From: Nocardioides iriomotensis
GTDB lineage: Bacteria > Actinomycetota > Actinomycetes > Propionibacteriales > Nocardioidaceae
Direction of reading: 5' to 3'
Assembly (NCBI RefSeq): GCF_004168035.1
Contig: NZ_SDPU01000023.1
Coordinates: 62,001 to 126,000, forward strand
DNA: 64,000 nucleotides
Position 1 is the stretch's first letter. Each line of letters opens with the position of its first letter. A program made the translations under genes and the position numbers. Shown one piece after another: positions 1 to 64,000 of this stretch. The notes beneath the pieces are model-generated. The model made no database searches. It was not told where the DNA came from and saw nothing but the letters and a program-made list of their open reading frames with translations.

Positions 1-1200
1 ATGACCGAGCGGTTCAACGTCGGCGGCGCGCTGCTGCTCAAGCTGTTCGGTCGTCGCGGCGAGGAGGACGCCCTCTTCGCGCGCAAGGCCGGCGTCGTCC
101 GTGACCTCGGCGTGCGCATCGCGCTGATCACGCGGATCTTCGGCGCCAGCCTGATGCTGCTGCCCGCACTCGCCACCGCCCTCGTCTACGGCGTCGGCGG
201 CCACCTCGCGATCCAGCAGACCCTGACGGTCGGCACCCTCCTCGCGCTCGCCACGCTGCTGCTGCGCCTGCTCGGCCCGCTGCAGGGCCTGTCCAACGTG
301 CGCATCGACGTGATGACCGCGCTGGTCAGCTTCGAGCGCGTCTTCGAGGTGCTCGACCTGCCCTCGATGGTCCAGGAGAAGCCCGACGCCGTCGCGCTGC
401 CCGCGAGCACCGGGCGGGTGGAGTTCGACCACGTCGCCTTCCGCTACCCGCGCGCCGACGAGGTGTCGCTGGCCAGCCTCGAGTCGGTCGCGCGCACCGA
501 GTCGCGCGACACCGGCGAGGTGCTGCGCGACGTCTCGTTCGTCGCGGAGCCCGGCCAGATGGTGGCGCTCGTCGGCCCGTCCGGTGCCGGCAAGACGACG
601 ATGACCCACCTCGTCGCCCGGTTGTACGACGTCACCGGGGGAGCGGTCCGCGTCGGCGGTCACGACGTCCGCGACGTCACGCTCGAGTCGCTGGAGGACG
701 CGGTCGGCTACGTCACCCAGGACGCGCACATGTTCCACGACACCATCGGCGCCAACCTCGCCTACGCCCGTCCCGCCGCCACTGACGACGAGATCTGGGC
801 CGCGCTCGAGGCCGCGCAGATCGCCCGCCTCGTGCGCAGCCTGCCCGACGGCCTCGACACCGTCGTCGGCGACCGGGGCTACCGCCTCTCCGGCGGCGAG
901 CGCCAACGGCTCGCGATCGCCCGGCTGCTGCTCAAGGCGCCCGGCATCGTGGTGCTCGACGAGGCCACCGCACACCTGGACTCCGAGTCCGAGGTGGCGG
1001 TCCAGCGCGCGCTCGACCAGGCGCTCGAGGGCCGCACCTCGCTGGTCATCGCGCACCGGCTCTCCACCATCCGCAGCGCCGACCTGATCCTCGTCGTCGA
1101 CGACGGCCGGGTCGTGCAGTCCGGCAGCCACACGGCGCTCCTGGCCGAGGGCGGGCTCTACGCCGACCTCTACGCCACCCAGTTCAGCCGCACGGCCTGA
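1..1200 (+). CDS. ABC exporter, C-terminal part (membrane-domain tail plus ATPase), cut by window start
   Basis: The last 399 residues of a type I ABC exporter half-transporter. Two hydrophobic stretches lie at about residues 40-55 and 70-95, the tail of the membrane domain. The nucleotide-binding domain follows from about 140. Walker A GPSGAGKTT (about 191-199), the Q-loop YVTQD, the signature LSGGERQR (about 297), Walker B VVLDEATAHLD and the switch AHR are all intact, so ATP hydrolysis is expected. The ATG at base 1 is almost certainly internal, because exporters of this family carry more N-terminal helices that would lie upstream. The sequence does not reveal the substrate; lipid or drug export is usual for the family. 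Confidence 0.9.
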   Translation: MTERFNVGGALLLKLFGRRGEEDALFARKAGVVRDLGVRIALITRIFGASLMLLPALATALVYGVGGHLAIQQTLTVGTLLALATLLLRLLGPLQGLSNVRIDVMTALVSFERVFEVLDLPSMVQEKPDAVALPASTGRVEFDHVAFRYPRADEVSLASLESVARTESRDTGEVLRDVSFVAEPGQMVALVGPSGAGKTTMTHLVARLYDVTGGAVRVGGHDVRDVTLESLEDAVGYVTQDAHMFHDTIGANLAYARPAATDDEIWAALEAAQIARLVRSLPDGLDTVVGDRGYRLSGGERQRLAIARLLLKAPGIVVLDEATAHLDSESEVAVQRALDQALEGRTSLVIAHRLSTIRSADLILVVDDGRVVQSGSHTALLAEGGLYADLYATQFSRTA

Positions 1201-1300
1201 CGCGTCGGGGGCGCAACCCCGCCGTACCGATTACGCGGAAGTGCTTGACCGGACCCCGTCGGTGGGGTGGGGTGTTCGCACCGACCATCTGGGAGAGCAC

Positions 1301-4300
1301 ATGCCTGGTTCGCAGCCCCTCCGTCGCGCGCTCGCCGTGCTGGCGACGGCCGCCCTCGCCGCCGGCGCCCTGACCGGCGTCCCGGCGGCCACCGCCGCCG
1401 GAGGCGACGACAGCCTCGCGCGGGTCAGCCCGCGCGCGTCCGGCTTCGCGGCCGGCCGCTACATCGTCCTCCTGCGGGCGCCCGCCGCCACCCAGTACGA
1501 CGGCTCCGACCCGCGCTTCCCCGCCACCCGGATGGCCCCCGGCGGCCGCTACCTCGCGCGCTCCGCGGCGGTCGCCCGCTACCGCGCGCACCTGGTCACG
1601 ACGCAGGACGCGCTGGCCCGGTCGGTCGGCGCCACCCCGGCGGAGCACTACACCGTCGCGGCCAACGGCTTCCTCGCCCAGCTGACCGGCGCGCAGGCCC
1701 TCGACCTGGCCTCCGACCGCAACGTGCTGCTGCTCAGCAAGGAGGCGCGGCTCAGCCTCGACACCTGGCAGACCCCTGACTTCCTCGGGCTGACCGGCCG
1801 CAACGGAGCCTGGCAGCGCCAGGCCGGCGGGCGCGACAACGCCGGCGACGGCGTCGTGGTGGGCTCGATCGACTCCGGCATCTGGCCCGAGTCGAAGTCG
1901 TTCCGCGGCCAGCGCCTGACCCGCGCTCCGAAGACCCGCTGGAAGATCTCCCGCGTCGGAGAGAACACCCGCATGGAGAAGGCCGACGGCGGCGTCTTCG
2001 AGGGCCGCTGCCAGCTCAGCCACAGCTTCGCCGGCACCCGCACGAAGGCCAAGGGCTGGAAGGCCTCCGACTGCTCCACCAAGATCATCGGCGCGCGCTA
2101 CTACCCCGACGCGTTCCTCGCCCAGGTGCCGCGGGGGCAGCGCTCCCCGGACGAGTTCCTCTCCACCCGCGACGGTGACGGCCACGGCAGCCACACCGCC
2201 AGCACCGCCGCGGGCGACCACGTCGACCACGTCACCACCGAGGACGTCGACTTCGGCGACGTCAGCGGCATGGCACCCGCCGCCCGCATCGCGTCGTACA
2301 AGGTCTGCTTCAGCGACCGCGACGAGGACACGGGCGACTGCTTCAACTCCTCGATCCTGTCCGCGCTCGACGACGCGGTGACCGACGGCGTCGACGTCAT
2401 CAACTTCTCGATCTCCGGTGAGCTCGACACGGTCGTCGACCCGGTCGAGATCGGGTTCGAGGGCGCCGCCGAGGCGGGGATCTTCGTCGCCACCTCCGCG
2501 GGCAACAACGGCCCGGGCGCCTCGACCGTCGCGCACAACAGCCCGTGGCTGACCACCGTCGCGGGCTCGACGCACTACAACTTCGAGAACACCGTGGTGC
2601 TCGGCAACGGCCGCAAGATCCGCGGCGCCTCGATCTCGCAGAAGACGCTGCCGCAGACCCGGCTGATCGACGCCGCCAAGGCGGCCGCACCGGGCGCCGA
2701 GCCCGACGCGGCGGCGCTCTGCTTCCTCGGTGGCGTGCTCGACCCGGCGAAGGTCAAGGGCAGGATCGTCGTCTGCGAGCGCGGCATCAACGACCGCGTC
2801 GACAAGAGCAAGGCGGTCAAGAAGGCCGGCGGTGTCGGCATGATCCTCGCCAACGTCGCGCCCGGCAGCCTCGACGCCGACTTCCACTCGGTGCCGACGA
2901 TCCACATCGCCGACGACGAGTCGCCGAAGGTCTACCGCTACCTCGCCAAGGCCGGCCCCAAGGCCACCGCGGCGTTCCAGCTCGGCGACACCACCGGCAA
3001 GAAGCCGACCCCGATCCCGCAGATCGCCGGTTTCTCGTCCCGCGGTCCCGCCCTCGCCAACGACAGCGACCTGCTCAAGCCCGACATCGCGGCACCGGGC
3101 GTCAGCGTCCTCGCCGCCGTCGCGCCGCCGGCCAACGAGGACCGCAAGTACGACCTCTACTCCGGTACGTCGATGGCGAGCCCGCACATCGCCGGCCTGG
3201 CCGCCTTCATCATGGGCGAGCACACCAGCTGGTCGCCGATGCAGGTGAAGTCGGCCATGATGACGACGGCCACGAGCCTCAAGGGCGCCAACGGCGGCAC
3301 GGTCCGCGACCCGTTCGCGCAGGGCGCCGGCCAGGTCCAGATCAAGAAGGCCTTCGACCCGGGCCTGTTCGTCACCTCCGGCACGGTCGACTGGCGCGGC
3401 TTCCTCGCCGCGCAGGGCCTGCCCACGGGCTACGAGCCGGTGGCCGCCAAGGACTTCAACGGTCCCTCGATGGCGCAGGGTCAGGTCACCTCGTCGACGT
3501 CGTTCAAGCGCAAGTTCAGCGCCGACCGCGCCGGCACCTGGAAGGTCTCGGTGAACGTCCGCGGCTTCAAGGCGCACGCGCCGAAGAAGCTGGTGTCCCA
3601 GGGCCGGGGCGACAAGGTCAACCTGCGGGTCGACCTGCTCCGCACGTCGGCCCCGCTCGGCCGCTGGGCGACCGGCTTCCTCACGCTCGACGGCCCGACC
3701 CGGCTCCGCCTGCCGATCGCCGTACGCCCGGTCGCGGTGACCGCGCCGGCCGAGGTCCAGGGCGCCGGCGTGACCGGGGCGGTGGACGTGCCGATCAAGG
3801 CCGGCTTCACCGGCAACCTGCCCGTCCAGGTCAACGGACTGGCCAAGGCGCAGTCGACCAACGGCACCAGCAGCAACATCACGACCAGCCCCGACGACGC
3901 GCAGTTCTTCTGCGTGCAGGTCCAGGCCGGGTCCAAGCTGGCGCGGTTCACGCTCGACGCGGCCAACGACGCGGCCGACATGGACCTGTTCGTCTACTCT
4001 GCCGAGGACGCCGCGTGCGAGGTCCTCACCGATGTGGTGGGGCAGTCCGCCACCGGCTCGGCCGACGAGCAGGTCACCCTCGAGGAGCCGGCTGCCGGCT
4101 ACTACCTCGTGGAGGTCGACCCGTTCTCGGCCGCACCGGGCGAGCCGACGCTGGCCTGGCGGCTCGACTTCTACGACGTGAACGCGGCGGCCACGGCCGG
4201 CGGCTTCCAGGCGGTGCCGAACCCGGTGCCGGTCGTGGAGAACCAGCGCACGACGTTCCAGGCGCGCTGGTCCGGGCTCGAGCCCAACGCCCGCTACCTC

Positions 4301-4369
4301 GGCGTGCTCGGCTACGACGGCGCACTGGCCCCGACCGTGGTCGCGGTCGACACCACCGTCGTGCCGTAG
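1301..4369 (+). CDS. secreted subtilisin-like serine protease (S8) with inhibitor, PA and C-terminal beta domains
   Basis: A 1022-residue secreted protease. A signal peptide with a hydrophobic core and a cleavage site after ATAA covers about residues 1-33, followed by an I9-type propeptide to about 160. The triad is intact: Asp191 in SIDSGIWPE, His295 in GDGHGSHTAS and Ser624 in SGTSMASPH. A protease-associated (PA) insert lies between His and Ser (about 440-560). An Fn3-like domain follows the catalytic domain, then a PPC-like region (about 860-960). This is the plant-subtilase-like layout seen in actinomycetes. The start was placed at the ATG after GGGAGAG rather than an in-frame GTG or TTG further up, because it leaves a clean signal peptide. 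The stop abuts the stop of the opposing gene with no spacer. Confidence 0.93.
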   Translation: MPGSQPLRRALAVLATAALAAGALTGVPAATAAGGDDSLARVSPRASGFAAGRYIVLLRAPAATQYDGSDPRFPATRMAPGGRYLARSAAVARYRAHLVTTQDALARSVGATPAEHYTVAANGFLAQLTGAQALDLASDRNVLLLSKEARLSLDTWQTPDFLGLTGRNGAWQRQAGGRDNAGDGVVVGSIDSGIWPESKSFRGQRLTRAPKTRWKISRVGENTRMEKADGGVFEGRCQLSHSFAGTRTKAKGWKASDCSTKIIGARYYPDAFLAQVPRGQRSPDEFLSTRDGDGHGSHTASTAAGDHVDHVTTEDVDFGDVSGMAPAARIASYKVCFSDRDEDTGDCFNSSILSALDDAVTDGVDVINFSISGELDTVVDPVEIGFEGAAEAGIFVATSAGNNGPGASTVAHNSPWLTTVAGSTHYNFENTVVLGNGRKIRGASISQKTLPQTRLIDAAKAAAPGAEPDAAALCFLGGVLDPAKVKGRIVVCERGINDRVDKSKAVKKAGGVGMILANVAPGSLDADFHSVPTIHIADDESPKVYRYLAKAGPKATAAFQLGDTTGKKPTPIPQIAGFSSRGPALANDSDLLKPDIAAPGVSVLAAVAPPANEDRKYDLYSGTSMASPHIAGLAAFIMGEHTSWSPMQVKSAMMTTATSLKGANGGTVRDPFAQGAGQVQIKKAFDPGLFVTSGTVDWRGFLAAQGLPTGYEPVAAKDFNGPSMAQGQVTSSTSFKRKFSADRAGTWKVSVNVRGFKAHAPKKLVSQGRGDKVNLRVDLLRTSAPLGRWATGFLTLDGPTRLRLPIAVRPVAVTAPAEVQGAGVTGAVDVPIKAGFTGNLPVQVNGLAKAQSTNGTSSNITTSPDDAQFFCVQVQAGSKLARFTLDAANDAADMDLFVYSAEDAACEVLTDVVGQSATGSADEQVTLEEPAAGYYLVEVDPFSAAPGEPTLAWRLDFYDVNAAATAGGFQAVPNPVPVVENQRTTFQARWSGLEPNARYLGVLGYDGALAPTVVAVDTTVVP

Positions 4370-5137
4370 TCAGCGTCGCACGGGCTCCGGGGCGTCGTCC
4401 TTCGCGGCGGCGGCGCTCCGGAGCTTGCGGCGCTCGTCGAAGGCGAGGTAACCGAACCCGAACACCGCCAGCGCGGCGAAGAACCACCACTGCAGGCCGT
4501 AGAAGAAGTGCGGCCCGTTGCCCAGGTCGGGCGTCTCGGTCAGGGTGAGCGGCCGGGCCGCCTCGGGCTGCTCGGAGACGAGGTCGACGAAGCCGGTGAG
4601 CACCTCGCCGTCCAGCGTCGGCCCGATGGTCGCGCTCGAGATCGCCCGGGTGGAGCCGTGGTCCACGGCCGTCGAGTCGCCGGTCGCGTCGGCACGCACC
4701 CAGCCGACCACGTCCACGGTGCCCGTCGGTGGCGCCGGGACGTCGGGCGAGGCGTCGCCGCGGTTCTCGGTGGCCACCCAGCCGCGGTCGACGAGCAGCA
4801 GCCGGCCGCTGTCCTGGAGCCGTAGCGGGGTCACGACGTCGACACCCGAGGCCCCGTCGCGCGTCTGGTACCGGACGATGACGGTCTGGCTGTCGTCGTA
4901 CTCGCCCCTGGCCCGCACCCGCAGCCACTCCTCGTCGGAGCCGACGGGCTCGCCCACGGCCAGCACGTCCTCGACCGGCTGCGGGTCCGCGACGATGTTG
5001 TGCTCGGTGACCGCGTTGCTCTCCTTGCGGTCCTCGAGGCGGTGGAACTGCCACTCGCCCAGCCACCAGCAGCCGTACGCCAGCACGGCGACGGCCAGCG
5101 CGAACAGCACCCACCGGCGGCTGAGCATGAACCTCAC
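4370..5137 (-). CDS. SURF1 family cytochrome oxidase biogenesis protein
   Basis: A 255-residue SURF1-family membrane protein. It has the typical two-helix layout: one helix at about residues 8-26 and one at about 210-233 (FFYGLQWWFFAALAVFGFGY), with a large extracytoplasmic domain between them. Family features include WQFHRLEDRKE after the first helix, VDRGWV, and P-x-TGTVDVVGWVR. SURF1 proteins help heme a insertion or assembly of aa3-type cytochrome c oxidase. No cox gene is nearby, so the link is from family only. It is transcribed towards the subtilase and the two stops touch at 4369/4370. Confidence 0.9.
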   Translation of the reverse strand: MRFMLSRRWVLFALAVAVLAYGCWWLGEWQFHRLEDRKESNAVTEHNIVADPQPVEDVLAVGEPVGSDEEWLRVRARGEYDDSQTVIVRYQTRDGASGVDVVTPLRLQDSGRLLLVDRGWVATENRGDASPDVPAPPTGTVDVVGWVRADATGDSTAVDHGSTRAISSATIGPTLDGEVLTGFVDLVSEQPEAARPLTLTETPDLGNGPHFFYGLQWWFFAALAVFGFGYLAFDERRKLRSAAAAKDDAPEPVRR

Positions 5138-5215
5138 GGCGACGACAGTAGTCCGGGCCGTCGGTCGATCCCCCTACCCTGCCCGCCGGTGTGGGTGGAG
5201 TCACCACGGAGTCAC

Positions 5216-5221
5216 TAGAGT
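5216..5221 (+). promoter_or_regulatory. -10 box (TAGAGT) for a leaderless moaA transcript
   Basis: TAGAGT fits the actinobacterial TANNNT -10 consensus. It ends 6 nt before the ATG at 5228, which places transcription start at or next to the start codon. This favours 5228 over the in-frame ATG at 5234. I see no clear -35 hexamer. Confidence 0.55.
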
Positions 5222-5227
5222 GGGGGG

Positions 5228-6232
5228 ATGGGGATGGACACCGGAGCACTCGTCGACAGGTTCGGCCGTACGGCGACCGACCTGCGCGTCTCGCTGACCG
5301 ACCGGTGCAACCTGCGCTGCAGCTACTGCATGCCGGCCGAGGGCCTCGACTGGCTGCCCACCGACGACGTGCTCACCGACGACGAGGTGGTCCGGCTGGT
5401 CCGGATCGCCGTCGAGCAGCTCGGCGTGCGTGAGGTCCGCTTCACCGGCGGCGAGCCGCTCGTGCGGCGCGGGCTGGTCGACATCGTCCGCCGCACCACC
5501 GCCCTCCGGCCGCGCCCCGAGACCTCGCTGACCACCAACGCGCTCGGCCTCCAGCGGACCGCCGCGGCCCTGGCCGAGGCCGGGCTCGACCGGGTCAACG
5601 TCAGCCTCGACACCATCCGCCGCGACGACTTCCTGACGATCACCCGGCGCGACCGGCTCGACGACGTGATCGCCGGGCTGGCCGCCGCCAAGGAGGCCGG
5701 CCTCGGCCCGGTCAAGGTCAACGCCGTCCTGCTGCGCGGGATCAACGACGCCCACGCGCCCGAGCTGCTGCGCTGGTGCATCGAGCAGGGCTACGAGCTG
5801 CGGTTCATCGAGCAGATGCCGCTCGACGCCCAGCACGGCTGGAGCCGGACCGAGATGATCACGGCCGACGAGATCTTCGCGACGCTGGAGCGGGAGTTCG
5901 TGCTGACGCCCGCCGAGGAGCCGCGGGGGAGCGCCCCGGCCGAGCTGTTCGCCGTGGACGGCGGCCCCGCGACCGTCGGCGTGATCGCCTCGGTGACCCG
6001 GCCGTTCTGCGGTGACTGCGACCGGGTGCGGCTGACCGCCGACGGGCAGGTTCGCAACTGCCTGTTCGCCCGCGAGGAGTCCGACCTCCGCGGCGCCCTG
6101 CGCGCGGGAGCCTCCGACGAGGAGCTCGCCGACCGCTGGCGGGTCGCCATGCTGGGCAAGCGCCCCGGGCACGGGATCGACGACGTGAGCTTCCTCCAGC
6201 CGAGTCGCCCGATGAGTGCTATCGGCGGCTGA
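5228..6232 (+). CDS. moaA: GTP 3',8-cyclase MoaA (molybdenum cofactor biosynthesis)
   Basis: A 334-residue radical-SAM enzyme that converts GTP to 3',8-cyclo-7,8-dihydro-GTP, the first step of molybdopterin synthesis. The N-terminal iron-sulfur motif CxxxCxxC is in RCNLRCSYCMP, and FTGGEPLVR contacts SAM. The C-terminal cluster cysteines are in FCGDCDRVRL and VRNCLF. The chain ends in the conserved diglycine (SAIGG). Length is normal for the family. No other moa gene is in the window, so the pathway partners must lie elsewhere. It appears to be transcribed alone, from a promoter giving a leaderless mRNA. Confidence 0.95.
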   Translation: MGMDTGALVDRFGRTATDLRVSLTDRCNLRCSYCMPAEGLDWLPTDDVLTDDEVVRLVRIAVEQLGVREVRFTGGEPLVRRGLVDIVRRTTALRPRPETSLTTNALGLQRTAAALAEAGLDRVNVSLDTIRRDDFLTITRRDRLDDVIAGLAAAKEAGLGPVKVNAVLLRGINDAHAPELLRWCIEQGYELRFIEQMPLDAQHGWSRTEMITADEIFATLEREFVLTPAEEPRGSAPAELFAVDGGPATVGVIASVTRPFCGDCDRVRLTADGQVRNCLFAREESDLRGALRAGASDEELADRWRVAMLGKRPGHGIDDVSFLQPSRPMSAIGG

Positions 6233-6355
6233 GCGCCCGACTTGATGGCCGGTTGGGATGATTTCTCGCGACCGATCGTCCGGTTCCTCTTCCGTGCGGA
6301 CGATTGATGGGCGAGGTTCCCGCAGACCGGGGGCGCGCTGGCCGATCATGTGCAC

Positions 6356-6928
6356 ATGCGTCTGTTCGCCGCGATCGTGCCACCGGAGCTGGCACGCAAG
6401 GAGCTCGCCGAGGCCGTGCGCGCCGCGGGGCCCGACAGCCCCGAGCTGGCCACCGTCCCGGTCGAGGACATGCGCATCCCCGTCACCGGCTTCGGCAACG
6501 TGTCGCAGCGCGACGCGCTGCAGCTGATCAGCACCCTCGCGCGCACGGCGGCGGCCTGGCCGCGCCCCGAGCTGCGCTTCGCGGGCAGCGCCGCGCTGGA
6601 GTGGCCGGGCGACGAGAACGTCTGGGCCCGCCTCGACGGTGACGTCGACGGCGCCCTCACCATCGGCCGCGGTGTGCCGCCGGCCGTGAAGCGCCTCGGC
6701 TTCCTCGTGGACCGTCGCGCGTTCCGCCCGTGGATGGCCGTGGGCGCGATCACCGACCACACCACGGCGCCGTACCTCGAGAAGCTGGTCGGGGACCTCG
6801 ACGAGTTCAAGGGCTCGCTGTGGACCCTCGAGACGCTCACGATCGTCCGCAAGGTCCCGCTCGACCAGTCGGGGAAGGTCGAGGAGATCGTCCTCGACGA
6901 GATCCCCCTCGGCAGCTCGGGCAGCTGA
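6356..6928 (+). CDS. 2H-phosphoesterase-like protein (ThpR / 2'-5' RNA ligase fold) lacking both catalytic histidines
   Basis: A 190-residue protein resembling the ThpR family: it starts MRLFAAIVPP and later has RAFRPWMAVG, where family members have RPHxTLA. In active members two HxT motifs supply the catalytic histidines. Here the first site reads MRIPVTGFG (normally LHLTLxFLG) and the second RPWMAVG, so both histidines and both threonines are replaced. The fold is inferred from pattern only; the likely result is an enzyme without catalysis or a binding protein. The ATG at 6356 was preferred to the GTG at 6350 because a GATCAT -10-like box ends 6 nt before it. Confidence 0.75.
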   Translation: MRLFAAIVPPELARKELAEAVRAAGPDSPELATVPVEDMRIPVTGFGNVSQRDALQLISTLARTAAAWPRPELRFAGSAALEWPGDENVWARLDGDVDGALTIGRGVPPAVKRLGFLVDRRAFRPWMAVGAITDHTTAPYLEKLVGDLDEFKGSLWTLETLTIVRKVPLDQSGKVEEIVLDEIPLGSSGS

Positions 6929-7003
6929 CACCCCGCGGGCGGGATTTCTGCGCCCCGCGCCATCATCGAGCGGAGCCGCGGACCTCGGCTAGCATCCTGC
7001 AGC

Positions 7004-7345
7004 ATGATGACGATCCGGCATGAGGCGCGTCCCATGCCGGTCATGGCCATCGTTTCGCTGGGGCTGGCCGGGTGCGCCGCCGTGTCACTCGTCCTGAGTG
7101 ATGCGGTCCTCCGTGCTGTTCCGGATTCCGATGGGCTCGTCATCCTCTTCTTCGTGCTCGGCTGGGTGCTCATGGCCTGGGCGACCATCGGCGTCGTCGT
7201 CGCGCTCGTGCATCTCCTCCGAGCAGGGGACCTCCGCCGGAGGCCGGCGCTCCTCGAATGGGCGTTCGTGCTGGCGGCGGCGGTGGTCATCGTCGGCACG
7301 GCCTGCACCTACCCGCTCATCGGAGCCGGTTCCGGCGCCGCATGA
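7004..7345 (+). CDS. small three-helix membrane protein, unrecognised
   Basis: A 113-residue protein I do not recognise. Hydrophobic helices are visible at about residues 13-33, 45-69 and 85-108, with RAGDLRRRPALLEWA as a charged loop between the second and third. TAGCAT, a -10-like box, lies 8 nt before the ATG. Third codon positions use visibly more A/T than the neighbours (GTT, GTC and GAT-rich stretches around 7090-7150), which hints at a recently acquired or lowly expressed gene. It stands alone between two unrelated genes. Confidence 0.6.
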   Translation: MMTIRHEARPMPVMAIVSLGLAGCAAVSLVLSDAVLRAVPDSDGLVILFFVLGWVLMAWATIGVVVALVHLLRAGDLRRRPALLEWAFVLAAAVVIVGTACTYPLIGAGSGAA

Positions 7346-7649
7346 CGACCCGCACCGCCGAGGCGTTGCTCTGAAGCGGCAACCAGGGCGGTGAGTCATG
7401 CCGCGGCCGCTGGACGGCGGGCTGGTTCCCGGGACAGGTGGCGCAGTCGTGGCGATGCACGCGACCTGGAGCCAGCCGAGGGCTGCTTGTCGGTCCCACC
7501 CGACTCGGCGGACCTCGACGTCGTGGTCCCGTCTGGACCGGCTCCGCGACGCGGGGCAGGATGCGCCGACTCGGCGGGTCCGCGAGGGCAGGATGCGCCG
7601 ACTCGGCAGGCCCGCGAGGGCAGGATGCGCCGACTCGGCGGGCTCGCCG
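7346..7649. other. intergenic stretch with tandem repeats, no supported gene
   Basis: About 300 bp between the small membrane protein and the 3' end of the GGDEF-EAL gene. Short open frames occur on both strands, but none shows a recognisable product or a convincing start. The right-hand third is filled by a 32-bp tandem repeat that runs up to the stop codon of the GGDEF-EAL gene. I see nothing else in it. Confidence 0.6.
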
Positions 7650-7651
7650 TC
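7557..7651. repeat. 32-bp tandem repeat, about three copies
   Basis: Units begin at 7557, 7589 and 7621, each starting CAGGATGCGCCGACTCGGC. The first two are full length and differ at two positions; the third fades at its 3' end and touches the stop codon of the GGDEF-EAL gene. Each unit contains the near-palindrome GCCGACTCGGC, so each could fold into a small hairpin. With no spacers of varying sequence this is not a CRISPR array. Confidence 0.85.
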
Positions 7652-10013
7652 AGGCGGGCATGGTCTCCGCGTCGATGTCGACGAGGCCGTGGTTCGCACG
7701 CAGCACGCGGGCGACGGCGTCCGGGGACATCGGGCGGTGCAGCAGGTAGCCCTGGGCGAACGGCGCGTGCACGTGGTCGCGCAGGTGCTCGAGCTGGGAG
7801 CTGCGCTCGATGCCCTCGATGACGACGTCGAGGCCGAGGGCCTGGCCCATCATCGTGATCGAGCAGAGCAGCGCGCACGAGCGCTCGTCGCGGTCGATCG
7901 CGTCGGAGAACGACGCGTCGGTCTTGATGATCCGGACCGGCATGTCCTGCAGGTAGCCGATCGAGGAGAAGCCGACGCCGAAGTCGTCGATCGCGAAGTG
8001 CACGCCGAGGTCGGCGATCTGGGCCATCGCCTCGATGGACTCCAGGTCGTCGCCGATCATGTCGCGCTCGGTGATCTCGAGGACCAGGGTGGCGCCCTGC
8101 ATCCGGTCGCGCGTCCAGCGCACCCGGTCGACGAAGTCCGGCTCGCGCAGCTGCTTGGCGGAGATGTTCACGGCGATGGTGAGGTCGCCGCCGGCCGCCT
8201 CGAGCAGCGCCGGGGCGTCCTTCGCCGCGCGCTCCAGGATCGCGTCGCCGAGCGGCACGATCAGGCCGCTCTCCTCGGCGACCTTGATGAAGACGTCCGG
8301 GGGTACGTCGACGCCGTTGGAGTTCCAGCGGGCCAGCGCCTCGACGCCGGTGATCCGACCCGTCGACGCCCGGACGACCGGCTGGTAGACGAGCGTGAGC
8401 TCGCCCGCGGCGACCGAGGCGCGCAGCGACTCGACGAGCTCGAGGCGCTGCAGGCGGGTGCGGCCGAGGGCACCTTCGTAGGTGACGAACTGGTTCTTGC
8501 CGCGTGCCTTCGCCTCGTACATCGCGAGGTCGGCGTTGCGGAGCAGGCTCTCGGACGTGTCGCCGGGCTCGCCGAACGCGACGCCGACGCTGGCGCTGAG
8601 CGAGAGCCGGTGGCCGGCGACGTGGGCTCCGGAGGACAGCGCGGTGAGGATCCGCTCGCAGGCCGAGTCGACCTCGATGGGGCGGACGTCCTCGAGCAGG
8701 ATGGCGAACTCGTCGCCGCCGAGGCGGGCGACGGTGTCGCTGGCGCGCACGCACGACGTGAGCCGCTGCGCGAAGTCGATCAGGACGGCGTCGCCGGCGG
8801 CGTGGCCGAACCGGTCGTTGACCGGCTTGAACCCGTCGAGGTCGACGAACAGGAGCGCGATGCGGGTGCCCCGGCGGCGCGAGAGCTGCAGCGCGTGCTC
8901 GACGCGGTCGAGCAGCAGGCCGCGGTTGGGCAGGTTGGTGAGCAGGTCGTGCCGAGCCAGGTGGGTCATGTCCTGGGTCAGCCGCAGCCGGGCGAACGCG
9001 TCGGAGGAGACCGCGACGAGGGCCTCCAGCGCCTGCTGGTCCGCGGTCGTGGTCGAGCGGGCGCGGTGCTTGCCGGGCGCGACCAGCCAGCGGTCGCGGT
9101 GACCGTCCTGGAGCTGCGCGCCGATCTCGTGCGAGGTCGGAGGAGTCGAGCGGACCTCGACCTCGGAGGCGGTGAGCCGGAGCAGGCGCCGGGCGTCCTC
9201 GAGGAGCGCGTCGACGACCTGGCGGGTGTCGGAGAGCGTCTGGGCGCGCACCGCGGCGTCGAAGAGCACCTGCAGGCGGCGGGCGTTCTCGGTGCCTCGG
9301 GTGACCGAGCGTGTGGCGATGAGCAGGGTGACCAGAGGTACGGCGAGCGGGATCAGGGTGAAGGCGTCGGTCTCGCGCACGACGACCGCGGCGAGGTAGC
9401 CGAGCGAGTCGAACGGCACGAAGCAGGACACCGCGATGAGCGTGCCGCGCTGGAGCACCTGCTCGCGGATCGGGGCGCTCTCCTCGAGCGCGACCGAGAC
9501 CGCGGAAACCAGGAAGTCGAGGCTGAAGTAGACCGTCGCGGCGACCAGCACGCCGACCATCTCGAGCCAGGAGCCCTCGTCGGCGCCGATCCCTGTGAAG
9601 ACCAGCGCCGCCGCGGCACCGCCGAGCGTGCCGACCCCGATGTTGAAGAACTTGATGACCGTGCGCTTGTCGTTGGTCAGCTGGGTGGCGACCACACCGA
9701 GGCCCCAGAGGACCAGCGACTCCTCGGGCCTCACGGTGCACAGCAGGAACATCAGCACGCACGAGTCGAAGCCGACCTCGATGCCGCCATCGGCGCGGTC
9801 GAGCACCAGGGGGAACCGCGCGATGACCATGATCAGCGGCACGGTGAGCAGCGAGAGGACCCCGAGCTTCAGGTCCGGGGGACCCATCGTCACGAGGGCA
9901 TAGAGCACCGACCCGACGCCCAGGACGAGGACGCCGAGGTCGAACAGGCGGCTCTGCAACGGCACCGACGGGGTCGGCGGCGCAGGCGGCTGCAGCGACT
10001 CTGACTGAGACAT
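7650..10013 (-). CDS. membrane-bound GGDEF-EAL cyclic-di-GMP enzyme
   Basis: A 787-residue protein. The N-terminal third (about residues 18-265) holds about seven or eight hydrophobic helices resembling a MASE-type sensor. A GAF-like linker follows, then a GGDEF domain with RLGGDEF near residue 431, then an EAL domain with VEALARW near residue 556. EAL metal and catalytic positions look kept: NISAKQL, EITERD, DDFGVGFSS, IKTD and IEGIE. Both diguanylate cyclase and phosphodiesterase activities are therefore possible. The start at MSQSES was preferred to an upstream in-frame ATG because the extra 27 residues look non-coding. It is monocistronic or distal to the small gene upstream, and ends in the 32-bp repeats. 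Confidence 0.9.
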   Translation of the reverse strand: MSQSESLQPPAPPTPSVPLQSRLFDLGVLVLGVGSVLYALVTMGPPDLKLGVLSLLTVPLIMVIARFPLVLDRADGGIEVGFDSCVLMFLLCTVRPEESLVLWGLGVVATQLTNDKRTVIKFFNIGVGTLGGAAAALVFTGIGADEGSWLEMVGVLVAATVYFSLDFLVSAVSVALEESAPIREQVLQRGTLIAVSCFVPFDSLGYLAAVVVRETDAFTLIPLAVPLVTLLIATRSVTRGTENARRLQVLFDAAVRAQTLSDTRQVVDALLEDARRLLRLTASEVEVRSTPPTSHEIGAQLQDGHRDRWLVAPGKHRARSTTTADQQALEALVAVSSDAFARLRLTQDMTHLARHDLLTNLPNRGLLLDRVEHALQLSRRRGTRIALLFVDLDGFKPVNDRFGHAAGDAVLIDFAQRLTSCVRASDTVARLGGDEFAILLEDVRPIEVDSACERILTALSSGAHVAGHRLSLSASVGVAFGEPGDTSESLLRNADLAMYEAKARGKNQFVTYEGALGRTRLQRLELVESLRASVAAGELTLVYQPVVRASTGRITGVEALARWNSNGVDVPPDVFIKVAEESGLIVPLGDAILERAAKDAPALLEAAGGDLTIAVNISAKQLREPDFVDRVRWTRDRMQGATLVLEITERDMIGDDLESIEAMAQIADLGVHFAIDDFGVGFSSIGYLQDMPVRIIKTDASFSDAIDRDERSCALLCSITMMGQALGLDVVIEGIERSSQLEHLRDHVHAPFAQGYLLHRPMSPDAVARVLRANHGLVDIDAETMPA

Positions 10014-10101
10014 GGCTTTACCAGTATCGGCCAGCACCCGGCCGACAAGCGGTGTTTTGTCCGACTTCCCGACGGGATGCCCCACGGGGGTCACGCCGGG
10101 G

Positions 10102-10305
10102 TCAGGCCGGTGGCGTGAGCGGCACGACCTCGCGGAGGAAGGACCGGGCCGCCAGGAAGTCGCCCAGCGACTCCTTGTGCTCGTCGCAGGCCAGCCAGAC
10201 CTTGCGTCGCTCCGGCTCGTGCAGCCGCGGGTTGTTCCAGCGCAGCTCCCAGGCCGCCGCGGCCCGGCAGCCCTTCGACGAGCAGGTCGGCGGCTCGTCG
10301 GTCAC
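10102..10305 (-). CDS. small conserved actinobacterial cysteine-containing protein
   Basis: A 67-residue protein with a pattern that I recognise as a conserved small actinobacterial family of unknown role. CSSKGC near the N-terminus and LACDEHK further on supply three cysteines and a histidine spaced like a small zinc site. RWNNPRLHEPERRKVW is the conserved middle. GTG start. Family members are sometimes labelled acetone carboxylase in databases, which the size makes implausible. It lies upstream of the GGDEF-EAL gene on the same strand and is separated from the DUF3099 gene by two strong hairpins. Confidence 0.75.
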   Translation of the reverse strand: MTDEPPTCSSKGCRAAAAWELRWNNPRLHEPERRKVWLACDEHKESLGDFLAARSFLREVVPLTPPA

Positions 10306-10340
10306 GACGGGGCTCCTCGCTCAGGCTCGGGGACGAAAAC

Positions 10341-10382
10341 GGCGGTGCCGGACGACCACGGGGGAAGCCGTCCGGCACCGCC
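10341..10382. terminator. 14-bp perfect hairpin
   Basis: GGCGGTGCCGGACG at 10341-10354 pairs perfectly with 10369-10382 around a 14-nt loop. It lies between two minus-strand genes and probably ends the upstream DUF3099 transcript. No U-tract follows, as is common for actinobacterial terminators. Confidence 0.65.
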
Positions 10383-10386
10383 AGAA

Positions 10387-10418
10387 CGCGAGCTCAGACG
10401 GGGGAGGCTGAGCTCGCG
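10387..10418. terminator. second hairpin, 11-bp stem
   Basis: CGCGAGCTCAG at 10387-10397 pairs perfectly with 10408-10418 around a 10-nt loop. It sits only 4 bp from the hairpin at 10341-10382, so the two form a tandem terminator-like structure. Confidence 0.6.
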
Positions 10419-10551
10419 CCGATGGATTCTTGCACGCTCAATCAGGCAAATCCACCAGCAGGCGAACCCGCTGGTCGGCGAGTCGGCAACTGTCTGGACC
10501 AGTGTCCGCGTCCCGACCATCGGGACGAATTCCGCGGGCGTGCGGGGCCGC

Positions 10552-10851
10552 TCAGGCGTGGTCCGGCCCCTCGAGCGACCGGGTCGTGAAGTCCGGCAGC
10601 ACCTCGTCGGGACCGCCCGGGTCGGGGCTCACACCGGCGTTGGCGATCACCACGGCGACGTACGGCAGGACGAAGGAGGCGACCAGGAACACCCACATGA
10701 ACCAGTGGCCCATGCTCACCACGGCGAGCAGGAAGCAGATCGTCCGGATCGTCATGGAGATGACGTAGCGGCGCTGACGCCCGGCGATGTCGTCGCTGTG
10801 GCTGCGCGTCGCGGTGGTGATCCGGATCGGCTCCGGCTCCTTGCGGGCCAT
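10552..10851 (-). CDS. DUF3099 family two-helix membrane protein
   Basis: A 99-residue membrane protein. A basic N-terminus with ITTATRSHSDDIAGRQRRY, typical of DUF3099, precedes two hydrophobic helices at about residues 31-52 and 54-72. A polar acidic tail follows. DUF3099 proteins are common single-copy actinobacterial proteins of unknown function. It is divergent from the dodecin gene across a 65-bp gap. Confidence 0.85.
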   Translation of the reverse strand: MARKEPEPIRITTATRSHSDDIAGRQRRYVISMTIRTICFLLAVVSMGHWFMWVFLVASFVLPYVAVVIANAGVSPDPGGPDEVLPDFTTRSLEGPDHA

Positions 10852-10904
10852 GTCTCCACCGTACGCCGCTCGGTCGGGGCGTCCCAGGTCGGCGGCGGCG
10901 GGTC

Positions 10905-10910
10905 TAGGTT
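10905..10910 (+). promoter_or_regulatory. -10 box (TAGGTT) for a leaderless dodecin transcript
   Basis: TAGGTT ends 6 nt before the ATG at 10917, the spacing expected when transcription begins at the start codon. No ribosome-binding site fits in that space. Confidence 0.55.
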
Positions 10911-10916
10911 GGGGGC

Positions 10917-11129
10917 ATGTCGAACCGTGTCTACCGCGTCACCGAGATCGTCGGCACCTCGCCCGACGGGATCGACCAGGCCATCCGCAACGGCATCGAG
11001 CGCGCGTCGCGCACGCTGCGCCACCTCGACTGGTTCGAGGTCACCCAGATCCGCGGGCAGGTCAAGGACGAGGCCGTCGAGCACTTCCAGGTGGGCCTGA
11101 AGCTGGGCTTCCGCCTCGAGGACGACTGA
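10917..11129 (+). CDS. dodecin family flavin-binding protein
   Basis: A 70-residue protein matching the dodecin pattern: VYRVTEIVGTSPDGIDQAI near the N-terminus, then a central stretch with LDWFEVTQIRGQV and a final strand HFQVGLKLGFRLED. Dodecins form hollow 12-mers that store or buffer flavins or CoA. The tryptophan in DWFEV matches the flavin-stacking residue of the family. Transcribed alone, probably leaderless. Confidence 0.92.
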   Translation: MSNRVYRVTEIVGTSPDGIDQAIRNGIERASRTLRHLDWFEVTQIRGQVKDEAVEHFQVGLKLGFRLEDD

Positions 11130-11200
11130 CCGGGTCGGGCGCCGGACCCTCCTGTCGCGGAGGACGCCGCGGGGGATTCTGCCTACCCCCCGGTAGCCGA

Positions 11201-11206
11201 TAGCGT
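11201..11206 (+). promoter_or_regulatory. -10 box (TAGCGT) for a leaderless fabG transcript
   Basis: TAGCGT ends 7 nt before the GTG at 11214. This supports the GTG as start and a leaderless mRNA. Confidence 0.5.
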
Positions 11207-11213
11207 CGCGGCC

Positions 11214-11918
11214 GTGAGCAGATCCGTACTCGTCACCGGAGGCAACCGCGGCATCGGCCGCGCCATCGCCGTCGCCTTCCTCGCCGCGGGCGACAAGGTC
11301 GCGGTCACCACCCGCAACGGGGAGGCCCCCGAGGGCGCCCTCGGGGTGCGCTGCGACGTCACCGACCCCGACTCCGTCGAGGCGGCGTTCGCGGAGGTCG
11401 AGGAGAAGCACGGGCCTGTCGAGGTGCTCGTCGCCAACGCCGGCATCACCCGCGACACGCTGCTGCTCCGGATGAGCGAGGACGACTGGTCGTCGGTCAT
11501 CGACACCAACCTGACCGGCACGTTCCGGGTGGCCAAGCGCGCGGCCAAGGGCATGCTGCGGCTGCGCCGCGGACGGATCGTGCTGATCTCGTCCGTGGTC
11601 GGCCTGCTCGGCTCGGCCGGCCAAGTCAACTACGCCGCCAGCAAGGCCGGCCTCGTCGGCATGGCCCGGTCGCTCGCCCGCGAGCTCGGCAGCCGCTCGA
11701 TCACCACCAACGTGGTGGCGCCCGGGTTCGTCGAGACCGAGATGACCGCGGTGCTGCCGGAGGAGAAGCAGGCGGAGTACAAGGCGCAGATCCCGCTCGG
11801 CCGGTACGCCGACGTCGACGAGGTCGCCGCGGTGGTGCGCTGGCTCGCCTCCGACGAGGCGGCGTACATCACCGGCGCCGTCATCCCGGTGGACGGCGGC
11901 CTCGGCATGGGTCACTGA
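11214..11918 (+). CDS. fabG: 3-oxoacyl-[acyl-carrier-protein] reductase FabG
   Basis: A 234-residue short-chain dehydrogenase. The NADP-binding glycine motif TGGNRGIG is at residues 8-15, NAG in VLVANAGITRD, and the active site Tyr140-x3-Lys144 in YAASKAG. The PG motif VVAPGFVETEM follows and the chain ends in VDGGLGMGH. The short N-terminus and the position just before an InhA-type FabI match the mycobacterial mabA-inhA arrangement, so the role is NADPH reduction of 3-ketoacyl-ACP in type II fatty-acid synthesis. A 99-bp gap containing a tandem repeat separates it from fabI. Confidence 0.92.
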   Translation: MSRSVLVTGGNRGIGRAIAVAFLAAGDKVAVTTRNGEAPEGALGVRCDVTDPDSVEAAFAEVEEKHGPVEVLVANAGITRDTLLLRMSEDDWSSVIDTNLTGTFRVAKRAAKGMLRLRRGRIVLISSVVGLLGSAGQVNYAASKAGLVGMARSLARELGSRSITTNVVAPGFVETEMTAVLPEEKQAEYKAQIPLGRYADVDEVAAVVRWLASDEAAYITGAVIPVDGGLGMGH

Positions 11919-11919
11919 C

Positions 11920-11991
11920 CCCACAGTCCGGGTGGTCGAGCCTGTCGACACCACCCCCACAGTCCGGGTGGTCGAGCCTGTCGAGACCACC
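11920..11991. repeat. 36-bp tandem duplication containing a REP-like element, between fabG and fabI
   Basis: Two copies (11920-11955 and 11956-11991) differ at one base. Each carries the near-palindrome GGTCGAGCCTGTCGAGACC; the first copy has C for G within it. A related inverted pair occurs at 33426-33466. Position between two co-directional operon genes suggests an RNA hairpin that could tune fabI expression, but this is inference. Confidence 0.85.
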
Positions 11992-12017
11992 TCTCATCTC
12001 GTCCCTGGAGGAGCAGC

Positions 12018-12788
12018 ATGGGCATTCTCGACGGCAAGCGGATCCTGGTCGCCGGCGTCACGATGGACAGCTCGATCGGCTTCGCGGTGGCGCGGGTCGC
12101 GCAGCAGGAGGGCGCCACCGTGCTGGTGTCGAACTTCGGCCGCGCGCTGAGCATCACGAAGCGGATCGTGAACCGCCTGCCCGAGCCGGCGCCGGTGATC
12201 GAGCTCGACGTGACGGACCAGGAGCACCTCGACCGGCTGCCCGACCTGGTCCGCGAGCACGTGGACGGGCTCGACGGCGTGGTGCACTCGGTGGCGTACG
12301 GCAACCCCGAGACGCTGCTCGGCGGCAAGTTCCTCGACGGGCCGTGGGACGACGTCGCCCAGGCCGTCCAGGTGTCGGCCTACTCGCTGAAGTCGCTGTC
12401 GACCGCCTGCCTGCCGCTGATGGGCGGGGGCGGGTCGGTCGTCGGGATGACGTTCGACGCGACCGTGGCGTGGCCGGCCTACGACTGGATGGGCTTCTCG
12501 AAGGCGGCGCTGGAGTCCTGCTCGCGCTACCTCGCCCGCGACCTCGGTCCGAAGGGGATCCGGGTCAACCTGGTCTCCGCCGGGCCGCTCAAGACGCTTG
12601 CCGCCAAGGCGATCCCGGGCTTCGAGGAGCTCGAGTCGATGTGGAGCGACCGCTCGCCGCTGGGTTGGGACGAGAAGGACACCGAGCCGACCGCCCGCGC
12701 CGTGGTCGCGATGCTCTCCGACTGGTTCCCGGCGACGACCGGCGAGATCGTGCACGTCGACGGCGGGTACCACGCGATGGGCGCGTGA
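12018..12788 (+). CDS. fabI: enoyl-[acyl-carrier-protein] reductase (NADH) FabI/InhA type
   Basis: A 256-residue atypical short-chain reductase that performs the last step of fatty-acid elongation, reducing trans-2-enoyl-ACP with NADH. MGILDGKRILVAGVTMDSSI is the FabI/InhA N-terminus, with the divergent glycine motif GVTMDSSIGFAVA. The catalytic pair is Tyr155-x6-Lys162 in WPAYDWMGFSKAAL. VSAGPLKTLAAKAIPGF is the substrate-binding loop of the family. A good ribosome-binding site (GGAGGAG) precedes the ATG. It lies downstream of fabG and follows the mycobacterial mabA-inhA order. Confidence 0.95.
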   Translation: MGILDGKRILVAGVTMDSSIGFAVARVAQQEGATVLVSNFGRALSITKRIVNRLPEPAPVIELDVTDQEHLDRLPDLVREHVDGLDGVVHSVAYGNPETLLGGKFLDGPWDDVAQAVQVSAYSLKSLSTACLPLMGGGGSVVGMTFDATVAWPAYDWMGFSKAALESCSRYLARDLGPKGIRVNLVSAGPLKTLAAKAIPGFEELESMWSDRSPLGWDEKDTEPTARAVVAMLSDWFPATTGEIVHVDGGYHAMGA

Positions 12789-12802
12789 CCGCCCGGCTTC
12801 GC

Positions 12803-12808
12803 TAACGT
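12803..12808 (+). promoter_or_regulatory. -10 box (TAACGT) for a leaderless Mur ligase transcript
   Basis: TAACGT ends 7 nt before the GTG at 12816. This suggests the Mur-ligase gene has its own promoter just after fabI and is translated without a leader. Confidence 0.5.
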
Positions 12809-12815
12809 CACCACC

Positions 12816-14504
12816 GTGACGTCCTCCCTCGTCGAGCTCCGGGTCCTCGAAGGCCCCAACCTGTACTTCCCGCGTGCGGCCATCAAGCTGACGCTTGACC
12901 TCACCGGCCTCATCGAGGCGCCGACCGACCGGGCGCTGCGGTTCGCGTCCCGGATCGGGCTTCCTCGGGCGCGTCCGGGCGAGCCGGGCAGCGGCTTCCG
13001 GCAACGGTTCGCCGCCCGCGCGGTGGGGCGTCTGGTGCGGCACGTCGCGGGCGAGGCCGGCGCCACCCGGCTCGCCGTACGCGTGCGGCCGACGAACGAC
13101 GTGCACCGGATCGTGGTCGCGTACCCGTGGCGCAACCGGACCCGCGCGCAGGCCCTGGGCCGGGCTGTGGCAGCGGTGCTGGACGCGCTGCCGAGCGCGG
13201 ACCTCGACGAGCTGGTGAGCGACGAGGCGGCCCGGGTGCGCGCCGCGGAGAAGGGCCCCGGCCCCACCACCATCAAGCCGAAGATCCCGATCGTCGCGGT
13301 GACCGGCACCAACGGCAAGACCACGACCTCCCGCATGGTGGCGCACATCGCGCGCACGCACGGGATGCACGTCGGGTGGTCCAGCACCGACGGCATCTAC
13401 ATCGACGGCGAGCTGGTGGAGCCGGGCGACTACTCCGGTCCGAGCGGCGCGGGCCGGGTGCTCGCGCACAAGGAGGTGCAGCTGGCGGTCACCGAGACCG
13501 CCCGCGGCGGGATCCTGCTCAAGGGCATCGGGCTGGCCTTCAACCACGTCTCGGTCTTCACCAACGTCTCCGCCGACCACCTCGGCCTGCACGGGATCGA
13601 CACCGTCGACCAGCTGGCCGAGGTCAAGAGCGTCGTCTGCCGGATCACCCGACCGGACGGCTGGGTGGTGCTCAACGCCGACGACCCGCGCGTGCTGGCG
13701 ACCCGCACCAACATCCGCGCGCGTCCCTGGGTGTTCTCCCGCGACCCGGACTCACCGGCGCTGCGCGAGGTGCTCTCCGAAGGCGGCCGGGCGACGACGG
13801 TGATCGACGGCTGGGTGTGCGTCATGGAGGCCAACAACGACCCCGACCCGCTCGTCGAGGTCGTGGACGTCCCGATGACGCTGGCAGGGCTGTCGCGGTT
13901 CAACGTCGAGAACGCGCTGGGCGCTGCCTCGGCCGCGCTCGGCGTCGGGCTGCCCCGTCAGGCCGTGGTCGACGGGCTGACGTCGTTCCGGCCCGACCCC
14001 GAGCACAACCCCGGGCGGATGAACTTCTTCACCCACGACGACATCAGCGTCGTCATCGACCTCGCCCACAACGAGGCCGGCCTCGAGGCGCTGCTCGAGA
14101 TCATGAACGGGGTACGGCGACCCGGGGCACGTCTGCTGCTCGGGCTCGGCGCCGTGGGCGACCGGCAGGACGAGATCGTCGGCAGCCTCGGCGAGATGGG
14201 CGCGCGGGACGCCGACGTCGCGGTGATCGCGCACAAGGCGGGCTACCTCCGTGGCCGCACCACCGACGAGCTCGACGTGCTGTTCCGGCAGGGCGCGGCA
14301 AGGGTGGGCGTCGACGACCTCCCGTCGTACCCGACCGAGGTCGCCGGCCTCGCGGCTCTCGTCGACCAGGCGAAGCCCGGTGACGTCGTCGGGCTGATGT
14401 GCCACGAGGACCGGCAGGGCGTGTACGACTGGCTGGCCGACAACGGCTTCAGCACGGACACCCCCGAGACGCTGCGCGACAAGGTGCGGGCCGCGCGCGC
14501 CTGA
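12816..14504 (+). CDS. CphA-like Mur ligase without an ATP-grasp domain
   Basis: A 562-residue protein. Residues 1 to about 140 match the N-terminal domain of the cyanophycin synthetase encoded opposite: LRVLEGPNLYFPRAAIKLTL here against ETRVYRGANVWSYDKAIHLV there. It then goes straight to a Mur-ligase module with GTNGKTTT at residues 163-170, TETARGGILLKG, NVSADHLGLHGIDT, VLNADDPRV and IDLAHNEAGLEAL. The ATP-grasp module that lies between these parts in CphA is missing. A Mur ligase forms an amide bond using ATP through an acyl phosphate; in CphA this module adds arginine to the polymer side chain. The substrate here is unknown. MurT is excluded by the N-terminal domain and lack of a GatD partner. 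It faces cphA with a 13-bp gap between stops. Confidence 0.85.
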   Translation: MTSSLVELRVLEGPNLYFPRAAIKLTLDLTGLIEAPTDRALRFASRIGLPRARPGEPGSGFRQRFAARAVGRLVRHVAGEAGATRLAVRVRPTNDVHRIVVAYPWRNRTRAQALGRAVAAVLDALPSADLDELVSDEAARVRAAEKGPGPTTIKPKIPIVAVTGTNGKTTTSRMVAHIARTHGMHVGWSSTDGIYIDGELVEPGDYSGPSGAGRVLAHKEVQLAVTETARGGILLKGIGLAFNHVSVFTNVSADHLGLHGIDTVDQLAEVKSVVCRITRPDGWVVLNADDPRVLATRTNIRARPWVFSRDPDSPALREVLSEGGRATTVIDGWVCVMEANNDPDPLVEVVDVPMTLAGLSRFNVENALGAASAALGVGLPRQAVVDGLTSFRPDPEHNPGRMNFFTHDDISVVIDLAHNEAGLEALLEIMNGVRRPGARLLLGLGAVGDRQDEIVGSLGEMGARDADVAVIAHKAGYLRGRTTDELDVLFRQGAARVGVDDLPSYPTEVAGLAALVDQAKPGDVVGLMCHEDRQGVYDWLADNGFSTDTPETLRDKVRAARA

Positions 14505-14517
14505 TCCGGGGTGCTGG

Positions 14518-17298
14518 TCAGCCGGCCGGCGTGAAGTCCGGGTCGCCGACCGGGTCGTCGGGGGTCCCGGAGCCGGCCTGGGCCTGGTTGGACCAGTTCT
14601 CCAGCTCGGCCATCACGAGCGGGTGCTTGTCGACGCACACGACCACGAGATCGCCGGCGTTGGCGCGTGACATGGCGTGCCGGACCGCCTCGATCTCCTC
14701 GAGGATGACCTCCACCTGCTTGCAGCGCGCCCCGGCGGCCATGCTCGCCCGGACCCCCTCGGCGACCAGGTCGGCGGTGGCGCCGCGCTCCCGCCCGCGG
14801 AGCGCGACGTCCTCGCGGACGACGACGACGTCGAAGTGCTGGGCCGCGATCGCGCCGAGCTCGCGCATGTCGTCGTCGCGCCGGTCGCCCGCGGTGGCGA
14901 TGACGCCGATGCGCGACGGCTTGCCGAGCTCGCTGGTCGTGGCCAGGCCGTCGCCGACGCGGTCCACGAAGTCGCCCAGCATCCGCATGCCGGGTGCGTT
15001 GTGGCAGTAGTCGACTATGACGTGGCGGCCGTTGACCTCGACCTCGTTGAGCCGGCCGGGCGACAGGTAGTAGTTGGTCGAGAACGTCCGCAGCCCCTGC
15101 CGGATGTCGTGCAGCGGGGCGCCGGCGGCGAAGGCCGCGGCGGCCGCGGCGAGGGCGTTCTGGACGTTCATCCGGGCCCGGCCGTTGAAGGTGGCCGGCA
15201 GGAGGTGGGTCCAGGCGAGCTGCATGTCGCGCCGGCCGTGCCGGACCACGATCATCTCGCCCCGCTCGCTGGGCTCGAGGACGATCGCCTTGCCGCCGCG
15301 GCGGCAGTGCGCGTCGATCATGTCGCGGACCTCGGTGCCGGGCTCTTCCATCGAGAACCACACGACCTGGCCGGAGCAGCGCCGGCGCATCTCGCGCACC
15401 AGCGGGTCGTCGGCGTTGAGCACGGCGTGCCCGTCGCGGGGCACGGCCTCGACGAGCACGGCCTTGACGTCGGCGAGCTGCTCGACGGTGTCGATGCCGC
15501 GCAGGCCGAGGTGGTCGGGCTGCACGTTGAGGACCACGGCGACGTCGTTGCGCTCGTAGCCGAGGCCCTCGCGCAGGATGCCGCCGCGGGCGACCTCGAA
15601 GACGGCGAAGTCGACGCGGGGGTTCTGCAGCACCATCCGCGCGGACTTGGGGCCCGAGGCGTCGGCCCGGATGACCAGCCGCTCGTCGATGACGACGCCG
15701 TCGGTCGAGGTCATGCCGACCTTGCGGCCGAGGCCCTTGAAGATGTGGCTGATCATCCGCGACGTCGTCGTCTTGCCGTTGGTGCCGGTGACGGCGACGA
15801 TCGGGATCCGGCTCGGCGCGCCGGGCGGGAAGAGCATGTCGACGACCGGCTTGGAGATGAACTGCGGGTCGCCGATCGTCGGGTGGGTGTGCATCCGGAA
15901 GCCAGGGGCGGCGTTGACCTCGCAGATCGCGCCGCCGGTCTCGCGGACGGGCTCGGTGATGTCGGGGCAGATGAAGTCGATGCCGGCGATGTCGAGGCCG
16001 ACCATGCGGGCGGCCTCCTCGGCGATCTCGACGTTCTCGGGGTGCGCCTCGAAGGTGCGGTCGATCGAGATGCCGCCGGTCGACATGTTGCCGGTCAGGG
16101 TCAGCTTGACCATCTCGCCGGCGGGCGGGACGTCCTCCAGCCCGTAGCCCTGTTCCTTGAGGAGGGCAAGCGCAGCGTCGTCGACCTTGATCCGGGTCAG
16201 CACCTTCTCGTGGCCGACGCCGCGCCGCGGGTCGGCGTTGGTCTCCTCGACGAGCTGCTCGATCGTGGTCTGCCCGTCGCCGATGACGTGCGCCGGCACG
16301 CGCTCGGCCACGGCCGCGAGCCGGCCGTCGATGATCAGGCAGCGGTAGTCGCGGCCGGTGATGTAGGACTCGACGATCACCCAGCCGCGCCGCGACTGCT
16401 CCTTGGCGATCGGGAACGCCGCGCGCACGTCGTCCTCGTTCTGCAGGTCGAGGCAGACGCCGCGGCCGTGGTTTCCGTCGAGCGGCTTGACGACGACGGG
16501 GTAGCCGATCCGGTTGGCGACGGTGACCGCCTGGTCCGCCGTGCGGATGGACTCCTGCTTGGGCACCGGCAGGCCGGCCGCGCCCAGGAGGCGGGTGGTG
16601 AGGTCCTTGTCGGAGGCGACGTCGACGGCGATCGCGCTGGTGGCCGAGGTCATGGTGGCGCGGATGCGCTTCTGGTGGACGCCCTGGCCGAGCTGCACGA
16701 GGGAGTACTGGTTGAGCCGGATCCAGGGGATGTCGCGGGAGACCGCCTCGTCGAGGATCGCCTGGGTGGACGGGCCGAAGGCGGTGCGCTCGGCGCGCAG
16801 GATGAAGGCCTCGAGCTCCTTCTCCCAGTCGAACTCCGGATCGGCCTCGACGAGGTGGTTCACCAGCCGGACGGCGAGACGGGCGGCCGCGAGACCGACC
16901 TGCTCGTCGACGTACCCGTAGACGATGTTGTAGTGCCCCCGCTTGCCCTTGACCTGGCGGGTCTTGCCGCGGCGGATGTCGTGGCCGACGACCTGCTGCA
17001 GCGCGAGCGCGCAGTGCTCGGCGACGTGGCCGAGCCAGGTGCCCTCGTTGAGCCGCTCCACGAACCCGCCGCGCCGGCCGCGGGAGCAGGAGTGCTCGCG
17101 CAGCCCGGGCAGCATCTGCAGCAGCTCGTCGGTGAACCCGGGGAGGTTGTTGGTGGGGAAGTCCTCCAGGGACCCGAGGTCGACGACCAGGTGGATCGCC
17201 TTGTCGTAGGACCAGACGTTCGCGCCGCGGTAGACGCGGGTCTCAAGGATCGCGAGGTCGGGGGAGGGGCGGGTGGCCGGACGGGGCTGCTCAGTCAC
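14518..17298 (-). CDS. cphA: cyanophycin synthetase CphA
   Basis: A 926-residue two-ligase enzyme that polymerises Asp and Arg into cyanophycin. The N domain covers about residues 1-160. An ATP-grasp domain follows (about 215-480) with VVKPLDGNHGRGV and ESYITGRDYRCLI, which ligates aspartate. The Mur-ligase domain has GTNGKTTT near residue 504, FEVARGGILREG, NVQPDHLGLRGIDT and VIVDYCHNAPGM. All three domains look complete, so both activities are expected. The GTG start at 17298 has AAGGAG upstream and overlaps the 3' end of cphB by 8 nt, so the two are translationally coupled. Confidence 0.93.
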   Translation of the reverse strand: MTEQPRPATRPSPDLAILETRVYRGANVWSYDKAIHLVVDLGSLEDFPTNNLPGFTDELLQMLPGLREHSCSRGRRGGFVERLNEGTWLGHVAEHCALALQQVVGHDIRRGKTRQVKGKRGHYNIVYGYVDEQVGLAAARLAVRLVNHLVEADPEFDWEKELEAFILRAERTAFGPSTQAILDEAVSRDIPWIRLNQYSLVQLGQGVHQKRIRATMTSATSAIAVDVASDKDLTTRLLGAAGLPVPKQESIRTADQAVTVANRIGYPVVVKPLDGNHGRGVCLDLQNEDDVRAAFPIAKEQSRRGWVIVESYITGRDYRCLIIDGRLAAVAERVPAHVIGDGQTTIEQLVEETNADPRRGVGHEKVLTRIKVDDAALALLKEQGYGLEDVPPAGEMVKLTLTGNMSTGGISIDRTFEAHPENVEIAEEAARMVGLDIAGIDFICPDITEPVRETGGAICEVNAAPGFRMHTHPTIGDPQFISKPVVDMLFPPGAPSRIPIVAVTGTNGKTTTSRMISHIFKGLGRKVGMTSTDGVVIDERLVIRADASGPKSARMVLQNPRVDFAVFEVARGGILREGLGYERNDVAVVLNVQPDHLGLRGIDTVEQLADVKAVLVEAVPRDGHAVLNADDPLVREMRRRCSGQVVWFSMEEPGTEVRDMIDAHCRRGGKAIVLEPSERGEMIVVRHGRRDMQLAWTHLLPATFNGRARMNVQNALAAAAAAFAAGAPLHDIRQGLRTFSTNYYLSPGRLNEVEVNGRHVIVDYCHNAPGMRMLGDFVDRVGDGLATTSELGKPSRIGVIATAGDRRDDDMRELGAIAAQHFDVVVVREDVALRGRERGATADLVAEGVRASMAAGARCKQVEVILEEIEAVRHAMSRANAGDLVVVCVDKHPLVMAELENWSNQAQAGSGTPDDPVGDPDFTPAG

Positions 17299-18298
17299 TC
17301 GGGAGGTCTCCTTCGGAATGCTGTCGGGCGCGGCGGCGTCGGAGCACCGTCGGCGACACGTCATCGGCGGCGATGTCCCGAGCCAATCGCTTCAGGTCGC
17401 GTCCCGCAACCGCGAGCTCCTCGGCCTCGCCGGGATCGACGACCGGGGCCTGGCGGACCAGCGCCTTGTCGGTGAGGTCGAACGCCGAGCCGGCGGGGAG
17501 CACGTGCAGGACCACGCCGGACGCGAGGAGGGGAGCGGTACGGCGGGCCTCGTGCGCGTTGGACACGATGGCGCGGCCGTCGAAGATCGTCACGACGCCC
17601 CGGCCGAGCACGCGCAGCCGGGTGTGGCCGTCGTCGTCATCGGTGATCAGCGCGCCGGTGTCCTCGTCGACGCCGATGCCGAGCAGGTGCGGGCTCTGCG
17701 CGACCAGCATGAGCAGCCGGCCGTAGCGGTTGCGCTGGCCGAAGTGCTGGTCGATGACGACGTCGCGGATCAGGCCGAGGCCGCCGGCGAGCTGGGTCAT
17801 CCGCTGCTTGGGGGTGGCGCCGCCGGTGCCGAACGCGACCATGTGCGAGGACTGGATGCTGGCGCCCGCGCTCGTGCCGCCGACGACGACGCCGCGCTCA
17901 TGGGCGGCCTTGATCTCCTCGCCGAAAGCGGTGCCGTTCACGATCGCGGACAGCTTGAGCTGGTTGCCGCCCGTCATGAAGATGCCGGTCGCGTCGGCGA
18001 GCCGCCCGACCACCTCCGGGTCCTCGGCCTGCTCCCGCGACTCGGGGCGCACGCCCCACACGTCGGCCGCGCCGATCTTGCGGAAGAGGGCGTCGTACAC
18101 GTCGACGATCTCGTCACCGAGCGAGGACGCGGTCGGGATCACGGCGATCCGGGCGTCGGGTCCGCCGGCGAGCCGGACGAACTCACTGAGCACGGACCGC
18201 TTGCCCAGCTTGTCCTCGGCTCCGCCGATCGCGAGGAGCGGACCCCGCCCCGGCGCCGGTGGTGTGGTCGACTGGGTCGGTTCTGGCCCGTTCGGCAT
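17291..18298 (-). CDS. cphB: cyanophycinase CphB
   Basis: A 335-residue S51-type serine peptidase that cuts cyanophycin to beta-Asp-Arg dipeptides. GPLLAIGGAEDKLG opens the domain, FMTGGNQLKL is the conserved Q motif, and GGTSAGASIQS holds the nucleophile Ser near residue 142. IDQHFGQRNRYGRL and LGIGVDEDTGALI are also typical. It is the first gene of a cphB-cphA operon. The start at 18298 is supported by a TAGGCT -10 box 7 nt upstream; a longer in-frame start would overlap the divergent SixA gene. Confidence 0.93.
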   Translation of the reverse strand: MPNGPEPTQSTTPPAPGRGPLLAIGGAEDKLGKRSVLSEFVRLAGGPDARIAVIPTASSLGDEIVDVYDALFRKIGAADVWGVRPESREQAEDPEVVGRLADATGIFMTGGNQLKLSAIVNGTAFGEEIKAAHERGVVVGGTSAGASIQSSHMVAFGTGGATPKQRMTQLAGGLGLIRDVVIDQHFGQRNRYGRLLMLVAQSPHLLGIGVDEDTGALITDDDDGHTRLRVLGRGVVTIFDGRAIVSNAHEARRTAPLLASGVVLHVLPAGSAFDLTDKALVRQAPVVDPGEAEELAVAGRDLKRLARDIAADDVSPTVLRRRRARQHSEGDLPSD

Positions 18299-18305
18299 GC
18301 ACGGC

Positions 18306-18311
18306 AGCCTA
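18306..18311 (-). promoter_or_regulatory. -10 box (TAGGCT, minus strand) for cphB-cphA
   Basis: On the minus strand TAGGCT ends 7 nt before the ATG of cphB at 18298, as expected for a leaderless mRNA. The gap to the divergent SixA gene is only 34 bp, so the two promoters must overlap. Confidence 0.5.
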
Positions 18312-18332
18312 CGGGGTGGCAGGGTGGGGCCC

Positions 18333-18839
18333 GTGGGTGGTGGCCGGCGACTCATTGTGATGAGGCATGCGAAGGCGGAGCCTTTCGCGTCGACAGACCA
18401 TGCCCGCGTGCTGACCGATCGTGGTCACGCCGACGCCGCCGAGGCGGGTCGCTGGCTGGCCGGACTGGGCGCGCTGCCCACCCATGTCCTGGTCTCGACG
18501 GCCGCCCGCACCCGCGAGACCTGGGCCGCCGTCGCGGAGTCCGCAGGAGCCAAGGCCGAGGTGTCGTTCGACGAGGCGCTGTACCACGGCGGCGTCGACG
18601 CGGCGGTCGAGGCGATCCAGGTGGTCGACCCCGAGGCGGAGACGGTGATGTTCATCGGGCACAACCCCACGGCGGCGTACCTCAGCCACTTTCTCGACGA
18701 CGGCGACGGCGACGAGGAGGCGATCAGCGGGATGCTGCGCGGCTTCCCGGCCTGCGCCGTCGTGGTGTTCGAGCTGACCGGCAGCTGGGCGGACGTCCGC
18801 CCGGAGGCGGGGCGGGTCGTCGCCTTCCACGCCCCCTGA
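18333..18839 (+). CDS. sixA: SixA-type phosphohistidine phosphatase (histidine phosphatase family)
   Basis: A 168-residue member of the histidine phosphatase superfamily. The catalytic RH motif is in LIVMRHAKAEP near the N-terminus, with VSTAARTRETW and MFIGHNPTAAYLSHFL carrying the second arginine and histidine. Length and the RHAKAE pattern match SixA proteins, which dephosphorylate phosphohistidine, although the substrate here is not known. The GTG start lies 34 bp from the divergent cphB start; the frame continues open upstream, but that region belongs to cphB on the other strand. Confidence 0.88.
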   Translation: MGGGRRLIVMRHAKAEPFASTDHARVLTDRGHADAAEAGRWLAGLGALPTHVLVSTAARTRETWAAVAESAGAKAEVSFDEALYHGGVDAAVEAIQVVDPEAETVMFIGHNPTAAYLSHFLDDGDGDEEAISGMLRGFPACAVVVFELTGSWADVRPEAGRVVAFHAP

Positions 18840-18848
18840 CCGCGCGAG

Positions 18849-20069
18849 TCAGACCGGGGGAGACGGGGTGGTGTAGCCGGCCTCCGCGTCGGCGGCCTCC
18901 ACCTCCTCGCGGGAGATGCCGAGGAGGTACATGATCGCGTCGAGGTACGGCACGTTGACCGACGTGTCGGCGGCCTTCTGCACGACCGGCTTGGCGTTGA
19001 ACGCGATGCCCAGGCCTGCCGCGGACAGCATGTCGAGGTCGTTGGCGCCGTCGCCGATCGCGACCGTGGCCGCCGTCGTGACCCCCGCCTGCTCGGCGAA
19101 CCGGCGCAGCGCCGCGGCCTTGCCGGCACGGTCGACGACGTCACCGACGATCCGGCCCGTGAGCCGGCCGTCGACGACCTCGAGGTCGTTGGCGGCGGCG
19201 AAGTCGATGCCGAGGTCGGCCGCGATCCGGTCGGTCACCTGGCTGAACCCGCCGGACACGATGGCGAACCGGTAGCCGAGCCGCTTGAGGGTGCGGACCA
19301 TCGTCCGCGCGCCCGGGGACAGCACGATGTCGTCGTAGACGCGGTCCAGCGCCGACGCTTCGAGCCCCTTGAGCAGCGCGACCCGCTCGCGCAGTGACTG
19401 CTCGAAGTCGAGCTCGCCCCGCATCGCCGCCTCGGTCACCCGGGCAACGTCGTCGAGGCAGCCGGCGTGCTCGGCGAGCATCTCGATGACCTCGCCCTGC
19501 ACGAGCGTGGAGTCGACGTCCATGACGACCAGGCGCATGCCGTGCCGCAGCAGGTTGGCGGGCTGGACCGCGACGTCGACCTCCTGGACGGCGGCCTCCT
19601 CGGCGAGGATCAGCCGCAGCGAGTCGGGGTCCGCGCCGGAGACGTGCAGCTCGATCGCGGTGACGGGGTAGCGCGCCATCCGCTCGATCCGGTCGATGTT
19701 CGCGCCGACGTCGGCGATCCGGCCCGCGATCGCCGCGACCGCCTTCGCCTTGAGCGGCATGCCGAGCACCGTGACGTGGCTGCGCCCGCCGCCGCGGCTC
19801 CGGTTGTCGCCGGTGCCGGACTCGACCTCGACGTGCATGTCGAGCTCGCCGGCGACGCGCTCCACCGCCTTGCGTAGCGCTTTGGGGTCGCGGGGGGCCG
19901 TGACCAGCACGCCGAGCACGAGCCTGCGCCTCAGCACGATCTGCTCGATGTCGAGCACGGCTCCGCCGTACGCCGCGAGCGTGGAGAACAGTGTCGACGT
20001 CACGCCGGGCCGGTCCTTGCCGGTCAGCGTGATGAGCAGTGTCTGGGGGTGGTCGGACACGCGCGTCAC
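18849..20069 (-). CDS. serB: phosphoserine phosphatase SerB with ACT domains
   Basis: A 406-residue enzyme for the last step of serine synthesis. Two ACT-type regulatory domains occupy about residues 8-90 and 95-170 (TGKDRPGVTSTLFSTLAAYG in the first). The HAD phosphatase domain follows, with DVDST near residue 183, SGGFSQVTDRIA as motif II and IGDGANDLDML as the metal motif. Such ACT domains often bind serine. GTG starts exist at 20069 and 20060; the upstream gene ends at 20071, so either start implies tight coupling in an operon. Confidence 0.92.
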   Translation of the reverse strand: MTRVSDHPQTLLITLTGKDRPGVTSTLFSTLAAYGGAVLDIEQIVLRRRLVLGVLVTAPRDPKALRKAVERVAGELDMHVEVESGTGDNRSRGGGRSHVTVLGMPLKAKAVAAIAGRIADVGANIDRIERMARYPVTAIELHVSGADPDSLRLILAEEAAVQEVDVAVQPANLLRHGMRLVVMDVDSTLVQGEVIEMLAEHAGCLDDVARVTEAAMRGELDFEQSLRERVALLKGLEASALDRVYDDIVLSPGARTMVRTLKRLGYRFAIVSGGFSQVTDRIAADLGIDFAAANDLEVVDGRLTGRIVGDVVDRAGKAAALRRFAEQAGVTTAATVAIGDGANDLDMLSAAGLGIAFNAKPVVQKAADTSVNVPYLDAIMYLLGISREEVEAADAEAGYTTPSPPV

Positions 20070-20070
20070 C

Positions 20071-20802
20071 CTATGCGTCGAACGGATACGCGCACGCCGC
20101 CACCAGTCCCCGTCTCGCAGCGTGGTCGAGCGGGAGCAGCGCCTCGCGGCGGGCGTCGATCTCGGTCGCGGTGACCGCGCCGCCGTCGTCCTCGAGCGCG
20201 AGCTCGACGATCACCCGGCAGCGCGCCGCCAGCCCCGCGAGGCGGACCGCGCGCGGCGCCATGGCGTGCGGCAGCACGAGGTCGGTGCTCTTGCGTAGCG
20301 CCATCAGCTCGTCGGCCACCTCCGGCCTCCAGCGCGCGACGTCGAGGTCGACCAGCGCCTCGGTCGTGCCGAGCAGGCTGTGCCGCAGCGCCGCCTCCGC
20401 CTCCGACGGGTCCGGCACCTGCCGGTGCGTCGCCGCCGGCAGCGCCAGCCACTGCACGCCGGCGCCGGCCCGGTGCGGCACCAGCCCGAGCTCCCCGCCG
20501 TCGAGCACCACGCCCTCGCCGTACTCCAGCACCTCGTTGTTGAACGCCGCCGGCCCGGCCAGCCCCAGCGGGTCGCCCGCGACGGGCAGCGCCAGCCCGG
20601 CCGCTCTGGCCCCTTCGGCCCTCAGCAGCCCGAGCCCGAGGATCAGCGGCACCGGCTCGTCCTGCTCCGGCAGCCCGACGACGTCGTGCGCCGCGTCGTC
20701 CTCGACGATCCGGTCCCGCGCCTCGTCCAGCGACGCCCGCCCCGCCGCGAACGCCGTGAACCACAGCGCGAACCGCGCGGACACGGGCAGGGATGCGCTC
20801 AC
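20071..20802 (-). CDS. conserved actinobacterial hypothetical protein
   Basis: A 243-residue protein of unknown function. FALWFTAFAAGRASLDEARD begins it, and the centre has FNNEVLEYGEGVVL, GLVPHRAGAGVQWLALPA and RHSLLGTTEALVDLDVARWR. I recognise it as a conserved actinobacterial protein without a characterised role. No membrane helix or signal peptide is seen. It lies immediately upstream of serB on the same strand (2-bp gap at most), so the two are probably co-transcribed. The GTG start was chosen because homologous-looking sequence begins there and the upstream frame passes through repeats. Confidence 0.75.
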   Translation of the reverse strand: MSASLPVSARFALWFTAFAAGRASLDEARDRIVEDDAAHDVVGLPEQDEPVPLILGLGLLRAEGARAAGLALPVAGDPLGLAGPAAFNNEVLEYGEGVVLDGGELGLVPHRAGAGVQWLALPAATHRQVPDPSEAEAALRHSLLGTTEALVDLDVARWRPEVADELMALRKSTDLVLPHAMAPRAVRLAGLAARCRVIVELALEDDGGAVTATEIDARREALLPLDHAARRGLVAACAYPFDA

Positions 20803-20837
20803 GACCGTGGACGTTACGCCGAGCCTGGCGGCTTCCC

Positions 20838-20886
20838 ACCAGATGGTGGGGTTCCCGTGCAACCGGGCCGAAACTTCGCACGGGAT
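20838..20886. repeat. left inverted repeat flanking the AbiEi-like gene
   Basis: An imperfect repeat of about 49 bp whose inverted partner is at 21971-22021. The core at 20863-20884 is 22 bp and matches the complement of 21972-21993 without mismatch; the outer part matches at many positions. The left copy also has its own short palindromes: CCACCAGATGGTGG at the outer end and CCCGTGC/GCACGGG around the core. Confidence 0.85.
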
Positions 20887-20984
20887 GCGCCAGTAAACGC
20901 AGGGCGTCTTGTGGACGATCAACGTCATCCACAGGGTGCACGATTGCCAACACCGCCGCAGCGCTCGCCCGGCACCGTCGAGGC

Positions 20985-21944
20985 ATGCACCTGCCGCCAC
21001 CCCGTGATCCAAACGATCTCCGCTGCACTCCGCTCCTCCTGAGGCGCGACTTGATCGGCCTCGGATGGAACGACCGGATGATCCGGCGAGCCGTAGGCGC
21101 TCGGGAGCTCGCGCGCGTCCGACATGGTGCGTACGTCGCGGCACCCGCTTGGAGCGCGTTGGACGAGGGCGGACGCTTCATCCTTCGAGGACGAGCGGTC
21201 GTACGTCAGAGTCGTACGGGCGCGGTCCTTTCGCACACGTCGGCGATCGCTGAGTACGACGCTCCACTCTGGGGCGTTGACCCCACCACGGTGCACGTCA
21301 CGCGCACAGACGGCCTGACCGGGCGCCGAGCCGCGGACGTGCGGCAGCACGAAAGTCGGCTACCAAGCGAAGCGCTCGTGATCATTGAGGATCGCTTGGT
21401 GACTGCCCCGGCCCGCGCGGTCCTCGAGACAATCACCGTTGTGCCGCCCGAGGCAGGTCTTTGCATCGCGAACTTCATGCTGCACCAGGGGTACACGACG
21501 GTGCCCGAGCTGCAGCGGGAATTTGTCGGCAAGGAGAACTGGTCCAACGCGCGTAGCGCCGAGATGGTGCTGCGTCTCGCTGACCCGCGCCCAGAAAGCG
21601 TGGGTGAGTCGCGCGCCCTGTGGGTGTGCTTCCAGGCCGGGCTTCCCCGGCCGGTTCCGCAGTACGAGGTCCGAGACCCGAGCGGGCGGGTCGTGGCGCG
21701 CGTCGACTTCGCCTGGCCCGACCTCGGTGTGTTCCTCGAGTTCGACGGCCGAGTGAAGTACGAAGGACTCCTCCGGGAAGGGGAGCGCGCCAGCGACGTC
21801 GTGCTCCGGGAACGTGACCGTGAACGGCTCATCTGCCGACTGACGGGGTGGAGTTGTGTCAGGGCGACATGGGCAGACGTCGATCGGCCGGCGCGCATCG
21901 TGCGTGAGCTGAACCACGCCCTGTTCGGTCAGCGGTCGGCATGA
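20985..21944 (+). CDS. AbiEi-type winged-helix / DUF559-like protein in an inverted-repeat cassette
   Basis: A 319-residue protein. The N-terminal part (about 10-60) with LLRRDLIGLGWNDRMIRRAV and RVRHGAYVA fits the AbiEi antitoxin-type winged-helix domain. The C-terminal part (about 215-315) with RVDFAWPDLGVFLEFDGRVK fits the DUF559/Vsr-like nuclease fold, with Asp and Glu residues in the expected places. Actinobacteria carry many such fusions; their role is unproven, but phage defence is suspected. No AbiEii toxin gene is adjacent. Codon third positions contain noticeably more A/T than the flanking genes, and the gene is bracketed by inverted repeats, both suggesting transfer. The ATG at 20985 gives a family-typical N-terminus. 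Confidence 0.8.
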   Translation: MHLPPPRDPNDLRCTPLLLRRDLIGLGWNDRMIRRAVGARELARVRHGAYVAAPAWSALDEGGRFILRGRAVVRQSRTGAVLSHTSAIAEYDAPLWGVDPTTVHVTRTDGLTGRRAADVRQHESRLPSEALVIIEDRLVTAPARAVLETITVVPPEAGLCIANFMLHQGYTTVPELQREFVGKENWSNARSAEMVLRLADPRPESVGESRALWVCFQAGLPRPVPQYEVRDPSGRVVARVDFAWPDLGVFLEFDGRVKYEGLLREGERASDVVLRERDRERLICRLTGWSCVRATWADVDRPARIVRELNHALFGQRSA

Positions 21945-21970
21945 GCGACGTACCTGCAAAACCTGTCGCG

Positions 21971-22021
21971 CCCCGTGCGAAGTTTCGGCCCGGGAGCGAC
22001 GGCATCCCAACAGGTGGTGGT
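21971..22021. repeat. right inverted repeat flanking the AbiEi-like gene
   Basis: Inverted partner of the repeat at 20838-20886. The 22-bp core at 21972-21993 is a perfect match, and the outer segment ends in GGTGGTGG, mirroring CCACCAGATGGTGG on the left. It begins 27 bp after the stop codon of the AbiEi-like gene. Confidence 0.85.
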
Positions 22022-22077
22022 AAACCGACGGGCTTCCTAAGGCCGAGTCGCGGGGCGGTGGGAGGGGGTGGGTGTCG

Positions 22078-22083
22078 TAGGTT
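22078..22083 (+). promoter_or_regulatory. -10 box (TAGGTT) for the ABC ATPase-NfeD-SPFH run
   Basis: TAGGTT fits the TANNNT consensus 36 bp before the ATG at 22119. This transcript would have a leader with the ribosome-binding site AGGGAG. Confidence 0.45.
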
Positions 22084-22118
22084 GGAGCCCGCCGACCGCC
22101 CAGCAACGTGAGGGAGAC

Positions 22119-22931
22119 ATGGACCCCGTTCTCGAGCTCGCCGACGTCTCGGTGCGGCGTGGTGAGGCCACGCTGATCGAAGGCATCGACTGGACGGTCG
22201 AGGAGGACGAGCGCTGGGTCGTGCTCGGGCCGAACGGGGCGGGCAAGACGACGTTGCTGCAGGTCGTGTCGGCGCAGATCCACCCGACCGACGGGGTTGT
22301 CGGGATCCTCGGCGAGGTGCTCGGGACGGTCGACGTGTTCGAGCTGCGGCCGCGGATCGGGCTGACCAGCGCGGCGCTGGCGGAGCGGATCCCGCGCGAC
22401 GAGCGGGTGCACGACGTGGTGGTGTCGGCCTCGTACGCCGTGATCGGCCGGTGGCGCGAGCACTACGACGACCTCGACCACGCGCGGGCCGACGAGCTGC
22501 TCACCGAGCTGGGCGTGCTGCACCTGGCCGACCGGACGTTCGGCACCCTGAGCGAGGGGGAGCGCAAGCGCGTGCAGATCGCGCGGTCGCTGATGACCGA
22601 CCCGGAGCTGCTGCTGCTCGACGAGCCGGCGGCGGGGCTCGACCTGGGCGGCCGGGAGGACCTCGTCTCCACGCTGTCCGTGCTGGCCATGGACGAGATG
22701 TCGCCGGCCACGGTGCTGGTCTCGCACCACGTCGAGGAGATCCCGCCCGGGTTCACCCATGCGCTGATGCTGCGCGAGGGGAGGATCGTCGCGTCCGGTC
22801 CGCTGGAGCACGTGATGACGGAGGACAACGTGTCCTCGACGTTCGGGATGCCGATCCTGCTCGAGCACAGCGACGGCCGCTGGTCGGCGCGTCGGCGCGC
22901 GCGGCACCGGGTCCCGGCGCAGCCCGGATAG
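22119..22931 (+). CDS. stand-alone ABC transporter ATPase
   Basis: A 270-residue single nucleotide-binding domain. Walker A GPNGAGKTT (about residues 40-48), the signature LSEGERKRV, Walker B LLLLDEPAAGLD and the switch histidine in VLVSHHVEEIP are intact. There is no membrane domain and no permease gene next to it. It belongs by pattern to the ModF/YlmA-like group of lone ABC ATPases. It is followed within 9 bp by an NfeD gene, then by an SPFH gene, an association I have seen repeatedly in actinobacteria. Function unknown; a membrane-remodelling role is possible. The ATG is preceded by AGGGAG. Confidence 0.87.
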   Translation: MDPVLELADVSVRRGEATLIEGIDWTVEEDERWVVLGPNGAGKTTLLQVVSAQIHPTDGVVGILGEVLGTVDVFELRPRIGLTSAALAERIPRDERVHDVVVSASYAVIGRWREHYDDLDHARADELLTELGVLHLADRTFGTLSEGERKRVQIARSLMTDPELLLLDEPAAGLDLGGREDLVSTLSVLAMDEMSPATVLVSHHVEEIPPGFTHALMLREGRIVASGPLEHVMTEDNVSSTFGMPILLEHSDGRWSARRRARHRVPAQPG

Positions 22932-22934
22932 GCT
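22929..22934 (+). promoter_or_regulatory. -10 box (TAGGCT) before nfeD-type gene
   Basis: TAGGCT spans the stop codon of the ABC ATPase gene and ends 6 nt before the NfeD ATG at 22941. This points to an internal leaderless promoter serving NfeD and the SPFH gene. Confidence 0.5.
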
Positions 22935-22940
22935 GGACGC

Positions 22941-23408
22941 ATGGAGTGGTTCAAGGATCACGCGTGGGAGACCTGGACGGCTCTCGCGATCCTTCTGGCC
23001 CTCGCCGAGCTGCTCAGCCTCGACCTGGTCCTGCTCATGCTCGCGGTCGGCGCCGGGGTCGGTGTCCTGACCGCGCTGATCGGGCTGCCGGTCGCCGCCC
23101 AGATCCTGGCCGCGGTCGGCGCGGCCACAGCGATGCTGCTGTTCGTCCGGCCGGGCATCGTCAAGAGACTCCATTCCGGGCCCGAGCTCCGGCTCGGCCA
23201 CGACGCCCTGGTCGGACGCCAGGGCGTCGTCGTCTCCGAGGTCTCCGCCGACGCCGGGCAGATCAAGATCGGCGGCGAGCTGTGGACGGCCCGTCCGTAC
23301 GACGAGACCGTCACCATCCACGAAGGCGCCCGCGTGGACGTCTTCCAGATCAAGGGCGCCACCGCCTACGTGCACCCGGTGCCCGCGATCGAGTCCGACA
23401 ACGACTGA
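22941..23408 (+). CDS. NfeD family membrane protein
   Basis: A 155-residue NfeD-like protein of the short class. Three hydrophobic segments lie at about residues 10-30, 32-50 and 52-72, followed by an OB-fold-like beta domain with LVGRQGVVVSEVSADAGQIK and GGELWTARPYDE. NfeD proteins act with SPFH (stomatin/flotillin) proteins in membrane microdomains. The SPFH gene follows after 12 bp, supporting a shared complex. Confidence 0.9.
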   Translation: MEWFKDHAWETWTALAILLALAELLSLDLVLLMLAVGAGVGVLTALIGLPVAAQILAAVGAATAMLLFVRPGIVKRLHSGPELRLGHDALVGRQGVVVSEVSADAGQIKIGGELWTARPYDETVTIHEGARVDVFQIKGATAYVHPVPAIESDND

Positions 23409-23420
23409 GAGGGGACTGTT

Positions 23421-24572
23421 GTGGACGGCTTTCCGATCGGCCTGGTGCTGTTCGCGCTGCTGGTGGTGTTCGTCATCGCCGGGCTCGGCAAGACCATCAG
23501 GATCGTGCCGCAGGCACGCGCCGGGATCGTCGAACGCTTCGGCAAGTACAAGGCGACGCTGCCCGCAGGCCTCAACGTCGTGGTGCCGTTCGTCGACAAG
23601 GTGCGCTACATGATCGACCTGCGCGAGCAGGTCGTGTCCTTCCCGCCGCAGCCGGTGATCACCGAGGACAACCTGGTGGTGTCGATCGACACGGTCATCT
23701 ACTTCCAGGTCACCGACCCGATCGCGGCGACGTACGAGATCGCCAACTACATCCAGGCCGTCGAGCAGCTCACGATGACCACGCTGCGAAACATCGTCGG
23801 CGGCATGGACCTCGAGCAGACGCTGACCAGCCGCGAGGAGATCAACAGCGGCCTCCGCGGCGTCCTCGACGAAGCCACCGGCAAGTGGGGCATCCGCGTG
23901 AACCGCGTCGAGATCAAGGGCATCGACCCGCCGCCGTCCATCAAGGACGCGATGGAGAAGCAGATGCGCGCCGACCGCGACAAGCGCGCGCTGATCCTCA
24001 CCGCCGAGGGCCAGCGGCAGTCCGCGATCCTCACCGCCGAGGGCAACAAGCAGTCGGCGATCCTCAACGCCGAGGGTGACCGCGAGTCGCAGATCCTCCG
24101 GGCCCAGGCCGACCGGGAGTCGCAGATCCTCCGGGCGCAGGGTGAGGGCCAGGCCATCCAGACGGTCTTCCAGGCCATCCACGACGGCCGTCCCGACCAG
24201 TCGCTGCTGGCCTACCAGTACCTCCAGATGATGCCGCAGATCGCGAAGGGCGACGCCAACAAGGTCTGGATCGTGCCGAGCGAGATCGGCAAGGCGCTCG
24301 AGGGCCTCGGCTCCACGATGAACAGCCTCAAGGGCATCCCCGACGACGTCGACGGCCCCGCCAAGCGCGTCGACATGGGCCCCGCGAGCCTGGATGTCGC
24401 GGAGATCGAGAGCGAGCAGAAGGAAGCGCTCGCCAGGGCGCACGACGAGGTCGCCGCGGCCATCGCTGCGGCCGAGGCCTCCACCACCACGCCGACCGGC
24501 ACGCCCGTCACGAGGAACGCACCGGGTGACACGCCGCCGGCCGGCGACCCGGGGGAGCCGCCCGCCCAGTGA
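23421..24572 (+). CDS. SPFH/stomatin-like (paraslipin) protein
   Basis: A 383-residue SPFH protein. One N-terminal helix (about residues 5-22) is followed by the SPFH domain with VPQARAGIVERFGKY and VVPFVDKVRYMIDLREQV. A coiled-coil region carries five 11-residue repeats (about 192-245), then a proline-rich tail of about 30 residues. Stomatin-like proteins form oligomeric rings that organise membrane microdomains and bind proteases or NfeD. The GTG start has GAGAGGGG upstream. The stop overlaps the next start by 4 nt (GTGA), so the TSUP transporter is translationally coupled. Confidence 0.92.
   Translation: MDGFPIGLVLFALLVVFVIAGLGKTIRIVPQARAGIVERFGKYKATLPAGLNVVVPFVDKVRYMIDLREQVVSFPPQPVITEDNLVVSIDTVIYFQVTDPIAATYEIANYIQAVEQLTMTTLRNIVGGMDLEQTLTSREEINSGLRGVLDEATGKWGIRVNRVEIKGIDPPPSIKDAMEKQMRADRDKRALILTAEGQRQSAILTAEGNKQSAILNAEGDRESQILRAQADRESQILRAQGEGQAIQTVFQAIHDGRPDQSLLAYQYLQMMPQIAKGDANKVWIVPSEIGKALEGLGSTMNSLKGIPDDVDGPAKRVDMGPASLDVAEIESEQKEALARAHDEVAAAIAAAEASTTTPTGTPVTRNAPGDTPPAGDPGEPPAQ
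23994..24142 (+). repeat. in-gene 33-bp repeats encoding 11-residue coiled-coil units
   Basis: Five successive units start at 23994, 24027, 24060, 24093 and 24126. Each encodes a variant of ILTAEGxRQSA, the last truncated. This hendecad pattern is typical of right-handed coiled coils in the C-terminal stalk of stomatins. The near-identical DNA suggests recent unit duplication. Confidence 0.85.
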
Positions 24573-25336
24573 CACCTCTCGAGATGGTCGCCGTGCTCCT
24601 CGCGGGTACGGCGGCCGGCACCATCAACTCCGTCGTCGGGTCGGGGACGCTGATCACGTTCCCGACCCTGCTCGCGATGGGAATGCCCCCTGTCCTGGCC
24701 AACGTGTCCAACAACGTCGGTCTGGTGCCCGGGGCGGTCGCCGGAGCGTTCGGCTACCGCCGCGAGCTCACCGGCCAGAGGCCGCGCCTGATCCGGCTCG
24801 GCATCGCGTCGATCCTGGGCAGCTTCGTCGGCGCCGCCGCGCTGCTGCTGTTGCCCGAGGCGGTCTTCGACGCCGTCGTACCCGTGCTGATCGCGCTGGG
24901 CTGCGTGCTCGTCGTGCTGCAGCCGCGGATCTCCAAGGCGGTCGCGGCCCGCGCCGAGGCGCTGGGCAAGGTGCGCCCCGAGCACGGCGCTCTGTGGGTC
25001 TGGGTGCTGGTGCTCCTGTGCGGCGTGTACGGCGGCTACTTCGGCGCCGCGCAGGGCGTGCTGCTCATCGCCGTGCTCGGCGTCGGGCTGAACCAGTCCC
25101 TGCAGCGCAACAACGCTGCCAAGAACGTGCTCGCCAGCCTCAACAACGGGGTGGCCGCGCTGGTCTTCATCGCCGTCACCGACGTCGACTGGCTGGTCGC
25201 CGGCCTGATCGCCGTCGGCTCGACGATCGGCGGCCTCCTGGGGGCGCACGTGGGGCGTCGGCTCCACCCGGTCGTGCTGCGCGGCGTGATCGTCACGGTG
25301 GGCGTCGTCGCGATCACGATGTTCGCCCTCGGCTAG
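24569..25336 (+). CDS. TSUP family (TauE/SafE-like) anion transporter
   Basis: A 255-residue membrane protein with about eight hydrophobic helices. The two-fold pattern of the family is visible: AGTAAGTINSVVGSGTLITF with LANVSNNVGLVPGAVAG near the N-terminus, and GVYGGYFGAAQGVLLIAVLG with NNAAKNVLASLNNGVAAL in the second half. TSUP proteins move sulfite, sulfonates or other organic anions; the substrate here is not clear. The GTG start overlaps the SPFH stop (GTGA), implying coupled translation. It converges with the lipoprotein gene 22 bp further on. Confidence 0.88.
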   Translation: MTPLEMVAVLLAGTAAGTINSVVGSGTLITFPTLLAMGMPPVLANVSNNVGLVPGAVAGAFGYRRELTGQRPRLIRLGIASILGSFVGAAALLLLPEAVFDAVVPVLIALGCVLVVLQPRISKAVAARAEALGKVRPEHGALWVWVLVLLCGVYGGYFGAAQGVLLIAVLGVGLNQSLQRNNAAKNVLASLNNGVAALVFIAVTDVDWLVAGLIAVGSTIGGLLGAHVGRRLHPVVLRGVIVTVGVVAITMFALG

Positions 25337-25358
25337 TTGTGATGTCCAGGCACGTTGG

Positions 25359-25904
25359 TCAGGCGGGTGCCGCACGGCCGGCCGGCGTGACCACCAGCCA
25401 GGTGCCGCCGTACTCCGCGACGTCGTGGCACAGCACCTGCCCAGGCCCCTCGTGGGCGTAGTAGTAGAGCGGGTGGCCGCCGTAGGTCACCTGCCGACGC
25501 CCGTCGCGACGGCGGACGGTGCCGAGCAGCTCGTCGCGCACCGACCCGCGCACCCGGGGCAGCCCGCGGGCGAGTACCGGCGGCCACGCCGCGGCGCACG
25601 CGCCGTAGCAGCGCGGCCGTGACGACGTCTCGCGGTCGAACAGGTAGATCGCCTGGCCGCGCCCGTCGAACAGCATGGTGCCGTACGCGCTCGCGCCGGT
25701 CTTCACGACGAGACCCGTGGCCGAAGCCGGCGACGGCGAGCGCGACGACCCGGCATCGGACGGCGCACCGGCGTCCGGACCGGCGGACCCCGGAACCGAC
25801 GTGGACGCTCCGGGCGAGGGAGCGGGCGTCGCCTCGCGTGCCGGGCCCCCGCCGCAGGCGGCGACGAGGGCACCAGTCACGGCGGCGACGGCGATGCGAG
25901 TCAC
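25359..25904 (-). CDS. lipoprotein with secreted-repeat domain (Lipoprotein_15 / PF03640 type)
   Basis: A 181-residue predicted lipoprotein. The lipobox LVAACGGG ends a short signal peptide, giving a lipidated cysteine at about residue 18. A low-complexity Ser/Pro/Ala linker follows to about 65. Two repeats typical of PF03640 follow: one with GTMLFDGRGQAIYLFD and CYGACAAAWPPVLA, one with RQVTYGGHPLYYYAHE and GQVLCHDVAEYGGTWLVV. These domains are of unknown function and common on actinobacterial surfaces. The GTG start overlaps the preceding stop by 4 nt (GTGA), so it is coupled to the upstream gene. Confidence 0.87.
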   Translation of the reverse strand: MTRIAVAAVTGALVAACGGGPAREATPAPSPGASTSVPGSAGPDAGAPSDAGSSRSPSPASATGLVVKTGASAYGTMLFDGRGQAIYLFDRETSSRPRCYGACAAAWPPVLARGLPRVRGSVRDELLGTVRRRDGRRQVTYGGHPLYYYAHEGPGQVLCHDVAEYGGTWLVVTPAGRAAPA

Positions 25905-26509
25905 CCGGGGGCGTGCAGCCACGGGTCCCTCAGGTCGAGGAAGGTCGTCTCCCCGACGCTGAGCGCGTCCATCTCCTTCATCATGGCGGCCATCTCGGGC
26001 GGCGGCTCCTTCTTCTCGCCCTCGCGCGCGTCGGCCTCGGACGTGAAGTAGATCGCCATCGTCCACGCGCCGCCCTCGTGCGCGGCGGTCACGCTGCCGA
26101 GGACGTCGGGACGGAAGTCGGAGAAGTCCGCCGGTTCCTCGGCCATCAGCTCGCGGGCGCGGTCGGGGTCGCTCGTGCGGCCCTGCATCACCTGCACGAA
26201 CGTGGCCGCTCCCGGGTCGCCCGGCGTGTCGACGTCGACCTCGGTGCTGTCGAGGAAGGTGGGCTCGCCCGTGAACAGCCGGGCCGTCTCCTCCCACCAC
26301 GCGGACTGCTCCGGCCGGTCGCTGTTGCGCTGCGCGGCCTCGGCCGACTCGAAGCGGGCCAGCACGACGAGGTCACCGTCGTCCGTGACGCCGGCGGTGC
26401 TGCCCAGCCAGCCCTCGGCACCGGGCGCGAGGTCCGACATCCAGGTGTCGAACCGGGCGCGGACCGCGTCGGGGTCGGACACCTTCCCCTGGATCACCTG
26501 TACGAACAC
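25901..26509 (-). CDS. tandem ABM-like (dimeric alpha-beta barrel) domain protein
   Basis: A 202-residue protein built of two related halves. MFVQVIQGKVSDPDAVRARF opens the first; FVQVMQGRTSDPDRARELM opens the second at about residue 103. Each continues with a DxLGSxAG/TAAHEGG-like strand and a late GEPTFLDSTEV / GETTFLDLRDP strand. This is the pattern of antibiotic-biosynthesis-monooxygenase-like ferredoxin folds, here duplicated so that one chain would form its own barrel. No catalytic residue can be assigned. GGAGGTG precedes the GTG start. The downstream lipoprotein overlaps by 4 nt. Confidence 0.75.
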   Translation of the reverse strand: MFVQVIQGKVSDPDAVRARFDTWMSDLAPGAEGWLGSTAGVTDDGDLVVLARFESAEAAQRNSDRPEQSAWWEETARLFTGEPTFLDSTEVDVDTPGDPGAATFVQVMQGRTSDPDRARELMAEEPADFSDFRPDVLGSVTAAHEGGAWTMAIYFTSEADAREGEKKEPPPEMAAMMKEMDALSVGETTFLDLRDPWLHAPG

Positions 26510-26605
26510 GGCACACCTCCTGGATCCCCGCCGCCCATCCCGGGCGGTCCCCTCGACGCTAGGCCGGGGCGGGCCGCCGGGGCAGACCCGTTCGGGCCAG
26601 CCCGG

Positions 26606-27352
26606 TCAGTCGGTGCCGCTGAGCCGGCGGAACCGGTCGACCACGTCGGCGGGGACGTCGCCCGGCACCGCGTCGCGCCGCTGGTAGATCCACAGCAGCA
26701 GGTCGCCGGCCGGTGCCGTGAGGGTGGGCACGCCCTCGGTGCCGCCCCGGATCATCACCAACGAGCCGGGCACGCCGCCGTCGGTGAGCGTCCACGCGTC
26801 ACCGGTGTCGGTCGCGCGGAGGCAGATCGTGGCCTCGAACGGCGGGAAGTCGCCGGAGCGGGCGTCGTCCTCCTCGGCGAGGGAGGTGGTGAGGAACTCG
26901 TCGATGCTGTCGGCCGCCAGCCGGGGCTCGAGGTCGAGGGGACGGCCGGCCGCGTTGGCGGCGTCCCAGGCGTGCACCATCGCCTCCTGCACCTGGTGGC
27001 GGGTGATGAAGGCGACGTCCTGCTGGCTGGGGTACCAGGTCCAGCAGGCGGCGGACTGGTCGGCGCCGGCGAGCACGTCGACGATCTCGCGGGCACCTGC
27101 CTCGAAGACGTTGACGAGGCGGTCGTCCTCGGCGCGCGGAGGATGGCTGTCGTCCTCGGGTGGCGCGTCGAGCGTCTCGGCGGCGATCGTGCGCCAGAAC
27201 CAGTGCACGTCGGTCACGTGATGGACGAGGTCGGCCACGCTCCACTCGGGGCAGTGCTCGACCCGGGCATCGAGGTTGCCGCGGGCGGCGTCGCCCAGCG
27301 CGGTGGAGTAGCGCGCGATCGCGGAGGTGCAGTCGTCGACGGAGAGGCTCAT
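26606..27352 (-). CDS. maleylpyruvate isomerase family / mycothiol-dependent protein (MDMPI, DinB fold)
   Basis: A 248-residue protein. The N-terminal DinB-like helical bundle carries the metal-site pattern: CPEWSVADLVHHVTDVHWFW (His near residue 44) and RHQVQEAMVHAWDAANAAGR (His and Asp). A C-terminal SCP2/MDMPI-type domain follows from about 160 with TWTLTDGG-like and APAGDLLLWIYQRR. Members use mycothiol, or have unknown roles. A TAGCCT -10 box lies 6 nt before the ATG, suggesting leaderless expression. Confidence 0.88.
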   Translation of the reverse strand: MSLSVDDCTSAIARYSTALGDAARGNLDARVEHCPEWSVADLVHHVTDVHWFWRTIAAETLDAPPEDDSHPPRAEDDRLVNVFEAGAREIVDVLAGADQSAACWTWYPSQQDVAFITRHQVQEAMVHAWDAANAAGRPLDLEPRLAADSIDEFLTTSLAEEDDARSGDFPPFEATICLRATDTGDAWTLTDGGVPGSLVMIRGGTEGVPTLTAPAGDLLLWIYQRRDAVPGDVPADVVDRFRRLSGTD

Positions 27353-27358
27353 GGCCGC

Positions 27359-27364
27359 AGGCTA
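27359..27364 (-). promoter_or_regulatory. -10 box (TAGCCT, minus strand) for the MDMPI gene
   Basis: On the minus strand TAGCCT ends 6 nt before the ATG at 27352, placing transcription start at the start codon. Confidence 0.5.
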
Positions 27365-27440
27365 GGCGGCCGTACCGACAGTGTCGCGCGAGTTTCCGGC
27401 GCGGTACGACTCCGGAAGACCGCACTGCCTCATGACGGGC

Positions 27441-28406
27441 TCAGCGGCCGTCGACGTACGCGTCGTGCCACCGGGTGATCTGGTCGAACGCCTCCTCGCG
27501 GACCTCCTTGCGGGAGAGCGTGACGTCGTGCAGCGCCCCCGCCAGGCTGACCAGGGTGACGTGCGGGGCGAGCTTGTGCGCCCACTTCCGGATCTGCCGG
27601 ACGTCGAGCACGATGTCGGTGCTCGCGCACGACTCGTCCCACTCGCGCGGGTGGCCCGACTCCGACGACGTGAGCACCAGCACCGGCGCGTCGAGGTCGA
27701 GGCCGCGGTGGATCCGCGCATGCCCCCGTCGTACGGCGCGCAGCCACCCGGCGTACACCGGCCAGCTCTCCAGGGGCTTCCACGCCAGGTCGAACGGCCA
27801 CTCGCCGTCGTGCTCGTGGTGCAGGCTCCGGGCGTAGAAGCCGGACACCTCCCGCGGGATCACCATGTAGGGCCGGCGGGCGCCGATCTGGTCGATCGCC
27901 TTGGTGCCCGCGGTGCGCAGCAGCAGGCTGCCCTGGAGGTCGAGCCACGGCGCGTTGAGCACGAGGCCCGCAGCCGGCACCTCGTGGTCGTGCAGCCACA
28001 GCGGCACGACCAGGCCGCCGGTGGAGTGACCCGACATGATCACGTGGTCGTGCCCGTCGCGCACCGTCACCCGCCGGAACGCCTCGTCGAGCTCGGCGTA
28101 GTACGCAGTCAGGTCGGTGACGAAGTTGGGGGTCTGGTGCGGGCGCAGCGAGCGACCGTACTTGCGCAGGTCGAGGGCGTAGAAGTCGTAGCCGCGGGAC
28201 AGCCAGTAGTCGGCCTGCGGGGTCTGGAAGAAGTAGTCGGCGAACCCGTGCACGTGCAGCACGGCCTTCGTGCTGCGCGACCGCCCGCGGCGGCGCACCA
28301 GGGTCGCGACGACCTCGCCCTCGTCGTCGGCGGGCAGCTCGATCGTCTCGGCGTAGTAGGGCTTGCCGAGGACGTCGGGCTGCCAGTCGCCTCCACTGCG
28401 TGCCAT
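27441..28406 (-). CDS. alpha/beta hydrolase (S33/monoacylglycerol-lipase-like)
   Basis: A 321-residue alpha/beta hydrolase. LHVHGFADYFFQ supplies the oxyanion-hole region and VIMSGHSTGGLVV the nucleophile Ser (near residue 126). DLDAPVLVLTSSESGHP and a late LAGALHDVTLS provide the probable Asp region and catalytic His. YDFYALDLRKYGRSLRP is typical of the monoacylglycerol-lipase and serine-aminopeptidase group. No signal peptide. The ATG start gives MARSGGDWQP; the frame stays open upstream but that region holds the divergent DUF4440-like gene. Confidence 0.88.
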   Translation of the reverse strand: MARSGGDWQPDVLGKPYYAETIELPADDEGEVVATLVRRRGRSRSTKAVLHVHGFADYFFQTPQADYWLSRGYDFYALDLRKYGRSLRPHQTPNFVTDLTAYYAELDEAFRRVTVRDGHDHVIMSGHSTGGLVVPLWLHDHEVPAAGLVLNAPWLDLQGSLLLRTAGTKAIDQIGARRPYMVIPREVSGFYARSLHHEHDGEWPFDLAWKPLESWPVYAGWLRAVRRGHARIHRGLDLDAPVLVLTSSESGHPREWDESCASTDIVLDVRQIRKWAHKLAPHVTLVSLAGALHDVTLSRKEVREEAFDQITRWHDAYVDGR

Positions 28407-28444
28407 GGCGTCATCTTCCCCTACCCCCGGTCGCCGGCCGGTGC

Positions 28445-28450
28445 GATACT
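28445..28450 (+). promoter_or_regulatory. -10-like box (GATACT) before the SnoaL-like gene
   Basis: GATACT ends 7 nt before the GTG at 28458, consistent with a leaderless start there. The first base departs from TANNNT. Confidence 0.4.
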
Positions 28451-28457
28451 CCCGCTC

Positions 28458-28850
28458 GTGGACGACCTGTCCTGGCGGGTGGAGGACTTCGACCGGTCGG
28501 TGATCGAGCGCGACGCGGACCTGGCCGGGTCGCTGCTGTCCGACGACTTCGCCCTGGTCGTGACCGAGCCGGCGCCGCGGACGATGTCGCGCGAGCGGTG
28601 GCTGGCGGTGCTGCGCGACTACGCCGTCACCGAGTGGACGGTGCTCGACCGGGAGACGTACGTCGCCGGGGCGTGCGCGCTGGTGCTGAGCCGGGTCGAC
28701 ATGGTGGCGACGGTGCTGGGCGCCGACCGGAGCGGGCTGTTCACGACGTCCGACCTGTGGCTGCGGCACAGCGACGGCGGCTGGTACGCCCACCGCCGCA
28801 TCTCCACGCCCGGGTCCGCCGGACACATCGCCGGCATGGTGCCGGGCTGA
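28458..28850 (+). CDS. SnoaL/DUF4440-like small domain protein
   Basis: A 130-residue protein with the cystatin-like alpha+beta pattern of NTF2/SnoaL proteins: RSVIERDADLAGSLLSDDF near the N-terminus, MSRERWLAVLRD in the middle, and a final strand set ending LWLRHSDGGWYAHRRIS, typical of DUF4440. These bind small hydrophobic ligands or act as accessory domains; the exact role is unknown. The gene is divergent from the hydrolase (51 bp) and only 1 bp from the next gene downstream, so it likely forms an operon with the MmcQ-like gene. Confidence 0.78.
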   Translation: MDDLSWRVEDFDRSVIERDADLAGSLLSDDFALVVTEPAPRTMSRERWLAVLRDYAVTEWTVLDRETYVAGACALVLSRVDMVATVLGADRSGLFTTSDLWLRHSDGGWYAHRRISTPGSAGHIAGMVPG

Positions 28851-28851
28851 C

Positions 28852-29262
28852 GTGGCCCGCTCGCGGAAGGCCCGGCTCGCCGACGTCGCGGAGGCCGCGC
28901 TCGCCCTGCCCGACGTCGTGCGCGGCGGCGACGACGACCTCCCGTCGTACGCCGTGGACGGGAAGACGTTCCTGTTCCACCGCGAGCCGCGCAAGGACGC
29001 TGTCGACCCGGAGACGGGGGAGTGGTACGAGGACGTGATCGCGTTCTGGGTCGCCGACCTCGACACCAAGGACGCGCTGGTCAACGACGTCGGCACGCCC
29101 TGGTTCACCACCCCGCACTGGAACGGCTACCGGGCGGTGCTGCTGCGCGGCTCCCGGATCGGCGAGCTCACGCACGACGAGCTGGTCGAGCAGGTCCAGG
29201 ACGCCTGGCTGGCGCGCGTGGGCAGGCGGAAGGCGAAGGCCTGGCTGGCCGAACGCAGCTGA
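28852..29262 (+). CDS. MmcQ/YjbR family protein
   Basis: A 136-residue protein with the MmcQ/YjbR (CyaY-like) pattern: ADVAEAALALPDVV at the start, YAVDGKTFLFHREPRKD, and late TPHWNGYRAVLLRGSRIGEL with a final KAWLAER. These proteins are small, often DNA-binding-like, and of uncertain function. GTG start one base after the stop of the SnoaL-like gene, so translation is probably coupled. Confidence 0.82.
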   Translation: MARSRKARLADVAEAALALPDVVRGGDDDLPSYAVDGKTFLFHREPRKDAVDPETGEWYEDVIAFWVADLDTKDALVNDVGTPWFTTPHWNGYRAVLLRGSRIGELTHDELVEQVQDAWLARVGRRKAKAWLAERS

Positions 29263-29331
29263 GCACGAGCATGCGCGCGCACGGGCGGGGTACCGGCGCG
29301 GTCGGACCGCACTCGAGGGAGAGGACCGCGC

Positions 29332-30171
29332 ATGACGCAGCTCCGCCAGCAGCAGACCCCGCCCGGCTCGCAGGCCGCCATGGAACCGGTACCGGACTGC
29401 GGCGAGGCCAGCTACGTCGGCGCCGGCCGCCTCGAGGGCAAGATCGCCCTCGTGACCGGCGGCGACTCCGGCATCGGGCGGGCGGTCGCCATCGCCTACG
29501 CCCGGGAGGGCGCCCACGTCGCGGTCTCCTACCTCTCCGAGCACGAGGACGCCGAGGACACTGCCGGCTGGGTGGAGAAGGCCGGCCGGAAGGCGCTGCT
29601 CCTGCCCGGCGACGTGTCCGACCCCGAGCACTGCCGGGAGATCGTGCGGCGCACGGTCGACGAGCTCGGCGGGCTCGACGTGCTGGTCAGCAACGCGGCG
29701 TTCCAGATGAACCACGAGACGATCGAGGAGGTCACGGACGAGGAGTGGCAGCACACCTTCGCCACCAACATCCACGCGATGTTCTACCTCGTGAAGGCCG
29801 CGCTCCCGCACCTCGGCAAGGGCTCGAGCATCATCGGCAGCTCGTCGGTGAACTCCGACATGCCGTCGGCCCAGCTGGCGCCGTACGCCGCCACCAAGGC
29901 CGCGATCGCGAACTTCTGCGCCAGCCTCGCGCAGATGCTCGGCCCGCGCGGGATCCGCGTGAACAGCGTCGCGCCCGGACCGATCTGGACGCCGCTGATC
30001 CCGTCGACCATGCCGGAGGCGAAGGTCGAGGCGTTCGGCGACGACACTCCGCTCGGCCGGCCCGGCCAGCCGGCGGAGCTCGCCGGGGCGTACGTGCTGC
30101 TGGCGTCCGGCGAGGGCAGCTACATGTCCGGCGCCCGGATCGCCGTGACCGGCGGCCGGCCGATCCTCTGA
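29332..30171 (+). CDS. SDR family oxidoreductase, YhxC/YdaD-like
   Basis: A 279-residue short-chain dehydrogenase with a 35-residue N-terminal extension (QQQTPPGSQAAMEPVPDCGE) typical of the stress-related YhxC/YdaD/YhdF group. The nucleotide motif is TGGDSGIGRAVA, with LVSNAAF, a Ser in GSSSVNSD and the Tyr-x3-Lys pair in APYAATKAA. The chain ends in YMSGARIAVTGGRPIL. The substrate is unknown. It is probably NADP(H)-linked. GAGAGGA precedes the ATG. It converges with the ABC-2 operon. Confidence 0.88.
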   Translation: MTQLRQQQTPPGSQAAMEPVPDCGEASYVGAGRLEGKIALVTGGDSGIGRAVAIAYAREGAHVAVSYLSEHEDAEDTAGWVEKAGRKALLLPGDVSDPEHCREIVRRTVDELGGLDVLVSNAAFQMNHETIEEVTDEEWQHTFATNIHAMFYLVKAALPHLGKGSSIIGSSSVNSDMPSAQLAPYAATKAAIANFCASLAQMLGPRGIRVNSVAPGPIWTPLIPSTMPEAKVEAFGDDTPLGRPGQPAELAGAYVLLASGEGSYMSGARIAVTGGRPIL

Positions 30172-30178
30172 CGCCGGG

Positions 30179-31138
30179 TCAGCGCCGCGAGTAGAGCTCC
30201 GCGATCACGTCCTCGATCGCGGGCTCGAGGATCGACAGGTCGGCGACGTCGTACGACGCCGCGACGGCCGCGACCAACGGAGCGGCGGACGCGTCGGTGG
30301 GGAAGCTCAGCCACTGCCGCGGCCCCTCGACCTTGTGCACGCTGGCGCCCTCCACCCGGATCCGGCCCTCGTCCGGCAGCGGGTCCACCAGGTCCACCAC
30401 GAGGGTGCGGGTGGACCCGCCCTGGGTGTGCAGACCGGCCAGCGAGCCGTCGTACACCAACGAGCCGTGGTCGATCACCATGACCCGGGAGCAGAGCTGC
30501 TCGATGTCCTGGAGGTCGTGCGTGGTCAGCAGCAGGGTCACGTCGCGGGCGGCGTTCACCTCGCGGAGGAACGCGCGCAGCCGGCTCTTGCTGACCACGT
30601 CGAGCCCGATGGTCGGCTCGTCGAGGTACAGGATCTCCGGGTCGTGCAGCAGCGCCGCGGCGATGTCGCCGCGCATCCGCTGGCCGAGCGAGAGCTGGCG
30701 CACGGGGGTGTCGAGCAGGTCGCCGAGGTCGAGCAGCTCGCAGAACTCGGCGAGGTTCTGCCGGAAGCGGGTGCCGTCGATGCGGTAGATGCGGCGCAGC
30801 AGCTCGAACGAGTCCCGCAGCGGCAGGTCCCACCACAGCGTGGTGCGCTGGCCGAAGACCACGCCGATCCGCCGCGTGAGGTCGACCCGGTTGCGTGACG
30901 GGTCGACGCCGGCGACGCTGAGCCGACCCGACGTCGGCACCAGGATGCCGGTCAGCATCTTCACGGTCGTCGACTTGCCCGCGCCGTTGGGACCGATGTA
31001 GCCGACCATCTCGCCGCGCTCGACCTCGAAGGACAGGTGGTCGACCGCGCGCACCTCCGTGGCGGTACGGCGGACGCGGCCGGTGCGGCGGCGTACGACG
31101 AACGTGCGGCTGAGGTCCTCGACCTCGATCAGCGCCAT
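30179..31138 (-). CDS. ABC-2 type exporter ATPase
   Basis: A 319-residue ATPase. Walker A GPNGAGKST (near residue 50), signature LSLGQRMRG, Walker B LYLDEPTIGLD and LLLTTHDLQDIEQL are intact. A short C-terminal domain after about 240 is common in drug- and sugar-type ABC-2 systems. Family members with FGQRTTLWWDLPLRDSF pair with PF06182 permeases, as here. It is the last gene of a three-gene operon, 5 bp after the permease at 31144. Confidence 0.9.
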   Translation of the reverse strand: MALIEVEDLSRTFVVRRRTGRVRRTATEVRAVDHLSFEVERGEMVGYIGPNGAGKSTTVKMLTGILVPTSGRLSVAGVDPSRNRVDLTRRIGVVFGQRTTLWWDLPLRDSFELLRRIYRIDGTRFRQNLAEFCELLDLGDLLDTPVRQLSLGQRMRGDIAAALLHDPEILYLDEPTIGLDVVSKSRLRAFLREVNAARDVTLLLTTHDLQDIEQLCSRVMVIDHGSLVYDGSLAGLHTQGGSTRTLVVDLVDPLPDEGRIRVEGASVHKVEGPRQWLSFPTDASAAPLVAAVAASYDVADLSILEPAIEDVIAELYSRR

Positions 31139-31143
31139 GGCGG

Positions 31144-31968
31144 TCAGCTCCCTGTCGATCGGTAGCGGCGGACGCCCGCGCGCCACGCCCACGCGGCCAC
31201 CAGGCCGAGGACGACGGCGGCGACGGGCGAGGCGAACTGCAGCCACTCGGGCAGACCGAAGGGGTCGGGCCGGCCGAGGACGTAGAGCGAGGGGTACCAG
31301 TTGACGAACCCGATCGGCACCAGGAACGTCAGCGCCTTCACGATCTCGCGCGGGTAGATGGTCATCGGGTACTGCGCGAACGTGTTGCCGCCGTAGGTGA
31401 ACGCGTTGGCGACCTCGGCCGCGTCGATGGTGAGGAACTGCATCGCACCGCCGAGGGTGAAGAACGCCGTGAAGATCGCCGTGCCGCACGCGACCAGGTA
31501 GCCGATCATCAGCACCTTCGACGGGGTCCAGTCGAGGTCGAGCGCGACGATCGACCAGAGCAGCACGACCGCGGCCTGGGTGATCCGGCCCAGCCTGCGC
31601 AGCGCGAACTGGTCGGAGGCGACCTGCGCGAACAGCGACACCGGCCGCACCATCATCGCGTCGAACGTGCCCATCCGGATCCGCGTGCCGAGCCGCTCGA
31701 TGTTGCCCAGCAGGAGGTCGGCGATGCCGAGGCACAACCCCGCCCCGCCGTACAGGAAGGCGACCTCGGCGAGCGAGAACCCGCCGAGCGCGTCGACGTT
31801 GGCGAACATGATCACGATCGCGACGAAGTCGAGGCCGGTCACCACGAACTGCGCGACGGTCATCATCCAGAACGACGCCCGGTAGGCCATCGAGACGCGG
31901 ACCCAGGCCGCGGCCAGCAGCAGGTAGGCGCGCAGCGCCCAGGACAGGCGGGTCAGGACCTCAGCCAC
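31144..31968 (-). CDS. ABC-2 family permease (PF06182 type)
   Basis: A 274-residue membrane protein with about six helices. LGGFSLAEVAFLYGGAGLCL and ERLGTRIRMGTFDAMMVRPV are typical of the PF06182 family, and FAQYPMTIYPREIVKALTFL precedes a periplasmic loop with a WYPSLYVLGRPDPFG motif. It partners the ATPase at 30179 and the second permease at 31961. The GTG start overlaps the stop of the upstream permease by 8 nt, so the two are coupled. The exported substrate is not known. Confidence 0.88.
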   Translation of the reverse strand: MAEVLTRLSWALRAYLLLAAAWVRVSMAYRASFWMMTVAQFVVTGLDFVAIVIMFANVDALGGFSLAEVAFLYGGAGLCLGIADLLLGNIERLGTRIRMGTFDAMMVRPVSLFAQVASDQFALRRLGRITQAAVVLLWSIVALDLDWTPSKVLMIGYLVACGTAIFTAFFTLGGAMQFLTIDAAEVANAFTYGGNTFAQYPMTIYPREIVKALTFLVPIGFVNWYPSLYVLGRPDPFGLPEWLQFASPVAAVVLGLVAAWAWRAGVRRYRSTGS

Positions 31969-32758
31969 CCTGCACCACCACCTTGCGGCGCGCCCGCTGC
32001 AGCACGACCTGGCAGACGCCGAGGAGCGCCGCCGCCCACGCCGCCTGGAAGATCAGGCCCCACCACGCCTCGTCACCGGCGCGGCGGCCGAGCCAGATGT
32101 CGGCCGGCACCTGGAGGAACGCCGCCCAGGGCAGCGCCATCGCCAGGTCGCGGGTCCAGCCCGGGAAGAGCACCAGCGGCACGACGAGCCCGGAGAAGAA
32201 CATCGCCACGACGATCTGCAGCTGCTTGACGCCGGTGTCGTCGAGCAGCCAGAAGGCGCTGGCGGTGACGAGCATCCGGATGCCGAACGACACCACCACG
32301 GCGAGCACCGTCGACACCGCGAACAGCAGCCAGGTCACCGGGCCGTCGGGGTAGCGCAGGTCGAACAGGACGGCGCCGACGAGCGTCGGCGCGAGCCCGC
32401 GGGTGAGGAGGTGGTACGCCGCGCGGCCGAGGTCGGTCGCGAGCCACCAGCCCAGCAGGCCGACGGGTCGGTACAGGTCGAGCGCGACGTCGCCGGTGCG
32501 GATCCGGGCCGCGAGGTCGTCGGTCGCGCCGCCGCCCCACACCGCGACGGTCATGATCATCGCCTGGCCCAGCCACGCGTAGGTGACCGCGTCGGAGACG
32601 TCGTACCCTCCGGCGCTGGGGTTGTGCGTCCACACCGCGATGTAGGTGTAGCTGATGATCACGCCGAACACCGAGTTGGTGAAGATGCCGGCGAGGGTCG
32701 CCGCGGTGTAGGTCGCGTAGCGGCGGAACGCGCGCACGGCGACCGCGACGTAGAGCAC
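31961..32758 (-). CDS. ABC-2 family permease, second subunit (PF06182 type)
   Basis: A 265-residue membrane protein with about six helices, homologous in pattern to its neighbour: YAWLGQAMIMTVAVWGGGAT, DLAARIRTGDVALDLYRPVG and a final WLGRRAGDEAWWGLIFQAAW. GTG start. It is the first gene of the three-gene operon and probably forms a heterodimeric channel with the permease at 31144. The 144-bp gap to the divergent NUDIX gene holds the promoter. Confidence 0.88.
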   Translation of the reverse strand: MLYVAVAVRAFRRYATYTAATLAGIFTNSVFGVIISYTYIAVWTHNPSAGGYDVSDAVTYAWLGQAMIMTVAVWGGGATDDLAARIRTGDVALDLYRPVGLLGWWLATDLGRAAYHLLTRGLAPTLVGAVLFDLRYPDGPVTWLLFAVSTVLAVVVSFGIRMLVTASAFWLLDDTGVKQLQIVVAMFFSGLVVPLVLFPGWTRDLAMALPWAAFLQVPADIWLGRRAGDEAWWGLIFQAAWAAALLGVCQVVLQRARRKVVVQGG

Positions 32759-32902
32759 CGAGACCTCCTGGAGCGCGCGGCAAGACCCCTGAACCGCGCC
32801 GGCCAGGGGGGTGGGAGTGCCGCTGTGAGATTGTGGGGAGGGTCAGTGTGCAGCACGCCGACCCGCCCGATCAATCACGATCCTTCTCGAGGGGACCTGC
32901 CC

Positions 32903-33415
32903 GTGACCGACACGCCCGTCCGGACCGGCACCACCGCCACGACCGTCGTCGAGGACGCGACGCCGTGCGCGGAGCGCAACTGCCGCATCGTGTCGGTGAT
33001 CCTCGTCGACGACCGTGGCTGGCTGCTGCTGCAGGAGCGCGACGCGGCTGCGCCGGTCGCCCCGGAGCAGTGGGGCCTGGTCGGCGGGCACGTCGAGGAG
33101 GGCGAGACGTTCGACGAGGCGCTGGTGCGTGAGCTGGCCGAGGAGACCGGGCTCGCCGTCGACGGCCTCGAGCTGTGGTTCGACGAGGTCGTTCAGCACT
33201 CGCCGAAGGTGTCCTCCCACCTCGCCGACCACTGGCAGATCCACGTCGGCCGGGCCGACGTCAGCGACGCCGACATCGTGCTCGGCGAGGGGCGGCAGAT
33301 CGTGTTCGTCGACCCGGCACGGATCCGGGCCGGCGAGCTCGACCTGGCGATCGCGTCGTCGTTCGCGCTGCCGCGCTTCCTGGAGTCGGAGACCTACCGC
33401 CGCCTGGCCGGCTGA
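32903..33415 (+). CDS. NUDIX hydrolase
   Basis: A 170-residue NUDIX protein. The motif is complete within GGHVEEGETFDEALVRELAE and continues ETGL, matching Gx5Ex7REUxEExGU. An N-terminal CAERNCRIVSVILVDDRGW starts the domain and EQWGLVGGHVE sits before the box. It hydrolyses a nucleoside diphosphate linked to another group; which one cannot be told. GTG start after AGGGGA. It is followed by an inverted REP-like element. Confidence 0.9.
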   Translation: MTDTPVRTGTTATTVVEDATPCAERNCRIVSVILVDDRGWLLLQERDAAAPVAPEQWGLVGGHVEEGETFDEALVRELAEETGLAVDGLELWFDEVVQHSPKVSSHLADHWQIHVGRADVSDADIVLGEGRQIVFVDPARIRAGELDLAIASSFALPRFLESETYRRLAG

Positions 33416-33425
33416 GGCGCCCCGG

Positions 33426-33466
33426 TGGTCGACCCGTCGAGACCCTGGTCTCGACAGGCTCGACCA
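33426..33466. repeat. inverted REP-like element
   Basis: Two arms, TGGTCGACCCGTCGAGACC and GGTCTCGACAGGCTCGACCA, pair with one gap around a two-base spacer. The second arm is the complement of the core found twice at 11920-11991. It lies between the NUDIX and PEBP-like genes, which converge, and could act as a bidirectional terminator. Confidence 0.8.
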
Positions 33467-33478
33467 ACCGAGTGGCGG

Positions 33479-34003
33479 TCAGTGCTGGTAGGTGCCGTGC
33501 AGGATCGCGCGGCCCAGCGTCTTGAACGCCAGGTTGAACGACACCACCGCCGGGGACGCGGACGCGTCGACGCCGAGCGTCTCCTCACCGACGGCGTGCA
33601 CGACGAAGAAGTACCGGTGCACCTGGTCGCCCTCCGGGGGAGCCGCGCCCATGAAGCCGTGCTCGCCGCCGTCGTTGCGGGCGTGGAAGGCGCTGCCCGG
33701 CAGGTCGCCCGCCGCCGCTCCCGTGTCGAGTGACGTCACGTCGGCCGGCAGGTCGACGAGCACCCAGTGCCAGAAGCCCGACGGCGTCGGGGCGTCCGGG
33801 TCGAAACAGGTGACGACGAAGCTCTTGGTGCCCTCGGGGGCGCCCGACCACGACAGCTGCGGCGACGTGTTGCCCTTCGCCGCGACCTGGTCGTCCTTCA
33901 GCGGCGCGCCGTCGGTCACGTCGTCGCTGGTGACCGTGAAGGACGCCGTGGCGGGCAGCAGGTCGTAGGGGTTCGGGGTGACGGGACGGTCGAGGGTGCT
34001 CAC
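33479..34003 (-). CDS. YbhB/YbcL family Raf-kinase-inhibitor-like (PEBP) protein
   Basis: A 174-residue PEBP-fold protein. The ligand-site pattern is present: [20 protein letters not shown] and the late [30 protein letters not shown] is typical of bacterial YbhB/YbcL. Ligands are small anions or phospholipid head groups in the family; the bacterial role is unclear. The GTG start has AGGAGG upstream. The gene is divergent from cobT. Confidence 0.88.
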
Positions 34004-34101
34004 TTCGGCGGCCTCCTGCGGGTCGGTCTGGTGCGGACGGTTACCACGAAGGGACAGTAGTCCGGCCCCTGGGCGGGTTCCAGACTTCGCCGTACGGCGG
34101 G

Positions 34102-34107
34102 GACAAT
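34102..34107 (+). promoter_or_regulatory. -10-like box (GACAAT) for cobT
   Basis: GACAAT ends 7 nt before the ATG at 34115 and overlaps the alternative ATG at 34106. This favours 34115 as a leaderless start for the corrin/siroheme operon. Confidence 0.45.
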
Positions 34108-34114
34108 GGCGGCC

Positions 34115-35194
34115 ATGTCCTCGACGTCACCGGGCTACTCGGACCCGCTGCTGCACCACCTCCTCACCGCCGTCGCGCCGCTCGACGCGCGGGCGATGCA
34201 GGAGGCCGAGGCGCGGCAGGCGCAGCTGACCAAGCCCGCCGGCGCGCTCGGCGTGCTGGAGGAGACCTCCGTCCGGCTCTGCGGCATCCAGCGCACCTGC
34301 CCGCCGCGTCCGCTGGCGAAGCCCGTCGTCGCGGTGTTCGCCGCCGACCACGGCGTGCACGCTCGCGGCGTGACCCCCTGGCCGCAGGAGGTGACGGCGT
34401 CGATGATCGAGAACTTCCGCGCCGGCGGCGCGGCCGTCAACGTGCTGGCCCGGCAGGTGGGGGCCGAGGTGTACGTCGTCGACATGGGCGTCAACGCCGA
34501 CGTGGCCGCCGACGACCGGGTGCTCGACCGCAAGATCCGCCGCGGTACGTCGGACCTCGCGGCCGGTCCCGCGATGACGCGCGACGAGGCCGCCGCCGGT
34601 GTGTTCCTCGGCGCCGACGTGGCCCAGCAGCTGGTCGCCGCCGGGCACGACTGCCTGCTCACCGGCGACATGGGCATCGCCAACACCACGGCGTCCGCGG
34701 CCCTGATCGCCGCCCTCACCGGTGCCGAGGCCGCCGACGTGACCGGCCGGGGGACCGGCATCGACGACCCGACCCACGCCCACAAGATCTCGATCGTCAA
34801 GGTCGTTCTGGAGCGCCGCCCGGCGAGCGAAGACCCGCTGGAGACGCTGGCGTCGGTGGGCGGTTTCGAGCACGCCGGCCTCGTCGGCTTCGTGCTCGCG
34901 GCCGCGGCCATGGGCGTCCCGGTGGTGCTCGACGGGCTGATCGCCGGCGCCGCCGCGCTGGTCGTGCAGGCGATCGCGCCCGGCGCCCTCGACTACTGCT
35001 TCGCGGGCCACCGCAGCGCGGAGCCGGGCCACCGCGTCGCCCTGCAGCACCTCGGCCTGCGGCCGCTCGTCGACCTCGACCTCCGCCTGGGCGAGGGGAC
35101 GGGCGCGACGCTCGCGTTCCCGCTCGTCGAGGCGGCCGGCGCGACCCTGCGCGAGATGGCGACGTTCGACGCGGCCGGGGTGGCCCGGAAGTGA
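34115..35194 (+). CDS. cobT: nicotinate-nucleotide--dimethylbenzimidazole phosphoribosyltransferase CobT
   Basis: A 359-residue enzyme of cobalamin assembly. It makes alpha-ribazole phosphate from dimethylbenzimidazole and nicotinate mononucleotide. [13 protein letters not shown] is the N-terminal family motif; [33 protein letters not shown] and a C-terminal [20 protein letters not shown] with the catalytic Glu of the EGTGA region follow. The start at 34115 was preferred to 34106 because of a -10 box placed for leaderless initiation. Its stop overlaps the next start (GTGA), so cobA is coupled. Confidence 0.93.
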
Positions 35195-36444
35195 CCGGAC
35201 CCGCCGCCGACCAGGACGAGTTCCCGCCGTACCCCTCGGGGCTGCGGCTGGCGGGCCGCCGGGTGGTCGTCGTCGGCGGCGGGCACGTCGCCCAGCGCCG
35301 GGTGCCCGGCCTGATCGCCGTGGGCGCCGACGTGGTCGTCGTGTCGCCCGAGGTGACCCCGGCGGTCGAGGGCCTGGTGGGCGGCGGCGAGATCACCTGG
35401 CACCAGCGCGGCTTCGCGGAGGGCGACCTGGACGACGCCTGGTACGTCATCGCCGCGACCGACGACGCGGCCGTCAACGAGCGCGTCAGCGCAGCAGCCG
35501 AGGAACGCCGGATCTTCTGCGTGCGCAGCGACGACGCGCCCAAGGCCACCGCGTGGACGCCGGCGGTCGGCCGGCACGCCGGGGTGACCGTGGCGGTCGT
35601 CGGCAACCGCGAGCCGCGGCGCTCCGCCTCGATCCGCGACGCCATCGTCGCCGGGCTGCGCGACGGCGCGATCGCCGCCCCGCACGACCACGAGCGCACC
35701 GCCGAGGTGGTGCTCGTCGGCGGTGGGCCGGGTGACCCGGAGCTGGTCACCGTCGCCGCCCGCCGGGCGCTGACCGAGGCCGACGTCGTGGTCGCCGACC
35801 GGCTCGCCCCGCGCGAGCTGCTCGACGAGCTGTCGCCCGACGTCGAGCTGATCGACGTCGCCAAGCTGCCCCGCGGCCGCTCCGCCGCCCAGGAGGAGAT
35901 CAACCGGGTCATCGTCGACCGTGCCCTCGCCGGGAAGCGGGTGGTGCGGTTCAAGGGCGGCGACTCGTTCGTGTTCGGCCGCGGCTACGAGGAGGCGATC
36001 GCCTGCGCCGAGGCCGGCGTCCCCTGCCGCGTCGTCCCCGGCCTCACCAGCGCGATCTCCGTGCCGGCGGTCGCCGGCATCCCGGTCACGCACCGCGGCG
36101 TCGCCCACGAGTTCACCGTCATCTCCGGCCACCTCCCGCCCGGGCACCCCGAGTCGCTGGTCGAGTGGCCCGCGGTCGCGCGGCTGCGCGGCACCGTCGT
36201 GCTGCTGATGGCCGTGCAGAACCTCCCGGCGATCGCCGCCGCCCTGCTCGACGGCGGCCGCGACGCCGCCACCCCGGTGGCGATCGTGTCCGAGGGCACG
36301 ATGCCGGGGGAGCGCACCGTGCTCTCCACGCTGGGCGAGGTCGGCGAGGCGGTCGTCGCCCAGGACGTCCGGCCCCCGGCGATCGTGGTCGTCGGCGACG
36401 TGGTGGCGGTCGCCAACCCGGCGACGTACGCCGGCCGCGACTGA
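35191..36444 (+). CDS. cobA: bifunctional precorrin-2 dehydrogenase / uroporphyrinogen-III C-methyltransferase (CysG/CobA type)
   Basis: A 417-residue fusion. Residues about 15-160 form a Rossmann-type precorrin-2 dehydrogenase (VVVVGGGHVAQRR, ATDDAAVNERV). From about 170 a SUMT methyltransferase follows with VLVGGGPGDPELVTV, VADRLAP, KLPRGR, FKGGDSFVFGRGYEE and the GIPVTHRG motif. It uses two SAM to turn uroporphyrinogen III into precorrin-2, the branch point of siroheme and cobalamin, and may oxidise it onward. Start GTG overlaps cobT by 4 nt and its stop overlaps the next ATG by 1 nt. Confidence 0.93.
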   Translation: MTGPAADQDEFPPYPSGLRLAGRRVVVVGGGHVAQRRVPGLIAVGADVVVVSPEVTPAVEGLVGGGEITWHQRGFAEGDLDDAWYVIAATDDAAVNERVSAAAEERRIFCVRSDDAPKATAWTPAVGRHAGVTVAVVGNREPRRSASIRDAIVAGLRDGAIAAPHDHERTAEVVLVGGGPGDPELVTVAARRALTEADVVVADRLAPRELLDELSPDVELIDVAKLPRGRSAAQEEINRVIVDRALAGKRVVRFKGGDSFVFGRGYEEAIACAEAGVPCRVVPGLTSAISVPAVAGIPVTHRGVAHEFTVISGHLPPGHPESLVEWPAVARLRGTVVLLMAVQNLPAIAAALLDGGRDAATPVAIVSEGTMPGERTVLSTLGEVGEAVVAQDVRPPAIVVVGDVVAVANPATYAGRD

Positions 36445-37247
36445 TGGCGGCCCGCGTCGAGGTCGCCGACCCTGCCGACCCGCGGCTCGCCGACTACCGC
36501 GACCTGCGCGACGTCGAGCTGCGCAAGAGCCTGGAGGCCGAGCACGGGCTGTTCCTCGCCGAGGGCGAGAAGGTGGTACGGCGGGCCGTCGAGGCCGGCT
36601 ACGCGCCCCGGTCGTTCCTGATGGCCGAGCGCTGGCTCGACGGTCTGTCCGACGTGCTGGCGACGACCGAGGCGCCCTGCTTCGTGGTCACCGAGGCACT
36701 GGCGGAGGAGGTGACGGGCTTCCACGTGCACCGCGGCGCGCTTGCGTCGCTGGAGCGCCGGCCGCTGCCGTCCGTCGACGCGGTGCTCGACGGCGCGCGC
36801 ACCGTGCTGGTGCTCGAGGACATCGTGGACCACACCAACGTCGGCGCGATCCTCCGCTCCGGCGCGGCCCTGGGCGTCGACGCCGTCCTGCTGTCGCCGC
36901 GCTGCGCCGACCCGCTCTACCGGCGGTCCGTGAAGGTGGCGATGGGTGCGGTGTTCTCGATGCCGTGGACCCGGCTGGACGAGTGGTACGACGCGCTCCC
37001 GGCCCTCACCGCCCGTGGCTTCACGACGGTCGCGATGACGCTCGCGCCGGACGCCGTACCGCTGGAGGAGGCGGTGCGCGGTCTGGACCGGGTCGCCCTC
37101 GTGCTCGGCGGCGAGGGGCACGGGCTCTCCCCTCGCTGGGAGCAGTCGGCCGACCGGCGCGCGATCATCCCGATGCGGCCGGGCATCGACAGCCTCAACG
37201 TGGCCGCGGCGACCGCGGTCGCCTGCTACGCGATGGAGCGGCGCTGA
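36444..37247 (+). CDS. SpoU/TrmH family RNA 2'-O-methyltransferase
   Basis: A 267-residue SPOUT-class methyltransferase. The three motifs are clear: DHTNVGAILRSGAALGVDA, VLGGEGHGLSP and IPMRPGIDSLNVAAATAVA, the knot that binds SAM. The N-terminal RNA-binding part (about 1-105) has GLFLAEGEKVVRRAVEAGY. Target is rRNA or tRNA; which base is not evident. The ATG overlaps the cobA stop (TGATG), so it is read as part of the corrin operon, an unexpected partner whose only clear shared feature is SAM use. Confidence 0.9.
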   Translation: MAARVEVADPADPRLADYRDLRDVELRKSLEAEHGLFLAEGEKVVRRAVEAGYAPRSFLMAERWLDGLSDVLATTEAPCFVVTEALAEEVTGFHVHRGALASLERRPLPSVDAVLDGARTVLVLEDIVDHTNVGAILRSGAALGVDAVLLSPRCADPLYRRSVKVAMGAVFSMPWTRLDEWYDALPALTARGFTTVAMTLAPDAVPLEEAVRGLDRVALVLGGEGHGLSPRWEQSADRRAIIPMRPGIDSLNVAAATAVACYAMERR

Positions 37248-37288
37248 GGCCGGCCGCGATCCCGTGCAGCGTCGGGAGCGCCACGGGC

Positions 37289-37294
37289 TAACCT
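37289..37294 (+). promoter_or_regulatory. -10 box (TAACCT) before the PAS-PP2C gene
   Basis: TAACCT ends 5 nt before the GTG at 37300, close enough for leaderless initiation and support for that start over the GTG at 37264. Confidence 0.45.
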
Positions 37295-37299
37295 TCGGC

Positions 37300-38841
37300 G
37301 TGCCTTCCTTCGCGGCGTTCGGTGAGATCGGCCGTCTCTACGACGAGACCGACTGGTCCAGCACGCCCGTGGGCGACCCGTCGCAGTGGTCGGACACGCT
37401 GCGCGGCGTCGTCGACCGGATGCTGCACACGCAGTTCGTGGTGACGCTGCTGTGGGGTCCCGAGCTCGTGCTCGTGTACAACGCGGCGTACGCGGCGCTG
37501 ATCGGCGACAAGCACCCGGCCGCCCTCGGCGCGAGGACGCGGGACGTCTTCCCGGAGGCCTGGGACCTGATCGGCCCCATGCTCGAGGGCGTCGGGGCGA
37601 CCTCGCACTCGACGTACGTCGAGGACACCCTGCTCCCGCTGGAGCGGCACGGCTTCCTCGAGGAGTGCTACTTCACGTTCTCCTACTCCCCGGTGCGCAA
37701 CCTCGACGGCGAGGTCGAGGGCATCGTCGACATCACCACCGAGACGACCGCTCAGGTGCTCGCGCGCCGGCGGCTCTGGCTGCTCACCCAGCTCAACGAG
37801 GCGCTCGCCGACGTCCACGACATCGCCGCCGTGCGCGAGCTCGCCCTGCCCGTGCTGCGCGCCGAGGCCCGCGACCTGCCCGAGGTCGACATCGTGCTCG
37901 GCACCCAGCTGCCGGGTGGGGACGGGAAGATCGAGCGGGGCGGCTTGGCGACGTTCCCGCTGCAGACGGCCGAGTCCGGCGACGCCGCCACGCTCGTCGT
38001 ACGCCTGAGCGACATGCTGCACCCCGACGAGAACTACGTCGGCTTCCTGCGCCTGATCTCGGCCGCGCTGCGGCAGTCGATCGACCGGGCCCGGTCGCGC
38101 CAGGCCGAGCTGCGGGAGGTTGCGGCGCAGCGCGACATGGCCGAGGCCTTCCAGCGTTCGCTGCTGCCGATCCCGGCCGCAGGCAACCGGCCCGACGTCG
38201 CCGTGCGCTACCGCCCGGCGGCCGAGCAGGCCCAGGTCGGCGGCGACTGGTACGACCTCTTCCGCATCCCCGACGGCTCGCTGATGGTGGTCATCGGCGA
38301 CGTCGCCGGCCACGACCAGCAGTCGGCGGCCGCGATGGCGCAGGTACGGAACATGACCCGCGGGGTGGCCTACACCCTCGACGCGGCGACGCCGGCGCCG
38401 GTCCTGCGCGGCATCGACCGGGCGATGGCCGGCTCGGCCGCCGACGTGGTCGCCACCGGCGTGGTCGCCCAGGTGTCCGGCGAGGCGGACAACGGAGCCC
38501 TGCTGCTCCGCTGGTCCAACGCCGGCCACCCGCCGCCGGTGCTCCTCGCGGCGGACGGCACCGCGACGCTGCTCGAGCGGCCCGCGGATCTGCTGCTCGG
38601 CCTCGACGTCGACGCGCGGCGCGACGACCACGAGATCGAGCTGCCGCCGGGGGCGTCCGTGCTGCTCTACACCGACGGGCTCGTCGAGCGGCGCGGCGTC
38701 CCGATCGCCGACGGCCTGGCCTGGCTCGTGCAGACGCTGACCGGCCAGCACGGCCGGAGCCCGGACGAGCTGTGCGACTACCTGCTGGACACCGCCTCGG
38801 CCACCGAGGACGACGTGGCGCTGCTGGTGCTCAGGGCCTGA
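37300..38841 (+). CDS. PAS-domain PP2C (SpoIIE-type) serine phosphatase
   Basis: A 513-residue protein. A PAS domain fills about residues 30-165 (WGPELVLVYNAAYAALIG at its start, YFTFSYSPVRNLDGEVEGIV at its end). A GAF-like linker follows with a coiled stretch, then a SpoIIE PP2C domain from about 300. Metal motifs GGDWYD, VIGDVAGHDQ and TEDDVALLVLR are intact. QRSLLPIPAA marks the typical entry. Such proteins dephosphorylate anti-sigma-factor antagonists in partner-switching cascades; no sigma-factor partner is in the window. Its 3' end overlaps the convergent TetR gene by 11 nt. Confidence 0.9.
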   Translation: MPSFAAFGEIGRLYDETDWSSTPVGDPSQWSDTLRGVVDRMLHTQFVVTLLWGPELVLVYNAAYAALIGDKHPAALGARTRDVFPEAWDLIGPMLEGVGATSHSTYVEDTLLPLERHGFLEECYFTFSYSPVRNLDGEVEGIVDITTETTAQVLARRRLWLLTQLNEALADVHDIAAVRELALPVLRAEARDLPEVDIVLGTQLPGGDGKIERGGLATFPLQTAESGDAATLVVRLSDMLHPDENYVGFLRLISAALRQSIDRARSRQAELREVAAQRDMAEAFQRSLLPIPAAGNRPDVAVRYRPAAEQAQVGGDWYDLFRIPDGSLMVVIGDVAGHDQQSAAAMAQVRNMTRGVAYTLDAATPAPVLRGIDRAMAGSAADVVATGVVAQVSGEADNGALLLRWSNAGHPPPVLLAADGTATLLERPADLLLGLDVDARRDDHEIELPPGASVLLYTDGLVERRGVPIADGLAWLVQTLTGQHGRSPDELCDYLLDTASATEDDVALLVLRA

Positions 38842-39433
38842 GCCCGGCCTCGCGCACCATCGCGGTCATCAGCGCGACCGCGGAGCGGTCCGACAGCCCG
38901 CCGTCGACGCAGAGCGACTGCCACGTCGCGAAGGACACCGCGTGCGTCACCGCGGTCCGGCGGACCCTGCTGCGGCCGGGGAACGGCTCGAGCATCGTCT
39001 CCACCCAGGCGCGCTCCGCCCCCAGGCGCGCCGCCCGGACGGCCTCTGGCACCACCTCCGCGTCGCGGATGACGAGGCGCAGCATCGCCGCGCCCTCGCG
39101 GTAGTAGCGGTAGACGTCCGTCAGACCGGCCGTCAGGCGTTCCTCGGCGTCCGGATGGACGGTCCACCGGTCCGGGTCCGGCCGTCGCTGCCGGGCGAGC
39201 CACTGGGCCGAGCACGCCTGGAACAGCGACTCGTCGTCGGGGAAGTGCCGGTAGACCGTGGCGCGCGTGACCCCCGCCGTACGGGCGACGGCCGCGATGC
39301 TCGCGTGCGCAGGGCCGACGGAGCCGTGCAAGGTCTCGGCGGCGTCGACGATCCGTGCCCGCGTACGCCGTTCGTCGTCGGCGCGTCGGGTCTTCCGGTA
39401 GGGCCGTCTGGTCGACCCGACCTGCTGGTCCAT
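38831..39433 (-). CDS. TetR family transcriptional regulator
   Basis: A 200-residue repressor. The HTH is at about residues 28-72 with RIVDAAETLHGSVGPAHASI and VARTAGVTRATVYRHFPDDE. The C-terminal ligand domain is of the short TetR class, ending AVALMTAMVREAGLRP. It is divergent from a cupin gene with 72 bp between starts, which contain an inverted-repeat operator candidate, so it probably controls the cupin and itself. The 3' end overlaps the PP2C gene by 11 nt. Confidence 0.92.
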   Translation of the reverse strand: MDQQVGSTRRPYRKTRRADDERRTRARIVDAAETLHGSVGPAHASIAAVARTAGVTRATVYRHFPDDESLFQACSAQWLARQRRPDPDRWTVHPDAEERLTAGLTDVYRYYREGAAMLRLVIRDAEVVPEAVRAARLGAERAWVETMLEPFPGRSRVRRTAVTHAVSFATWQSLCVDGGLSDRSAVALMTAMVREAGLRP

Positions 39434-39438
39434 AGATC

Positions 39439-39483
39439 TTGACACCGCTCCCGTGCAGGCAGACATTGAGAGAACACCAGTGT
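39439..39483 (+). promoter_or_regulatory. promoter and TetR-operator candidate between tetR and cupin
   Basis: TTGACA at 39439-39444 is a perfect -35 hexamer. GACATT at 39462-39467 could be the -10 at 17-bp spacing. An imperfect inverted repeat, ACATTG at 39463-39468 and CAGTGT at 39478-39483, overlaps the -10 and probable start, a good place for TetR repression of the cupin gene. Confidence 0.5.
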
Positions 39484-39505
39484 ACGACGAAAGTGGAGGT
39501 GGAAC

Positions 39506-40021
39506 ATGGAGCTGACCCAGGCGCCCGAGCTCACGGTCGTCCGCCCCGGAGTGGGAGAGCAGGTCGACCTCGGCACGATCGGAGTGGTCTTCAAGCTCGA
39601 CGGCGAGCAGACCAACGGGCAGGTGTCGCTCGTCGAGCACCCGTTCCCGGTCGGCGCCTGCGTGCCTCCGCACCGGCACACGCGGGAGGACGAGTACTCC
39701 GTCGTCACCGAGGGCGAGATCGGGTTCCGCTCCGGTGACCGCGAGGTCGTGCTCGGCGCCGGCGGCTACATCACCAAGCCGCGCGGCGAGACGCACACGA
39801 TGTGGAACGCCGGGGACGTCCCGGCGCGCATGATCGAGGTGATCTCCCCGGCCGGGTTCGAGCACTTCTTCCGCCGGATGGGCGGCCTGGTGGCGTCCGG
39901 CCCGCCCGACCCCGAGGAGGTCAGGGCGCTCGCCGAGCGCTACGGGCTCGTGCTGGAACGGCCGGACTGGCTCGACGACGTGGTCGAGCGGTACCACCTG
40001 ACACCGCCGCCGGGTCGCTGA
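39506..40021 (+). CDS. cupin domain protein
   Basis: A 171-residue single-cupin protein. Metal motif 1 is seen in CVPPHRHTREDEYSVVTEGE (two His and a Glu) and motif 2 in GETHTMWNAGD (His). A helical tail follows (residues about 118-165). It fits quercetinase-like or sensory cupins rather than a defined enzyme class. The ATG follows GGAGGTGGAAC. It is probably repressed by the divergent TetR protein. Confidence 0.88.
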   Translation: MELTQAPELTVVRPGVGEQVDLGTIGVVFKLDGEQTNGQVSLVEHPFPVGACVPPHRHTREDEYSVVTEGEIGFRSGDREVVLGAGGYITKPRGETHTMWNAGDVPARMIEVISPAGFEHFFRRMGGLVASGPPDPEEVRALAERYGLVLERPDWLDDVVERYHLTPPPGR

Positions 40022-40043
40022 CCTCGCGCGTGCGCACGACAGC

Positions 40044-40102
40044 GCATGTGCGTGGTTGTGACACCCGGGCGGGCTCGGAACGTGTCACAACGGCGCACGT
40101 GC
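40044..40102. terminator. long bidirectional hairpin between convergent genes
   Basis: GTTGTGACAC at 40055-40064 pairs perfectly with 40082-40091, and the stem extends outwards with three mismatches to about 21 bp around a 17-nt loop. It sits between the cupin and def genes, which converge, and would end both transcripts. Confidence 0.7.
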
Positions 40103-40160
40103 TCGGTTGGTGCGCCGACGATGCCGCCCGCACGGTGGCTGAAGGGGTTCCGCTGACGGG

Positions 40161-40775
40161 CTACTCCGCCCCGGCGCCCCAGCCCTCACCCACGACCGGC
40201 CACTCCGCGGGAAAGTCGGCGGCCGTCTCGTCGTGCTCCTTGAACAGCTTCTTGCGGGCCCGGCGGTTGAGCCGGTCGCCGAACACGGTGCCGCGGCAGT
40301 GGTCCGTCTCGTGCTGCAGGCACCGCGCGAGCAGGCCGTTGCCGGCGTAGCGCACGGGGCCGCCCTGCTCGTCCTGGCCCTCGACGGCCGCGAAGTCGGG
40401 CCGGGCGAGCGGGACGAACGCGCCGGGCAGCGACAGGCAGCCCTCGTCGCCGTCGTCGAGCTTGCGGCTGCGCCCCTCCGGCAGGAACAGCTCGGGGTTG
40501 CAGACCACGCCGCGGTGGTGCACGCCCTGGTCGTCGGGGCAGTCGAACACGAACACCGACCGGTCCACGCCGATCTGGCAGGCCGCCAGCCCGACCCCGT
40601 CGGCGGCGTACATCGTCGCGACCATGTCGGCGACCAGCGCCCGCAGGCTGTCGTCGAACTCCGTGACCGGCTCCTGCATCCGGTGCATCACGTCCTCGCC
40701 CCAGCGCGTGATCGGGCGGACCGTGCCGCCGTCGGGCAGCGTGGGGGAGTCGGGCGAGACCGGTACGTCGGACAT
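40161..40775 (-). CDS. def: peptide deformylase
   Basis: A 204-residue zinc/iron hydrolase that removes the formyl group from new proteins. The three motifs are GVGLAACQIG (usual Pro replaced by Cys), EGCLSLPG and QHETDHCRGTVFGDRL, so the metal ligands Cys and two His are intact. A basic C-terminal RLNRRARKKLFKEHDE follows. Two ATGs (40784, 40775) are possible; TAGGAT on the minus strand ends 7 nt before 40775, so 40775 is chosen. Confidence 0.93.
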   Translation of the reverse strand: MSDVPVSPDSPTLPDGGTVRPITRWGEDVMHRMQEPVTEFDDSLRALVADMVATMYAADGVGLAACQIGVDRSVFVFDCPDDQGVHHRGVVCNPELFLPEGRSRKLDDGDEGCLSLPGAFVPLARPDFAAVEGQDEQGGPVRYAGNGLLARCLQHETDHCRGTVFGDRLNRRARKKLFKEHDETAADFPAEWPVVGEGWGAGAE

Positions 40776-40782
40776 GGCGGCC

Positions 40783-40788
40783 ATCCTA
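40783..40788 (-). promoter_or_regulatory. -10 box (TAGGAT, minus strand) for def
   Basis: TAGGAT on the minus strand ends 7 nt before the ATG at 40775 and overlaps the alternative ATG at 40784. This decides the start and implies a leaderless def mRNA. Confidence 0.5.
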
Positions 40789-40854
40789 GGGAGCGGCCGA
40801 ACGGGCCCGGGCAGGCGCGTGACCCGCGCCACGACGGCCGATGGTGGCGCTGTG

Positions 40855-40871
40855 TGTAACTCGCAGTTACA
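40855..40871. promoter_or_regulatory. perfect 17-bp palindromic operator upstream of the acyl-CoA dehydrogenase pair
   Basis: TGTAACTCGCAGTTACA is a perfect inverted repeat (7-bp arms, 3-bp centre) ending 9 bp before the ATG at 40881. Its size and place suit a TetR-family repressor of fatty-acid catabolism. The cognate regulator is not in the window next to it. Confidence 0.7.
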
Positions 40872-40880
40872 GTTTCTGGC

Positions 40881-42239
40881 ATGACCGCCCCGACCCCCAC
40901 CCCGAGCCGCAGCCGGCACGGCCTGACGGCGAAGGACAAGGCCGACCCGATCGGCGTCGCCGTCTCCCTGCTGAACCGGCTCGCCCAGCTCCCGGCCCTC
41001 GACCGGCTCGGTCTCCGCCGGCCGACCGAGCGGGTCGTCTTCGAGGCCACCCGCTCCGGCTTCCGCACCGTCGGCGCCGTCAACCGGCAGTTCGCCCGCG
41101 CCGGCAAGCGCCGCGGGAAGCCGACCCGGGTGCCGAGCGCGCCGGGCACGAGCCGGTTCGACCTCACGCCGACCGAGGACGAGCAGATGCTCGTCGACGT
41201 CGTGCGCGAGCTCGCCGACGAGGTGCTGCGCCCCGCCGCGGCGGAGGCCGACGAAGCCGGCGCGACGCCCGACAAGGTGCTGGCCGCCGGCCGCGAGCTC
41301 GGCCTGCCGCTGCTCGGCGTCCCCGAGTCGCTCGGCGGCATCTCGGCCGAACGCTCCGCGATGGCCGGCGCGCTCGTCGCCGAGGCGCTCGCCCGCGGCG
41401 ACATGGGCCTCGCCGTCGCCTCGCTCGCCCCGGGTGCGGTCGCCACGGCGCTCTCCCTGTGGGGCACGCAGGAGCAGCAGGCGACGTACCTCCCCGCCTT
41501 CACCGGCGACGACGTCCCCGCCGCCGCGCTCGCGCTCACCGAGCCGCGGCCGCTGTTCGACCCGCTCGCCCCCGCCACGACCGCCACCAGGGACGGCGAC
41601 GGCTACGTCCTCGACGGGGTGAAGTCGATGGTGCCGCGCGGCGCCGACGCCGAGCTGTTCGTGGTCGGCGCGATGCTCGACGGCGCGCCTCGGATGTTCC
41701 TCGTCGAGTCCGGTACGGCGGGCGTCCAGATCGAGGCGGAGCCGGCGATGGGCCTGCGTGCCGCCGCCCTGACCCGGGTCGTGCTCGACGGCGTCCGTGT
41801 CGAGGAGATCGCGCTGCTCGGCACCACCGACGACCACGTCGAGTGCGTCCGCCTGGCGCGGATCGCCTGGAGCGCGCTGGCCGTCGGCACCGCGCAGGCC
41901 GTCCTCGACTACGTCGTCCCGTACGTGAACGAGCGGCAGGCGTTCGGCGAGCCGGTCAGCCACCGGCAGAGCGTCGCGTTCATGGTCGCCAACATCGGCA
42001 TCGAGCTGCAGGGCATGCGGCTGGTCACCTACCGCGCCGCCTCGCGGGCAGCGCAGGGCAAGGACTTCGCCCGCGAGGCCGCGCTGGCCCGCCGGCTGTG
42101 CGCCGAGCGCGGCATGCAGATCGGCAACGACGGCGTGCAGCTGCTCGGCGGTCATGGGTTCGTCAAGGAGCACCCGGTGGAGCGGTGGTACCGCGACCTC
42201 CGGGCCGTCGGCGTCATGGAAGGCACGGTGCTGATCTGA
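40881..42239 (+). CDS. acyl-CoA dehydrogenase-like subunit, first of a coupled pair
   Basis: A 452-residue acyl-CoA dehydrogenase homologue with an unusual N-terminal extension of about 95 residues. The FAD motif ERQAFGEPVSHRQSVAFMVA is present near residue 355, and the C-terminus has GVMEGTVLI with a Glu at the position of the usual catalytic base. The normal TEPxxGSD flavin/substrate motif is lost, reading ALTEPRPLFDPLAPATTA. Its stop overlaps the next gene (TGATG). Together with the complementary losses in that gene, this suggests an alpha2beta2 enzyme like mycobacterial FadE pairs. Confidence 0.87.
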   Translation: MTAPTPTPSRSRHGLTAKDKADPIGVAVSLLNRLAQLPALDRLGLRRPTERVVFEATRSGFRTVGAVNRQFARAGKRRGKPTRVPSAPGTSRFDLTPTEDEQMLVDVVRELADEVLRPAAAEADEAGATPDKVLAAGRELGLPLLGVPESLGGISAERSAMAGALVAEALARGDMGLAVASLAPGAVATALSLWGTQEQQATYLPAFTGDDVPAAALALTEPRPLFDPLAPATTATRDGDGYVLDGVKSMVPRGADAELFVVGAMLDGAPRMFLVESGTAGVQIEAEPAMGLRAAALTRVVLDGVRVEEIALLGTTDDHVECVRLARIAWSALAVGTAQAVLDYVVPYVNERQAFGEPVSHRQSVAFMVANIGIELQGMRLVTYRAASRAAQGKDFAREAALARRLCAERGMQIGNDGVQLLGGHGFVKEHPVERWYRDLRAVGVMEGTVLI

Positions 42240-43459
42240 TGATCAACCTCGAGACCCCCAAGAAGTTCCGGCCGCTCATCGGCAACGCCCACCAGGTCGC
42301 GATGAACCTGCTGCGGCCCAACTCCCGCAAGTACGACACCGCCGAGCACGAGTACCCCAAGGAGCTCGACATGCTCGCCGCGATGATCGACGGGCTGTCG
42401 GAGTCCGGCCAGGCGAGCGGTGCGGGCGCGTCCGGAGTACGCCGCGGCGAGGACGACCCGGCCACGAACGACGGTGGCACCAAGAACGGCGCCAACCTGG
42501 CCTCCGTGCTCTCCGTGATGGAGATGTGCTGGGGCGACGTCGGCCTCCTCCTCTCGATGCCGCGGCAGGGCCTCGGCAACTCCGCGATCGCCTCGGTCGC
42601 CGACGACGAGCAGGCGGAGCGGTTCAAGGGCGTCTGGGCGTCCATGGCGATCACCGAGCCCGGCACCGGATCCGACTCGGCCAACATCACGACGACCGCG
42701 CGCCTCGACGGCGACGAGTACGTCCTCGACGGCGAGAAGATCTTCGTCACCTCGGGGGAGCGGTCCGACCACGTCGTGGTCTGGGCGACCCTCGACAAGT
42801 CCAAGGGCCGCGCCGCGATCAAGTCGTTCGTGGTGCCCAAGGGCACGCCCGGCCTGACCGTCGGGCGACTGGAGCACAAGCTCGGCATCCGCGCCTCCGA
42901 CACCGCGACGATCCGGTTCGAGAACTGCCGGGTGCCGAAGGAGAACCTCCTCGGCTCGCCCGAGATCGACGTCAAGCAGGGCTTCGCCGGGGCGATGGCG
43001 ACCTTCGACAACACCCGCCCGCTGGTCGCCGCGATGGCACTCGGCTGCGCCCGCGCGTCGCTGGAGCTGACCCGCGAGCTGCTCGAGCAGGCCGGCGTGA
43101 CGGTCGACTACGACCGGCCGGCGCTGACCCAGCCGGCCGCCGCGGCGACGTACCTCCAGCTGGAGAGCGACTGGGAGGCGGCGTACCTGCTCACCCTCCA
43201 GGCGGCCTGGATGGCCGACAACCGCGAGCCCAACTCGCTCGAGGCGTCGATGGCCAAGGCCAAGGCCGGCCGGGTCGGCAGCGACGTCACGCTGCGCTGC
43301 GTCGAGCTGGCCGGCAGCCTCGGGTACGGCGAGCACGAGCTGCTCGAGAAATGGGCCCGCGACTCCAAGATCCTCGACATCTTCGAAGGCACCCAGCAGA
43401 TCCAGCAGCTGATCGTCGCGCGCCGCCTGCTCGGCAAGACCTCCGCCGAGCTGAAGTAG
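42239..43459 (+). CDS. acyl-CoA dehydrogenase subunit, second of a coupled pair
   Basis: A 406-residue acyl-CoA dehydrogenase. It keeps the substrate/flavin motif ITEPGTGSDSANITTTA and a catalytic Glu in DIFEGTQQIQQL. It lacks the ERxxFGxPI-Q motif that binds the FAD adenine; the region reads AGVTVDYDRPALTQPAAAAT. That missing motif is present in the preceding gene. The ATG overlaps the upstream stop by 1 nt. The exact acyl substrate is unknown. Confidence 0.9.
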   Translation: MINLETPKKFRPLIGNAHQVAMNLLRPNSRKYDTAEHEYPKELDMLAAMIDGLSESGQASGAGASGVRRGEDDPATNDGGTKNGANLASVLSVMEMCWGDVGLLLSMPRQGLGNSAIASVADDEQAERFKGVWASMAITEPGTGSDSANITTTARLDGDEYVLDGEKIFVTSGERSDHVVVWATLDKSKGRAAIKSFVVPKGTPGLTVGRLEHKLGIRASDTATIRFENCRVPKENLLGSPEIDVKQGFAGAMATFDNTRPLVAAMALGCARASLELTRELLEQAGVTVDYDRPALTQPAAAATYLQLESDWEAAYLLTLQAAWMADNREPNSLEASMAKAKAGRVGSDVTLRCVELAGSLGYGEHELLEKWARDSKILDIFEGTQQIQQLIVARRLLGKTSAELK

Positions 43460-43513
43460 CGCTCACCGTTTGAACCCACCCGAAGCGGGGCACTTCGGGC
43501 CCAGGAGGTCAAC

Positions 43514-43714
43514 ATGCGTATCGGTGGAATCGTGGTCGTGGTGTGGCTGCTGATCGGACTGCTCGCGGCGTTCCAGCGCGGCTACCTCGGCGGCGAGAAC
43601 AAGAGCTGTGCCGACGCGGGGACCATCGCGGTCAACATCGTCGCCGGACCGCTGAACTATGTCGGCGTCAACCCCAAGATCGAGGACTGCAAGACGCCCC
43701 AGCCGTCCAAGTGA
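43514..43714 (+). CDS. small conserved membrane protein
   Basis: A 66-residue protein with one N-terminal helix (about residues 4-20, GGIVVVVWLLIGLLAAFQRG), then a short exposed part with two cysteines (KSCADAG, IEDCKTP) that could form a disulfide. I recognise it as a small actinobacterial membrane protein without a known role. AGGAGG is well placed before the ATG. Confidence 0.8.
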   Translation: MRIGGIVVVVWLLIGLLAAFQRGYLGGENKSCADAGTIAVNIVAGPLNYVGVNPKIEDCKTPQPSK

Positions 43715-43751
43715 CGGTCCCCGGGTCGGCGTAGCCCGGCTCCGGTCGGGG

Positions 43752-43757
43752 GACGAT
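43752..43757 (+). promoter_or_regulatory. -10-like box (GACGAT) before the two-helix membrane protein
   Basis: GACGAT ends 6 nt before the ATG at 43764, consistent with a leaderless start. The first base departs from TANNNT. Confidence 0.35.
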
Positions 43758-43763
43758 GCCCCC

Positions 43764-44393
43764 ATGAAGCTCTACGCGGACGCTCCCGGTCGCCAGGCCC
43801 GGCAGGTCATCGGCGACCTCCTCCTCGTGCTCTGGGTCGCCCTCTGGGTGCGGCTCGCCACGGTCGTGCGCGACGCGACGCTCGCGCTCGCGGCCCCGGG
43901 GGAGCAGATCGAGGACGCCGGCAACGGCCTGGCCGGGAAGCTCCGCGACGCGGGCGCGACCGTCGGCGACCTGCCGCTGGTCGGCGACCAGGCCCGCGCG
44001 CCGTTCGACGGGGCCGGCTCGGCCGCCGACAAGATCGCCGCGGCCGGAGCCGCGCAGGTCGAGGCCGTGCACACCCTGGCGTTCTGGCTGTCGCTCGCGG
44101 TGGGGGCGATCCCGATCCTGATCGTCCTCGCCGTCTACGTCCCGCTCCGGTGGCGCTTCGTCCGCCAGGCCACCGCGGGCCGGCGCTTCATCGACGCCAG
44201 CGCCGACCTCGACCTGTTCGCCCTGCGGGCCATGAGCAACCAGCCGATGCACCGGATCGCAAGGATCAGCGACGACCCGGTCCGCGCCTGGCGCGACGGC
44301 GACCCCGAGGTCGTCCGCGCGCTCGCCGCCCTCGAGCTGCGCGACACCGGGCTCGGCCTGCCCCGTCTGGAACGACCCTCGCGTCCGCGCTGA
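43764..44393 (+). CDS. conserved two-helix membrane protein, unknown function
   Basis: A 209-residue protein with helices at about residues 17-38 and 94-118. Between them lies an amphipathic, Ala-rich extracytoplasmic segment (DAGNGLAGKLRDAGATVGDL, DGAGSAADKIAAAGAAQVEA). A cytoplasmic C-terminal part ends in RMSNQP-like, DPVRAWRDGDPEVVRALAAL. I know of similar actinobacterial proteins but no function. It follows the small membrane protein on the same strand. Confidence 0.8.
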   Translation: MKLYADAPGRQARQVIGDLLLVLWVALWVRLATVVRDATLALAAPGEQIEDAGNGLAGKLRDAGATVGDLPLVGDQARAPFDGAGSAADKIAAAGAAQVEAVHTLAFWLSLAVGAIPILIVLAVYVPLRWRFVRQATAGRRFIDASADLDLFALRAMSNQPMHRIARISDDPVRAWRDGDPEVVRALAALELRDTGLGLPRLERPSRPR

Positions 44394-44491
44394 GGGCTGC
44401 TTTGGTCGCATAATTTTTACCGACGGGCCGATCGACTGCACGGCTCGCGTGCGTATCGTGAAAGGGACCTTCGGGGGAAGGAGCCAGTGCG

Positions 44492-45694
44492 ATGTCGCTG
44501 ACTGCTGGCTGGGCGGCCGACGTGCTGCAGCCCGCCGGGGAGGCCACCGCGTCCCGGGACCTGGTGGCCAAGAGCCTGACCGCCGTGCGCGTCCACCTCG
44601 GCATGGAGGTCGCCTTCGTCGGCCGCTTCCAGGACGGCCGCCGGCACTTCGCGTTCGTCGACAGCGACCCCGGCTTCGTGCCGATCCGGGCCGGGGAGAG
44701 CGACGAGATCGAGGCGACCTACTGCGCCCGCGTGGTCGACGGCCGGCTCCCCGAGCTGATCCCGGATGCCGGCGCGCTCCGTGACACGGGCGACCTGCCG
44801 GTCATGCCGTTCCCGGTGGGTGCGCAGCTGTCGGTTCCCCTGCGCCGCCTCGACGGTACGGCGTTCGGCACGCTCTGCTGCTTCAGCCGGACGCCCGACG
44901 ACCGGCTCCGCCGGCGCGACCTGAACCTGCTGCGCCTGGTCGCCGACGTCATCGAGCCGCACGTCCGGTTCCTGATCAGCCGCGAGGAGTCCGCGGACCT
45001 CGCGAGCAGCCGCGTGGTCGGCGTGCTCTCCAGCGGCGGGCCGCAGATCGCGCTCCAGCCGATCGTCGACCTGCGCACCGACCGCGTCGCCGGCTTCGAG
45101 GCGCTCGCCCGGTTCCCCGACGACGTGGGCTGGACGCCCGACCAGTGGTTCGCCGAGGCGCACGGTGTCCGGTACGGCGTCACACTCGAGTCGGCAGCCG
45201 TCGCCGCCGCGCTGCGCACGATCGACCGGCTGCCCGAGGACGCGATGCTGGCGGTGAACGTGTCGGCGGAGGCGCTGTGTGCCGACGAGGCGATCGCCGC
45301 GATGGTCGCCGACGGACCGGCTGCGCGGGTGGTCGTCGAGCTCACGGAGCACCAGCGCGTGCCCCGGTCGGACCTGCTCGACGCCCGGCTGGCGGCGCTC
45401 CGAGAAGCGGGCGCGCGCATCGCGGTCGACGACGCCGGCTCCGGCTACGCCGGGCTCGAGCACATCCTGCACCTGCGACCCGAGGTGCTGAAGCTGGACC
45501 GCGTCCTCGTCCAGGGCGTCGCCCACCACGCCGGGCGGCGGGCGATGTGCGAGGCGATGGTCCAGTTCACCCGCAGCACCGGGGTCTTGCTCGTCGCGGA
45601 AGGTGTGGAGACCGAGCCGAACCTCGAGGTGCTGCGGGCGCTCGGCGTCGACCTGGCCCAGGGCTTCCTGCTCGGCCGGCCCACGGTCTGGTAG
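44492..45694 (+). CDS. GAF-EAL cyclic-di-GMP phosphodiesterase
   Basis: A 400-residue soluble protein. A GAF domain (about 15-165) has EVAFVGRFQDGRRHF, ATYCARVVDGRLPELI and AFGTLCCFSRTPDD. The EAL domain (about 180-398) keeps FEALARF, NVSAEAL, VVELTEH, DDAGSGYAGLEH (usual Phe replaced by Ala), LKLDRVL and AEGVETE. Metal ligands look intact, so phosphodiesterase activity is likely; no GGDEF domain. The region before the ATG is AT-rich around 44404-44420. Confidence 0.88.
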   Translation: MSLTAGWAADVLQPAGEATASRDLVAKSLTAVRVHLGMEVAFVGRFQDGRRHFAFVDSDPGFVPIRAGESDEIEATYCARVVDGRLPELIPDAGALRDTGDLPVMPFPVGAQLSVPLRRLDGTAFGTLCCFSRTPDDRLRRRDLNLLRLVADVIEPHVRFLISREESADLASSRVVGVLSSGGPQIALQPIVDLRTDRVAGFEALARFPDDVGWTPDQWFAEAHGVRYGVTLESAAVAAALRTIDRLPEDAMLAVNVSAEALCADEAIAAMVADGPAARVVVELTEHQRVPRSDLLDARLAALREAGARIAVDDAGSGYAGLEHILHLRPEVLKLDRVLVQGVAHHAGRRAMCEAMVQFTRSTGVLLVAEGVETEPNLEVLRALGVDLAQGFLLGRPTVW

Positions 45695-45718
45695 CGCTTC
45701 ACCCGCCCGCGCCCTGGG

Positions 45719-45724
45719 TACGTT
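45719..45724 (+). promoter_or_regulatory. -10 box (TACGTT) for a leaderless DUF2252 transcript
   Basis: TACGTT ends 6 nt before the ATG at 45731, as expected for transcription starting at the start codon. Confidence 0.5.
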
Positions 45725-45730
45725 CGGGCC

Positions 45731-47053
45731 ATGGCTCGCACCACCCGCAAGGCCCGGCAGCAGCTCATCGTCGACGTGCTCGAGGACGCGTTCGCCGATC
45801 TGATGACGGCCGACCCCAGGGCCTTCCGCGGGAAGTTCCGCAAGATGGCCGCCGACCCGTTCGCCTTCTACCGCGGCTCGGCCTGCCTGTTCTACGCCGA
45901 CATGACCAAGGCCGCGGACACGTGGGCCGACGAGCGCGCCGGCGCGGTGTGGATCCACGGCGACCTGCACGCCGAGAACTTCGGCACCTACATGGACTCC
46001 GACGGCCGGCTCGTGTTCGACGTGAACGACTTCGACGAGGCCTACATCGGGCACTTCTCATGGGACCTGCGCCGGTTCGTGGCGAGCCTGGCCCTGCTCG
46101 GCTGGCAGAAGGCACTGCCCGAGGAGGCGATCCGGCGGCTGGTCGGCACCTACCTGCGGGCCTACCTCGCGCAGGTCAACCACTACCTCGAGAGCGAGGA
46201 CGACGACGACTTCGCGCTGCACCTCGGCAACACCGACGGTCCGGTGCACGACATCCTCGTCGCCGCCCGGCTGTCCAGCCGGGTCGCGCTGCTCGACGGG
46301 ATCACCCGCATCGAGGGCGGCGTCCGCGCGTTCCGCGACGACGTCTCGGTGCGACGGCTGGGCAAGGCCGAGCGCCGCAAGGTCGATGAGGCGTTCGCGT
46401 CGTACCTCGACAGCATCCCGGAGTCCAAGCGCTTCGACCGCGAGCTCTTCTACGACGTGCGCGACGTCGTGGGCAAGTCCGGCTTCGGGATCGGCAGCGC
46501 CGGGCTGCCCGCGTACAACGTGCTGGTCGAGGGCTACAACCAGTCGCTCGACAACGACGTCATCCTGTCGATGAAGCAGGCCAACGTCCCCGCCGTCAGC
46601 CGCTTCGTCGACAGCGGCGAGGTCGAGAGGTACTTCGACCACGAGGGACACCGCACGGTCGTCAGCCAGCGCGCCCTGCAGGTGCACACCGACCCGCTGC
46701 TCGGCTACACCAGCCTCGACGGCGTCGGGTACGTCGTCGCCGAGGTGTCGCCCTACGAGGCCGACCTCGACTGGTCCTCGTTCACCGAGCCCGACGAGAT
46801 GAACGCCGTCGTCAAGGCGCTCGGCGCCGCGACGGCCAAGGTGCACTGCGCCTCCGACGAGGACAGCGAGCAGGACCTGGTGACCTTCCAGACGGAGGAG
46901 GCGATCGCGACGGTGCTGGAGGGCCGGCGCAAGGAGTTCGTCGCCGACCTCACCGACTTCGCCGTCGCCTACGCCGACACGGTGAAGGCCGACCACGCGC
47001 TGTTCGTCGACGCGTTCCGGGAGGGCCGGATCGGCGGGGTCAGCGCGACCTGA
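45731..47053 (+). CDS. DUF2252 family protein
   Basis: A 440-residue DUF2252 protein. The family motif WIHGDLHAENFGTYMDSDGR and FDVNDFDEAYIG resemble the catalytic loop and DFG-like site of aminoglycoside-kinase folds. KSGFGIGSAGLPAYNVLVEG and VVSQRALQVHTDPLLGYTS are also typical. It may phosphorylate a small molecule, but no member is firmly characterised to my knowledge. Its end overlaps the convergent LysR gene by 14 nt. Confidence 0.88.
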   Translation: MARTTRKARQQLIVDVLEDAFADLMTADPRAFRGKFRKMAADPFAFYRGSACLFYADMTKAADTWADERAGAVWIHGDLHAENFGTYMDSDGRLVFDVNDFDEAYIGHFSWDLRRFVASLALLGWQKALPEEAIRRLVGTYLRAYLAQVNHYLESEDDDDFALHLGNTDGPVHDILVAARLSSRVALLDGITRIEGGVRAFRDDVSVRRLGKAERRKVDEAFASYLDSIPESKRFDRELFYDVRDVVGKSGFGIGSAGLPAYNVLVEGYNQSLDNDVILSMKQANVPAVSRFVDSGEVERYFDHEGHRTVVSQRALQVHTDPLLGYTSLDGVGYVVAEVSPYEADLDWSSFTEPDEMNAVVKALGAATAKVHCASDEDSEQDLVTFQTEEAIATVLEGRRKEFVADLTDFAVAYADTVKADHALFVDAFREGRIGGVSAT

Positions 47054-47996
47054 CCGCCTCCTGCAGCGTGCTGGTCGCCCACCGCTCCTCGAGCTCGGCG
47101 GAGGTCTCGCGCAGCAGCCCCACGAACTCGCCGGCCAGGGGAGTGAGCCGCAGGTCGCGCTGGTGCAGCGCCCACAGCCGCCGGTGCAGCCGCGGCCGCT
47201 CCAGCTCTCGGTAGACCACGCCGTCCGCCGACCGCGCGCCAAGCTGCGACAGCACCGCGACGCCGAGCCCGGTGCCCACCAGCGACTGCGCGACGTCGTA
47301 CATCTCGGTCTCGAACTGCACCTGCGGCTGCAGGTCCACCGCCTCCGCGGCCCGGTCGAACTGCAGCCGCGCGTTGTCGCCGCGACGGACCGCCACCCAG
47401 CGCTCGCCGCGCAGCTGGGCGAGGCGGATCCGCCGGTGCGGGTCGCCCTGGGACAGCCGGTGCTCGACGGGGAGGGCGACCACCAGCGGGTCCTTCAGCA
47501 GGGGTACGGCGGTCAGCCAGGCCGGCCAGTCGGGCTCGTTGTCGTAGGTCGCGACGACCGCGACGTCCAGGTCGCCGGACGCCACCTTGGCGCCGCCGAC
47601 GGGGCTGCTCACCTCCTCGATCGAGAGGTCGCTGCCCGGGTGCCGGTGCCGCAGCGCGGTCATCGCCTCCGGGAGCAGCCGGATCGCGGCGGTGCTGAAC
47701 GTGCCGATCCGCAGCCGCAGCGACACGCGGCCCAGCGTCTCCTCCAGGTCCCGGCGGGCGGCGACGCAGGCGTCGTCCACCAGTTCGCCGTACCGCGCGA
47801 GCACCCGGCCGGCCTCGGTCAGGTGCGCACCGCGAGCGGTGCGGACAACGAGCGGGTAGCCCCAGTGCTCCTCGGCCCGGGCCACCTGGCCCGACAGTGC
47901 GGCCGGGGTGAGCCGTAGCTCGGCGGCGGCGCCGGAGAGCGAGCCGTGCGCGGCGACCAGCGCGAGCAGGCGGAGCTGGGCGGCCTCGTGCTGCAT
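47040..47996 (-). CDS. LysR family transcriptional regulator
   Basis: A 318-residue LysR regulator. The HTH occupies about residues 4-62 (LLALVAAHGSLSGAAAELRL, then TPAALSGQVARAEEHW). The substrate-binding domain follows with LRIGTFSTAAIRLLPEAM and LVGTGLGVAVLSQLG. It is divergent from the LysE-type exporter, 48-72 bp away. Such pairs usually have the regulator sense the exported amino acid. Confidence 0.9.
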   Translation of the reverse strand: MQHEAAQLRLLALVAAHGSLSGAAAELRLTPAALSGQVARAEEHWGYPLVVRTARGAHLTEAGRVLARYGELVDDACVAARRDLEETLGRVSLRLRIGTFSTAAIRLLPEAMTALRHRHPGSDLSIEEVSSPVGGAKVASGDLDVAVVATYDNEPDWPAWLTAVPLLKDPLVVALPVEHRLSQGDPHRRIRLAQLRGERWVAVRRGDNARLQFDRAAEAVDLQPQVQFETEMYDVAQSLVGTGLGVAVLSQLGARSADGVVYRELERPRLHRRLWALHQRDLRLTPLAGEFVGLLRETSAELEERWATSTLQEAVRSR

Positions 47997-48044
47997 GCAA
48001 GGAATCTTAATACTGGCTGCCACCAGACTCAGTTCCGTTACGTC

Positions 48045-48671
48045 ATGTCGACAACCAGAGTCGTACCTGTGAACGCCTCGCTCCTCGCCTTCCTCCCGGT
48101 CGCGGTCTTCCTCGTCGTGACGCCCGGGGTCAACAACCTGGTCGTGATCGGCAGCACCGTGGGCGGCGGCGTCCGCGGCGGTGCGCTGGCGACCGCGGGC
48201 ACGAGCCTCGGCGTGCTCGCCTGGGCGGTCGCCGTCGCGCTCGGCCTCGGGGCGCTCGTCACCGCCAGCGCGACGCTGTGGGTCGCCGTCCAGTGGGCGG
48301 GAGCCGGCTGGCTCGTCGTCCTCGGCGCCCGCTCGCTGCTGAAGGCCCGGCGACCTACGGCGGACGAGGGCGTCACGGACCGGCGGAGCTTCGCCGGCGC
48401 GCTCGCGACCGGGCTGCTCAACCCGCGCGCCGGGGTCGTCGCGGTCGCCGTGCTGCCGCAGTTCGTGGTTCCCGGCGCGCCGGTCGCGACGACGACGCTC
48501 GTCCTCGGCCTCGTGTGGGCCGGCCTCGCCACGCTCTGGAACCTCGTCGGCGTAGCCCTCGTCGCCCGCGGCCGCCGGCTCTTCACCGGTCCGGTCGGCC
48601 GCCGTGTCGTCGAGGTGGTCGCCGGGCTGGTGATGGTGCTGACCGGCGTCTCCGTCGTGCTGGGTGCGTAG
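48045..48671 (+). CDS. LysE/RhtB family amino-acid exporter
   Basis: A 208-residue protein with about six helices. FLPVAVFLVVTPGVNNLVVI and AVQWAGAGWLVVLGARSLLK are family features, as is FAGALATGLLNPRAGVVAVA. It probably exports an amino acid or similar metabolite; the substrate is unclear. Starts at ATG 48045 or GTG 48069 are possible; the latter matches the usual family N-terminus better, the former is kept as the longest plausible. The divergent LysR gene is the likely regulator. A long palindrome ends the transcript. Confidence 0.88.
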   Translation: MSTTRVVPVNASLLAFLPVAVFLVVTPGVNNLVVIGSTVGGGVRGGALATAGTSLGVLAWAVAVALGLGALVTASATLWVAVQWAGAGWLVVLGARSLLKARRPTADEGVTDRRSFAGALATGLLNPRAGVVAVAVLPQFVVPGAPVATTTLVLGLVWAGLATLWNLVGVALVARGRRLFTGPVGRRVVEVVAGLVMVLTGVSVVLGA

Positions 48672-48689
48672 GCGCCGCCACCACCGAAA

Positions 48690-48733
48690 TCGGTAGTCCG
48701 AGCGTGACCCATGGGTCACGCTCGGACTACCGA
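48690..48733. terminator. 44-nt perfect palindrome between convergent lysE and galK
   Basis: Arms of 22 nt meet with no loop around GACCCATGGGTC (centre 48711/48712). CCGAAATCGG lies on both sides of the palindrome as a direct repeat overlapping its ends. As RNA it would fold to a long hairpin on either strand and end both convergent transcripts. Confidence 0.75.
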
Positions 48734-48740
48734 AATCGGT

Positions 48741-49916
48741 CTACCGGAGCCGGTCGGCCGCCCCCGAGGCGGGCGCCTCGAGCACCGCCGGAAGGTCCCA
48801 GCCCCGGTCCGCGAACGCGGCAGCCACCGCCCGCTCGACCAGGCCGAGCCGGTCGGACGGCACCAACGCGATCGCCGAGCCGCCGAAGCCGCCGCCGGTC
48901 ATCCGCGCGCCGACCGCGCCGGCGGCCAGGGCGGTCTCGACGACGACGTCGAGCTCGTCGCAGGAGATCTGGTAGTCGTCGCGCATCGACGCGTGCGAGG
49001 CGGTGAACAGCGTGCCGACCGTGGTGTAGTCGCCCGCCTCCAGCGCGTCGACCGCGGCGCCGACCCGCGCGTCCTCGGTGACCACGTGCCGCGCCCGGCG
49101 GCGCAACGTGTCGTCGTCGAGCGCCTCCACCGCGTCGCGGGACGCCTCGGCGAGCGAGCCGACGCCGAGTGCCTCGGCCGCCGCCGAGGACTCGGACCGG
49201 CGGTCGCCGTACGAGCCGTCGGAGAGCGAGTGCTGCACCCGGGTGTCGAGCACGAGGAGTGACATCCCGGCCGACGCCGGGTCCCACGGCACGTCGCGCC
49301 GCTCGCGGGTCGCGAAGTCGATCAGCAACGCGTGGTCGGGCGTCGCGAACGCCGCGATCGCCTGGTCCATGCCGCCGGTCGGCGCGCCGACGATGTCGTT
49401 CTCGGCCCGCATGCACGCGGACACGAGCCGCTCGCGCACATCGGGGGAGCGCGGCACGCCCGCGGCCAGCGCGACCGAGACCTCGAGCGCCGCCGACGAG
49501 GACAGCCCGGCACCCAGCGGCACCCGGCCGTCGATGACCAGGTCGAGGCCGGGGACGTCGAAACCGTCCTCGCGCAGCGCCCACAGCACGCCCGCGACGT
49601 AGGCGACGAAGCCCGTGACCGACGACGGCGTCACCTCGTCGAGCCGGCCCTCCCAGACCTCGTCGGCCTGCAGGCTCCGCACCGTCACCAGGTCGTCCTC
49701 ACGGAGTCCGGAGGCGACGTAGCAGGCGTGCGGCAGCGCGATCGGCAGCACCCGGCCGCCGTTGTAGTCGAGGTGCTCCCCGATGAGGTTCACCCGCCCG
49801 GGGGCCGCGTACACGCCGTCGGGGGAGCGGTCGTGCTCGGCCGCGAACGCGGTCGACAGCGCCTGGGCGATCTGCTGCGGGTCACCGGGCTCGACGGGGA
49901 GAGGGCGGGTCGGCAT
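48741..49916 (-). CDS. galK: galactokinase
   Basis: A 391-residue GHMP kinase that phosphorylates galactose. The galactokinase signature GRVNLIGEHLDYNGG occurs near residue 43, the ATP loop PLGAGLSSSAALEV near residue 137, and GARMTGGGFGGSAIAL near the C-terminus. No galT or galE gene is in the window. The start ATG is supported by TAGGGT 7 nt upstream on the minus strand. Confidence 0.93.
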   Translation of the reverse strand: MPTRPLPVEPGDPQQIAQALSTAFAAEHDRSPDGVYAAPGRVNLIGEHLDYNGGRVLPIALPHACYVASGLREDDLVTVRSLQADEVWEGRLDEVTPSSVTGFVAYVAGVLWALREDGFDVPGLDLVIDGRVPLGAGLSSSAALEVSVALAAGVPRSPDVRERLVSACMRAENDIVGAPTGGMDQAIAAFATPDHALLIDFATRERRDVPWDPASAGMSLLVLDTRVQHSLSDGSYGDRRSESSAAAEALGVGSLAEASRDAVEALDDDTLRRRARHVVTEDARVGAAVDALEAGDYTTVGTLFTASHASMRDDYQISCDELDVVVETALAAGAVGARMTGGGFGGSAIALVPSDRLGLVERAVAAAFADRGWDLPAVLEAPASGAADRLR

Positions 49917-49923
49917 GGCGCCA

Positions 49924-49929
49924 ACCCTA
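49924..49929 (-). promoter_or_regulatory. -10 box (TAGGGT, minus strand) for galK
   Basis: TAGGGT ends 7 nt before the galK ATG, indicating a leaderless mRNA and fixing the start at 49916. Confidence 0.5.
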
Positions 49930-50020
49930 GGACCCGGCTCGCAGGGCGTGACCTCAGCCACTGTCAGGCGTTGTACCTGGTACGCCGGGCGACCCCCTCC
50001 CGGCCGGAACAGGAGGATCC

Positions 50021-51484
50021 ATGCGTCGCTCGGTACGCACGTGTCTCGGGATCGGCGTCGCCGCCGTCACCGCGATCACCACCGCCGCACTCCCCGCCAC
50101 CGCCTCGACGCCGGCCCCGGCACGCGGGCTGCTCGGCGGCACCACCCTCGCCCCGGTGCAGGACTTCCTGAAGGGCCAGCTCGCCGACCTGGTGTCCGGC
50201 GAGCGCACCACGGTGCTCGTGCACGGGACCGACCTGGCGGCCGCGAACAACGCTGTGCGGGTCGCGGGCCTGACGAGGTCGACGAGCTTTGACCAGATCG
50301 GCGTGGTCGTGGCCCGCGGCACCAAGGCGCAGATCGCCGCGGCGCGCGCTGTCCCCGGTGTCACCTACCTCGAGGGCAACGCACCGATCGAGCTGACCCA
50401 GACCACCTCCAACACCGCCACCCGCGGCGACGAGGCCTACCGCACCCTCACCGGCGCCGACGGCACCGCGCTCAGCGGCCGGGGCGTGTCCGTCGGGCTC
50501 ATCGACTCCGGCGTCGACCCGACCCACCCCTACCTCACCGAGGCCGACGGCTCCTCGGTCGTGGTGTCGAACCACAAGGTGCTGTGCGACCCGTTCGAGG
50601 CCGCCTGCCAGGTGCTCGACGTGCCCAACACCGTGGACACCGACACGCTGTCCGTCGGCGGCCACGGCACGCACGTCGCCGGCATCATCGCGGGCCGCGA
50701 GACCACCCTGTCCGACGGCAAGACCCTCCACGGTGCCGCGCCGGGCGCCAAGCTCGTGTCGCTGTCGACCGGTGCCGCCCTCGTGATCGTCGGCGCCGAC
50801 ACCGCGCTCAACTGGGTGCTGGAGAACCACGACGCACCGTGCGGCGAGGGCGTGCCCGCGGCCGAGTGCCCGCCGATCAAGGTCACCAACAACTCCTACG
50901 GCCCCTCCGGTGGCGGCGAGTTCGACCCCGACAGCGCCACGGTCAAGCTGCAGCGAGCCCTCGCCGCCGAAGGTGTCGCGACCGTCTGGGCGGCCGGCAA
51001 CGACGGCGGCGACGGCTCGGAGAGCCTGACCAACCCGCCCGGCCAGGACCCGACCGGTGGCGTGATCTCGGTGGCGTCCTACAACGACCTCGAGACCGGC
51101 ACCCGCGACGGCGAGCTCTCCGACTTCTCCTCGCGCGGCCTCGAGTCCGACCGGTCCACCTGGCCCGACATCTCGGCCCCCGGTGACACGATCACCTCGT
51201 CGTGCCGGATCTACCTGCCGATCTGCAGCACCGGCCTCGACCCCCAGGAGAACGGCGACTTCAACACGATCAGCGGCACCTCGATGGCGGCCCCGCACAT
51301 CGCCGGCATCGTCGCGCAGCTGTTCCAGGCCAACCCGTCGGCGACGCCCGGCCAGGTCGAGGACGCGATCACCTCGACCGCCTACCAGTTCTCCTTCGGT
51401 GCGCCGTACGTCGGCGGCTCGTCGTACGACAAGGGCCACGGCCTCGTCGACGTCGTCGCGGCGGCGGGCGCGATCGCACCCTGA
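50021..51484 (+). CDS. secreted subtilisin-like serine protease (S8), compact form
   Basis: A 487-residue secreted protease. A signal peptide covers about residues 1-30 (cut after ATA near STPAPA). A propeptide runs to about 140. The triad is Asp162 in LIDSGVDP, His215 in GGHGTHVAG and Ser421 in SGTSMAAPH, with the oxyanion Asn in VTNNSYG. There is no PA or C-terminal beta domain, unlike the S8 protease at 1301. AGGAGG is placed before the ATG. A strong terminator follows. Confidence 0.93.
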   Translation: MRRSVRTCLGIGVAAVTAITTAALPATASTPAPARGLLGGTTLAPVQDFLKGQLADLVSGERTTVLVHGTDLAAANNAVRVAGLTRSTSFDQIGVVVARGTKAQIAAARAVPGVTYLEGNAPIELTQTTSNTATRGDEAYRTLTGADGTALSGRGVSVGLIDSGVDPTHPYLTEADGSSVVVSNHKVLCDPFEAACQVLDVPNTVDTDTLSVGGHGTHVAGIIAGRETTLSDGKTLHGAAPGAKLVSLSTGAALVIVGADTALNWVLENHDAPCGEGVPAAECPPIKVTNNSYGPSGGGEFDPDSATVKLQRALAAEGVATVWAAGNDGGDGSESLTNPPGQDPTGGVISVASYNDLETGTRDGELSDFSSRGLESDRSTWPDISAPGDTITSSCRIYLPICSTGLDPQENGDFNTISGTSMAAPHIAGIVAQLFQANPSATPGQVEDAITSTAYQFSFGAPYVGGSSYDKGHGLVDVVAAAGAIAP

Positions 51485-51500
51485 CGCGGGGGGGATGAAG

Positions 51501-51535
51501 CGGCCCCGCCCGGAACCACCCAGCGGGCGGGGCCG
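51501..51535. terminator. GC-rich terminator after the second subtilase
   Basis: CGGCCCCGCCC at 51501-51511 pairs perfectly with 51525-51535 around a 13-nt loop. TCCCTTGTTT follows, giving a modest T-rich tail. Confidence 0.75.
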
Positions 51536-51617
51536 TCCCTTGTTTCCGGGACGACCCATCCGGGCAGACCAGGGGTGCGAACCACCGACGGACCGCACTC
51601 TCCTGGGAAGGGACCCG

Positions 51618-52925
51618 ATGACGCTCTCCGAGTCCGTCACCGCCGCGCCGGACGCCGTGGACGGGGTCGCGGCGCAGCTCGCGGCCGTCGTCGCGCCGTT
51701 GTTCTCCGGTCGGCTGCCGGTGCGGCTGCGGGCCTGGGACGGCAGCGAGGCAGGTCCCGACGGGGCTCCCGTCGTCGTGGTCCGCGACCCGGCGGCGCTG
51801 CGCCGTCTCGTGCGCCGGCCCGGCGAGCTGGGACTGGCCCAGGCGTACGTCACCGGTGAGATCGACGTCGAGGGCGACCTCCTCGACGGCTTCCGGCGCG
51901 TGTGGCGTGCGGTCCGCGACGACGGTGCATCCCGCCGGCTGTCGCCCGCGAACCTCGCCGACGGGCTGCGCACCGCGCGCCGACTCGGCGCCCTCGGTCG
52001 CCCCCCGGAGCCGCCGGCCTCGCAGGCCCGGCTCCGGGGGAGCCTGCACTCCCTGCGCCGCGACCGCGACGCCATCAGCCACCACTACGACCTGTCCAAC
52101 GAGTTCTACTCGCTGATCCTCGACCCGCACATGGCGTACTCCTGCGCCTACTTCACCAGCGACGACCCCGGCTACACGCTCGAGGACGCGCAGCGCGACA
52201 AGCTCGACCTCGTCGCCCGCAAGCTCGGCCTCGCCGACGCCGGTCCGAACCACCGGCACCTCGACATCGGCTGCGGGTGGGGGTCGATGTCGCTCCACCT
52301 CGCCGAGCGGTACGGCGTGCGTGTCGTCGGTGTCACGATCGCCGCCGAGCAGAAGGCGTTCGTCGACCGGCGGATCGAGGAGCGCGGCCTGCGGGACCGG
52401 GTCGAGATCCGGCTCCAGGACTACCGCGACGTCGACGACGGCCCGTTCGACACCGTCACGTCCATCGAGATGGGCGAGCACGTCGGCCGGCGCAACTACC
52501 CGCTGTTCGCCGGCGGCATCCACCGGCTGCTCCGCGAGGGCGGCCGGGCGGTCGTGCAGCAGATGTCGCGCCGCACCCGGCCGGGCGGCGGTCCGTTCAT
52601 CGAGGCGTTCATCGCCCCCGACATGCACATGCGGCCGGTCGGCGAGACCGTCGAGCTGTTCGAGGCGGCCGGGCTGGAGGTTCGCGACGTGCACGCGCTG
52701 CGCGAGCACTACGTCCGCACCGTCGACCACTGGTACGCCACGTTCGAGGACAGCTGGGACCGGGCCGTCGCGATGGTCGGCGAGGAGGTCGCCCGGGTGT
52801 GGCGGCTGTACCTCGTCGGCGGCGCGCTCGCGTTCGAGGAGGGCCGGATGGGCGTCGACCAGGTCCTCATGGTCAAGCCGACCCGCGACGGACGGAGCGG
52901 CCTGCCCCCGGTGCGCGACTTCTGA
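51618..52925 (+). CDS. cyclopropane-fatty-acyl-phospholipid synthase family methyltransferase
   Basis: A 435-residue SAM enzyme of the CFA family, which modifies unsaturated acyl chains of membrane lipids. LAQAYVTGEIDVEGDLLDGF is the N-terminal family feature and ISHHYDLSNEFYSLILD the motif before the SAM site. LDIGCGWGSM (about 215-224) binds SAM, VGVTIAAEQ follows, and SIEMGEHVG contains the bicarbonate-site Glu. GGGAAGGGA precedes the ATG. Its stop overlaps the DUF1295 gene (TGATG), as in mycobacterial ufaA1-like pairs. Confidence 0.92.
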   Translation: MTLSESVTAAPDAVDGVAAQLAAVVAPLFSGRLPVRLRAWDGSEAGPDGAPVVVVRDPAALRRLVRRPGELGLAQAYVTGEIDVEGDLLDGFRRVWRAVRDDGASRRLSPANLADGLRTARRLGALGRPPEPPASQARLRGSLHSLRRDRDAISHHYDLSNEFYSLILDPHMAYSCAYFTSDDPGYTLEDAQRDKLDLVARKLGLADAGPNHRHLDIGCGWGSMSLHLAERYGVRVVGVTIAAEQKAFVDRRIEERGLRDRVEIRLQDYRDVDDGPFDTVTSIEMGEHVGRRNYPLFAGGIHRLLREGGRAVVQQMSRRTRPGGGPFIEAFIAPDMHMRPVGETVELFEAAGLEVRDVHALREHYVRTVDHWYATFEDSWDRAVAMVGEEVARVWRLYLVGGALAFEEGRMGVDQVLMVKPTRDGRSGLPPVRDF

Positions 52926-53728
52926 TGGCCGCCTACCCCTGGGCAGCCTTCGCGGCGTCGCTGCCGTTCACGCTGCTGGCCGTCCTCCTCGTGCTCGGCA
53001 CCACCTTCGCCGTCGCGCTGCGCGTGGGCCGGCACGCGGTCGTCGACGTCGCCTGGGGCCTCGGCTTCGTGGCGATCGCGGTCGCCTCCTACCTCGCCTC
53101 CGCCGACGACGGCGACCCCACCCGCCGGCTGCTGCTCCTCGTCCTGCCGGGGCTGTGGGGACTCCGGCTCGGGCTGCACATCGCCCGCCGCTCGCGCGGG
53201 CACGGCGAGGACCCGCGCTACGAGGCGCTGATGTCGAGGGCGACCGGCAACAAGGCCTGGTTCGCCTTCCGCCGGGTCTACCTGACCCAGGGCGCCGTCA
53301 TGTGGTTCGTGTCGCTGCCGATCCAGGTCGGGATGTTCTCGACCCCGGGCCCGACCTGGCTGACCTGGCTGGGCGTGCTGGTCTGGGCGGTCGGGCTGTT
53401 CTTCGAGGCCGTCGGCGACGCCCAGCTGCAGCGGTTCCGCGACGACCCCGCCTCGAACGGCCAGGTGCTCGACACCGGCCTCTGGCGCTACACGCGACAC
53501 CCCAACTACTTCGGCGACGCCTGCGTGTGGTGGGGGATCGCCCTGGTCGCGGTCAGCGCGTGGCCCGGGATCCTCACGATCGCGTCGCCGGTCCTGATGA
53601 CCTGGTTCCTCGCACGCGGCACCGGCAAGCCGCTGCTGGAGAAGGGGATGGCCGACCGGCGGCCAGGCTACGCCGACTACGTCCGCCGTACCTCCGGCTT
53701 CTTCCCGCTCCCGCCCCGCAAGACCTGA
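52925..53728 (+). CDS. DUF1295 / steroid 5-alpha-reductase-like membrane protein
   Basis: A 267-residue membrane protein with about seven helices. The C-terminal signature LDTGLWRYTRHPNYFGDACV with WWGI is the DUF1295/ICMT-type motif that binds a NAD(P)H or SAM-like cofactor. RHAVVDVAWGLGFVAIAV and GMADRRPGYADYVRRTSGF are also typical. Translationally coupled to the CFA synthase (TGATG), so it probably acts on the same modified fatty chains, for example as a reductase; this is inference. Confidence 0.9.
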   Translation: MAAYPWAAFAASLPFTLLAVLLVLGTTFAVALRVGRHAVVDVAWGLGFVAIAVASYLASADDGDPTRRLLLLVLPGLWGLRLGLHIARRSRGHGEDPRYEALMSRATGNKAWFAFRRVYLTQGAVMWFVSLPIQVGMFSTPGPTWLTWLGVLVWAVGLFFEAVGDAQLQRFRDDPASNGQVLDTGLWRYTRHPNYFGDACVWWGIALVAVSAWPGILTIASPVLMTWFLARGTGKPLLEKGMADRRPGYADYVRRTSGFFPLPPRKT

Positions 53729-53765
53729 CCCGCCCGTCGCACACCCGCACCCAGGAGGAACGCAC

Positions 53766-54215
53766 ATGAAGACCATCTCGGAGGGCTCCACCGCGCCCGA
53801 CTTCGAGCTGCCCGACGAGAACGGCGACCTCGTCCGGCTCAGCGACAAGGTCAGGGAGGGACCGGTCGTGCTGTTCTTCTACCCGGCGGCGATGACCGGC
53901 GGCTGCACCCGGGAGGCGTGCACGTTCCGGGACCTCGGTCAGGACTTCGCCGACGCGGGCGCCCAGCGGCTGGGCATCAGCGCCGACCCGGTGGGTCGGC
54001 AGAAGGAGTTCTCCGAGCAGCACTCCTTCGACTACCCGCTGCTGTCCGACCGGGACCGCGAGGTGGCAACGGCGTACGGCGTGAAGCGGCGGTTCGTCAC
54101 GCCGGTCAAGCGCGCGACGTTCGTGATCGACCGCGACCTGACGATCCGCAAGGTGATCGCGTCGGAGCTCGACATGCAGGTGCACGCCCAGGAGGCGCTC
54201 GCCGCGCTGGCCTGA
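53766..54215 (+). CDS. bcp: peroxiredoxin, Bcp type
   Basis: A 149-residue thiol peroxidase. The peroxidatic cysteine is Cys47 in MTGGCTREACTF and a second Cys at 52 matches the atypical two-Cys alpha type of Bcp. The usual P-x3-(T/S)-x2-C pattern reads YPAAMTGGC. Reduces peroxides with a thioredoxin-like partner. AGGAGG precedes the ATG. It sits alone after the CFA-DUF1295 pair, with which it could share a membrane-lipid protection role. Confidence 0.93.
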   Translation: MKTISEGSTAPDFELPDENGDLVRLSDKVREGPVVLFFYPAAMTGGCTREACTFRDLGQDFADAGAQRLGISADPVGRQKEFSEQHSFDYPLLSDRDREVATAYGVKRRFVTPVKRATFVIDRDLTIRKVIASELDMQVHAQEALAALA

Positions 54216-54247
54216 GACGGGTGCGCGGCTGCCCGTCCAATGTGTAG

Positions 54248-54253
54248 TAGGTT
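54248..54253 (+). promoter_or_regulatory. -10 box (TAGGTT) for the sulfatase gene
   Basis: TAGGTT fits TANNNT and lies 41 bp before the ATG at 54295. The leader contains a GGGGG stretch that could serve as a ribosome-binding site. Confidence 0.45.
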
Positions 54254-54294
54254 GCTCGACAATTCGCCGACCGACCCACTCTCTCGGGGGAACG

Positions 54295-55947
54295 ATGCGC
54301 CGCGCCCTGTCCCTGCTCGCCCTGCTGACGGCAGCCGTCCTGCTGCCCGTCGGTGTGCTCGACGTCCGTACGCCGGCGGCCGGCACGACCACCGACGGGG
54401 GTGACGGTCCGCCCACCTCGGCCTCACTCGCCGCGGGGCAGCCCAACGTCCTCGTCATCACCCTCGACGACATGCGCGAGGACGAGCTCGCCTTCATGCC
54501 GCGCACCCGGGCGCTGCTCGCCGACCAGGGCGTCACGTTCGAGAACTCCTTCTCGCCGTACCCGCTGTGCTGCCCGGCGCGCTCGTCGTTCCTGACCGGC
54601 CTCTACACGCACAACCACGAGGTGTGGTCGCACGAGGATCCGTGGGGCTTCCACAGCCTGAAGGACCGGCAGACGCTGCCCGTGTGGCTCCAGGCCGCCG
54701 GCTACGACACGCTCTTCCTCGGCAAGTACCTCAACGGCTACGGCAGCCAGCCGGCACCGGACGGCAGCGCGCCCACGTCCACGACCTACGTCCCGCCGGG
54801 CTGGACCGACTGGCGCGGCGCCATCGACGGCGGCCCGGGGCCCGGTCACCCGCAGGACGGCGGCACCTACCGGTTCTTCAACACCACGCTGAACGCCAAC
54901 GGCCAGTACTACCTCGAGCCGGGCCGCTACCAGACCGAGGTGTTCGGCGACCTGACCGCGCGCATGGTCACCGAGCGCGCCGGCGACGACAAGCCGTTCT
55001 TCCTCTGGGCCAACTACGTCGCGCCGCACCACGGCAAGCCCGACGAGGCCGACGACCCGAAGCCGATCACCCGGTCCGACGGTGAGAAGACCCGGTTCGT
55101 GACGACGGCGCGCCCGCCGCGCGTCCGGGGGATCTTCGACGGCGTGATCACGAAGGCGCCCGGCGCGTCCGGCGAGGACGACGTGTCGGACAAGCCGTTC
55201 TTCATCCGGGACCTGCCGCCGCTCAACCAGGCGGAGCTCGACGGGCTGCTCGAGGTCACCCGGCAGCGGGCGGAGGCGCTCGCGGTCGTCGACGAGCAGG
55301 TCGAGAAGACGATCGCCGCGCTCCAGGCCACCGGCGAGCTCGACCGGACGATGGTGATGTTCACCTCCGACAACGGCTACTTCCTCGGCGAGCACAGGAT
55401 CCGGCAGGGCAAGATCCTGCCGTACGAGCCGGCGCTCGCGGTGCCGTTGCTGGTGCGCGGCCCCGGCATCCCTGCCGGCCAGGTGCGCCGCGACCCGTAC
55501 ACCTCGATCGACTTCGCGCCGACCATCCTGCAGGCCGCCGGCGTCAGCCTCGACACGGTCGACTGGCCGCTCAACGGTCAGTCCCTGCTCGACGTCGCGC
55601 GGTACGGCGACCGGGGCTGGCGCCGCGCGGTCCTCACCGAGACCGGTCCGCGCGACATCGTCGCGGATGTCGACGAGGCCGGGCCGGGCTCGCGCCCGCA
55701 GGACATCGGTCCCGCCGTGCGGAGCTTCTCGCAGGGCATCCGGACCGCCCGCTACCTCTACGTCGAGCACGCCAGCGACGAGGTCGAGCTCTATGACATG
55801 CGCGAGGACCCGGGACAGCTCGTGAACGTCGCCGGCCGGCCGGCGTACCGCGAGGACGAGGAGGCGCTCGCCGCCACCCTGGCCCGGCTGCGCGACTGCA
55901 AGGGCGGGTCGTGCTCGGCCCCGATGCCCCGGCGGCTGCAGGGATAG
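54295..55947 (+). CDS. secreted sulfatase (arylsulfatase/alkaline-phosphatase superfamily)
   Basis: A 550-residue sulfatase with an N-terminal signal segment (about 1-30). The formylglycine motif C-x-P-x-R is Cys92-Cys93-Pro94-Ala95-Arg96 in PLCCPARSSFLTG. Metal ligands are ITLDDMREDE near residue 60 and FTSDNGYFLGEH near 360. No formylglycine-generating enzyme gene is nearby, so activation must come from elsewhere. The protein resembles N-sulfoglucosamine-type and choline-sulfatase-like enzymes; the substrate is not known. Ends in a Cys-containing tail (RDCKGGSCSAP). Confidence 0.9.
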   Translation: MRRALSLLALLTAAVLLPVGVLDVRTPAAGTTTDGGDGPPTSASLAAGQPNVLVITLDDMREDELAFMPRTRALLADQGVTFENSFSPYPLCCPARSSFLTGLYTHNHEVWSHEDPWGFHSLKDRQTLPVWLQAAGYDTLFLGKYLNGYGSQPAPDGSAPTSTTYVPPGWTDWRGAIDGGPGPGHPQDGGTYRFFNTTLNANGQYYLEPGRYQTEVFGDLTARMVTERAGDDKPFFLWANYVAPHHGKPDEADDPKPITRSDGEKTRFVTTARPPRVRGIFDGVITKAPGASGEDDVSDKPFFIRDLPPLNQAELDGLLEVTRQRAEALAVVDEQVEKTIAALQATGELDRTMVMFTSDNGYFLGEHRIRQGKILPYEPALAVPLLVRGPGIPAGQVRRDPYTSIDFAPTILQAAGVSLDTVDWPLNGQSLLDVARYGDRGWRRAVLTETGPRDIVADVDEAGPGSRPQDIGPAVRSFSQGIRTARYLYVEHASDEVELYDMREDPGQLVNVAGRPAYREDEEALAATLARLRDCKGGSCSAPMPRRLQG

Positions 55948-55964
55948 GAGGTCTTGGCCGCATG

Positions 55965-57432
<1,468 letters not shown>

Positions 57433-57460
57433 GTGAGGGCGTGCGGGCAGCGCTGCCGCG

Positions 57461-59239
57461 TCAGCGGGTGACGGCGTCCTCCTGCTGCGCGGCGTCGGCA
57501 CCCTCGGTGAGCAGCGGCTGCTCTGCCTTGCGCACCGAGAGCTCGAAGTCGTCGCCGTGCTCGGTGGCGCCGTACACGACGGCCTTCTCGACGGCGGCCT
57601 CCGCGTACCGGCGGCGCACCATCAGCGGGTCGTCGCGAAGGTCCTTGACCAGCGCCCAGGCCAGGCCGACCATCACGACGGCGAACGGCAGGGCCGCGAC
57701 GATCGTGATGTTCTGGAGCCCGGTCAGGGCGTCGTCGCCACCGACGAGCAGCATGACCGCGGCGACCGCCCCGGTCACGACGCCCCAGAAGATGACGTTG
57801 CCCTTGCTCGGCTCGAGCGTGCCGCGCTGCGACAGCGTGCCCATGACGATCGAGGCCGCGTCGGCACCGGACACGAAGAAGATCGCGACCAGGATCATCA
57901 CCACGATCGTGGTGACGCCGGCCAGCGGCATCGTGTCGAGCAGGCCGAAGAGCTGGCCCTCGGTCGTCGCCGCGCCGGCCAGGTCGGCACCGCCCTGCTC
58001 GGCGCGGATCGCCGCGCCGCCGAAGATCGCGAACCAGACCAGGCTCACCAGCGACGGCACCAGCAGCACGCCGGTGACGAACTGGCGGATGGTGCGGCCG
58101 CGCGAGATGCGGGCGATGAACATGCCGACGAACGGCGTCCACGAGAGCCACCAGGCCCAGTAGAAGACGGTCCAGCCGGAGAGCCAGGTGGCCATGCCCT
58201 CGCCGCCCGCGGCGTCGGTGCGCGCGGACATCATCGCGAGGTCCTGGAAGTAGGAGCCGACCGCGGTGGGGATCAGGTCGAGCATGAACACGGTCGGGCC
58301 GACGACGAAGACGAAGACGGCCAGGCCGAGGGCCAGCACCATGTTGATGTTGGACAGCCACTGGATGCCCTTGGCGACTCCGGACACGGCGCTGAGGATG
58401 AACGCGACGGTGAGCAGCGCGATGACGCCGACGAGGACGCCGTTGCCGACCTCGCCGATGCCGGCGACGATCTGCACACCGCTGCCGATCTGCAGGGCGC
58501 CGAGGCCGAGCGAGGCGGCCGAGCCGAAGAGGGTCGCGAAGATCGCGAGCATGTCGATCACGCGGCCGGCGGTGCCGGTGGCGCGCCGCTCGCCGATGAT
58601 CGGGATGAACGCGGAGCTGATCAGCTGCGACCGGCCCTTGCGGAAGACGCCGTACGCGATGGCGATGCCGACGACGGCGTAGATCGCCCACGGGTGCAGC
58701 GTCCAGTGGAACAGCGTGGTGGCCATGGCGTTCTGCACGGCCTCGGGGTTGCCGGCCGGGCCCGTTCCCGGGGGAGGCGTCACGAAGTGGGAGAGCGGCT
58801 CGGAGACGCCGTAGAACATCAGGCCGATGCCCATGCCGGCGCTGAACATCATCGCGATCCACGAGACTGTCTTGAACTCCGGCTCCTCGTCGTCGCTGCC
58901 CAGCGGGATGTTGCCGAAGCGGCCCATCGCCAGCCAGATCACGAAGACCACGAACGCCGACGCGAGGACGACGAACATCCAGCCCATGTTCTTCACGGTC
59001 CAGTCGAGCGCGGTGCCGGACGCGCTGCCCAGGGTGTCGGTGCTCAGGAAGCCCCACGCGACGAAGGCGAGGGCGATCGCGGCGCTGACGCCGAAGACGA
59101 CCTTGTCGATCTTGCTGCCACGGGCGTTCTCGTCGAGCACGACCGGGGTCTCCAGGGCCGGGTGCACCGGCTCCGCGGTCGCGGTCGCGTCGACGGACGC
59201 GGGTGGCGTGGCTCGTTCTGCACGGGTGTCGGTACTCAC
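57461..59239 (-). CDS. BCCT family betaine/choline/carnitine transporter
   Basis: A 592-residue membrane protein with about twelve helices. The signature aromatic region GWTVFYWAWWLSWTPFVGMF with ARISRGRTIRQF, and the GMGIGLMFYGVSEPLSHF motif, define the family. Substrates are quaternary ammonium osmolytes such as betaine or choline; sodium or proton coupling is usual. Long N-terminal (about 55 residues) and C-terminal charged tails (about 60) suggest osmotic regulation. GTG start at 59239 gives MSTDTRAERA. Confidence 0.92.
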   Translation of the reverse strand: MSTDTRAERATPPASVDATATAEPVHPALETPVVLDENARGSKIDKVVFGVSAAIALAFVAWGFLSTDTLGSASGTALDWTVKNMGWMFVVLASAFVVFVIWLAMGRFGNIPLGSDDEEPEFKTVSWIAMMFSAGMGIGLMFYGVSEPLSHFVTPPPGTGPAGNPEAVQNAMATTLFHWTLHPWAIYAVVGIAIAYGVFRKGRSQLISSAFIPIIGERRATGTAGRVIDMLAIFATLFGSAASLGLGALQIGSGVQIVAGIGEVGNGVLVGVIALLTVAFILSAVSGVAKGIQWLSNINMVLALGLAVFVFVVGPTVFMLDLIPTAVGSYFQDLAMMSARTDAAGGEGMATWLSGWTVFYWAWWLSWTPFVGMFIARISRGRTIRQFVTGVLLVPSLVSLVWFAIFGGAAIRAEQGGADLAGAATTEGQLFGLLDTMPLAGVTTIVVMILVAIFFVSGADAASIVMGTLSQRGTLEPSKGNVIFWGVVTGAVAAVMLLVGGDDALTGLQNITIVAALPFAVVMVGLAWALVKDLRDDPLMVRRRYAEAAVEKAVVYGATEHGDDFELSVRKAEQPLLTEGADAAQQEDAVTR

Positions 59240-59353
59240 AGGTGTACGCCGCCCGGAGCGGCGACCCTCCTCAACGTCACGATGGGGGTCAGGACAGGGA
59301 GCGGGCCACACGGGCCCGTCTGTTCCCTACCCGTGCAAACGGGGGTTACACCC

Positions 59354-59977
59354 CTAGCGACGGTGACGCCGACCACCCGAGCGGCGCGGGGCCCGGTCCC
59401 GGCCGGGCTTCGCGCGAGGCGCCGCCGGCGGTGTCTCGCCCCGCGAGGAGCGCTCGGTGCGGCCGCGCACGATGCCGACGAAGGTCTCCACCAGCGGGTC
59501 CTCGGTGTCGGTCCGCCAGGCAAGGCCGACCTGCGACTCGGGCAGCCCGTCGACGGGCACGGCCACGACGTCCTTGCGGTGGTGCACCCGAGCGACCGAC
59601 ATCGGCAGGAAGGCCACGCCGGTGCCCGCGGCGACGGTCTCGACCTTGAGCCGGGTCTCCAGGTCGGGGTCGTCGAGCACGATCTCGTCGCCGAGGTCGG
59701 CCAGGGGGATCTCGTCGTACGCCGCGACGGGGTGCTCACGGTTGACGACGACGACGGGCACCTCGCGGTACAGCGGGATGTGGTGCAGCCCGTCGCGCTG
59801 GTCCTCGGCGAGGTCGCGGACGAACGCCATCGCGGCCGTCCCGTCCCGGACCCCGTCGAGCTGCGCCGCGACGTCGACGAGGCGGAGGTCGAGCCGGGTG
59901 CCGGAGACGCGTTCCTCCCAGCGCCGGCGCCACTTGTCGAGGGTCACGCCCTCGACGAACGTGAGGGTGAAGCTCAC
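59354..59977 (-). CDS. LysR substrate-binding-domain protein without DNA-binding domain
   Basis: A 207-residue protein corresponding to the effector-binding half of LysR regulators: TLTFVEGVTLDKWRRRWEER, LVDVAAQLDGVRDGTAAMAF, and ETVAAGTGVAFLPMSVARVH are typical. No helix-turn-helix precedes it; the upstream frame lies inside the DinB gene. The GTG start overlaps the DinB stop by 4 nt (GTGA), so the two are coupled. It could sense a ligand or modulate another regulator; a basic Arg-rich tail (RAPRRSGGRRHRR) ends it. Confidence 0.8.
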   Translation of the reverse strand: MSFTLTFVEGVTLDKWRRRWEERVSGTRLDLRLVDVAAQLDGVRDGTAAMAFVRDLAEDQRDGLHHIPLYREVPVVVVNREHPVAAYDEIPLADLGDEIVLDDPDLETRLKVETVAAGTGVAFLPMSVARVHHRKDVVAVPVDGLPESQVGLAWRTDTEDPLVETFVGIVRGRTERSSRGETPPAAPRAKPGRDRAPRRSGGRRHRR

Positions 59978-60483
59978 CGGCGCTCGAGGATCCCGCGCAC
60001 GAAGGCCGCCTGGCCGACGTGCTGCGCGCAGTCGTCGACGACGCTGACGAGGCGGACGGCGAGCGTGACCGGCGGGTCCCAGCGCAGGTCGACGACCCTG
60101 GCGAGGTCCACGTCGCCGAGGCCCTGCACGTAGTCGACGGTGCGGGCGTGGACGGCGTCGTGGTACCAGACCAGCATCTCGGCGTCGGCGACGACCTGCG
60201 CCACCTGCTTCGGCGTGTGCCCGAACCCGTGGTCGTGGTTGTCGAGGGGCAGCGCGAACCGGCCGGCCCAGCCGTCGGTGATCCACACCTGCGTCGTACC
60301 GGCGACGTCCGCGACATGGTCGTCCTGGATGCGGGTCAGGTGCCAGACGAGCCAGGCGATGGAGTTGGCCTCGGGGTCGAGCCGTTCGGCGAGCTGCGTG
60401 CGGGACAGGCCCTCGACGGCGGCGTGCACGTTGTCCTTGACCCGGTTCAGGCCGTCGATGATCACGTCGGTGGCAGCGGTCAT
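59974..60483 (-). CDS. DinB / DUF664 family protein (mycothiol transferase-like)
   Basis: A 169-residue four-helix-bundle protein of the DinB superfamily. Metal-site histidines are in WLVWHLTRIQDDHVAD, DAVHARTVDYV and DDCAQHVGQAAF. Such proteins are thiol transferases that use mycothiol or bacillithiol. ATG at 60483. It is the first gene of a two-gene operon with the LysR effector-domain protein. Confidence 0.85.
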   Translation of the reverse strand: MTAATDVIIDGLNRVKDNVHAAVEGLSRTQLAERLDPEANSIAWLVWHLTRIQDDHVADVAGTTQVWITDGWAGRFALPLDNHDHGFGHTPKQVAQVVADAEMLVWYHDAVHARTVDYVQGLGDVDLARVVDLRWDPPVTLAVRLVSVVDDCAQHVGQAAFVRGILERR

Positions 60484-60724
60484 GCGGCGAGTCTTGCACG
60501 CGGCGCTCGTGGCGCGGGCCCGGCCGGGAGTCCGGGTGTGGGGAGGTCGGACACCGCCGCGGTCGCGGCGACGAGTCGCGATGCCGGTCGGCGGCGTCAC
60601 CGCTCGCGGCAACCGCGCCGGCTGCGTGCCCTCCGCCCTGGGGGCGATGCCTGGCCGGCTGCGTGTCGTGATGTCCGTCCGTCCTTCTCTCGTCCTCCCG
60701 GCCGGGTGGTCCGACCGTCTCGCG

Positions 60725-61735
60725 TCAGCTCATGTCGAAGACCAGCCGCGCCGGAACCTGCCCGGCGAGCACCTGCGCGAAGCTCTCGTTGACCTGCTCG
60801 AGCCGCCGTGTCTCGGCGATCACCCGGGTGTGGCCGTGCGCGTGCAGCGCGAAGCAGTCGGCGAGGTCGTTGCGGGTGCCGACCAGCGACCCGATCACCG
60901 AGATGCCCTTGAGCACCGTCTCGAAGACCGGCAGCTCCAGCCGGTTGTCCGCCGGCAGCCCGACCAGGACCAGGCGTCCGTTCGGGTTCAGCGCCTCGTG
61001 CGCGGCCCGCATCGCCGCGGGCGACGGCACGGTCACGACGGCGATGTCCACACCGCCGAGCGCCGCGAGGGCGGACGCCTGGTCGCCACGCCCGTCCACG
61101 ACGTGGTCGGCGCCGAGCTGCTTGGCAAGGTCGAGCTTGGCGTCCTCGACGTCGACGGCGACCGTGGTCGTGCCGAAGATCCGGGCGTACTGCAGGGCTA
61201 GGTGGCCGAGCCCCCCGACACCGACGACCATCGCCGTCTCGTTCGGCTGCGGGTGCGCGACCTTGACCGCCTTGTACGTCGTCACGCCCGCGCAGGTCAG
61301 CGGCGCGGCGTCGAGCGGGGTGACCCCAGCGGGCACCGGGACGACGTGGCTGGCGTAGCCGACGGCGTACTCGGCGTACGACCCGTCCATGGTGTAGCCG
61401 GTGTACGACGGGCTGGTGCAGTAGGTCTCCCAGCCGCCGACGCAGTAGCGGCACCGGCCGCAGGCGTGCCCGAGCCAGGGAAGTGCGACCCGCGTGCCGA
61501 CCAGTGCGGCGTTCACGTCGTCCGCGACGGCCTCGACGAGGCCGACGCCCTCGTGACCGGGGATGAGCGGGATCTTCGGCTTCACCGGCCAGTCGCCGCG
61601 CGCGGCGTGGATGTCGGTGTGGCACAGCCCGCTGGCCTCGATCTTCACGAGGACCTGCCCGGGACCGGGCTGCGGTACCGCGACGTCGCGGATCTCCAGG
61701 TCCGCACCGAGGGCGGGGACGACGGCTGCTCTCAT
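60725..61735 (-). CDS. zinc-dependent alcohol dehydrogenase (AdhP type)
   Basis: A 336-residue medium-chain dehydrogenase. Catalytic zinc ligands are in SGLCHTDIH and PGHEGVGLVE, and the structural zinc site with four cysteines is in HACGRCRYCVGGWETYC. NAD-binding motif VVGVGGLGHLALQ. It closely fits ethanol-active AdhP/AdhA, oxidising alcohols or reducing aldehydes. AGGAGAGACAG precedes the ATG. Confidence 0.93.
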   Translation of the reverse strand: MRAAVVPALGADLEIRDVAVPQPGPGQVLVKIEASGLCHTDIHAARGDWPVKPKIPLIPGHEGVGLVEAVADDVNAALVGTRVALPWLGHACGRCRYCVGGWETYCTSPSYTGYTMDGSYAEYAVGYASHVVPVPAGVTPLDAAPLTCAGVTTYKAVKVAHPQPNETAMVVGVGGLGHLALQYARIFGTTTVAVDVEDAKLDLAKQLGADHVVDGRGDQASALAALGGVDIAVVTVPSPAAMRAAHEALNPNGRLVLVGLPADNRLELPVFETVLKGISVIGSLVGTRNDLADCFALHAHGHTRVIAETRRLEQVNESFAQVLAGQVPARLVFDMS

Positions 61736-61865
61736 CTGTCTCTCCTGACGGGTGGGGGTTCTTCCTGCCCCCAGCCAACGCGCCGGCGAACGGCGAGGGC
61801 AGGAGCGAACGTCCCCGGTCCGCGGGGGCGAAGGACCCGGGTCCAGCCGAGAGCGCTGCGTGGCG

Positions 61866-62153
61866 TCACCGGCGCAGCCGGTCCATCTCCGCCGCCACCT
61901 GCTCGGGTGTCGCGGGCTTGGAGTAGACGTCCCAGGCGTGGAAGACCAGGCCGATGCCCCAACCGAAGAGCGGGAAGACCGGCCAGAAGAAGCCCGCCGT
62001 GGTCGCTGCCCAGATGGCCACGAACAGCAGGTTCACCATCAGGTAGGCGAGCAGGTGCGCCTTGAGGTCACGCTTGTCCTTGAGCCGCTTCACCGCTGCC
62101 GCGCGGAGCTCCTCGTCGGACCGGTACGTGCCGAGCATCGTGTCGTCCTGCAT
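61866..62153 (-). CDS. 2TM domain membrane protein
   Basis: A 95-residue protein of the 2TM family (PF13239). A conserved preceding segment RAAAVKRLKDKRDLKAHLLA leads into two helices (about residues 34-54 and 56-72) and a short tail. GGAAGGAGGG precedes the ATG, so the in-frame upstream starts are unlikely. The function of 2TM proteins is unknown; many occur next to histidine kinases, but none is here. Confidence 0.83.
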   Translation of the reverse strand: MQDDTMLGTYRSDEELRAAAVKRLKDKRDLKAHLLAYLMVNLLFVAIWAATTAGFFWPVFPLFGWGIGLVFHAWDVYSKPATPEQVAAEMDRLRR

Positions 62154-62262
62154 GTCGATCCCTCCTTCCACCTCCAGCGTCACGCGCGCGACGGTGCGGC
62201 TGAAGGGTGTTTCGTCACCGGGTCCAGAGCCCTTGGTCCGTGCTCGTGCTCACGTCCGGGGC

Positions 62263-63486
62263 TCACCCGAACGCGAGCAGGACCGCCGCGATCGCCAGCG
62301 CGGGCGGCAGGTGCCAGAGCAGGACGCTCCCGGCGAACGAGCGGCCGCCGGTGACCGCGGCCGCGGCGACCTTGCTGCCGGTGTTGGTGGCCAGGCCGAC
62401 GGCGACGGCGGTGACCGCGAGGGACACGGTCACCGTGCCCTGGCGGGCCAGCGTCGAGACGGCCACGGCCGAGGCGTGCGTGTCGGCCAGGCTGCCGGCG
62501 GCGGCCGCGATGAGCGCACCCGACGCGCCGTACCGCTGGTTGAGCCAGGTGGCGAGGAGCAGCACCAGGGAGATGACGGCGGCCAGGACAAGGGCGGGCA
62601 CCAGCGCGAAGGGCCGCCCGGCCGCGGCCTGGTCGCCGATGCCCTTCTGGTGGCGGGACAGGATCACCGCCTCGAGCACGAGCACCACCATGCCCGCGGC
62701 GAGCGGCAGGTAGAGCCGGGCCGCCACCGCGGGATCGGCGATTGTGACGAGCACCGCGATCTGGACGAGCGTGGCGGCGCTCGCCATCAGCGACCCGGCC
62801 AGGGTGGCCCTGCGGAGCTCGTGCGCCTCGCGGTACCGCGCACCCATCGTCCCGATCGTGGCGGTGCCGGAGACGAACCCGCCGGCGAGGCCGGCCACCA
62901 GCAGCCCGCGGCGGGCGCCGAACGCTCGCGTCGCCGCGTAGCCGGCCCAGCCGATGCCGGTGATCAGCACGACGAGCAGCCACACCCGGCGCGGCACCCA
63001 CACGTCGTACGGGCCGACCGCGGTGGTCGGGAGCAGTGGCAGCACGATGAAGGCGACGACGAAGAACTTCAGCGCGTCCGTGCTCTCCTGCTCGGTCACG
63101 GTGTGCCGCACGAAGCGGTGCATACGTTCCTTCGAGGCGAGCAGCACGGCGGTGGCGACCGCCGCGGCCACGGCCAGGCTGGCCTCGTAGCGGGTCAGGG
63201 CGCCGAGCGCCGTCGTGACCAGCAGCGCGAGCTCGCTGGTCAGACCCCGGTCCTCCTCGCGACCGCCGACGTACCCCGCCGCGACGACGACGACCACCCC
63301 ACCCAGCGCGAGCGCTGCGACGACGACGGGGACGAGGGTCGCAACATTCCCGAGCAATGCTGCCAGTGCGAACGTGCGGATGCCCGGGCTGCCGTGCTCG
63401 CGCTTCGCGCGCTCCCTCTCGGCGCCGACGAGCAGGCCGATCGCCAACGCGACGCCCGCGGACTGGAACAGCTCGAGGGTCGTCAT
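62263..63486 (-). CDS. MgtC/SapB-DUF4010 family membrane protein
   Basis: A 407-residue protein with about eleven helices. The N-terminal MgtC-like part has ALAIGLLVGAERERAKREHG and GIRTFALAALLGNVA. The C-terminal DUF4010 part has LVAGLAGGFVSGTATIGTMG and AGSLADTHASAVAVSTLA. Its role is unproven; MgtC proteins aid growth in low magnesium and inhibit ATP synthase in some pathogens. ATG start, 18 bp after the SHOCT gene stop. Confidence 0.88.
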   Translation of the reverse strand: MTTLELFQSAGVALAIGLLVGAERERAKREHGSPGIRTFALAALLGNVATLVPVVVAALALGGVVVVVAAGYVGGREEDRGLTSELALLVTTALGALTRYEASLAVAAAVATAVLLASKERMHRFVRHTVTEQESTDALKFFVVAFIVLPLLPTTAVGPYDVWVPRRVWLLVVLITGIGWAGYAATRAFGARRGLLVAGLAGGFVSGTATIGTMGARYREAHELRRATLAGSLMASAATLVQIAVLVTIADPAVAARLYLPLAAGMVVLVLEAVILSRHQKGIGDQAAAGRPFALVPALVLAAVISLVLLLATWLNQRYGASGALIAAAAGSLADTHASAVAVSTLARQGTVTVSLAVTAVAVGLATNTGSKVAAAAVTGGRSFAGSVLLWHLPPALAIAAVLLAFG

Positions 63487-63504
63487 CGCCGGCGGGCCGG
63501 ACGC

Positions 63505-63777
63505 TCAGCCCGTGATGCCGGGGTGGCCGACCTGCTGCAGCGCCGCCGTCCTGCGCAGGTACTCGTCCTCGTCGATCTCACCCTCGGCGAACCGGCGGTC
63601 GAGCACCGCCTGCGCGTCGGGGGCAGCGCCCTCGCCGAGCCGGCCGGCGCGGCCGCCGCGTCCGGACAGCAGCAGGAACCCGGCCGTAGCGAGCAGCGCG
63701 CCGAGCAGCACGAGCGCCATCAGGACCGCGGTCATCGCTTCCCAGTGCAGACCGCTCTGGTAGCCGTCCCACATCAT
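63505..63777 (-). CDS. small membrane protein with SHOCT domain
   Basis: A 90-residue protein. One hydrophobic helix (about residues 17-37) precedes a C-terminal SHOCT motif, VLDRRFAEGEIDEDEYLRRTAAL. SHOCT domains mediate oligomerisation. The start at the double ATG (63777/63774) is preceded by AAGGAGCAGGACG. It probably shares an operon with the DUF4010 gene. Confidence 0.83.
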   Translation of the reverse strand: MMWDGYQSGLHWEAMTAVLMALVLLGALLATAGFLLLSGRGGRAGRLGEGAAPDAQAVLDRRFAEGEIDEDEYLRRTAALQQVGHPGITG

Positions 63778-63823
63778 CGTCCTGCTCCTTCCCGCTTCGG
63801 CTCGTGCGCGCGGCGGGCGACGT

Positions 63824-64000
63824 TCACGACGCCGGTACGACGTGCGCGGCCAGGTCGGTCGCCCACGCGCGGGCACGGGTCAGCTCGCCCTCGGAGAGTG
63901 GCCCCTCCGTGCCCTCGACGTAGAAGCTCGCGCTGGCCAGGACCCGGCCGTGGTGGTGCTTCCGGAGCTCCTTGCCGGCACTCTTGGCGGCCGACCCCGG
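63824..64000 (-). CDS. partial gene at window edge, flavodoxin-like by weak pattern
   Basis: The last 58 residues of a protein whose start lies beyond the window. It reads through KSAGKELRKHHHGRVLASAS, then FYVEGTEGPLSEGEL and ends WATDLAAHVVPAS. This resembles the C-terminal helix of flavodoxin-like or NAD(P)H-oxidoreductase proteins, but the match is too weak for a name. The coding bias is good and the stop is 46 bp upstream of the SHOCT gene on the same strand. Confidence 0.5.
   Translation of the reverse strand, partial: PGSAAKSAGKELRKHHHGRVLASASFYVEGTEGPLSEGELTRARAWATDLAAHVVPAS

Follow-up and report, generated by a model that had tools for sequence, protein, structure and literature searches.

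An ATP-grasp-less CphA-related ligase encoded tail-to-tail with cyanophycin synthetase in Nocardioides iriomotensis

The cyanophycin locus and its second ligase

Within a 64,000-nucleotide stretch of the Nocardioides iriomotensis genome (the window, whose coordinates are used throughout), we examined a cyanophycin locus in which the gene for a CphA-related ligase faces cphA. The cyanophycin synthetase gene cphA (14518–17298, minus strand) encodes a CphA1 that scores 1183 bits against TIGR02068 and carries in its N domain the sequence HVAEH (17017–17031, minus strand), part of the Cx19HxxEH motif of the primer-making metallopeptidase (motif as defined in PMC9262961). It is accompanied by the cyanophycinase gene cphB (17291–18355, minus strand), with 239 bits against TIGR02069 at a cut-off of 127. 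An earlier note on this DNA had the two genes overlapping by 8 nt. The overlap has this length when cphA is taken to begin with the GTG at 17298, which has GGAG closely upstream; the longest open reading frame begins at an ATG at 17364. Convergent with cphA, and with 13 nt between the two stop codons, lies an open reading frame of 562 residues (12816–14504, plus strand; GTG start, TGA stop), as the note had described. Its product, which we call the N–Mur ligase, was identified as an ATP-grasp-less relative of CphA from the reading frame itself, Pfam, TIGR02068, an AlphaFold2 model and a fold search. Its upstream neighbours are a fabG-like short-chain reductase gene (11214–11918, plus strand) and a fabI/InhA-type enoyl-ACP reductase gene (12018–12788, plus strand), the latter 27 nt before the ligase gene; the three form a set conserved in most relatives within the order, and no cyanophycin genes besides cphA and cphB were found in the conserved neighbourhood. 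In large genomes of the same order (L039–L046), additional genes separate the ligase from cphA: genes for a Dyp-type peroxidase and a PCuAC copper chaperone follow cphA, and an unannotated gene of 293 aa follows the ligase.

The N–Mur ligase consists of an N-terminal domain (residues 1–150; 12816–13265, plus strand), a Mur core (residues 155–395; 13278–14000) with the P-loop GTNGKTT at 13305–13325, and a Mur lid (residues 396–562; 14001–14501). Pfam assigns Mur_ligase_M to residues 162–373 and Mur_ligase_C to residues 400–527, which together with the P-loop place the protein in the Mur ligase superfamily, and finds no ATP-grasp family anywhere in the 562 residues; the complete Mur ligase without ATP-grasp reported from the sequence thus holds in both the Pfam domains and the model. 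The cphA product, by comparison, matches PF18921 (the N domain), several ATP-grasp families and both Mur domains. Against TIGR02068, the N–Mur ligase reaches 380.6 bits, nearly all of them in its Mur half, compared with 1183 bits for the cphA product and a criterion of more than 850 bits.

The kinship of the N-terminal domain with that of CphA, also claimed in the earlier note, was established by profile–profile comparison and structure, while Pfam did not recognise the domain and phmmer gave only 4 bits against CphA1. Aligning profiles of 42 N domains of the ligase family and 73 of CphA with hhalign, we obtained a probability of 95 and a score of 53.2 over 148 columns, whereas 30 column-shuffled profiles reached at most 15.2 and a reversed profile 13.5. 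The AlphaFold2 model, built from 8 sequences, has a pLDDT of 88.3 and a pTM of 0.86 (folding the N domain by itself from a single sequence gave a poor model, with a pLDDT of 49, that was left out of the results). Its best Foldseek matches are CphA1 chains, and VIA-align superposes 519 of the 562 residues on TeCphA1 (7wae_A) at Z 51.9 and an rmsd of 3.9 Å. This alignment spans model residues 3–544 and chain residues 1–877, so that N and Mur domains fit in one superposition, and the CphA-type N domain packs on the Mur domain in the model. The N–Mur ligase hence looks like a CphA1 minus its ATP-grasp part, with the packing of N on Mur preserved in the predicted structure.

Compared with CphA1 (PDB 7lg5, 7wae; TIGR02068), the protein shares the N domain, Mur core and lid in the same mutual arrangement, as well as the catalytic residues and the ARGG, GDxSGP, HN and RGR motifs, but lacks the ATP-grasp (G) domain, which adds Asp in CphA1, and the HxxEH protease motif. 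This motif was absent from all 42 relatives of the ligase inspected, while the full Cx19HxxEH motif occurs in 28 of 28 actinobacterial CphA from the same sequence set. The cyanobacterial CphA2 is likewise a CphA relative in which one ligase site is inactive or absent and the protease motif is missing (PMC9262961), but in CphA2 the ATP-grasp domain is present and the M domain has neither P-loop nor lid (PMC9427784). The N–Mur ligase keeps P-loop and lid, and is indeed the reverse variant that the first reading had proposed.

With MurE and the other peptidoglycan Mur ligases, the protein has in common the fold of Mur core and lid, the P-loop, the DH pair, the lysine and the GDR motif. It differs from them in its CphA-like N-terminal domain and in having ARGG for SSH, HN for HT and RGR for DNPR, and VIA-align scores for MurE and MurC are at about Z 32, against 52 for CphA1. 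Scored against NCBIfam models for the peptidoglycan ligases MurC, MurD, MurE and MurF, the protein stayed under the cut-offs, the best MurE-type model giving 106.8 bits against 373, and the staphylococcal MurT model gave 46 bits against 800; no gatD-like gene is found among the annotated neighbours. On these scores, well under the family cut-offs, we rejected a standard peptidoglycan ligase or MurT, either of which would have overturned the original interpretation.

Two features of the family vary between its lineages. The N domain is, by charge counts, Arg-rich in the lineage of the Nocardioides protein and strongly acidic in Acidobacteriota-type relatives; since the Arg-richness is not family-wide, N-domain charge points to no single substrate, and we dropped a basic N domain as proof of an acidic polymer substrate. 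Intrasporangiaceae-type relatives (L054, L055, L133, L135) carry about 160 additional C-terminal residues, within which Pfam finds a TPR_5 domain in all three tested (L054, L055, L133), which suggests a partner-bound enzyme or protein contacts.

Distribution and descent

We found the N–Mur ligase gene to be tightly linked to cphA and cphB, as the earlier note had supposed, by both co-occurrence and neighbourhood. In a survey of 58 relatives, 23 carry the gene and the same 23 carry cphA, always convergently, and among 396 genomes drawn across Actinomycetota the ligase gene and CphA occur in the same 24 (one of them 67% complete, with cphA only as a fragment at a contig edge); these counts come from related genomes, yet within families the two genes come and go jointly. 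Co-occurrence rules out a chance neighbourhood. The ligase gene is absent from Actinoplanes solisilvae and Actinomadura montaniterrae despite the presence of cphA, which there encodes a different, Bacillota-like CphA, and from the Lyngbya, Chitinophagaceae and Syntrophomonadaceae genomes checked. In two single-contig genomes of the same genus (L034 at ~7290, L047 at ~10770), the ligase gene is frameshifted beside G-runs and cphA is intact; the frameshifts are probably assembly errors in these runs, with decay of the gene as the alternative.

Beyond Actinomycetota, 23 of 201 Chloroflexota genomes have CphA-type matches, and about 20 of these 23 carry a relative of the ligase: about 15 as a convergent pair and five more as a 542-aa relative at another locus, the gene of the Herpetosiphon type not adjoining cphA. 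Altogether, relatives convergent or co-directional with cphA occur in Actinomycetota, Chloroflexota, Acidobacteriota, Gemmatimonadota, Myxococcota, Lysobacter and Ruegeria. A second type follows cphB–cphA in the same direction in two Acidobacteriota (in one of which cphB lies some kilobases off on the opposite strand), Lysobacter sp. Root916, Plesiocystis pacifica and a Ruegeria plasmid, and a gene of this type follows cphA in a Gemmatimonadales genome.

The earlier note treated the protein as a cphA copy that had lost a module, and this part of its account did not survive the phylogeny. In a tree of 64 Mur domains, a branch with support 100/98 separates all CphA, together with a Deinococcus variant, from three groups of N–Mur ligases; the root being the midpoint, the status of the three groups as a single clade depends on that rooting. 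An earlier tree with MurE-type outgroups divided the domains in this way too, though less strongly supported (86 and 85), and the CphA of hosts bearing each type of ligase also cluster together. A recent truncation of the neighbouring cphA is ruled out by the Mur trees. Because its Mur domain falls outside all sampled CphA Mur domains and the host CphA group correspondingly, the N–Mur ligase is, on this sequence evidence, an old lineage present in several phyla that travelled with CphA rather than a fresh module loss, which sets it apart from CphA1 along with its score far under the TIGR02068 cut-off and its altered lid and acceptor-side residues. The Acidobacteriota type retains the stretch SVGMGQGSRTW, resembling the start of the G domain, a possible remnant that hints at loss of ATP-grasp in the ancestry of the ligase.

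Reduced forms of CphA also occur elsewhere. The Deinococcus plasmid protein WP_012695043.1, annotated 'Mur ligase family protein', resembles the N–Mur ligase in having N and Mur domains with most of the ATP-grasp region gone, but it lies inside the CphA Mur clade and retains the GDRRDxD motif of CphA, and so represents an independent loss. Deinococcus plasmids carry CphA relatives with reduced or damaged ATP-grasp regions at L236 5014–7188 and L235 3675–6174, the L236 relative falling inside the CphA clade with its G domain mostly lost independently, and in Deinococcus strain KNUC1210 a split form of the gene comes after cphA, an isoaspartyl peptidase gene and a cyanophycinase gene. In Duganella sp. 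(L098 10223–12325, minus strand), a CphA-like protein whose G domain has shrunk is encoded tail-to-tail with a divergent cphA. Two CphA genes in tandem occur at betaproteobacterial and some other loci (L084, L086–L093, L101, L102, L104, L105 and others), where the first encodes ~725–760 aa, apparently without most of the M lid.

Active site and proposed function

The catalytic residues of the Mur domain are kept throughout the family members compared. Across 58 sequences, K168, T169, E227, D254, H255, K271, N366, R401, D415, H418 and N419 are invariant, that is, the residues for ATP, Mg and acyl-phosphate and the Mur-ligase lysine. Mutation of the equivalent residues inactivates the M site of CphA1, as described for D585/H586 (PMC9262961) and likewise for Lys499 (PMC9427784). 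An apparently missing P-loop in three Chloroflexota copies was a search artefact, GTNGKS being present. The CphA-specific motifs ARGG, GDxSGP, DxxHN and RGR, which differ from those of MurE, are invariant or nearly so in the family, as is GDR. The RGR motif lies in the lid (residues 479–481; 14250–14258, plus strand), with the family mark Y477–L478 just before it in the alignment.

Losses relative to CphA are commoner in the lid than in the core: of the columns in which 96 CphA Mur domains agree to at least 90%, the family lost 9 of 30 in the lid versus 7 of 83 in the core (p 0.011). The CphA residues R829, D832, F844, D852 and D/E912, conserved at 94–97% in the 96 CphA, are retained in 0–16% of 61 relatives, and the Nocardioides lid has lost all five while keeping GDR and RGR. 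The family has instead gained Y206, R/K236, Y477 and R533 at 95–100%; its fixed residues in the lid are Y477 and R533 (R533 codon 14412–14414, plus strand; near-invariant, and absent at the equivalent CphA position), those of the core Y206, G211 and R/K236. In MurE, sites at the KGHE glutamate and the DNPR motif hold the side chain and the carboxylate of the incoming amino acid. In our alignment, D912 of CphA lies at or next to the KGHE glutamate and D852 beside the DNPR motif; the C-terminal alignment near R533 can slip by one position, and most members, though not all, then have a D or E where CphA has its acid. By analogy with DNPR, the RGR motif is predicted to bind the α-carboxylate of the incoming amino acid. 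With the acidic lid residues of CphA gone and Y477, R533 and R/K236 fixed instead, we infer, from the alignment and the homology to MurE, that the ligase uses a donor other than arginine and acts on more anionic substrates than the CphA Mur domain does.

We tentatively propose that the N–Mur ligase modifies or caps cyanophycin with an amino acid other than arginine, a possibility that we rate somewhat short of probable. Its activity, acceptor, donor class, and capping or decorating role are what we infer in the following scheme. The protein would be an ATP-dependent amino-acid ligase dedicated to cyanophycin metabolism, whose Mur core and lid would activate an aspartyl carboxylate by phosphorylation. 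The likeliest target is the free carboxyl on the side chain of a terminal or unmodified Asp, in a cyanophycin-type chain that would lie between the N and Mur domains as it does in CphA1. The incoming amino acid, by prediction one other than arginine and more probably neutral or acidic, would be clamped by its α-carboxylate on RGR, and its amino group would attack the activated carboxylate. Acting after or beside CphA1, the enzyme may cap the growing end or give some Asp residues another side chain. As it lacks ATP-grasp, it could not extend the Asp backbone by the CphA route, and as its N domain lacks the protease motif, it should not make primers.

Alternatively, the ligase may repeat the Mur reaction of CphA1, adding Arg to bare side chains or to a terminal Asp as a finishing or repair enzyme. 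The shared N–Mur architecture, the retention of all catalytic and CphA-specific core residues and the strict linkage to cphA would suit such a role, but the lost CphA lid residues and the near-invariant R533 in the lid make a poor fit for an arginine side chain, and we regard it as unlikely. Finishing poly-Asp with arginine is the least supported of the three functions guessed at in the earlier note, because the ligase does not keep the acidic residues that CphA conserves in its lid, two of them at or next to the positions that hold the amino acid in MurE; the other two guesses, adding another amino acid or making another peptide, appear to fit the residue pattern better.

It is more doubtful still that the product of the ligase is a small peptide or dipeptide, for example a β-aspartyl dipeptide or a religated β-Asp-Arg released by CphB, and that it would serve to feed, prime or salvage cyanophycin instead of modifying the polymer. 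The gene is linked to cphB as well as to cphA, a second carboxylate on the donor would partner R533 and K236, and CphA2 shows that a relative of CphA can serve in dipeptide salvage (PMC10206079); CphA2, however, acts via the ATP-grasp domain that is absent here, and with Cx19HxxEH in every actinobacterial CphA examined, primers should need no extra enzyme. Lower again, we place the synthesis of a wholly different peptide by an enzyme unrelated to cyanophycin chemistry and merely co-inherited. Residues changed near the acceptor side (Y206, G211, R/K236) as well as the donor side, and the Herpetosiphon-type gene away from cphA, would agree with this, but the joint presence and absence with cphA throughout the Actinomycetota sample and the operon-like position right after cphA in Acidobacteriota, Lysobacter, Myxococcota, Gemmatimonadota and Ruegeria argue against it. 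Finally, a non-catalytic helper or regulator of CphA1, as the protein contacts suggested by the TPR fusion in Intrasporangiaceae relatives might imply, is very improbable given that the P-loop, Mg, acyl-phosphate and lysine residues are invariant in all members examined.

Meaning for cyanophycin chemistry

Cyanophycin has been studied as a nitrogen store and industrial polymer almost wholly via CphA1 and CphA2. We found no description of the N–Mur ligase in papers on cyanophycin clusters and structures (PMC10206079, PMC9262961, PMC9427784), nor any study characterising it in the literature searched, a search that took in neither preprints nor most subscription papers; an annotated plasmid record names a protein of this type 'Mur ligase family protein'. 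A 2023 sludge study reported a shorter, less expressed second 'cphA' beside cphA and cphB in Tetrasphaera (PMC10687191). As the related Terrabacter carries the N–Mur ligase gene, this shorter copy is probably a gene of the same type, which may thus already have been counted as a second cphA.

A full ligase site kept in the company of cphA across phyla points to a step of cyanophycin metabolism that is missing from current models. If the ligase loads another amino acid, current assumptions about what cyanophycin is made of in bacteria of soil and wastewater may be wrong, and nature already offers a tool for making modified cyanophycin. The broadest form of our proposal, which we advance as doubtful, is that a widespread enzyme class, older than the sampled radiation of CphA1, gives cyanophycin a second, non-arginine side chain or a capped end. 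If true, the cyanophycin of Actinomycetota, Chloroflexota, Acidobacteriota and others would be chemically unlike the cyanobacterial polymer.
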